From NCBI GenBank assembly GCA_938049385.1, contig CALIBQ010000042.1:1-35846 (forward strand): a DNA stretch of 35,846 nucleotides. The letters are read 5' to 3'. Of the stretch, positions 1-35,846 are shown piece after piece. Source of the stretch: an uncultured Anaerolineae bacterium (GTDB lineage: Bacteria > Chloroflexota > Anaerolineae > JACIWP01). Numbering within the stretch: the first letter of the stretch is position 1; every line of letters starts with the position of its first letter. The notes under the pieces were generated by a model. The model was not told the DNA's origin, ran no database searches, and was given only the letters and a program-made list of their open reading frames with translations. The position numbers and the translations under genes are program-made.

Positions 1-1
1 G

Positions 2-82
2 CTCTCCGACCAGGCGGAGGAGTCTATTCGCAAGGCCCTGCCCCAAGTGCGGCGGGTGTTGATTCATCTGGAGCCGGCATAG
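2..82 (+). CDS. Cation diffusion facilitator family transporter, C-terminal fragment
   Basis: Only the last 26 codons are in the window; the gene begins upstream of base 1. The reading frame ends in VLIHLEPA followed by TAG. This matches the end of the cytoplasmic domain of cation diffusion facilitator (CDF) efflux proteins, where an amphipathic helix is followed by a beta strand ending in a His-x-Glu-Pro motif. CDF proteins export divalent metals such as Zn, Fe or Mn by proton antiport. The comEA-like gene starts 31 bp downstream on the same strand, so the two may be co-transcribed. With so little sequence the family call is tentative and the metal cannot be inferred. Confidence 0.55.
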   Translation, partial: LSDQAEESIRKALPQVRRVLIHLEPA

Positions 83-83
83 A

Positions 84-97
84 CGGTCCCCAACGTC
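84..97. other. No feature; short spacer between CDF fragment and comEA
   Basis: The 31 bp between the CDF stop codon and the comEA start hold no recognisable promoter or terminator. An AGGAAG sequence about 10 bp before the ATG at 114 could serve as a weak ribosome binding site. The tight spacing is the only support for co-transcription. Confidence 0.3.
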
Positions 98-113
98 AGC
101 AGGAAGCGCGGCC

Positions 114-767
114 ATGCACTGGTGGGAACGCGAACGAAGCACGATTCTGCTGGGTCTGTTCAATCTGTTGGTCGTCGGTGGGCTGGTGTTCCTCCTGCGC
201 CGGCCGCCCCCCTCCAGCGTCGAACTGGTGCTTCCGCCGCCCACCCCGACCCCACCTGCGACGGCCACCCCTGCCCCCACCGCTACTCAGGTTCCTACAC
301 CAACCCCTGGTCCCCTGCGGGTATATATCTGCGGAGCTGTACGCTCCCCCGATGTGTATGCCCTGCCGGCCGGCAGTATCGTGCGGGACGCGCTGATGGC
401 CGCCGGCGGGCCGGCGGAAGGCGCCGACCTGACGCGAGTCAACTTGGCGCGCGAGGTGCATGACCAGGATTACATCTACATCCCGGTGAAGGGCGAGACC
501 AGCATCCCCACGGTTGCGGTGCCGGCCGCCGCCACCCCCACATCCGCCGCGGCGGCCAAGGAAGCCAGCGCTGTCATGCCGGCGTATCCGCTGGATATTA
601 ACAGCGCCGCACTGGAGGAGCTGGAGACCCTGCCAGGCATCGGGCCGGTGCTGGCACAGCGCATCATAGACCATCGTCCGTATGTCAGCCTGGAGGAACT
701 GCTGAACGTGCCGGGGATTGGGCCGGCGACCTACGAGAAAATTAAGGATAAGCTCGTGGTGCGGTGA
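114..767 (+). CDS. comEA: ComEA-like DNA-binding competence protein (SLBB + helix-hairpin-helix)
   Basis: This 217-aa protein has the ComEA architecture. A short basic N-terminus and one transmembrane helix (about residues 12-29) are followed by a Pro/Thr-rich linker (38-66) and an SLBB domain (about 68-128, RVYICGAV...). The C-terminus carries a tandem helix-hairpin-helix domain (about 158-217) beginning LDINSA, with two hairpins reading LPGIGP and VPGIGP. ComEA anchors at the outer face of the membrane and binds incoming double-stranded DNA during transformation. No comEC channel gene is visible, so competence itself cannot be concluded. ATG at 114 is chosen because it directly precedes the membrane anchor. 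Helix-hairpin-helix proteins of this type also occur in non-competent bacteria. Confidence 0.85.
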   Translation: MHWWERERSTILLGLFNLLVVGGLVFLLRRPPPSSVELVLPPPTPTPPATATPAPTATQVPTPTPGPLRVYICGAVRSPDVYALPAGSIVRDALMAAGGPAEGADLTRVNLAREVHDQDYIYIPVKGETSIPTVAVPAAATPTSAAAAKEASAVMPAYPLDINSAALEELETLPGIGPVLAQRIIDHRPYVSLEELLNVPGIGPATYEKIKDKLVVR

Positions 768-783
768 AAGCCGGCCGCGCAGA

Positions 784-797
784 GTAAGCGCGCTTAC
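784..797. repeat. Perfect 14-bp palindrome downstream of comEA
   Basis: The sequence GTAAGCGCGCTTAC is its own reverse complement and lies 17 bp after the comEA stop codon. It could be a protein-binding site or part of the 3' end structure of the comEA transcript. Nothing else identifies it. Confidence 0.3.
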
Positions 798-864
798 AGA
801 AGGGGTATGGAAGGCTGGTGTATAAGAAAATTACCAATCTTCCTCCTCCTTCTTTTGTGCGGTG

Positions 865-909
865 GGGCGGTGGTGTTCTCTGTCGAGCACTGCCGCCCTA
901 TCGTTTTTT
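865..909 (+). terminator. Probable intrinsic terminator for comEA
   Basis: An 11-bp stem containing two G-U pairs (865-875 with 888-898) encloses a 12-nt loop. Six T residues follow at 904-909, five bases after the stem. It sits between the convergent comEA and aroQ genes and reads in the comEA direction. The T-run overlaps the aroQ stop codon on the other strand. The distance from stem to T-tract makes it less than ideal. Confidence 0.45.
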
Positions 910-1354
910 ACGGGCGGCGCCGCAGGTATCCGACCAGGCCCCGCAGTCCCAGCAAATAGCTTTCCGGCCCGAACCCGCAGATGGTGCCGATACAGACCGG
1001 CGCCAGGTACGAGTGGTGTCGGAACGGCTCGCGGGCAAAGATGTTGGAGAGGTGCACCTCCACCGCCGGCAGGCCGACGCCGGCGACGGCGTCCCGCAGG
1101 GCAATGCTGGTGTGCGTGTAAGCGCCGGCGTTGATGAGCACGCCATCCGCCCATTCCGCCGACTCATGTAGGGCGTCCACCAGCACACCCTCGTGATTCG
1201 ACTGGACAATGCGCAGTTCCACGTCCAGCTCTTGCGCGAGTTCCCGCAAGGACTGGTTGATTTCATCCAGGGTGGCATGGCCGTAAATGCCCACTTCACG
1301 CCGGCCCAGCAGGTTAAGGTTGGGGCCGTGCAGGACCAGCACATGTAGCGCCAT
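908..1354 (-). CDS. aroQ: Type II 3-dehydroquinate dehydratase
   Basis: The 148-aa product is the usual size for the dodecameric type II enzyme, which removes water from 3-dehydroquinate to give 3-dehydroshikimate (third shikimate step). It opens with the family signature HGPNLNLLG (residues 9-17), followed by the catalytic Tyr in GIYGH (about residue 24). The substrate-binding [10 protein letters not shown] segment (about 75-84) and EVHLSN (about 98-103) are also present. The ATG at 1354 has a GGAGG ribosome site 5 bases upstream. The gene lies 14 bp after aroKB and is the last gene of the aromatic operon. It ends facing comEA. Confidence 0.97.
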
Positions 1355-1368
1355 AGGAACCTCCTAAA

Positions 1369-2958
1369 TCATCTGGTTGAAATGCGGGTCCGCCGCAGTG
1401 CCTCCAGGACGACCTCTGCCGGCACATCCTCTGCAATGTCCACTGCCCCGATGGTGCGCGGCAGGATCCAGCGCAGGCGGCCGTGCCGGCGCTTCTTGTC
1501 GCTCGCCATAGCGTCCAGCACCTGTTCCGGGGTGAATATACCGGGCCAGCCGGTTGGCAGTCCCAGATGTCGGAGCGCACCGCCGATGCGCTCGGCCAAC
1601 GTCGGCGTACAGTATCCCATCATCTCCGCGATCTGCACAGCGATCATCATGCCGCCGGCTACCGCCTCGCCGTGCGGCATGCTGTAGCCGCTGAGGCGCT
1701 CCAGGGCGTGGCCGGCCGTATGCCCTAGGTTGAGGACGGCGCGCCAGCCCTGTTCATGGGGGTCGCGCTGGACCACGTCAATCTTCACCTGCAGGGCGCG
1801 GGCGATGACCTCGGACCAGGGCCAGGGCGGGCCGGCGGTCAGGATATCGAACAGCGCCGGGTCGGCGATGACAGCGGCTTTCAGCGCCTCGGCCAGCCCC
1901 TGCCGCATCTGCGCCGGCGGCAGGCTCTCCAGCACCAGCGGATCAATCAGCACCAAGCGCGGCTGATGGAACGCCCCCACCAGGTTCTTGCCGCGCGGCA
2001 GGTCCACGCCGGTCTTGCCGCCCACCGAGGCATCAATCATCGCCAGGAGCGTAGTCGGCACCTGCACGAACGGCACGCCGCGCATATAGGTTGCGGCGGC
2101 GAACCCTGCGACATCGCCGACGACGCCGCCCCCCAGCGCCACCACCAGGCCGGCACGGTCCAGGCCGGCAGACAGGAACTGCTCGTACAGGCCGGCGGCA
2201 GTTTCCAGCGTCTTGAAGGACTCCCCATCGGGTATCAGGGCCGGCCAGGCTTCCAGGCCGGCGGCTCCCAGGCTCTTCCGCAGGTGCTCGCCGTACAATC
2301 CCCACACCGTTGGGTTGCTGACGATGACGATCCTGCTCCAGCTACCCAGCCGGCGGATGAGAAGGCCGGCCTGCTCCAGCGCTCCCTCCAGAATGTAAAT
2401 ATGATACGCGCAATCAGTGAGTTCAACCCTGAGTAAATGGGCGCGCCAGATGCGCAGGACCGCCTCGACCACCTCCTCGATTGGCCGGCCGGTGGTATCC
2501 ACGTGCCAGGTCAGGGCGGAGTAGGCGGCCCGGCGCCCTTCCAAGATGCGCCGCGCCTCCGCCAAAGGGTCGGGAGCGTTCAGGAGCGGCCGGCCGTGCT
2601 CGCCGGCCAGCCGCTTGATCACCTCTTCCGGTGGTGCCCACAGGCATACCACCCGCCCGCTGGCCTCCATCACTTGGCGGTTGGCCGGGTTGACCAGCGC
2701 CCCGCCGCCGGTGGCGATGACCAGGCCGGCCAGGCCGGCCAGCTCGCGGCAGACCTCCGCTTCTATTTGGCGGAAGGCCGGCTCTCCCATCCGAGCGAAA
2801 ATTTCAGGAATGGACATCCCGGCGCGTTCTGCAATCAGCTCATCCATGTCCACGAACGGCCGGCCCAGCCGCTCCGCCACCCGCCGGCCGACAGTGCTTT
2901 TGCCGGTGCCCATGAAACCGGTCAGGATGAGGTTGCGGGAATCTGCTGTGTCTGTCAT
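1369..2958 (-). CDS. aroKB: Bifunctional shikimate kinase / 3-dehydroquinate synthase fusion (AroKB)
   Basis: A single 529-aa frame encodes two shikimate enzymes. Residues 1 to about 170 form shikimate kinase, with a P-loop GFMGTGKST at 14-22, the shikimate-binding DMDELI and the ATGGGAL motif near 82. Residues from about 172 to the end form 3-dehydroquinate synthase, with the NAD- and metal-binding region GGGVVGDVAG, then PTTLLAMIDASVGGKTG and later NLGHTAGHALE. The two parts catalyse steps 5 and 2, so they are not consecutive. Fusions in this order are known, for example in Thermotoga. No stop or frameshift separates the halves. The ATG overlaps the aroC stop codon by 4 bp (ATGA), implying translational coupling. 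Confidence 0.96.
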   Translation of the reverse strand: MTDTADSRNLILTGFMGTGKSTVGRRVAERLGRPFVDMDELIAERAGMSIPEIFARMGEPAFRQIEAEVCRELAGLAGLVIATGGGALVNPANRQVMEASGRVVCLWAPPEEVIKRLAGEHGRPLLNAPDPLAEARRILEGRRAAYSALTWHVDTTGRPIEEVVEAVLRIWRAHLLRVELTDCAYHIYILEGALEQAGLLIRRLGSWSRIVIVSNPTVWGLYGEHLRKSLGAAGLEAWPALIPDGESFKTLETAAGLYEQFLSAGLDRAGLVVALGGGVVGDVAGFAAATYMRGVPFVQVPTTLLAMIDASVGGKTGVDLPRGKNLVGAFHQPRLVLIDPLVLESLPPAQMRQGLAEALKAAVIADPALFDILTAGPPWPWSEVIARALQVKIDVVQRDPHEQGWRAVLNLGHTAGHALERLSGYSMPHGEAVAGGMMIAVQIAEMMGYCTPTLAERIGGALRHLGLPTGWPGIFTPEQVLDAMASDKKRRHGRLRWILPRTIGAVDIAEDVPAEVVLEALRRTRISTR

Positions 2959-4106
2959 CGCTCGCTTCCCAACAGCGGATCGTCCAGCACGACGGCCTCG
3001 CGCTGGAAATGGGCGCGCACATCTTCTATGTGATCGCCGCCGAATTTCTCCAGGAAAGCGTCGGCCAGCACCCAGGCCACCACCGCTTCCCCCACGATGG
3101 ATGCCGCCGGCACAGCGCAGACATCGGAGCGCTCGTACTGCGTCATGGCCGGCGCTCCCGTGCGCATGTCCACCGAGCGGCGCTGGGTGAGGGTGGTGGG
3201 GATGGGTTTCATGGCGGCGCGCACGACGAGCGGCATGCCGTTGGTCATGCCGCCCTCCAGCCCGCCGGCGCGGTTCGAGACGCGCCGCGGCCGGCAGTGT
3301 GCCCCGGGCAGGAATTCATCGTGCACCTGCGTGCCGGGCAGGCCGGCATTCTCGAAGGCCGGCCCAATTTCCACCCCTTTCACCGCTGGGATGCTCATCA
3401 CTGCCGCGGCCAGCCGGGCGTCCAGCCGGCGGTCGGCCTGCACGTGGCTTCCCAGCCCCACTGGCAGGCCCACCGCCCCGACCACGAAAATGCCGCCCAG
3501 GGAATCGCCGGCGGCCCGGGCAGAATCAATGGCCTCGCGCATGGCCTGGGCCGCTGTGGGGTCCGGACAGCGTACATCGTTCTCTTCCGCGCTTGCCCAC
3601 AGTGCCGGCAGAGGTCTATCCGGGATATCTGCCGCCGCCGGTCCAATGCGCTCCACATAGCTTCCCACCCGGATGCCGAACTGCCTCAGAAGCATCTTCG
3701 CCACCGCGCCGACCGCCACCCGCGCCGCCGTCTCGCGGGCGCTGGCGCGCTCCAGCACCGGCCGGGCATCATCGAAGCCGTATTTGACCATGCCGGCGTA
3801 GTCGGCGTGGCCGGGGCGCGGCACGGTAACTGCCGGCAGGGGGCGGTCGCGCCAGTTCTCCCAATCGCGGTTGGCGATAGACAGCACCAGCGGCGCGCCG
3901 CTGGTGCACCCCTGCCATATGCCGCCCAGGATGGCGACCTCGTCTCGCTCGATCTGCATGCGGCCGCCGCGGCCGTACCCGACCTGGCGCCGGCGCAGTT
4001 CGGCATTAATATCCTCGGCCCGAACCTGCAGTCCCGCCGGCAGGCCGTCAATCACTGCCACCAGCGCCGGCCCGTGTGATTCTCCGCCTGTCAGAAAACG
4101 CAGCAT
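2955..4106 (-). CDS. aroC: Chorismate synthase
   Basis: This 383-aa protein matches chorismate synthase, which makes chorismate from EPSP using reduced FMN (last common step). Visible signatures are GGESHGPAL near residue 7, the RxxGYGRGGRM segment near 45, and ERASARETAARVAVGA near 130, which helps bind flavin and substrate. Near residues 285-290 is the conserved GGMTNG block. Length is normal for bacterial enzymes. The gene follows aroE after 9 bp and its stop overlaps the aroKB start. There is no flavin reductase domain, so it would be the monofunctional type that relies on an external source of reduced FMN. Confidence 0.97.
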   Translation of the reverse strand: MLRFLTGGESHGPALVAVIDGLPAGLQVRAEDINAELRRRQVGYGRGGRMQIERDEVAILGGIWQGCTSGAPLVLSIANRDWENWRDRPLPAVTVPRPGHADYAGMVKYGFDDARPVLERASARETAARVAVGAVAKMLLRQFGIRVGSYVERIGPAAADIPDRPLPALWASAEENDVRCPDPTAAQAMREAIDSARAAGDSLGGIFVVGAVGLPVGLGSHVQADRRLDARLAAAVMSIPAVKGVEIGPAFENAGLPGTQVHDEFLPGAHCRPRRVSNRAGGLEGGMTNGMPLVVRAAMKPIPTTLTQRRSVDMRTGAPAMTQYERSDVCAVPAASIVGEAVVAWVLADAFLEKFGGDHIEDVRAHFQREAVVLDDPLLGSER

Positions 4107-4115
4107 ATCTGCCCC

Positions 4116-4964
4116 CTATGCTTCCCCCAACGCGCGCAGGCAGGCCTGGCGCATCACCTCAACCGGCGCATCCTGCCCGGTCCAGTGCTTGAACGCCACC
4201 GCACCCTGCCAGATTAACATCTCCAGCCCGCTGACCGCCCGTGCGCCGGCCTCGCGCGCCTGCCGTAATAAGACTGTCTCCCGCGGCCGATAGACCAGGT
4301 CCATGACTGCCATGCCCGGGTGCAGGTGCACCTCCGCCGGCAGGGGGCTTTCCCCGGCGTGATGCGGCCACATGCCGACCGGAGTACAGTTCACCACCAA
4401 GTCCACCTCCGCCGGCGCCTGCTCTACCGCCTCCACACTGCCCCCCTCTACGGTCGCGCGCATGTCATCGGCCAGCCGGCGGGCGCGCGCCGGCGTACGG
4501 GCATAGATGAGCACCTGTGCGCCGCGCAGGAGCAGGCCGTAGACGGCGGCGCGTGCCGACCCGCCGGCGCCCAGCACCAGCGCGCGCCGGCCGTGCAGAG
4601 GCACCTCTGCTTGATCCAGCGCGGCCAGGAAACCGTGCACGTCGGTGTTGTCGCCGATCAGGTACTCCCCATCCACGCAAATGGTGTTCACTGCGCCCAC
4701 CGCTTTTGCCGCCGGCGAGAGGACGTCCAGGAAGGGGATGACCGTCTCTTTGTGCGGGATAGTGACGTTGGCGCCGGCCAACCCCAGCGCCCGCAGGCCT
4801 CGCACGGCATCGCCCAGATACTGCGGCGGGACCGGGAAAGCCGCATAACGCCAGTTCAGGCCCAGTGCCTCAAAGGCGGCGTTGTGCATCACTGGGGAAA
4901 GGGAATGCTCCACCGGCCAGCCGATAATGCCCGTCAAACGCGTGTTTGCGTCCATGCCGCTCAT
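4116..4964 (-). CDS. aroE: Shikimate dehydrogenase (NADP+)
   Basis: The 282-aa product carries the AroE substrate-binding start GWPVEHSLSPVMHNAAF (residues 15-31) and the catalytic Lys in NVTIPHKE (about 87). It also has a Rossmann glycine-rich loop GAGGSARAAV (about 132-141) and the C-terminal family motif GLEMLIWQGAVAF. It reduces 3-dehydroshikimate to shikimate. Two starts are possible, ATG at 4964 and an ATG three codons later. The AGGAGG ribosome site lies inside the last codons of aroA, 6 bp upstream, which supports coupling to aroA translation. It has the normal length and all key residues. Confidence 0.96.
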   Translation of the reverse strand: MSGMDANTRLTGIIGWPVEHSLSPVMHNAAFEALGLNWRYAAFPVPPQYLGDAVRGLRALGLAGANVTIPHKETVIPFLDVLSPAAKAVGAVNTICVDGEYLIGDNTDVHGFLAALDQAEVPLHGRRALVLGAGGSARAAVYGLLLRGAQVLIYARTPARARRLADDMRATVEGGSVEAVEQAPAEVDLVVNCTPVGMWPHHAGESPLPAEVHLHPGMAVMDLVYRPRETVLLRQAREAGARAVSGLEMLIWQGAVAFKHWTGQDAPVEVMRQACLRALGEA

Positions 4965-4970
4965 CCTTAT

Positions 4971-6293
4971 TCATCCTCCTGACGTCCGGATTTGGGCGCC
5001 CAGCGCGGCGAGGGTGTCTATAAATCCCGGGTACGAATCAGCGGCACAGCCAGCATCCTGCACGACCGTTTCGCCGTCGGCGACCAGGCCGGCGACCATC
5101 ATGCACATCGCCACGCGGTGGTCGCCGCCGCTGTCCACCACCGCGCCGCGCAGGGACGTTGGCCCTTCGATGACCATGCCGTCAGGAAGCTCCTCCACCC
5201 GCGCCCCCAGCCGGCGCAACTGCGCCGTCATGGCCGTGATGCGGTCCGTCTCTTTGACGCGCAGTTCCGCCGCGTCGCGAATGACGGTTTGGCCGTGCGC
5301 CTGGGCGGCCACCACCGCCAGGACCGGCAGTTCGTCTATGGCGCGCGGTATGAGGTCGCCGGCGACTTCCGTCCCCCGCAGTTCGCCGGCCCGCACCCGC
5401 AGGTCGCCCACCGGTTCGTCGCCGGCCGTGTGCTGGTCCAGCACCTCGATGCACGCGCCCATGGCCCACAGCGCGTCCAGCAGGCCGGTGCGCGTGGGGT
5501 TCAGCCCCACGTTCTCGATGATGATATCCGAACCAGGCACCAGGACGCCGGCGGCAATGAGAAAGGCCGCGGAGGACAAATCTCCCGGCACCTCCATCTG
5601 CAGGGGCGTAAGGTGGCGCGCCGGCCGGATGCGCACGCTCAACCCATCCTCGTAAATGTCGGCGCCCATGGCGCGCAGCATGCGCTCCGTATGATCGCGC
5701 GAAGGGGCCGGGTTATGCAAATGGGTTTCCCCCTCGGCGTACAGGCCGGCGAGCAGGAGCGCCGATTTCACCTGAGCCGAGGCCACCGGCAGGGTATAAG
5801 TGATGCCGTGTAAGGGCCGGCCCTCAATGGATAACGGCGCGCGGCCGTCTGTATCGCGGATGACCGCCCCCATCAGGCGCAGGGGTTCCGTCACGCGCCG
5901 CATGGGGCGCTTGAGAAGCTGGGGGTCACCGGTGAGCATCACATCGAAGGGCTGGCCGGCCAGGATGCCGCACAGCAGGCGCATGGTGGTGCCGGAGCGC
6001 TGGCAGTCGAGCGGCCCGGCCGGCGCACGCAGGCCGCGCAGTCCTTGTCCCCGGATGGTCAGCCGGCCCATGCCGTGACGTGGGTCGAAGTCGTGGACGC
6101 GAATGTCCACCCCCAGTGCCTGCATACAGCGCATGGTGGCGGAGCAGTCCCCCTCCAATAGGGCGCCGGCGACCTCCGACGTCCCATCCGCCAGCGCGCC
6201 CAGCAGGAGGGCGCGGTGAGAGATGGACTTGTCGCCCGGCACGCGGACGCGGCCCCTCAGCGGCTGACGAGATAGGGTGACGACGGCGTTCAT
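4971..6293 (-). CDS. aroA: 5-enolpyruvylshikimate-3-phosphate synthase
   Basis: This 440-aa protein is EPSP synthase, which transfers enolpyruvate from PEP to shikimate 3-phosphate. The first signature, PGDKSISHRALLLGAL (about 18-33), binds both substrates. The second, LDCQRSGTTMRLLCGIL (about 94-110), contains the PEP-binding region. The late segment ELRVKETDRI (about 343-352) is also characteristic. The Ser after Gln-Arg, where many plant-type enzymes have Asn-Ala-Gly-Thr, suggests a class other than the glyphosate-sensitive class I. That is an inference only. The start codon overlaps the tyrA stop by 4 bp (ATGA). Confidence 0.96.
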   Translation of the reverse strand: MNAVVTLSRQPLRGRVRVPGDKSISHRALLLGALADGTSEVAGALLEGDCSATMRCMQALGVDIRVHDFDPRHGMGRLTIRGQGLRGLRAPAGPLDCQRSGTTMRLLCGILAGQPFDVMLTGDPQLLKRPMRRVTEPLRLMGAVIRDTDGRAPLSIEGRPLHGITYTLPVASAQVKSALLLAGLYAEGETHLHNPAPSRDHTERMLRAMGADIYEDGLSVRIRPARHLTPLQMEVPGDLSSAAFLIAAGVLVPGSDIIIENVGLNPTRTGLLDALWAMGACIEVLDQHTAGDEPVGDLRVRAGELRGTEVAGDLIPRAIDELPVLAVVAAQAHGQTVIRDAAELRVKETDRITAMTAQLRRLGARVEELPDGMVIEGPTSLRGAVVDSGGDHRVAMCMMVAGLVADGETVVQDAGCAADSYPGFIDTLAALGAQIRTSGG

Positions 6294-7165
6294 AGGTTCA
6301 GCTCCCGCCGCCGGCGGCTGGCCGCCTCGATGTGCTCGCGCAGCGCGGCTTCACCGCCGGCCTCGATGAGTGCATAAAGCTGGTCGAACTGCTGTCGGAA
6401 CACTTTCATGGTGTGCAAAATGTTCTCCTGATTGGTGAGGAAGATGTCGAGCATCATGTCGGGGTCGCTGGCGGCCAGACGAGTGGTATCGCGAAAGCCG
6501 CTGGCGGCCAGGGACCAGAGGTCAGGGTCCTGCTGAGCGCCGGCCATGACCGCTCCCATCAGCGAGAGCGCTACCGTATGCGGCAAGTGGCTGACCCACG
6601 CCACCATGCGGTCATGGTCCGCGGCATCCAGCACCATAGGCACCGCGCCCACCGCCTGGGCCAATGCCTTGCCCCGCGCCAGGGCCTGCGGCGAGGTGCG
6701 CGGCAGTGGGGAGAGGAGGAAGGGCCGGCCGGCGAACAGGTCCGGCTGGGCGGCTCCGATGCCGGCCTGCTCCTTGCCGCACATGGGGTGGCCGCCCAGA
6801 GGCTGAACATGGGCCGGCAGATGTTCCATGGCCTGCACGATGCGCGCTTTTGTGCTGGCCAGGTCCATGACCAGAGCGCCGGCCTGCAAATGCGGCCCAA
6901 GCTCTGGGAGCTGGCGCAGTATGACTCGCGGCGGGGTCGCCAGCACGACGATATCCGCCTGCGCCGCACCCTCGGCCAGGTCGGTGGTGCCGTGGTGGAT
7001 CCAGCCGCGCTCCAGGGCGGCGCGCAGGCTTTCCGGCCGGCGTGAGACGCCCACCACACGCCGGCAGGCACGGCGCGTAGCCAAGGCACCGGCCAGCGAG
7101 CCGCCCATCAATCCCAGGCCGACCACTGCTACGCATGCGCCGGCAAAATCGGGCTCCTCGCTCAT
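6290..7165 (-). CDS. tyrA: Prephenate dehydrogenase
   Basis: The 291-aa product has an N-terminal dinucleotide-binding fold ([15 protein letters not shown], about 14-28). It also has the prephenate-binding signature [12 protein letters not shown] (about 126-137) and the WVSHLPH segment (about 193-199). It oxidatively decarboxylates prephenate to 4-hydroxyphenylpyruvate, the precursor of tyrosine. The length corresponds to a catalytic domain only. There is no C-terminal ACT domain, so feedback by tyrosine may act elsewhere, for example on DAHP synthase or on the leader. It could instead prefer arogenate; sequence alone does not settle this. Both ends overlap neighbours by 4 bp. Confidence 0.93.
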
Positions 7166-8193
7166 ACGCCGGCCTCCAGCGTGAGCTTACGGTCCACGGC
7201 CTGGGCCACGCGTGCCAGGTCGCGCATCAGCGCGGCGAACTTGTCCGGTTTGAGCGACTGCATGCCGTCTGAGAGCGCTTCTTCCGGCCGAGGATGCACC
7301 TCAATAAGGAGGCCATCGGCGCCGGCTGCTACCGCCGCCTTGGCTACCGCCGGCACCAGGTCCCATTTGCCGGTGCCGTGGCTGGGGTCCAGCAGGACCG
7401 GCAGATGGCTGAGCTGTTTCAGCACCGGCACGGCGTTAATATCCACGGTGTTGCGGGTGTAGGTTTCGAAGGTGCGGATGCCGCGCTCGCAGAGGATGAC
7501 GTTGGGATTGCCGGCGGCCAGGATGTACTCCGCGGACATCAGAAACTCCTCTAACCGGGACATCATGCCGCGTTTTAGGAGCACCGGCTTGTGTGTCAGG
7601 CCCACCTCGTGCAGGAGGGCAAAGTTCTGGGAGTTGCGGGCGCCGATCTGGAGGATATCCGCATATTCGCTGACCAGCTCTACGTCTGTGGGGCTGACGA
7701 CCTCGGTCACGACCGGCAGGCCGGTCAGCGCCCGCGCCTCCGCCAGGTATTCCAGGCCTTCTCTGCCCAGCCCCTGGAAGGAATACGGGGAAGTGCGCGG
7801 TTTGAAGGCGCCGCCGCGCAGGATCTGGGCGCCGGCCTTCTTCACAGCAATGGCGGTTTCGATGAGCTGTTCGCGCGATTCCACGGCGCAGGGGCCGGCC
7901 ATGACCACAATCTCCTCGCCGCCGATGCGCACGTTCCCCACCTGCACCACAGTGCGTCCCTGCACGAACTCACTGCTGGCCAGCTTGAATGGGTGCAGGA
8001 TAGGTACTGCCCGCTCCACACCGTTAAGGCGCTCGATCTGGTGCACGGGCAGATTGCGCTCGTCGCCGATGATGCCGACGATGGTGCGTTCCTCACCGAC
8101 CGACACATGGGTGCGCAGACCGAAGGAGTGCACTCGCTCTATCACTGCCTCCACATCTGCTTTTGTCGCGTCTCGCTTCATCACGATGATCAC
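7162..8193 (-). CDS. aroF: 3-deoxy-7-phosphoheptulonate (DAHP) synthase, type I beta with ferredoxin-like regulatory domain
   Basis: This 343-aa protein condenses PEP and erythrose 4-phosphate in the first step of the pathway. Residues 1 to about 70 resemble the ferredoxin-like regulatory domain of the Thermotoga-type enzyme, which mediates tyrosine feedback in that relative. The barrel follows, with GPCAVES (about 100-106), [16 protein letters not shown] (about 126-141), [18 protein letters not shown] and LDPSHGTGK. The start is GTG at 8193, with an AAAGGAGG ribosome site 7-8 bases upstream. It follows pheA after 21 bp. The gene name follows common usage for this class (aroF/aroG). Confidence 0.95.
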
Positions 8194-8214
8194 TTCCCTT
8201 CCTCCTTTCCCTAA

Positions 8215-9069
8215 TTATTCACTGCCGTTATCGGTTTCCGCCGGCGTGGGGGCGGCGGGATACGAACCCAACACCTTGACGAAGGCCGCCCTGCGCAGGA
8301 GCCCCATGAGGGCTTTCTCACAGCGCGGCTCTTGCCAATGGCCCTCGAAATCCAGATAAAAGAGGTAATGCCAGGGCTTGTTGCGGCGGGGACGGGATTC
8401 CAGCTTGGTCAGGTTGATGTCCCGTTCGGCGAACTCGCCCAGGCAGTTGTAGAGGGCGCGCGGCACGTGCCGCGTGGCGAAGACCACCGAGGTCTTGCTG
8501 TGCTCCGTGCGCGGCGGGTCCTCTGTGCTGAGGACAAAGAAGCGGGTGTAGTTGAAGCGCAGGTCCTCGATATCGGCGTCGAGCACTTGGAGGCCGTACA
8601 TCTCGCCGGCCAGCCGGCTGGCGATGGCCGCCATGTCCGGCTGGGGGTTCTCGGCCAGGTCGCGGGCACTGCCGGCGGTGTCGTAGTAGCTTATCGGCTC
8701 GAAGTTGTGGCTGGCGATGTAGCGCTCGCACTGCGCCAGCGCCTGCGGGTGGGAGCGCACCCGCCGTATCTGCTCGATGGTTGTGCCGGGATTGGCCAGC
8801 AAGCAGTGCCGCACCCGCAGGATGACCTCCGCCCAGATTTTCAGGTCATATTCCAGCAAGAGGTCGTAGGACTGGTTGATGGAGCCGGCGGTGGAGTTCT
8901 CGATCGGCAGCATGCCGTGAGTGGCGCGCCCGCTCTCGATAGCCTCGAAGATTTCCTGCAGTGAGTGGCAGGGCAGGGTCTCGGTATCGCGCGGAAAATG
9001 CTGGTAGACCGCCTCTTCCGAATAGGCCCCGTGTTCTCCCTGGAAGGCGACCACAATCTTCCCCATCAT
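8215..9069 (-). CDS. pheA: Prephenate dehydratase with ACT domain
   Basis: The 284-aa product has an N-terminal catalytic domain with [13 protein letters not shown] and a [13 protein letters not shown] block (about 58-70). The catalytic TRFFVL motif follows near residue 175. The C-terminal ACT domain carries the LESRP motif (about 223-227), which binds phenylalanine in relatives. The enzyme converts prephenate to phenylpyruvate. No chorismate mutase domain is fused; that activity is supplied by aroH immediately upstream. The ATG at 9069 overlaps the aroH stop by 4 bp, and its ribosome site (GGAGG) lies within the end of aroH. Confidence 0.96.
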
Positions 9070-9440
9070 GAACCTCCTGTCAGGTCAGGACGCAGGGTTT
9101 GGGCGTCCCGTAGATACACATGCACGATTTCCTCCTGGCGTTTCTCGGTGTTCCAGTGCATCAGCACGCGCACACAGCGGGGCAAGCCGGCCGGCACTGG
9201 TATTTCCACGGCGCACATCAGCGGCGTGTGCCGCCAGCCCAGCTCGCGGGCCGCCTGCGCGGGGTAGGCGGCGTTCAGGTCCGGCGTGACGGTGAAGATG
9301 ATGCTGGCGATATCGGCCGGCATGATGCCGTTGGCCTCCGCCATCGCCAGCAGGAGTTCCCTGGTGGCGCGCAGGATTGCCTCCGGTGTGTTGGATTCGA
9401 CGGTGATGGCACCGCGCACCCCGCGACAGCAAAGCGCCAT
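9066..9440 (-). CDS. aroH: Monofunctional chorismate mutase, AroH class
   Basis: This 124-aa protein is the AroH-type trimeric chorismate mutase, like the Bacillus subtilis enzyme, which rearranges chorismate to prephenate. The start [14 protein letters not shown] carries the active-site Arg (about residue 6-8). [35 protein letters not shown] is preserved as a family-typical block, and the end VRVLMHWNT contains the second active-site Arg. The ATG at 9440 has a GAGGAGG site 7 bases upstream. It is the first structural gene behind the attenuator leader, and all nine genes to aroQ follow without a visible internal terminator. Confidence 0.95.
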
Positions 9441-9476
9441 GTGTGTACCTCCTCGATGCGTGCGGTTTTGGGAAAT

Positions 9477-9505
9477 AAAAAAGCGTGGAGCTTGCGCTCC
9501 ACGCT
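9477..9505 (-). terminator. Attenuator: intrinsic terminator in the aro operon leader
   Basis: On the minus strand a perfect 10-bp stem (9505-9496 with 9491-9482) closes a GCAA tetraloop. It continues into a T-run (9482-9477). It is a textbook intrinsic terminator placed 37 bp before the aroH start and about 225 nt after the predicted transcription start. Because it lies upstream of the first structural gene, it must be conditional. Its 5' arm (GCGTGGAGC) can alternatively pair with an upstream segment (see antiterminator). Confidence 0.92.
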
Positions 9506-9566
9506 GTATCCTCCTCGATACGCTGAGGGTAAGGCTATTGGGTCACTCCCTCAGCCGGCGTGAAGC
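9496..9566 (-). promoter_or_regulatory. Antiterminator pairing in the aro leader (regions 2:3)
   Basis: GCTTCACGC at 9566-9558 (minus strand) can pair over nine positions with GCGTGGAGC at 9504-9496, using eight Watson-Crick pairs and one G-U pair. The second segment is the 5' arm of the terminator stem, so the two structures exclude each other. The first segment lies in the last third of the leader ORF. A ribosome reaching the leader stop codon would cover it and favour termination. A ribosome held at the aromatic codons upstream would leave it free. Confidence 0.75.
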
Positions 9567-9704
9567 CCTCGCGCCCCGCGCGAAGGGAAAGTAATAGTAA
9601 TAAAAATACACGCCGGCAAAGGGCAGAGCGTTCACAGCGCGCGCGGACAGGAGGACTGCCGTGTCTTCCTGTTTCCAGATGTGATGCCGCGCGTCCGCTG
9701 TCAT
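9543..9704 (-). CDS. Aromatic leader peptide (attenuation ORF) of the aro operon
   Basis: This 53-codon frame begins with ATG at 9704, about 26 nt after the predicted transcription start, and ends with TGA at 9543. Codons 33-41 read YFYYYYFPF: five Tyr and three Phe in nine codons (9608-9582). It is followed by an Arg/Ala-rich end. Such a run just before mutually exclusive stems and a terminator is the hallmark of leader peptides such as those of pheA, trp and his operons. The true start is uncertain. In-frame GTG codons at 9635 and 9611 would give 30- or 22-residue peptides. The ATG has only a modest GAGGG site 11 bases upstream. No homologue was recognised; the function rests on composition and context. 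Confidence 0.8.
   Translation of the reverse strand: MTADARHHIWKQEDTAVLLSARAVNALPFAGVYFYYYYFPFARGARASRRLRE
9554..9617 (-). promoter_or_regulatory. Region 1:2 stem in the aro leader (anti-antiterminator)
   Basis: GCCGGCGTG at 9617-9609 is perfectly complementary over 9 bp to CACGCCGGC at 9562-9554 on the same transcript. Region 1 lies directly upstream of the Tyr/Phe codon run, where a stalled ribosome would cover it. Region 2 overlaps the antiterminator segment. When region 1 is free, this pairing would block antitermination and let the terminator form. Inside the loop, 9586-9566 can fold into a further 9-bp GC-rich hairpin. Confidence 0.7.
9649..9700 (-). repeat. Imperfect hairpin in the 5' part of the aro leader
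   Basis: On the minus strand ACAGGAAGAC (around 9674) pairs with GTCCTCCTGT (around 9652) with one mismatch and a short loop. The GC-rich flanks (around 9700 and 9640) can extend the stem. It falls in the first half of the leader ORF. It may be a pause hairpin or only a structured spacer. Confidence 0.4.
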
Positions 9705-9736
9705 ATTCCCGTGCGCCCTCAGAGTTTGATGATTAC

Positions 9737-9765
9737 ATCATAGCAAAGGGGCCAAAATTTGTCAA
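9737..9765 (-). promoter_or_regulatory. Sigma-70-type promoter of the aro operon
   Basis: Reading on the minus strand, a perfect -35 TTGACA (9765-9760), a 17-bp spacer and the -10 TATGAT (9742-9737) form a near-consensus housekeeping promoter. The predicted start is near 9730. It precedes the attenuator leader and the nine-gene aromatic operon. Such a strong promoter fits control by attenuation downstream rather than by weak initiation. Confidence 0.88.
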
Positions 9766-9778
9766 ATGGGCAAAATTG

Positions 9779-9915
9779 GGGGTGTTGGGAAAAAGATTGT
9801 CATTTGTGGGTATTTGGCTTATCGCCTGGCAGTTGAAACTGCAGCTGTGCCTGCGAAGCCTGCGCAGGCAGGCTTCGCAGTTGTTGCCACGGCTTCAGCC
9901 GCCGGGTCGCGGGTA
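9779..9915. mobile_element. Truncated MITE-like palindromic element (copy A)
   Basis: This stretch resembles the element at 21620-21800. Shared blocks are a GGTGTTG..AAAAAG end, GGGTATT, TCGCCTGGCAGTT-AAACTGC-GCTGTG, CCTGCGAAG, CCTGCGCAGGCTTCGCAG and CGGCTTCAGCCGC. The right terminal repeat is missing: similarity stops just before the atpC stop codon at 9922. It carries a near-perfect palindrome centred near 9868. It has no coding capacity and lies between atpC and the aro promoter. It probably represents a decayed non-autonomous element. Confidence 0.65.
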
Positions 9916-9921
9916 AGCCCG

Positions 9922-12729
<2,808 letters not shown>

Positions 12730-12758
12730 GGATGTCTGCTCCCGCTGTCCACCGCGCC

Positions 12759-14279
<1,521 letters not shown>

Positions 14280-14333
14280 GCATATACCTCCTTGCCGACG
14301 ATTCAGGACATAATCCGATGGCCGGCCGCGCCA

Positions 14334-14858
14334 TCAGGTGGAGAGTAGTTGCTCGCGCAGGCGTTCGAGCTGGCTGGCGAGCGTGGCGTCGATGACGGTG
14401 TCGCCCACCCGGATGTGCAGACCGCCCAGCAGAGCGGGGTTCACATGGAACTCGCAGTCCACGTCGGCCCCAAAGCGCCGGCGGATCAGCGCAGTTATGC
14501 GCTCGCGCTCTTCCTCGCCCAGCTCCACCGCGCTGGTGACATGGGCGATCTCTCGCACGCGGCCGCGTGTCATCAGACGCTCGAATGCGGCGCTGATATC
14601 CGCCAGCATGGGCAGATGGCCTTTGTCCAGCAGGAAGCCCAGGAAGCGGCGGAATCGTTCGCTGGCGCCCTGCGGCACCGCCGCCTGCAGGCGCTGGTAC
14701 TTTTCCGCCGGCGCGGCCTCATCGCTGGCCAGGAAGTCCGCCAGCGCCCGGTTCTCGGCCAGGGCCTGCTGGACGCTCTTCAGCCAGGATGCCCATTCCT
14801 CGAGCGCCATCTCGTACAACGTTTGAGCGTAGTGCAAGGGCAGTTCTTCGCGTCTCAC
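14334..14858 (-). CDS. atpH: ATP synthase delta subunit
   Basis: The 174-aa product fits the delta (OSCP-like) subunit that joins the F1 head to the peripheral stalk. It begins HYAQTLYEMALE and ends with the family block FHVNPALLGGLHIRVGDTVIDATLASQLERLREQL, which contains the conserved GG and D residues. It lies between atpF, whose stop its start overlaps by 4 bp, and atpA. The sequence in the middle is weakly conserved, as is usual for delta. Confidence 0.95.
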   Translation of the reverse strand: MRREELPLHYAQTLYEMALEEWASWLKSVQQALAENRALADFLASDEAAPAEKYQRLQAAVPQGASERFRRFLGFLLDKGHLPMLADISAAFERLMTRGRVREIAHVTSAVELGEEERERITALIRRRFGADVDCEFHVNPALLGGLHIRVGDTVIDATLASQLERLREQLLST

Positions 14859-15349
14859 GACAGCGCCTCTGTCTCAGCCAGGAATTTCTCGATCAGCTTG
14901 CGCTGGGTCTCCTCATCCAGGGTGGTGCCGATGAGCCGGCGCGCGATGGCCACTGACAAGTCGCCCACCTCGCGGCGGAGCTCCTGAGCCATTTGCTCGC
15001 GCATGCGTTCGGCCTCCTCGCGAGCACGCTGGCGGATTTCCTCCGCTTCCGCCTCGGCTTTCGCCCGTATTTCGGCGGCCACGCGCTGGCTCGTCTCGGC
15101 GGCCTGGGCGATGATGCGCTGACCCTCGCGCCGGGCCTCGTCCACGATGCGCTCGTACTCCTGCTCCGCTTCGGCGCGCCGGCGGGCCGCTTCCTCGGCA
15201 TCCTCCAGCCCCTTGCGAATGCGCGCCTTGCGCTCCTCGAACATCCGCAGTACCGGCTTATAGAGCAGGAAATACAGGACGACGAGGAGCAGGGTATAAT
15301 TGAAAATCTGGGAGACCAGCAGGCCAGGATTGATCCCGAGTTTTTCCAA
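14855..15349 (-). CDS. atpF: ATP synthase F0 b subunit
   Basis: The 164-aa protein has a single N-terminal membrane helix (about residues 9-28, SQIFNYTLLLVVLYFLLYKPV). A long charged alanine- and glutamate-rich coiled coil runs to about residue 130, as in b subunits that form the peripheral stalk. The C-terminal AIARRLIGTTLDEETQRKLIEKFL segment contacts delta in relatives. Only one b-type gene is present, so a homodimeric stalk is expected. It is preceded by an 86-bp gap from atpE, which holds a stem-loop. Confidence 0.95.
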   Translation of the reverse strand: MEKLGINPGLLVSQIFNYTLLLVVLYFLLYKPVLRMFEERKARIRKGLEDAEEAARRRAEAEQEYERIVDEARREGQRIIAQAAETSQRVAAEIRAKAEAEAEEIRQRAREEAERMREQMAQELRREVGDLSVAIARRLIGTTLDEETQRKLIEKFLAETEALS

Positions 15350-15397
15350 CGGTATCTCCTCCCAGGTGCATACGCAGGCGAGATCAGAATAACGGGT

Positions 15398-15414
15398 GCC
15401 GGCTTCCAGCCGGC
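15398..15414. repeat. Stem-loop between atpE and atpF
   Basis: GCCGGCT and AGCCGGC form a perfect 7-bp stem with a 3-nt loop, 22 bp after the atpE stop codon. No T-run follows in the transcription direction, so it does not look like a full terminator. In other ATP synthase operons, intercistronic structure and translation efficiency near atpE adjust the excess of c subunit. That role here is only a suggestion. Confidence 0.4.
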
Positions 15415-15435
15415 GTCACTTCCCTCATCCTGGTA

Positions 15436-15669
<234 letters not shown>

Positions 15670-15741
15670 TCATTGCCTCCTGTCAATGTGCATGATCGAG
15701 CGTGAAAACGATATTCGTTATGTCAGGCCAGGACGCCGGCC

Positions 15742-16686
15742 TTATTCCGCATGCCCGCCTTCCTCGTGCCCCAGGGTGGCCATAGTGAAGAAGACGGTGC
15801 TCAGCATCATGAAGACCAGGGCCTGCACAAAGCCCACGAACAGCTCCAAACCATAGAAGGGCAGGGAGACGATGTAGGGGATCAGGAATGCCAGCACCCC
15901 CAGCAGGACCTCGCCGGCGAAGATGTTGCCAAATAGACGGAAGGTGAACGAGATGATCTTGGCGAACTCACTCACCAGCTCCAGCAGGCCGACGAACATG
16001 TTGACAAAGCCCTCAAAGGCGCCGTGGCGGAAGTCCACATGGATAAACTTGGAGAAGTAGCGCAGACCTAAGGCCCGGATGCCGAAATACTGGGTCATAA
16101 AGACAGAGGTCAGTGCCAGCGCCAGCGGCATGTTGACATCCGTGGCGGCCGAGCGCAGGAAGGGCACCAGGATATAGCCGTGGCCGTGCTCTGCCGGCTG
16201 GCGCGTGATCAACGCCAGGCCCTCGGAAATTTCTTTGATCTGGTAGCCAGTGGCCCCCTCATGCGCCTCGTGGAGCCAGCCGATACTGCCGTAGAAGGGC
16301 AGGATGCCGGTCCAGTTCGCGATGATGATGTAGAGAAAGATGGTGGTCACGATGGGGAAGAATTTGGGCGCCCATTTGGGGCCGGCGACGCTCTCCACCA
16401 GCCCGTAGATCAGCTCCAGCACCCATTCCATGACGTTCTGCAGGCCCTTCGGCACCAGGCTCATGTTCCGCGTGGCGAAGTAGGCCAGCAGGAGCAGGAC
16501 AATCATGGCGATCCAGCTTGCGATCAGGGTGTTGGTGACCGGGAAGCCGAACAGATGAAAGACGACTTCAGGAGCGATCTCGATGGCTGGCAGAACCACC
16601 GGAGGAACAAGCAGAGAGAAGATGACGATAATGGCGATGATGATCAACGTCGGGAGCAGTACTTTGCGGGATAGTAATCTCGACAC
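15742..16686 (-). CDS. atpB: ATP synthase F0 a subunit
   Basis: Read from GTG at 16686 the product is 314 aa with at least five hydrophobic helices. The essential Arg is in SFTFRLFGNIFAGEVLLGVL, equivalent to Arg210 of the E. coli subunit, and a C-terminal ELFVGFVQALVFMMLSTVFF helix follows. The end is His/Glu-rich (GHEEGGHAE). Subunit a forms the half-channels for proton flow against the c ring. GTG is chosen because a GGGAGG site lies about 10 bases upstream. An ATG 27 codons earlier lies upstream of the predicted transcription start. It is the first gene of the operon; no atpI was seen. Confidence 0.94.
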   Translation of the reverse strand: MSRLLSRKVLLPTLIIIAIIVIFSLLVPPVVLPAIEIAPEVVFHLFGFPVTNTLIASWIAMIVLLLLAYFATRNMSLVPKGLQNVMEWVLELIYGLVESVAGPKWAPKFFPIVTTIFLYIIIANWTGILPFYGSIGWLHEAHEGATGYQIKEISEGLALITRQPAEHGHGYILVPFLRSAATDVNMPLALALTSVFMTQYFGIRALGLRYFSKFIHVDFRHGAFEGFVNMFVGLLELVSEFAKIISFTFRLFGNIFAGEVLLGVLAFLIPYIVSLPFYGLELFVGFVQALVFMMLSTVFFTMATLGHEEGGHAE

Positions 16687-16765
16687 GATGTCGGTTCCTC
16701 CCGTAGAATATCTAGCACCATGCTGGGAACAACAGAACTCGTGCCTGCAACGCACGATTGCATAC

Positions 16766-16794
16766 ATTATATCGAAATGTAGTCATCCGCGCAA
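16766..16794 (-). promoter_or_regulatory. Promoter of the ATP synthase operon
   Basis: On the minus strand a perfect -10 TATAAT (16771-16766) lies 17 bp after TTGCGC (16794-16789), which keeps the TTG of the -35 consensus. The start would be near 16759, leaving a leader of about 70 nt before the atpB GTG. It lies between the M42 peptidase terminator and atpB and is the only good promoter seen for the eight atp genes. Confidence 0.7.
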
Positions 16795-16837
16795 ATATGA
16801 GACAGCAAAGGTTCGCGTGCTATATCACGAAGTGAAA

Positions 16838-16871
16838 CCGGCGGGTTGTCCGAAATAGGGCAACCCGCCGG
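16838..16871 (-). terminator. Hairpin terminator after the M42 peptidase gene
   Basis: An uninterrupted 11-bp stem (16871-16861 with 16848-16838) encloses a 12-nt loop just after the peptidase stop codon. In the transcript it is followed by TTTCACTTC, a weak T-tract. It separates the peptidase from the ATP synthase operon. Confidence 0.6.
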
Positions 16872-16876
16872 CTCGC

Positions 16877-17947
16877 TCACGGCAGGAAGCTGGCCACCGT
16901 GCCGGCGTCCAGCCGTTTGGCCAGCGCCACCACCAGCTCCAAGGCGTGGTCGTAATCGGTCCGGTGGATGATGCCCACATGGCTGTGAATGTGGCGTGCC
17001 GGCACACCGATGACCACCGTTGGCACGCCGGTTCGATATACGTGGATGTATCCGCCGTCGGTAGCGCCGCCCTCCATCGTGGAGAGCTGGAGGGGAATAT
17101 CCAGCTCCTTGGCCGTCTCGATGACCAAGTCGCGGAACTTCAGGTTGGGGATCATCATGGCGTCATAGAGCATGAGGCTCGGGCCTTTGCCCAGCTTGAT
17201 GGCGCACTCTTCCGGCTTGATGCCCGGTACATCGCTGGCGATGTCCGATTCCAGGATGACAGCGACATCCGGCTCTACCAGCGCCACCGAGGTGCGGGCG
17301 CCGCGCAGGCTCACCTCTTCCATGACTGTGGCGGCGGCGTAGACCGTGTTGGGATGCGAATCGCCGGCCAGGCGCTCCAGCGCCTGCACCATTAGCGCGC
17401 ACCCTACCCGGTCATCCCAGGCCTTGCCCAGGTAGGCCTTCGGCACGGGTAGGATCGTGAAATCGCTGACCGGCACCACCGGGTCTCCCAGGCGCACGCC
17501 GGCCTCCTCCACCTCCTGGCGCGAAGTGGCTCCAATGTCAATGTACATGTCGCGCTTTGCCACCAGCTTATCGCGCTCTTCCTTCGGCAGGATGTGGGGC
17601 GGTTTGGCCCCGATGACGCCGGGGACATCCCCCTTATAGGTTTTGATGATGACGCGCTGGGCCAGGAGCACCTGGTCCCACCATCCGCCCAGAGGCACGA
17701 ACTTGATGAAGCCCTCGTCGGTGATATGGCGCACCATGAAGCCGACCTCGTCCATGTGGGCGGCCAGCATCAGCCGGGGCGCCGGCGTGCTGCCTTCCAG
17801 GCGCGCTACCAGACTGCCGATTTTGTCCTGCTCTACCTGAACCGCCGGCGGAAGCGCTTCGCGAATCAGCCGGCGCACCTCATGCTCATAGCCGGGTACC
17901 CCCGGCACTTCCGTCAGCCGCTTCAGCAACAGTTCGGTCTGGTCCAA
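16877..17947 (-). CDS. M42 family metallopeptidase (aminopeptidase / glucanase-type annotation)
   Basis: The 356-aa product belongs to the M42 dinuclear metal aminopeptidases, which form large cytoplasmic tetrahedral shells that trim short peptides. Metal and active-site motifs are visible: AAHMDEVGFMV (His about 64, Asp about 66), WDDRVGCALM (bridging Asp), VMEEVSLRGAR (catalytic Glu pair), ESDIASD and the C-terminal HSHVGIIHRTDYDHALELV with a metal-binding His. The start is read as TTG at 17947 because AAGGAGG lies 7 bases upstream. An ATG 17 codons earlier lacks such a site. Older annotations call the family endoglucanase; peptidase activity is better founded. It appears to be a single-gene unit. 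Confidence 0.88.
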   Translation of the reverse strand: MDQTELLLKRLTEVPGVPGYEHEVRRLIREALPPAVQVEQDKIGSLVARLEGSTPAPRLMLAAHMDEVGFMVRHITDEGFIKFVPLGGWWDQVLLAQRVIIKTYKGDVPGVIGAKPPHILPKEERDKLVAKRDMYIDIGATSRQEVEEAGVRLGDPVVPVSDFTILPVPKAYLGKAWDDRVGCALMVQALERLAGDSHPNTVYAAATVMEEVSLRGARTSVALVEPDVAVILESDIASDVPGIKPEECAIKLGKGPSLMLYDAMMIPNLKFRDLVIETAKELDIPLQLSTMEGGATDGGYIHVYRTGVPTVVIGVPARHIHSHVGIIHRTDYDHALELVVALAKRLDAGTVASFLP

Positions 17948-18026
17948 TGTCCTGCCTCCTTGCAAAACGGATATGTCCCTGTCCAGGGGAAAGATCACCA
18001 GGGGTTCGTCCAGCCGGCCGCCCCCA

Positions 18027-18054
18027 TGATATCCAATTTATCCCGAAAGGCAAA
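18027..18054 (-). promoter_or_regulatory. Possible promoter of the M42 peptidase gene
   Basis: On the minus strand TTGCCT (18054-18049), a 16-bp spacer and TATCAT (18032-18027) form a reasonable sigma-70-type promoter, about 80 bp before the TTG start at 17947. Both boxes deviate from consensus, so this is tentative. Confidence 0.4.
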
Positions 18055-18079
18055 CTGGGGGAGGCAGGTGATCGGGCAG

Positions 18080-18165
18080 TGAAAGCTACAAGCGAATCTG
18101 CGAAGCCGGCGCCGGCCGGCTTGCCAAGGGCCTGTACCGGGTAACAGCCGCCCGCTTCGACGGGT
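18080..18165. other. Intergenic GC-rich stretch, possible decayed repeat
   Basis: The interval between the M42 peptidase promoter and the groEL terminator holds CTGCGAAG, CCGGCTT and CAGCCGC blocks reminiscent of the MITE-like element at 21620. The order is similar but the identity is low. No gene was recognised here. Confidence 0.2.
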
Positions 18166-18174
18166 ATAACGCAA

Positions 18175-18201
18175 CAGGCCCCTCCGCGAGGGAGGGGCCT
18201 G
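18175..18201 (-). terminator. Strong hairpin downstream of groEL
   Basis: A perfect 11-bp stem (18175-18185 with 18191-18201) with a 5-nt loop lies 21 bp after the groEL stop codon. Its 3' flank lacks a clear T-run, so termination efficiency is uncertain, but the position and stability fit the end of the groES-groEL transcript. Confidence 0.6.
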
Positions 18202-18222
18202 GTCTGCGTCAGGAAGGTGGTA

Positions 18223-19851
18223 TTAATACTCTGGCGGCGTCGGCGTGCCCGCCTTTTCTTTCTCGGGGATGTCGGTGATGAGCGCCTCGGTGGTCAGGAT
18301 CATGGCGGCGATGCTGGCGGCGTTCTCGACGGCCGAGCGCGTCACCTTGGCCGGGTCGATGATGCCCCGCTCCACCATGTCGGTGTACTCGTTGGCGATG
18401 ACGTCATAGCCGATGTGCGGGTTGTTCTTCTCCCGCTGGAGCCGGCGCACCTCTTCCACGACCACGGCGCCGTCCATGCCGGCGTTCTCCGCAATCATGC
18501 GCATGGGCTCTTCCAGCGCGCGGCGCACGATGAGGACGCCGGTCTGCTCATCCGGATACTGCATCTTCACGTTGTCCAGCGCCGGGATAGCGTTCAGCAG
18601 GGCCACACCGCCGCCCGGGACAATGCCCTCTTCCACCGCGGCGCGGGTTGCCGACAGGGCGTCCTCGACGCGGTGCTTCTTCTCTTTCAGCTCGGTCTCG
18701 GTCGCGGCACCCACGCGGATGACCGCCACACCGCCGGCGAGCTTGGCCAGGCGCTCCTGCAGTTTCTCGCGATCATAGTCAGAGGTGGACTGCTCGATCT
18801 CCGCCTTGATCTGCTCGATGCGCGCCTTGATCATCTTCTCATCGCCCTTGCCGCCGACGATGGTGGTCTCTTCCTTGGTGACGCGCACCTTATCGGCGCG
18901 ACCCAGGTCGCTGATCTGGGCGGTCTCCAGCTTGCGGCCCATCTCCTCGGTGATGACCGTACCGCCGGTCAGGATGGCGATATCCTGGAGCATGGCCTTG
19001 CGGCGATCACCGAAGCCGGGCGCCTTGACCGCCACAACGTTCAGCAGACCCCGCAGTTTGTTCAGCACCAGCGTGGCCAGCGCCTCGCCGTCCACATCCT
19101 CGGCGATGACGAGCAGTTCGCGCTTGCCAATCTGCACCAGCTTCTCCAGGATGGGGACGATATCGGTGGCGGCCGAGATCTTCTTGTCGGTGATCAGGAT
19201 GAAGGGCTCCTCCAGCTCGGCGGCCATCGCCTCAGGATTGGTGATGAAGTAGGGCGAGATGTAACCGCGGTCGAACTCCATACCTTCGACGTACTCGGTC
19301 TCGAACTCGAGGCCCTTGGACTCTTCGACGGTGATAACGCCGTCCTTGCCGACCTTGTCCATCACCTCGGCGATGAGGTCGCCGATCTCTTTATCCGCGG
19401 AGGAGATGGCCGCCACGTTGGCGATCTCCTGCTTGGTGGTGACGGGGATGCTCATTTCTTTGATGGCCTTGACCACGGCCTCGGTGGCCGCCTCAATGCC
19501 GCGTTTGAGGAGCATGGGGTTGGCGCCGGCGGCCAGGTTCTTCAGGCCCTCGTTCACGATGGCCTGTGCCAGGACCGTAGCGGTGGTGGTGCCGTCGCCG
19601 GCCACATCGTTGGTCTTGGTGGCCGCTTCTTTCAGAAGCTGGGCGCCCATGTTCTGGTAGGGGTCCTGCAGTTCGATCTCTTTGGCCACCGTCACGCCGT
19701 CATGGGTGATGGTCGGGGAGCCCCATTTCTTGTCCAGCGCGACGTTGCGGCCCTTGGGACCCAGGGTGGTCTTGACCGCGTTGGCCAGGGTGTCAATTCC
19801 GATCTTCAGGTTTCGGCGAGCTTCGTCGGCGAATACCAACTGCTTAGCCAT
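18223..19851 (-). CDS. groEL: 60-kDa chaperonin GroEL
   Basis: This 542-aa protein is a complete GroEL. Signature segments include [41 protein letters not shown] (ATP binding, with the conserved DGTTT near 86-90), [22 protein letters not shown] and the late [12 protein letters not shown] motif. It folds proteins inside a double-ring cage with GroES. The C-terminus is unusual: after [17 protein letters not shown] it ends GTPTPPEY and lacks the Gly-Gly-Met repeats that line the cage floor in most GroELs. The gene follows groES after 61 bp, with an AGGAGG site before the ATG. Confidence 0.98.
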
Positions 19852-19912
19852 ATGTCATACCTCCTTTGTGGTGTATGTGCGATAGAATGGGATTTTGCGA
19901 GAAAACGGGGAA

Positions 19913-20212
19913 TTACTTTTCCACGATCGCCAGCACGTCGCTCTCTTTGAGAATGAGATACTTCTCGTCCTTGATCTTGACCTCGGTGCCGGCATACTTG
20001 GCGAACAGTACGATATCGCCGACCTTGACTTCCATGGGGATGCGCTTGTTGTCCTCGCCCATGCGGCCAGGACCCACTGCCAGCACCTCACCCTCCTGCG
20101 GCTTCTCTTTGGCCGTCTCCGGCAGGATGATGCCGCCCGGGGTCCGCTCTTCCTGCTCGAGCGGCTTCACTACGATGCGATCCGCCAGTGGCTTGAGATT
20201 GACTGCTGCCAT
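19913..20212 (-). CDS. groES: 10-kDa co-chaperonin GroES
   Basis: Read from ATG at 20212 the product is 99 aa, the normal GroES length. It starts [34 protein letters not shown], which includes the mobile loop (about residues 18-35), and ends with [18 protein letters not shown]. It caps the GroEL ring. An AAAGGAGG site 9-10 bases upstream supports this start. A longer frame beginning 21 codons earlier would place its start in the CIRCE-proximal leader and is unlikely. It is first in the heat-shock operon. Confidence 0.97.
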
Positions 20213-20268
20213 TTGTACCACCTCCTTTGGCTGTGAGATAGCGTTACGGCGTTCATCGTGTCTAGTGA

Positions 20269-20295
20269 ATAGCACTCTCCAAAGCGGAGTGCTAA
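20269..20295 (-). promoter_or_regulatory. CIRCE operator 1 (HrcA site) downstream of the groES promoter
   Basis: On the minus strand TTAGCACTC, nine bases, then GAGTGCTAT matches the CIRCE inverted repeat (TTAGCACTC-N9-GAGTGCTAA) with one mismatch. It lies just after the predicted transcription start. There the HrcA repressor would block groES-groEL initiation, and the element could also act as a stem in the mRNA. Confidence 0.93.
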
Positions 20296-20307
20296 TTCCA
20301 AGTGCCT

Positions 20308-20336
20308 ATCATACTCAAACTCCGCCATCTTGTCAA
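20308..20336 (-). promoter_or_regulatory. Promoter of the groES-groEL operon
   Basis: On the minus strand a perfect -35 TTGACA (20336-20331), a 17-bp spacer and TATGAT (20313-20308) form a housekeeping promoter. It lies between the two CIRCE elements, with a start near 20301. This implies sigma-70-type transcription relieved from HrcA repression on heat shock. Confidence 0.9.
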
Positions 20337-20352
20337 ATTTTGCGGGGCGCGT

Positions 20353-20379
20353 TTAGCACTCTCTGTTTTTGAGTGCTAA
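20353..20379. promoter_or_regulatory. CIRCE operator 2 (perfect) upstream of the groES promoter
   Basis: TTAGCACTC, nine bases, GAGTGCTAA is a perfect CIRCE inverted repeat. It lies 16 bp upstream of the -35 box and 45 bp after the TPR gene stop codon. A second HrcA site at this position could allow cooperative binding or DNA looping around the promoter. No hrcA gene is in the window. Confidence 0.95.
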
Positions 20380-20424
20380 CAATGGGGATGGAGAGGGGGA
20401 ACTGGACCGCCGGCAAAACCGGCA

Positions 20425-21540
20425 TCACTGACCGCACAACCGCAGGCCCTGCAGTGCCGGCTCCGCATAGGGGTCCCGTTCCAACGCTTTCTGCAGCCAG
20501 GGCACCCCCTGGTCGCACTGGCCCAGATAGGCGTAGGAAAGCCCCAGTTCATAGTAGTATTCCACGGAATTCAGGCCCAGCTCAATGGCCTTCTCCAGAT
20601 GGGTGATGGCCGATTCGTAATTGCGCTGGACATAGTACACCACGCCCAGATGGCCGTAGGCCGGCGCGTACGTCGGGTCCAGCTCGATCGCGCGCGTCAA
20701 GTTGACTTCCGCCAGCTCATAATCCTGCAGGGAATAATATGCCCAGCCCACCTGGTCCAAGACGTGGGGGCTGTCCGGGGCGATGGCCAGCGCGGTCTTC
20801 AACCGCTGCAGAGCGCTGTCCTTGTCCCGCAGGAGGAGATAGTTGCGGGCCAGGGAGATGTGGAGCAGGACCCATTTGGGGTGCACCTCCAGTGCCTTTT
20901 GGTAGTACTCGACCGCCTCCTTGTACCTGCCCTGCGACTCCCGGACATAGCCGGCCGTGCGCAGGACGATCAAGTTGTCGCCGTCCAGCTCCAGCGCTTT
21001 CTGGATGGTCTCCCAGCCTTTATCGGCGCGCCCCTTGTCCGTATATGCCTCCGCCAGGAAAGCATACGCCTCGGGCAGTTCCGGGTCCAGGTCCACCGCC
21101 CGCAGGCCGTGTTTGATGGCCTCGTCCACCTGGCCGGCCCAGTCCAGCACCATGCACATGGTCGCCTCAAAGAAGGCGTTATCTGGCTCCAGCTCCAGCG
21201 CCTGCTGGGCGCGCTGAATCGCCTTTTCTGACTCTCCTTCCCAGGCCAGCAGGCGGGCCTGCTTCGCCAGCACTTCGGCGTTGGCCGGCTCCAACTGCAG
21301 GGCCTGATCGTAGGCCTCGATGGCGGCATCCATCCGTCCTTCCGCGTAGTAGCGGTCCCCCTCTTCCAGATAGGACGCCGCCGTGCGGGTAGGCGTGGGA
21401 GTTGGCTCGAAGGGACGCACCCACTGCGGTTGCTGTGTGAAAATGTAATATCCCAGCCCGATCAGGACCAAGTCCAGGATCAACAGCAGAAGGACCCGGC
21501 CGGGACGCGACCGTCTGCGCCGGGGGCGGCCGATGTACAT
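20425..21540 (-). CDS. Membrane-anchored tetratricopeptide repeat protein
   Basis: Read from ATG at 21540 (AGGAG seven bases upstream) this is a 371-aa protein. A very basic N-terminus (GRPRRRRSRPGR) precedes one membrane helix (about residues 16-35), then a Thr/Pro linker (PTPTPTRT). About eight TPR units follow, each with the pattern W-LG-Y-A-A-A-P: for example EEGDRYYAEGRMDAAIEAY, then AYGHLGVVYYVQRNYESAI. TPR arrays hold protein partners together. The orientation suggests the repeats face outside the cytoplasm. Partner and role cannot be derived. It stands alone between groES and the MITE-like element, with its own promoter. Confidence 0.85.
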   Translation of the reverse strand: MYIGRPRRRRSRPGRVLLLLILDLVLIGLGYYIFTQQPQWVRPFEPTPTPTRTAASYLEEGDRYYAEGRMDAAIEAYDQALQLEPANAEVLAKQARLLAWEGESEKAIQRAQQALELEPDNAFFEATMCMVLDWAGQVDEAIKHGLRAVDLDPELPEAYAFLAEAYTDKGRADKGWETIQKALELDGDNLIVLRTAGYVRESQGRYKEAVEYYQKALEVHPKWVLLHISLARNYLLLRDKDSALQRLKTALAIAPDSPHVLDQVGWAYYSLQDYELAEVNLTRAIELDPTYAPAYGHLGVVYYVQRNYESAITHLEKAIELGLNSVEYYYELGLSYAYLGQCDQGVPWLQKALERDPYAEPALQGLRLCGQ

Positions 21541-21576
21541 TGTCTCGCTCCTGCAGTGCATGGATCATCCGCCGGC

Positions 21577-21605
21577 ATTATAACACGGCCGGCGCCCTTC
21601 GCCAA
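21577..21605 (-). promoter_or_regulatory. Promoter of the TPR protein gene
   Basis: On the minus strand TTGGCG (21605-21600), a 17-bp spacer and a perfect TATAAT (21582-21577) precede the TPR gene by 36 bp. The MITE-like element begins 14 bp upstream of the -35 box. Confidence 0.65.
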
Positions 21606-21619
21606 AGCTTCCCTCCGCT

Positions 21620-21800
21620 GAAGGTGTTGAAAAAGCGGGTATTGGTTCATCGCCTGGCAGTTAAAACTGCGGCTGTGTGCCTGCGAAGTCGGCCTACACC
21701 GGCTTCGCGAAGCCTGCGCAGGCTTCGCAGGTGCTGCCGCGGCTTCAGCCGCGAGGCCGCTCTTCCACAGATTGTATGTTTGGACTTTTTCAACACCTTC
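21620..21800. mobile_element. MITE-like element with 16-bp terminal inverted repeats (copy B)
   Basis: The 181-bp segment is bounded by perfect 16-bp inverted repeats (21620-21635 and 21785-21800, GAAGGTGTTGAAAAAG). Inside are several palindromes: GCAGTTAAAACTGC, a near-palindrome around CGAAGTCGG...CCGGCTTCG, the perfect CGAAGCCTGCGCAGGCTTCG, and GCGGCTTCAGCCGC. There is no coding sequence. Small size, terminal repeats and nested hairpins fit a non-autonomous transposable element. Flanks show only a possible 2-bp CT duplication. It lies between two divergent promoters. Confidence 0.75.
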
Positions 21801-21810
21801 CTGCTTCGCA

Positions 21811-21839
21811 TTGCCAGGATGCGAAAAATATGGTATTAT
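21811..21839 (+). promoter_or_regulatory. Promoter of the HIT protein gene
   Basis: TTGCCA (21811-21816), a 17-bp spacer and TATTAT (21834-21839) form a good promoter 42 bp before the ATG at 21882. It starts 11 bp outside the right end of the MITE-like element. Confidence 0.65.
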
Positions 21840-21881
21840 GTGTTGGAGCTATCCTGTACATAAGGACGGAACCTTCTGACC

Positions 21882-22394
21882 ATGGAACGTCTCTGGTCAC
21901 CCTGGCGCATGGCATATCTCACCAACGCGGAGAAGCCAGAGGGATGTGTCTTCTGCCGCAAGTTGGCTGAAGAGAACGACGCGGAGAACCTGCTGTTGCA
22001 TCGCGGCCGGCGCGCGGCCATCATCATGAACCTGTACCCTTATAACACCGGCCACTTGATGGTTATCCCCTATCAGCATGCCTCCAGCACCGAGGAGTTG
22101 GACAGCGACACGCTGACAGAGATGATGGAGCTGGTGAACGTGTCAATACGGATTCTGCGCCGCACCATGCGCCCTGATGGATTCAACGTCGGCATCAATA
22201 TTGGCCGCGCCGCCGGCGCCGGCATCGCCGAACACGTCCACATCCATATTGTCCCCCGCTGGGCGGGCGACTCCAATTTCCTCACCATCCTCGGCCAAAC
22301 GCGCGTCATCCCCGAACTTCTCGAAGACACCTACCAGCGTCTGGTTGCGGCACTGCAGGAGGAGCTGGGCACTCCACCCGAACGTGCCAGCTAG
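21882..22394 (+). CDS. HIT family nucleotide hydrolase/transferase (Ap4A-type)
   Basis: This 170-aa protein carries the histidine triad HVHIHIVPRW (about residues 119-128), in which the middle His attacks the alpha-phosphate of nucleotide substrates. An N-terminal WSPWRMAYL start followed by CVFC suggests a half zinc site, typical of the bacterial branch annotated as diadenosine tetraphosphate hydrolase or phosphorylase. NLYPYNTGHLMVIPYQH is the other conserved block. Substrates of individual members vary (Ap4A, AMP-lysine, ADP-sulfate), so the precise reaction is not settled. It has its own promoter and no obvious partner gene. Confidence 0.92.
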   Translation: MERLWSPWRMAYLTNAEKPEGCVFCRKLAEENDAENLLLHRGRRAAIIMNLYPYNTGHLMVIPYQHASSTEELDSDTLTEMMELVNVSIRILRRTMRPDGFNVGINIGRAAGAGIAEHVHIHIVPRWAGDSNFLTILGQTRVIPELLEDTYQRLVAALQEELGTPPERAS

Positions 22395-22528
22395 TCCGTA
22401 TTCCCTTGCGCGAAGGTGCGGGGCATCTCATACCCAGCCGTCATTCCAGCCGAGTGGTTGTGTCTTTCATCCGTTCGTCAGCCGACTGCCAGGACGGCGG
22501 CCGGCACCACCCGAAGGAGGGATGCGCG
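22395..22528. other. Intergenic spacer without recognised feature
   Basis: The 134 bp between the HIT gene and the next small gene contain only an AAGGAGG ribosome site at the end (22514-22520), which sets the start at 22529. No clear promoter, terminator or small gene was seen. Confidence 0.3.
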
Positions 22529-22843
22529 ATGCTGTACCTGCTAGATTTCCACGTCGAGTACCCCGAGACCATGACGCAGAAGGACCTGTTCACCATCTGG
22601 GCGCGCGAGGCCGATGCCGCGCTGGGCGCCAAGCAGGCCGGCGTGGTCGTTGACCTGTGGAAGTGCGTCGGTACCCGGCGCGTGGTGGCCGTCGTGAACG
22701 TGGACAGCCCCGACACGCTCGACCAGATCCTCATGGACCTGCCCATCATGAAGGAGCACGGGCATCACGTCTTTGTCGAAGTGACGCCCCTGCGCCGCTA
22801 TGAGGATTTCGCGGCCGACGTGAAGAAGCGCTTGGCGGAATAG
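22529..22843 (+). CDS. Muconolactone delta-isomerase-like small protein
   Basis: This 104-aa protein resembles the muconolactone isomerase family (a ferredoxin-like fold that assembles as a decamer). It has MLYLLDFHVEYPE at the start, a central GVVVDLWKCVGTRRVVAVVNVDSPDTL and a HVFVEVTPL end. The classical enzyme isomerises muconolactone in catechol breakdown, but no catechol pathway genes are near. Many stand-alone members have unknown roles, so only the fold is claimed with some confidence. ATG at 22529 is chosen because GAAGGAGG lies 8 bases upstream. A longer frame to 22406 lacks such a site. Confidence 0.7.
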   Translation: MLYLLDFHVEYPETMTQKDLFTIWAREADAALGAKQAGVVVDLWKCVGTRRVVAVVNVDSPDTLDQILMDLPIMKEHGHHVFVEVTPLRRYEDFAADVKKRLAE

Positions 22844-23002
22844 GCCGGCGGACTGGCGAGACAAGAGAATCTATCGGATAGAGGCTATGACGCCGAACCT
22901 CTGGCCGGCATAGCATGTTTTGCTGCGCCTGCCGGCCCATCGTTCGGTAGGCTCGGAGTTTCAGCCTCTGTGGTATGCGAAGCGTTCATGGGGTGGGGCG
23001 TG

Positions 23003-24340
23003 ATGAAAGTCTGGCGAGCTGTGCGCAAGCTCCTGTTGGCGATAGCTGTTCTCTTGGGCGTGTGGGTCCTGCTGGAAATCATCATGCGCCTGTACGTGGA
23101 CCTGCCGCTGAAGACCGACTTTTACGGGTCTATCTCCAGAGAGGAGGTTTTGGCGCGTCAGGCCGCGGCCGGCGTGAAGGTCGCCGCCGGCCCGGGATGG
23201 ATTCATCTTGGATGGATCGCCGATCCCGAACGCGAATCATACCGCGTCGAACGGTTGGCCGCCGGCCAGTGGACCGAGATTGGCCACAGTCAGTTCGGCT
23301 CTTTCCTGTGGCGGGGAGATGGCGGGGCATTTCGTGTCTTTGCTGTGCCGAAGGGGAGCGGCCAGCCTCGGCTCATCGGTGAGGTTTCCGCTCAGCCGGC
23401 ATCCGGCTCTCCGCCGCTGTACCGCCCTGTCATCGCCGGCCCGTGGCAGTTCCTCTTTCAACCCCGCGCCTCCGGGTACTACATCAACGACCACACCATC
23501 TTCCACGACGCGGAAGGGAACTGGCGGCTGGTGGGTATCACTTCCAAAACCGACGGGGATTACAACCAGGAGCGGTATTTCGCGGTGGGGGTGAGCAAAG
23601 AGTTCCCTCCGTCGGCGGGGATGACCGAAGAGGCGCCTATCGCCGACTTCGGCGAGCTGGCATGGGCGCCGCATGTCATCAAGGCCGGCGGTTCCTATCA
23701 CATGTTCTGGTCACCGCACAAACTTCATCAGATGGACTCGGCTGATGGCATTACTTGGGCCAACCACCGCATCACCCTATCCGCCCCATATCACCGGTTC
23801 TTCCGCGATCCGATGGTGCTCCAGGTCGCCGAGGACCAGTGGCTGTTGTACACCACGGCGCGCGGCGCCTATTTCTCGCAGGTGGATGTCTATCAGTCCT
23901 TTGACCTGGAGGGGTGGCAGTACATCGGCACTGCTCTGCGCAGTGGTTGGGGCAGTGAGCGCAACTCCCACTTTGCCTCGATGGAATCGCCATTTGTGAT
24001 GCATTATCAGGGGCGGTATTACCTCTCGTTTACGTATAACAACGATTCCTTCTTCTGGCCTGGGATTTTGCTCCAGTTCCATATTTGGTTGAACCCTGCC
24101 AGCTACAACGAGACGCTGGTATTCCACTCCGACAACCCGTATGACTTTGGGGTATACCGCGGCCGGCATCGTTCTCCCACGTTTGTCGCCTCCTTATCGG
24201 CGCATGCCCCCGAATACGTGCTCCATCCGGATACAGGCGAATGGTACATCACCACCGCCGGCTGGCCGTGGGTCGCTACCCTCACCGCCGGCGAGGTCGC
24301 CGTGGCCCCACTGAAATGGGAGCTTGTGTCGGGGCGGTGA
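23003..24340 (+). CDS. Membrane-anchored GH43/GH32-like beta-propeller protein
   Basis: The product (about 445 aa from ATG 23003) starts with a basic segment (KVWRAVRK) and one membrane helix (about residues 9-27). An extracytoplasmic region follows. Its second half shows the repeated pattern of five-bladed propeller glycosidases of the GH43/GH32/GH68 group: NDHTIFHDAEGNWRLVGI, APHVIKAGGSYHMFWSP, FRDPMVLQVAEDQWLLYTT, ESPFVMHYQGRYYLSFT and DTGEWYITT. These enzymes act on arabinan, xylan or fructan, but catalytic residues were not assigned and a non-catalytic binding role is possible. Starts at 22970 or 22988 are alternatives. The short N-terminal domain (about 45-110) was not recognised. Confidence 0.6.
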   Translation: MKVWRAVRKLLLAIAVLLGVWVLLEIIMRLYVDLPLKTDFYGSISREEVLARQAAAGVKVAAGPGWIHLGWIADPERESYRVERLAAGQWTEIGHSQFGSFLWRGDGGAFRVFAVPKGSGQPRLIGEVSAQPASGSPPLYRPVIAGPWQFLFQPRASGYYINDHTIFHDAEGNWRLVGITSKTDGDYNQERYFAVGVSKEFPPSAGMTEEAPIADFGELAWAPHVIKAGGSYHMFWSPHKLHQMDSADGITWANHRITLSAPYHRFFRDPMVLQVAEDQWLLYTTARGAYFSQVDVYQSFDLEGWQYIGTALRSGWGSERNSHFASMESPFVMHYQGRYYLSFTYNNDSFFWPGILLQFHIWLNPASYNETLVFHSDNPYDFGVYRGRHRSPTFVASLSAHAPEYVLHPDTGEWYITTAGWPWVATLTAGEVAVAPLKWELVSGR

Positions 24341-24389
24341 CCCCACAGGCTTCTCCTGGCCCCAAGATGACGGGCCGGCGAGAATGTGG

Positions 24390-24395
24390 TAGAAT
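24390..24395 (+). promoter_or_regulatory. Candidate -10 box upstream of the lipoprotein gene
   Basis: TAGAAT lies 32 bp before the ATG at 24427. No convincing -35 box is found at the usual distance, so this is only a candidate. Confidence 0.25.
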
Positions 24396-24426
24396 CGGAT
24401 GAGACCCGCTCAGGAGAGGTGGTCGA

Positions 24427-26091
24427 ATGCCGCGTCTGCACCGTGCCTGGCTCCGAGCGTTGTTTCGCGCCTGGCTGTTCTGCCTAATCACGATTCTGCC
24501 GGCGTGCCGCGTGCCGGCACCTGCCCGCCCGACCCCTACCATGCCGCCGGCCGCTACCGCGCCGGCGGTTTCCCCGACCCCGCCGGCACAAGCGGTAGGC
24601 TATGCCCTGTCTCAACCGGTCTCGTATCTTGTGGACCGGCCGGACGGTTCGACGGAACTGCACATCATCAGTGGGCAGGGGGATGTGGTGCTGGGAACGG
24701 ACCTGGATCGGTTTGCCTCCCTGCAGTGGTCACCCGATGCCCGCTACGGCCTGGCGGCAGTGCGCACACCGGCGGAGAAAGCGCTCCTCTGGATCGATGT
24801 GCCGGCGCGCGCCTCCCGTCGACTGTTGAGTGCCTCGCTTGCCGAGCCGCTCCGTTTTCTGGTGGCGGCGGGCTGGACCCGTCTGCTGGCGGTCGGCGGG
24901 GAAGCCGGCGGGCGCCGGGTATGGGGTGTGGACCTGCCCAGCGGCGAGGTGCGTCCGCTGGCGGCGCCGGCCGGCGAGGTGGCCGTGGGGGCGATCTCCC
25001 CGGACGGCAGATGGGCGCTGATCGGTGCGGAAGCCGGCGGCCGCTTCGTCTCGACCCTGTTCCGCCTGGACACCGGCGAGAGCTTTGACCTGGGGGAGAT
25101 GCCTCATCCACTGGTTGAGTTCTCGCCCGACAGCAGATGGCTGGTGATGGTGGGGCGCGGCGCCGGCGAGGACATGGACAAGATGCTGTTGTACGACCTG
25201 AACGCTGGCTCCCCGGGCGCAGAGGGCAGGGTAGTGGCGCGCGCCGGCGCTGTCCGGCCGGTCCTGCCTGGCCCGGGCAAGCCGGCGGGGTTTTTCAGCG
25301 AGGATGGCGCTTGGCTGACGGCGGAACTGCGCCAAGGGGCCGAAGGGACCCTGCGACTGCGGCGCCTGGACGACGGCCGGCGTGTAGAGATATCCTTGGG
25401 AACCGATGTGCTGGAATGGGTGGCGGTGGCGCCGGGCATGTCGCGCGGGTTGGTGGCGCGTTCGGATGGCGGTGGGGTGCGCCTTCTGCTGTGGTATTTT
25501 GACCTCTCGGCTGAGATCCCGTTCCTGGAGAATATGCGCGCCATCGCGCCGGCCTCCCGCTGGCAGGACGGCCGGCTGGCGGTGCAGGCGGAACTGATGG
25601 ATGGCCGCATGCTGGTGGCGTTCGAGGACGTGCCGGCCGGCAGCAGCTACATCGTCCTGCGGGGATGGATGCGTCCGCTGGCGGTGGACCTGGCTGGCGG
25701 GAGGGTGATGGCCGGCCTGGGCCGCGCCGGTCAGGAGGATGTGCACATCCTCGATGTGAAGGCCGGCGGAACGATGGTCTACATGGGGTTCTCCACCGGC
25801 GATGAAAGCCGGCTGGCGCGCGGCGGCTTCGCGCCGTTTGGGCCGGCGGCATGGGCGCTCCTGTGGGAAGGCACCGGGGAGAGCCGGCTGATGCTGTCTG
25901 CCGAACGGCGCGGCTTGGGTGTGGAAGCCGCCAGGAGCGTGGATGATGTCTGGTTCGCCCCCTCCGGCCAAGCGGTGCTGTTTACCCGTACCATTGGAGG
26001 GGAGCCAGGGATATATGCCGCCGGCGCGGATGGGGGTGGGGTGCGCCGGCTGGCTGTGGGACACAGCCCGCGCTGGCATCCCGGTCCGTGA
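24427..26091 (+). CDS. Lipoprotein with WD40/PD40-like beta-propeller repeats
   Basis: This 554-aa protein has an export signal ending in a lipobox (ITILPAC, Cys about residue 27), so it should be attached to the outer face of the membrane. A Pro/Thr/Ala-rich linker (to about residue 56) follows. The remainder contains repeated strands with the TolB-like hallmark SPDxRW: QWSPDARYGLAAV, SPDGRWALIG, FSPDSRWLVMV. Later copies read APSGQAVLFTRT. This suggests one or two propellers. No enzyme motif was found, and a binding or scaffolding role is plausible. The gene ends 4 bp from the convergent HEAT gene. Confidence 0.7.
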   Translation: MPRLHRAWLRALFRAWLFCLITILPACRVPAPARPTPTMPPAATAPAVSPTPPAQAVGYALSQPVSYLVDRPDGSTELHIISGQGDVVLGTDLDRFASLQWSPDARYGLAAVRTPAEKALLWIDVPARASRRLLSASLAEPLRFLVAAGWTRLLAVGGEAGGRRVWGVDLPSGEVRPLAAPAGEVAVGAISPDGRWALIGAEAGGRFVSTLFRLDTGESFDLGEMPHPLVEFSPDSRWLVMVGRGAGEDMDKMLLYDLNAGSPGAEGRVVARAGAVRPVLPGPGKPAGFFSEDGAWLTAELRQGAEGTLRLRRLDDGRRVEISLGTDVLEWVAVAPGMSRGLVARSDGGGVRLLLWYFDLSAEIPFLENMRAIAPASRWQDGRLAVQAELMDGRMLVAFEDVPAGSSYIVLRGWMRPLAVDLAGGRVMAGLGRAGQEDVHILDVKAGGTMVYMGFSTGDESRLARGGFAPFGPAAWALLWEGTGESRLMLSAERRGLGVEAARSVDDVWFAPSGQAVLFTRTIGGEPGIYAAGADGGGVRRLAVGHSPRWHPGP

Positions 26092-26095
26092 GGCC

Positions 26096-27709
26096 TTATT
26101 CTGTCTCCGAATCGGGGGATAGCCCTTCCTCCCAGGGTGCCTCGCTGGCATCAGCGGCATCAATGCCGCGGCTCAGGACCCCCAACGCCAGGCCGAGACT
26201 GCGGTGCATGAGGCTCAGCAAGAATGGATGTTCAGCCGGCGGGATATTTTCCAGCCCGATGGCGGCGGACAAGGCGAGCAGAGCCAGGTCGCGCTGATTG
26301 CTCAGCCACAGCCATTCCGCCATACGCCGCAGGCGAGAGGCATACAGGGTACAGCGTTCTGGATCGGAGAAGAAGCGGTCGGCCAGTTCTGCTAACCAGG
26401 TGCGGGGCACCGCTACAATGCCGCCGGCGGAGACCAGCCGACGCAGATGCTGGGCGTAGGTCAGGATCAGTTCGCTCTGGACGAACCAGGTGGAAAATGC
26501 CGGCGATTCCAACAGTTGGCCGGCACGCGCCAGGGCGTGCTGACGTTCCTCTGGCGAGGGTTCCGGGATGGTGGGAGCGGCCTTATCCAGCCCCTGCGCG
26601 TCATATCCCCACAGCGCGTCGTTGTAGAGCCGGTAGGCCGTAGGGGTCGGGTGGCTGTCAGCCTCATGAAGCTTGAGGGCTTGGCGCACCAACAGCCGGC
26701 CGTAATCATACGGGGCTTCCAGCAGGTACAAATGGGGGCCTTCTGGGCGCAGGGCGATAAGGTGCAGTTGGCCCAGGGGGGAAGGCGGCGGGAACGGCTT
26801 GTCTTCCACCCGATCACTGCCCACCGCCTCGATGATGCCGGCCTGATCGTTCATATGCAGGCCGAAGAATCGCTGTGGCTTGCCTTCCGCCGTGTCCTGG
26901 ATAAACCAGATGCTCTGGTTACCGCGGCCATCTACCGGGCTGAGGAGCGCACGCCAATCTTTGCCGGCGGGGGGCAGTGGGGGGACAGGCACGCCGGCGA
27001 ACTGGAGCTTGCGCAGTGCCCGTTCGACCATCGGTTGGAGCGAGGGGCGGATGGTGGGAAGGAGCATCTGGAGCGCTCGGGCGGCGGCCGGCGTGCGGAG
27101 CTGGGCCAGCATGTCCACGGCGCGCTGGGAAATCGCCGGCGAAGGGCTTTGCGCCAGCATGCGCAGAAGCTCGACAGCCTCATCGTCCGGGAGGAGGCTC
27201 TCCAGCGTGTCCAGCACCAACTGCTGGATTTCAGGTGCCTGCTCCTCGAATGCCTCGATGTATTCGATGAGTATGGCGCGCGAGCGCCGGCTCTCGCTGA
27301 TGACTTCTCGCAGAGATTGGAGCGCCACCTGGGAGGGATTGGAGAGATTTGCCACCGCTTCTGGCGGTACAGCTTCCTCCAAAAAGCGCTCCAGAATCAG
27401 CGCGGCGGTCAGGCGGGCATGGTCGGAGAGAGACGCATCGCGCAGGGCACCCCACAGGGCCGGCGCGATCTGGTCGCGAGGGAGGTGTTTGGCTACCAGC
27501 CCCAGCGCGCCGCGAAAATGGGGGTCGGTGGTGCCCAGGTTGGCCAAAATGGTGGGGATGACCTGCTCGCCGTGAGAGAGGATATCTGCGATGATGCCGT
27601 TCACCTCGGCGTCCGAACGGGCGTCGATCAGCCGGCGCATGAGCGTTTCCACTGTGCGCCGCTGCCACAATGTGGTGATGATCTTGCCCTTTTGCGGTCC
27701 CTCTTCCAT
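26096..27709 (-). CDS. HEAT-repeat protein of unknown function
   Basis: Read from ATG at 27709 this is a 537-aa soluble protein. The N-terminal half (to about residue 240) is an array of helical HEAT-like repeats, for example IIADILSHGEQVIPTILANLGTTDPHFRGALGL and DTLESLLPDDEAVELLRMLAQSPSPAISQRAVDMLAQL. The C-terminal half (from about residue 270) has no recognised family. The upstream start at 27826 is rejected because it would precede the promoter at 27750-27778. HEAT arrays bind proteins or nucleic acids; the role here is unknown. Confidence 0.7.
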   Translation of the reverse strand: MEEGPQKGKIITTLWQRRTVETLMRRLIDARSDAEVNGIIADILSHGEQVIPTILANLGTTDPHFRGALGLVAKHLPRDQIAPALWGALRDASLSDHARLTAALILERFLEEAVPPEAVANLSNPSQVALQSLREVISESRRSRAILIEYIEAFEEQAPEIQQLVLDTLESLLPDDEAVELLRMLAQSPSPAISQRAVDMLAQLRTPAAARALQMLLPTIRPSLQPMVERALRKLQFAGVPVPPLPPAGKDWRALLSPVDGRGNQSIWFIQDTAEGKPQRFFGLHMNDQAGIIEAVGSDRVEDKPFPPPSPLGQLHLIALRPEGPHLYLLEAPYDYGRLLVRQALKLHEADSHPTPTAYRLYNDALWGYDAQGLDKAAPTIPEPSPEERQHALARAGQLLESPAFSTWFVQSELILTYAQHLRRLVSAGGIVAVPRTWLAELADRFFSDPERCTLYASRLRRMAEWLWLSNQRDLALLALSAAIGLENIPPAEHPFLLSLMHRSLGLALGVLSRGIDAADASEAPWEEGLSPDSETE

Positions 27710-27749
27710 CGCTCGCGACCCCGCGCGTGTTTCCGTCACTGGTACGCGG

Positions 27750-27778
27750 ATTATAGCATACGCCGGCGCCGCCGCCAA
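27750..27778 (-). promoter_or_regulatory. Promoter of the HEAT-repeat gene
   Basis: On the minus strand TTGGCG (27778-27773), a 17-bp spacer and a perfect TATAAT (27755-27750) predict a start near 27743, 34 nt before the ATG at 27709. The same TTGGCG-17-TATAAT arrangement precedes the TPR gene. Confidence 0.65.
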
Positions 27779-27799
27779 TTTGCCGGCGCACGGCAATCT

Positions 27800-27805
27800 T
27801 ATAAT
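27800..27805 (+). promoter_or_regulatory. -10 box of the DUF2721 gene
   Basis: A perfect TATAAT lies 23 bp before the ATG at 27829. The best TTG-containing -35 (TTGCCG, 27780) is only 14 bp away, so the -35 contact may be weak or different. It faces away from the HEAT gene promoter, with the two -10 boxes about 45 bp apart. Confidence 0.45.
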
Positions 27806-27828
27806 ATCCTGACCATGGGGGTGCACAA

Positions 27829-28284
27829 ATGCCTGTCAACATCAGCGAACTGATCCCAGTCTTGCAAATGTCGGTCAGTCCGGTAGTGGTGATCTCCGGC
27901 GTGGGGCTGTTACTGCTGACTTTGACGAACCGCCTTGGGCGGGTGATTGACCGCTCCCGGCAGTTGGTCCAACAGCTTGCCACGGCTTCGGAGGAAGAGG
28001 CGGCGTTCCTGCGGGATGAGATCGCCGTCATCGTGCGGCGGGCCGGCTTCATCCAGCGTTCGGTCTTCTTCGCCCTGTTGTGTGTGCTGATGGCCGCTTT
28101 GCTGGTGGTGACGCTGTTCATCACTGCGCTGTTCCGACTGCAGACCGCCTGGTTGATCGGCGCGCTGTTCGTCGGCAGTATGATTGCGCTCAGCATCTCG
28201 CTGGTGGAGTTCATCCTGGACATCAATCAGTCTCTGCAGGCGCTGTACATCGAGCTGAGGCATCGGGGCGCCGGCCGGCTGTGA
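27829..28284 (+). CDS. DUF2721 family integral membrane protein
   Basis: The 151-aa protein matches the DUF2721 pattern. A first membrane helix (about residues 16-33, VVISGVGLLLLTLTNRLGRVIDRSR) is followed by the conserved RLGRxIDRSR segment. A charged cytoplasmic helix comes next, with two further membrane helices (about 82-104 and 108-128). The biochemical function of the family is not known. The ATG at 27829 has a GGGGG ribosome site 7 bases upstream. It is divergent from the HEAT gene and is followed after 108 bp by dnaX, which has its own promoter. Confidence 0.85.
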   Translation: MPVNISELIPVLQMSVSPVVVISGVGLLLLTLTNRLGRVIDRSRQLVQQLATASEEEAAFLRDEIAVIVRRAGFIQRSVFFALLCVLMAALLVVTLFITALFRLQTAWLIGALFVGSMIALSISLVEFILDINQSLQALYIELRHRGAGRL

Positions 28285-28308
28285 GGGACGGACTGGGGCT
28301 GGAAGGTT

Positions 28309-28337
28309 TTGCGTGAAACGCGCTTCGATGCTACACT
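28309..28337 (+). promoter_or_regulatory. Promoter of dnaX-ybaB-recR
   Basis: TTGCGT (28309-28314), a 17-bp spacer and TACACT (28332-28337) predict a start near 28344. The leader then contains a 6-bp GCCGGC stem with a 7-nt loop (28348-28366) before the ATG at 28393. Confidence 0.5.
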
Positions 28338-28392
28338 TATGGGGTGAGCCGGCACTGCAGGCCGGCGATGTCAGTGGGAGAGGGTAAGCCGC

Positions 28393-30117
28393 ATGTCCAG
28401 GCGTGCCTTGTACCTCAAATGGCGTCCCAGCACGTTTGAAGAGGTCATCGGGCAGGAACCGGTGACCCGCACCCTGCGCCATGCGGTAGACCAGGGGAAG
28501 ATTTCGCATGCCTACCTGTTCTGTGGGCCGCGCGGCACCGGCAAAACCTCCACTGCCCGCATCCTCGCCAAGGCGGTCAACTGCATCGGCGAGGGGACGC
28601 GCCCCTGCAACGCCTGCGCCATTTGTCAAGCCATCAACGACGGCTCACTGATGGATCTTATCGAGATTGACGCCGCCTCTCATACGGGCGTGGACAGCGT
28701 GCGCGAACTGCGGGAGAAGGTGAGTTTTCGTCCCAATCAGGCGCGCTACAAGGTGTACATCATTGACGAAGTGCATATGCTTTCGAATGCCGCTTTCAAC
28801 GCGCTGTTGAAGACGCTGGAGGAACCCCCGCCGCATGTGATCTTCGTCCTGGCGACGACGGAACCCCATCGCGTGCCGGCCACGGTCATCTCCCGCTGTC
28901 AGCGGTTCGACTTCCGCTACGTGCCGGCCAGCACGATTGCCGCCCATCTGCGCCAGATCGCCGCGGTGGAAGGCATGCGCATTGATGATGAGGCGGTAGA
29001 GCTGATCGCCGCGCACGCCGCCGGCGGCGTGCGCGATGCCCTCTCCCTGCTGGACCAATTGACGGCCTACGGCGATGCGGAAATTGGCGCTGAGCATGTG
29101 CGTGCCCTGCTGGGCATCGGCTCTACCGAACTGGTGGCGCGCTTCGTGGACGCCCTGCTGACGCGGGACCTGCGCGCCGGCCTGGAGGTCATTGACACGC
29201 TGGTGGACCAGGGGGTGCCCTTGCGGCAGTTCAACGCCGAACTGCTCGAATATCTGCGGGGCATGCTGTTGGTGAAGGCCGGCGGGGAATCGCGCCTGCT
29301 CCATATGAACCCGGAGGCCCGCCAGCGGCTGGCCGAACAGGCGAAGCAACTGGAGCTGGCCGGCTGGGCACGCCTGGTCGAACTGTTCAGCCAATCCGCC
29401 CAAGGGTTGAAGACCAGCCTCCAGCCCCAGCTCCCCTTGGAGCTGGCCCTGGTGCAGGCGCTGAGCGAGGGACGGGGCGTGCCAGAGCCGGCAGTCGTCA
29501 GGCCTGCGTCGGCCGCACCGCCGGAAGCATCGGCGAAAGCCCCCGAGGTATCCGAAGCCCCGGCCGCGCCGGCAGTCGCCTCAGCGCCGGCGACCGATGA
29601 CGCCCTGCTCCAGCGCCTGCGGTCTCGCTGGCAGGAAGTGCTCCGGCTGGTGCGGCCGATGGACAAAGATGCCGAGGCCTTTCTGCGGGGGGCCGAGCCG
29701 GTGCGGGTCGAAGATGGGCAGTTGGTGCTGGCGTTCCGCTACGAGTTCCACAAAAAGCGCTTTGAGTCGCAGGGCTGTCAGATGGTCGTCTCCCAGGCGC
29801 TGGCACAGGTGTTGGGGCAGGCTGTGCCGGTGAAGTGCACCCTGCTGGGGGAGCAGGGGAGAGCGGCCAAGCCGGCGCGTCAGCCGAGCACGCCGGCCCG
29901 CTCCCCGGAGCCGACACCGCCGGCGCCTGCTGTGGAAGAATCCACCCGGACGGAGAGCGGGCAGGACGACGTGGCGGAGGACCCGCTGATTCGCACCGCG
30001 GTGGAGAAATTGGGGGCGCGAGTCTTGGAGGTGCGGCCGGCGGAGGAGCCGGCCGGCGAACCCCCATGGCCGGAAGACATATCGTGGGACGATGAAATGA
30101 TGCCGGAGGACGAATAG
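28393..30117 (+). CDS. dnaX: DNA polymerase III subunit gamma/tau
   Basis: This 574-aa protein is the clamp-loader ATPase and replisome organiser. The AAA+ module contains the Walker A loop GPRGTGKTS (about 39-47), a zinc-binding set of Cys (CIGEGTRPCNACAIC), the Walker B-like IIDEVHMLS (about 121-129) and the sensor SRCQRFDFR (about 166-174). Domain III continues to about 360. A Pro/Ala-rich linker follows, then a C-terminal region (about 395-495, HKKRFES) and an acidic tail. No convincing slippery site for a shorter gamma form was found. The gene leads the classical dnaX-ybaB-recR cluster. Confidence 0.97.
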   Translation: MSRRALYLKWRPSTFEEVIGQEPVTRTLRHAVDQGKISHAYLFCGPRGTGKTSTARILAKAVNCIGEGTRPCNACAICQAINDGSLMDLIEIDAASHTGVDSVRELREKVSFRPNQARYKVYIIDEVHMLSNAAFNALLKTLEEPPPHVIFVLATTEPHRVPATVISRCQRFDFRYVPASTIAAHLRQIAAVEGMRIDDEAVELIAAHAAGGVRDALSLLDQLTAYGDAEIGAEHVRALLGIGSTELVARFVDALLTRDLRAGLEVIDTLVDQGVPLRQFNAELLEYLRGMLLVKAGGESRLLHMNPEARQRLAEQAKQLELAGWARLVELFSQSAQGLKTSLQPQLPLELALVQALSEGRGVPEPAVVRPASAAPPEASAKAPEVSEAPAAPAVASAPATDDALLQRLRSRWQEVLRLVRPMDKDAEAFLRGAEPVRVEDGQLVLAFRYEFHKKRFESQGCQMVVSQALAQVLGQAVPVKCTLLGEQGRAAKPARQPSTPARSPEPTPPAPAVEESTRTESGQDDVAEDPLIRTAVEKLGARVLEVRPAEEPAGEPPWPEDISWDDEMMPEDE

Positions 30118-30144
30118 CGCGGAAGTACAGAGGAGGCGAACGAC

Positions 30145-30495
30145 ATGAGCAAAGGATTGGGTGGCAAGCGGGGCATGATGCCGCGCGGGGGCGGTGCCGG
30201 CATGGCCCAACAGCTCCAGAAACTGCAGGAAGAGATGATGAAAGCTCAGGAGGCGCTGGGCCAGGAAACGGTCGAGGCCAGCGTCGGGGGCGGGGTGGTC
30301 AAGGTCGTGATGACCGGCCACCTGGAGGTGCGATCGGTGGAGATTGCGCCGGAGGTAGTGAACGCCGATGATGTGGAGATGCTCCAGGACCTGATCGTGG
30401 CGGCGGTGAACGAAGCCATCGTTAAGGCGCAGGCATTAGCGGCGGAGCGCATGAGCGCGCTGACCGGTGGGCTGAACCTGCCGGGGCTGTTCTGA
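30145..30495 (+). CDS. ybaB: YbaB/EbfC family nucleoid-associated protein
   Basis: The 116-aa product has the family pattern: a Gly- and Met-rich start (GGAGMAQQLQKLQEEMMKAQEAL), a central strand pair ASVGGGVVKVVMTGHLEVRSVEI, and the end segment DLIVAAVNEAIVKAQALAAERM. YbaB dimers bind DNA and the gene usually sits between dnaX and recR, as here. A GAGGAGG-like site lies before the ATG. The gap to dnaX is 27 bp and to recR is 14 bp. Confidence 0.95.
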   Translation: MSKGLGGKRGMMPRGGGAGMAQQLQKLQEEMMKAQEALGQETVEASVGGGVVKVVMTGHLEVRSVEIAPEVVNADDVEMLQDLIVAAVNEAIVKAQALAAERMSALTGGLNLPGLF

Positions 30496-30509
30496 GGGGA
30501 TGGTGGGGG

Positions 30510-31106
30510 ATGGAGCTGGCGAAGCCGGTTGCGAGGCTGATTGAGGAATTTGCCAGACTGCCGGGCATTGGGCCGAAGACGGCCTCGCGCCTGACGTATT
30601 ATTTACTGCGGGCGCCGGCGGAGCAGGTGCTAGCGCTTTCCGATGCCATCCGCCAACTGCGCGAGCGTATTGTCTACTGCCAGGTGTGCTACAACATCAG
30701 CGAGGAGCCGGTCTGTCCCATCTGCGCCAATCCCCAGCGGGACCACAGCCAAATTTGTGTGGTGGAAGAGCCGCTGGATGTGATGGCCATTGAGCGCACC
30801 GGCGAATATCACGGCGTGTATCATGTCCTGCACGGGGTGCTGGCGCCAATCGAGGGTGTGGGGCCGGAGCAGTTGAAGATCGGTGAGCTGGTCCAGCGCG
30901 TGCGGCAGGGCGAGGTGCGGGAGGTCTTGCTGGCCACGAATCCCAACCTGGAAGGGGAAGCGACGGCGATGTACATTGCGCGCCTGCTGGCGCCGCTGGG
31001 GGTCAGGGTGACGCGGCTGGCGCACGGCCTGCCGGTGGGGGGTGATCTGGAATATGCGGATGAGGTGACCCTGCGGCAGGCGATTTTGCGGCGTGCGGAG
31101 ATGTGA
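30510..31106 (+). CDS. recR: Recombination mediator RecR
   Basis: The 198-aa protein is RecR, which with RecO loads RecA at gaps. It has the N-terminal helix-hairpin-helix (LPGIGPKTASRLTYYLL, about 17-33), the four-Cys zinc finger (CQVCYNISEEPVCPIC, about 57-72), and a Toprim domain starting ICVVEEPLDVMAIE (about 80-93). The C-terminal motif is THRLAHGLPVGGDLEYAD-like (TRLAHGLPVGGDLEYAD). Length is normal. It follows ybaB closely and is the last gene before the rRNA promoter region. Confidence 0.97.
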   Translation: MELAKPVARLIEEFARLPGIGPKTASRLTYYLLRAPAEQVLALSDAIRQLRERIVYCQVCYNISEEPVCPICANPQRDHSQICVVEEPLDVMAIERTGEYHGVYHVLHGVLAPIEGVGPEQLKIGELVQRVRQGEVREVLLATNPNLEGEATAMYIARLLAPLGVRVTRLAHGLPVGGDLEYADEVTLRQAILRRAEM

Positions 31107-31124
31107 AACGCGGGGCATGTGGAT

Positions 31125-31153
31125 TTGACAATTGGGGTGGGGCGTGGTATATT
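31125..31153 (+). promoter_or_regulatory. rRNA operon promoter P1
   Basis: TTGACA (31125-31130), a 17-bp spacer and TATATT (31148-31153). This is the first of four tandem promoters before the 16S gene and begins 19 bp after recR. Confidence 0.8.
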
Positions 31154-31274
31154 CCGCCACCGTGCTCGGCGATGAGGCAGTACCCACAGGGGTCACGAGG
31201 CTGGAGATGGCGTCGGGCTTGCTGATGGGGAAGGTCTCGAAGCTGGCACGGATGGAAAAGCGGCCGATGGAGAT

Positions 31275-31303
31275 TTGACAAGGCCGGCGCTGGTGAGTAT
31301 AAT
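31275..31303 (+). promoter_or_regulatory. rRNA operon promoter P2
   Basis: TTGACA (31275-31280), a 17-bp spacer and TATAAT (31298-31303): a fully consensus promoter. Confidence 0.9.
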
Positions 31304-31359
31304 AGGCGCAGGAATCTCCGAGAAAGCTTAAAAAACCGCAAATACAGTTCCAGCAGGTC

Positions 31360-31388
31360 TTGACAAGCGGGGCATGAACTGCTATAAT
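31360..31388 (+). promoter_or_regulatory. rRNA operon promoter P3
   Basis: TTGACA (31360-31365), a 17-bp spacer and TATAAT (31383-31388): a fully consensus promoter. Between P3 and P4 a GC-rich inverted repeat (about 31424-31459, AAACGC...GCGTTT) followed by TTTGTT might form a leader hairpin. Confidence 0.9.
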
Positions 31389-31496
31389 ATACGATGATGA
31401 AGCTGTTCATGCCAACAAGGTGAAACGCTGCGGACGCCGACGGGATCGCCGGCGTTTGTTATCCCCTCTGTCCATGGAAACGGTGGGGAGGGGGAT

Positions 31497-31525
31497 TTGA
31501 CAAAAGCAGCGGACCGTGGTAGACT
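31497..31525 (+). promoter_or_regulatory. rRNA operon promoter P4
   Basis: TTGACA (31497-31502), a 17-bp spacer and TAGACT (31520-31525). This is the promoter nearest the 16S gene; its start would be near 31532, just before the processing stem. Confidence 0.8.
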
Positions 31526-31540
31526 CAAACCTCGCTTGAA

Positions 31541-31573
31541 CCTTAACAACTGAAGAGTGATAGGAAGCTTGGC
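31541..31573 (+). other. Left arm of the 16S processing stem, containing a boxA-like sequence
   Basis: This segment is nearly fully complementary to 33229-33260 beyond the 16S 3' end. The two would pair into a long double-stranded stem that RNase III cleaves to release pre-16S RNA. The part TTAACAACTGAA (31543-31554) resembles boxA antitermination signals and recurs before the 23S gene. Confidence 0.8.
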
Positions 31574-31617
31574 GTGACTGGGCCCTTATGAAACAACACA
31601 CCCATGGATAACCCTTC

Positions 31618-33138
<1,521 letters not shown>

Positions 33139-33139
33139 T

Positions 33140-33186
33140 CTAGGGAGTATCGGCGAGTGCCTGCGGGCAATACGCCGCACTCCTAG
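33140..33186 (+). other. Hairpin in the 16S-tRNA spacer
   Basis: Just beyond the 16S end, CTAGG-AGT-CGGCG pairs with CGCCG-ACT-CCTAG to form a long imperfect hairpin. A second one, a perfect 9-bp stem with a GCAA loop, lies at 33193-33214. Both are likely structural parts of the transcribed spacer. Confidence 0.5.
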
Positions 33187-33228
33187 GTCAACCACAGATG
33201 CGCAAGCATCTGTGCCGCGGCCCAGAAA

Positions 33229-33260
33229 GCCGGCTTCCTATCACTGCTCAGTTGTTAAGG
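33229..33260 (+). other. Right arm of the 16S processing stem
   Basis: Nearly perfect reverse complement of 31541-31573 over about 30 positions, with a few mismatches near the middle. It is the partner arm for release of pre-16S RNA and lies 9 bp before tRNA-Ile. Confidence 0.8.
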
Positions 33261-33269
33261 AAAGCGTGT

Positions 33270-33343
33270 GGGCCTTTAGCTCAGTCGGTTAGAGCATCCC
33301 TCTGATAAGGGGAAGGTCTCTGGTTCGAGTCCAGAAAGGCCCA
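33270..33343 (+). tRNA. tRNA-Ile (GAT anticodon)
   Basis: The 74-nt gene has a 7-bp acceptor stem (GGGCCTT/AAGGCCC), an anticodon loop CTGATAA reading GAT, a GGTTCGAGT T-loop and discriminator A. The following bases are CCT, so the terminal CCA is not encoded and must be added by the CCA-adding enzyme. It sits in the usual position in the 16S-23S spacer. Confidence 0.98.
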
Positions 33344-33373
33344 CCTGCTGGATAGAGACAGCAAGCCAGTCGA

Positions 33374-33449
33374 GGGGATGTAGCTCAGTTGGGAGAGCGC
33401 CTCCCTTGCACGGAGGAGGTCAGCGGTTCGAATCCGCTCATCTCCACCA
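33374..33449 (+). tRNA. tRNA-Ala (TGC anticodon)
   Basis: The 76-nt gene has acceptor stem GGGGATG/CATCTCC with one G-U pair, an anticodon loop CTTGCAC reading TGC, a GGTTCGAAT T-loop, discriminator A and an encoded CCA end. It follows tRNA-Ile by 30 bp. Confidence 0.98.
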
Positions 33450-33501
33450 GATAAGTGGGCTACATCCGAGAGCGAAGAGGAGCAAAAGCGGCTTGACAGG
33501 T

Positions 33502-33531
33502 TTGACAATCGAGAGCGGCATTCCATAGGCA
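33502..33531 (+). promoter_or_regulatory. Possible promoter in the 16S-23S spacer
   Basis: TTGACA (33502-33507), an 18-bp spacer and TAGGCA (33526-33531) give a weak match to a promoter. A second TTGACA occurs nine bases earlier (33493). The -10 is poor, so the call is tentative. Confidence 0.3.
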
Positions 33532-33560
33532 TGTATGGTGTTACGGGGTCGGGTGAATTA

Positions 33561-33589
33561 CGGCCTGCGTACGCCAGGCCGATTTTTAT
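33561..33589 (+). terminator. Intrinsic-terminator-like hairpin in the 16S-23S spacer
   Basis: A perfect 7-bp stem (CGGCCTG at 33561-33567 with CAGGCCG at 33575-33581) with a 7-nt loop is followed by ATTTTTAT. It meets the definition of an intrinsic terminator, yet it lies between tRNA-Ala and the 23S gene. Normal operon transcription would have to read through it, presumably by boxA/Nus antitermination. Confidence 0.7.
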
Positions 33590-33687
33590 GCCTGTGGAGT
33601 GGGTTGACAGCTGATGAGCATCGGGCAGGGAGCTGGCCGGCGCTGATCAGCGGTCAAGGCCGCTGAGGTGGCACCAGCCACCGCAGC

Positions 33688-33705
33688 ACTTTAACAACTG
33701 AACAG
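33688..33705 (+). promoter_or_regulatory. boxA-like antitermination element before the 23S gene
   Basis: ACTTTAACAACTGAACAG resembles the E. coli rRNA boxA (TGCTCTTTAACAA) and shares the 12-mer TTAACAACTGAA with the leader before 16S. It lies about 28 bp before the 23S start and may also be part of the 23S processing stem. Confidence 0.6.
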
Positions 33706-33732
33706 AATGCGCATCCAACACCGTAAGAGCAT

Positions 33733-35846
<2,114 letters not shown>

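Follow-up and report, generated by a model that had tools for sequence, protein, structure and literature searches.

A Phe/Tyr leader peptide and candidate ribosome-mediated attenuator upstream of the aromatic amino acid operon in Anaerolineae

Which signal decides on transcription of the aromatic amino acid operon is the question raised by the intergenic span in front of aroH in an uncultured Anaerolineae bacterium. The source genome comprises 3.4 Mb and is 98% complete; the window, i.e., the whole stretch of 35,846 nt analysed here, is its contig 42. Nine genes span the route from DAHP synthase to chorismate (aroF, aroKB, aroQ, aroE, aroA, aroC), chorismate mutase (aroH) and both branches (pheA, tyrA), and no trp genes were found within this operon:

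9066-9440, minus strand: aroH, chorismate mutase (TIGR01796), with the Shine-Dalgarno sequence GAGGAGG at 9454-9448
8215-9069, minus strand: pheA, prephenate dehydratase (NF008865)
7162-8193, minus strand: aroF, DAHP synthase (NF006421, TIGR01361)
6290-7165, minus strand: tyrA, prephenate dehydrogenase family, best matches below the equivalog cut-offs
4971-6293, minus strand: aroA, EPSP synthase (TIGR01356)
4116-4964, minus strand: aroE, shikimate dehydrogenase (TIGR00507)
2955-4106, minus strand: aroC, chorismate synthase (TIGR00033)
1369-2958, minus strand: aroKB, fused shikimate kinase/3-dehydroquinate synthase (TIGR01357 in the C-terminal part)
908-1354, minus strand: aroQ, type II 3-dehydroquinate dehydratase (TIGR01088)

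An earlier note on this DNA had described the operon as complete, from DAHP synthase down to the Phe and Tyr branches. The gene set stands, but the first gene is aroH, and DAHP synthase comes only third. Sequence inspection places a promoter, a leader ORF, pairing regions and a terminator on the minus strand of the atpC-aroH intergenic span:

9737-9765, minus strand: sigma-70-type promoter TTGACA-17-TATGAT (TTGACA 9765-9760, 17-nt spacer, TATGAT 9742-9737)
9543-9704, minus strand: leader peptide ORF of 53 codons (MTADARHHIWKQEDTAVLLSARAVNALPFAGVYFYYYYFPFARGARASRRLRE), ATG at 9704, TGA at 9545-9543, the start ATG being aligned in the congener G002
9609-9617, minus strand: region 1, GCCGGCGTG, pairing with region 2 (P=0.99 without a ribosome) and covarying with it
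9582-9608, minus strand: aromatic control codons YFYYYYFPF, codons 33-41, the putative stall site; a run is kept class-wide
9554-9566, minus strand: region 2, GCTTCACGCCGGC, with 9562-9554 facing region 1 and 9566-9558 facing the terminator 5' arm (antiterminator)
9496-9505, minus strand: terminator 5' arm (region 3), AGCGTGGAGC, from sequence and folds
9474-9491, minus strand: terminator 3' arm (region 4), GCTCCACGCT at 9491-9482, and T tract 9481-9474

The promoter shows 11 of 12 consensus matches and is the sole promoter-like site in 9040-9920, where shuffles give 0.3, and the Shine-Dalgarno sequence of the leader ORF is weak. Region 1 pairs perfectly with CACGCCGGC at 9562-9554, and the antiterminator joins GCTTCACGC (9566-9558) to GCGTGGAGC (9504-9496) over 9 bp including one G-U. 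The terminator (9505-9482) is a perfect 10-bp stem with the loop GCAA (9495-9492), followed by a T-rich tract. Thus, the consensus promoter, the 53-codon ORF with its YFYYYYFPF run, the three mutually exclusive pairings and the perfect terminator claimed in the earlier note are all present base for base.

Taken together, this arrangement is very probably a classical ribosome-mediated attenuator of transcription, with the charged state of tRNA-Phe and tRNA-Tyr as its input and read-through into the aroH-pheA-aroF-tyrA-aroA-aroE-aroC-aroKB-aroQ operon as its output. It combines a run of end-product codons in a short ORF, an intrinsic terminator between this ORF and the first structural gene, an antiterminator backed by covariation, a region 1:2 pairing that a stalled ribosome could block, and a fitting position of the stop codon. 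From the elements, their conservation, their covariation and the predicted folds we infer stalling, coupling of translation to transcription, and termination. RNA polymerase would start just downstream of 9765-9737, with a ribosome following through the leader. A shortage of Phe-tRNA or Tyr-tRNA would make the ribosome stall within the YFYYYYFPF codons and cover region 1, leaving region 2 free to take the terminator 5' arm as it emerges, and transcription would continue. When both charged tRNAs are plentiful, the ribosome would reach the stop codon (9543) and cover region 2, allowing the terminator to form. Without any ribosome, region 2 would be held by region 1 and the terminator would form as well.

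Folded in silico with the nascent RNA truncated within the terminator loop and a ribosome footprint size taken from E. coli, the window leader behaves exactly as the switch that had been predicted. The ribosome-free leader gives P=0.99 for the 1:2 pairing and 0 for the antiterminator, a ribosome stalled on the run gives P=1.00 for the antiterminator (2:3), and a ribosome at the stop codon leaves neither (P 0). As a mean of 102 loci, the probability that the terminator arm pairs with upstream sequence is 0.80 in the stalled state, 0.71 without ribosome, 0.37 with the ribosome at the stop and 0.62 with a shuffled spacer, the stalled and ribosome-free states being only modestly separated because this measure counts any upstream pairing. 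With the full terminator present, the terminator is favoured at equilibrium even in the stalled state (P 0.98). Since it is the more stable structure once its 3' arm is out, the switch would have to be a kinetic one, and the model assumes that the antiterminator would form first and persist. The spacing is constant among the 101 loci having a run and a strong terminator: the run lies a median of 66 nt (54-81) from the stop codon and the stop codon 30 nt (23-40) from the terminator arm. Region 2 is mostly found at +31 to +56 of the run, so that, given such a footprint, the stop codon is placed for a terminating ribosome to mask it.

The aromatic-run leader is not a chance product. In fact, at least six aromatic codons out of ten occur upstream of aroH in 85 of 99 class loci (86%), as compared with 20 of 990 first-order Markov shuffles (2%) and 4 of 422 other stretches of the same loci (1%). 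At a threshold of at least eight out of ten, the counts are 29 of 99, 0 of 990 and 0 of 422. The leader RNA of the window folds better than 200 out of 200 shuffles (z -5.4). Other Phe/Tyr runs of this genome were considered as leaders and rejected: C31:17900 and C53:10596 both lie inside long genes, those of a Wzc-like chain-length/kinase protein and an ABC permease.

AroH is present in 269 of 396 genomes of the class (Anaerolineae, Chloroflexota), and 102 class loci had enough sequence upstream of aroH to be surveyed. An automatic scan found an aromatic-run leader at 95 of them and inspection raised this number to 97 by adding L093 and L102, which have short Tyr runs and a terminator. No recognisable leader was found at four loci (L014, L029, L091, L113), and L030 has a terminator and lacks a clear run. 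Promoters matching at least 10 of 12 consensus positions occur upstream of the run in 79% of the 102 loci vs. 1.6% of shuffles. The gene order aroH-(pheA)-aroF-tyrA-aroA-aroE-aroC-aroKB-aroQ is common, and in some families only aroH-aroF are in reach and the leader is still there. It also occurs in other families of the Chloroflexota (f71, f107, f110, f81, f94), and aroH loci from other phyla (L147-L181) had no convincing leader. In the congener, the promoter is aligned as TTGACA-17-TATCAT, and the DNA spanning region 1 through the terminator has 98.6% identity, compared with 88% for aroH (78% at its third positions) and 81% for the N-terminal part of the leader; this difference between the core and aroH argues for strong constraint on the RNA.

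Several individual loci are worth recording. Family f102 has an aroH without a leader, and here a second DAHP synthase gene (L209) carries MGSVSLQHQVWFAYYFTPPALLAGRRVLKR and a terminator; its own aromatic run reads WFAYYFTPP, the terminator is strong, and aroH-aroF of the same genome has no such leader. In f94, the leader NGSFYYYYRQ and the terminator AAGCAGAAGC..GCTTCTGCTTTTTTG stand upstream of aroH at L231, and L222 has a similar terminator and no clear run. Genome G189 (f41) contains two aroH loci, one of them with an f35-type leader and terminator (L054, G189:C8), which may be a bin contamination.

The comparison of related genomes bears on the pairings. The terminator arms vary by lineage, e.g., GCGTGGAGC, GACGCGGCT, GCGAGACC, GCGTCCCGC, GCGGTCC or GCGTGGGAC, and region 2, if it acts as antiterminator, must change along with them. 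In a swap test, the pairing of each region 2 with its own arm was compared with that obtained when arms were exchanged between loci (53 distinct arms, 20,000 permutations). The own arm gave z -5.7, with none of the 20,000 permutations as good, and the control segments gave +1.0 (upstream of the run) and +1.9 (spacer after the stop). A swap test of the same kind gave z -5.3 for region 1 with region 2. When a single random locus was drawn per family (34 families, 200 draws), the values were -4.3 for region 2 with the arm and -5.3 for region 1 with region 2, and +0.3, +1.7 and -0.4 for three control pairings. Matched pairs include CGTCCCACGC with GCGTGGGACG, GCGGGGCGC with GCGTCCCGC, and GGACCGC with GCGGTCC. 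Shuffling of contiguous stems had little power at single loci (24 of 81 below 0.05; combined p 3e-16) and was superseded by these tests. Both pairings, region 1:2 and region 2:arm, consequently covary. The earlier note had named a missing run or missing compensatory changes in relatives as grounds to abandon its reading; instead, run, terminator and both alternative pairings are kept over 34 families, with their sequences changing together.

As to the amino acids, the ten-codon runs of the 101 leaders contain 344 Phe, 312 Tyr and 33 Trp codons, and UUU is preferred over UUC in the runs (77% vs. 41% in aroH). The dominant amino acid is a matter of inference. The leader could respond in practice to only one of the two, with the other codons as passengers, as has been reported for the C. 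glutamicum aroR leader (Phe-Tyr-Phe), which responds to Phe, availability of Tyr having no effect (review PMC11802643). We regard this option as possible, but rather doubtful for the leaders studied here, where Phe and Tyr codons occur in similar numbers class-wide, both are present in 100 of the 101 leaders, and the runs are Tyr-dominated in operons without aroF. The latter was seen in family f20, where the run has Phe as its final aromatic residue in 13 of 14 operons with aroF after aroH and Tyr in 11 of 11 without aroF (aroH-tyrA-aroA), a shift that is suggestive only, as the aroF-less group may be one lineage and represent maybe one or two evolutionary events. Leader specificity thus seems to follow operon gene content. 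The presence of pheA in the operon made no difference to the Phe share of the run, and no leader was found at the relocated DAHP synthase genes of f20 (L202-L204).

An alternative option would be that the terminator answers another signal, such as a riboswitch ligand, a T-box or an RNA-binding protein. T-boxes are indeed in use in this genome, upstream of trpE (contig C24, L256), trpB (C63, L253), valS-, thrS-, leuS- and alaS-like genes, names assigned by eye from translations, as well as ~180 nt upstream of pheS (C10:82067-82355, L257). Nevertheless, we consider such a signal very improbable for the aro leader. Scanning the window, and the leader by itself, against Rfam gave no relevant match even at a permissive threshold, and neither the T-box covariance model (RF00230) nor the Rfam families of proteobacterial amino acid leaders matched it. 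Moreover, what is conserved is an in-frame run of Phe/Tyr codons with a fixed spacing to region 2, a feature that would be legible only to a ribosome in translation. With a T-box ahead of pheS, Phe charging may be read in one cell by both a T-box (pheS) and a leader peptide (aro operon). That the open frame with its conserved aromatic run encodes a small aromatic-rich protein, e.g., a membrane peptide, with the terminator only insulating the operon, is the least credible option, as peptide sequence and length are not conserved beyond the aromatic codons, the N-terminal part is the fastest to diverge (81% vs. 98.6% DNA identity for the RNA switch core in the congener), and the bases that follow the run change in concert with the terminator arm, which no protein would need.

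The kind of mechanism is known; what is notable here is its breadth, the double codon run and the size of the operon. The attenuators pheL-pheA, trpL and hisL of the Proteobacteria likewise rely on end-product codons in a leader, alternative pairings and an intrinsic terminator, but each responds to a single amino acid and is unrelated in sequence to the Chloroflexota leader, which has no Rfam match. Closest in logic is the ribosome-mediated attenuator AroR upstream of aroF in Corynebacterium glutamicum (Neshat, 2014, as described in PMC11802643), whose Phe/Tyr leader peptide precedes an operon with DAHP synthase; the likeness is drawn from this description and not from the AroR sequence. AroR belongs to the Actinobacteria, has three aromatic residues and is reported to show no effect of Tyr, whereas the Chloroflexota leader has a run of 6-8, precedes a nine-gene operon with both branches and is kept over a class. 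The uORFC-13-1 motif upstream of aroF in Acholeplasma (24 representatives; PMC8632094) also features a short ORF with Phe codon(s) before a terminator and a DAHP synthase gene, but differs by having at least one Phe codon, by its structure and by its narrow range (one genus and environmental sequences). T-box leaders (RF00230) read tRNA charging and control a terminator as well, but bind the tRNA directly and do so without translation; in Dehalococcoides, T-boxes on trpE and trpB have already been noted (PMC2494555). The literature searched, from which most subscription journals were missing, contained no description of a leader peptide or attenuator in Chloroflexi, Chloroflexus or Roseiflexus. 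The suggestion that the system may be undescribed in this lineage therefore holds within that literature, and an aromatic attenuator of the Chloroflexota has likely not been described before.

A survey in 2013 proposed that amino acid attenuators may stem from gamma-proteobacteria, with very few transfers (PMC3766115). An aromatic attenuator which is deeply conserved in Anaerolineae and further Chloroflexota families, and absent from Rfam, argues that the mechanism is older or has arisen more than once. Such attenuators escape notice because conservation is confined to the codon run and the pairings and does not extend to the sequence. We see the chances as even that shikimate operons in much of the Chloroflexota have as their ancestral control a vertically inherited dual Phe and Tyr attenuator, independent of the proteobacterial ones and working beside T-boxes for the same or related tRNAs (pheS, trpE, trpB). 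Its run would have been retuned with operon content, becoming Tyr-dominated after loss of aroF, and it would be found at a DAHP synthase gene where aroH has no leader (f102). The more than 100 natural variants could show in what way a single leader responds to two amino acids and how the sensor codons adapt to the gene content of the operon, and this genome offers a case of one pathway divided between two tRNA-sensing mechanisms.

Further observations concern the surroundings of the switch. A second reading frame (75-aa ORF 9502-9275), starting at a GTG within the terminator arm and with an SD-like GAGGAGG between leader stop and terminator, was considered and dropped, as just 6 of 102 spacers have an SD-like motif. 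The motif CTGAGGG is found at the 5' end of the leader (9721-9715, containing the SD-like GAGGG) and near its stop (9553-9547), and both copies are able to pair with CCCTCAG after the stop (9533-9526), an arrangement kept in the congener. This pairing could hide the Shine-Dalgarno sequence of the leader after one round of translation. Positions 9776-9900 of the window, directly upstream of the promoter, are occupied by an interspersed repeat of the palindromic GAAGCCTGC...GCAGGCTTC type, which is missing from the congener's locus and has ~40 other matches in the same genome at 70-90% identity.
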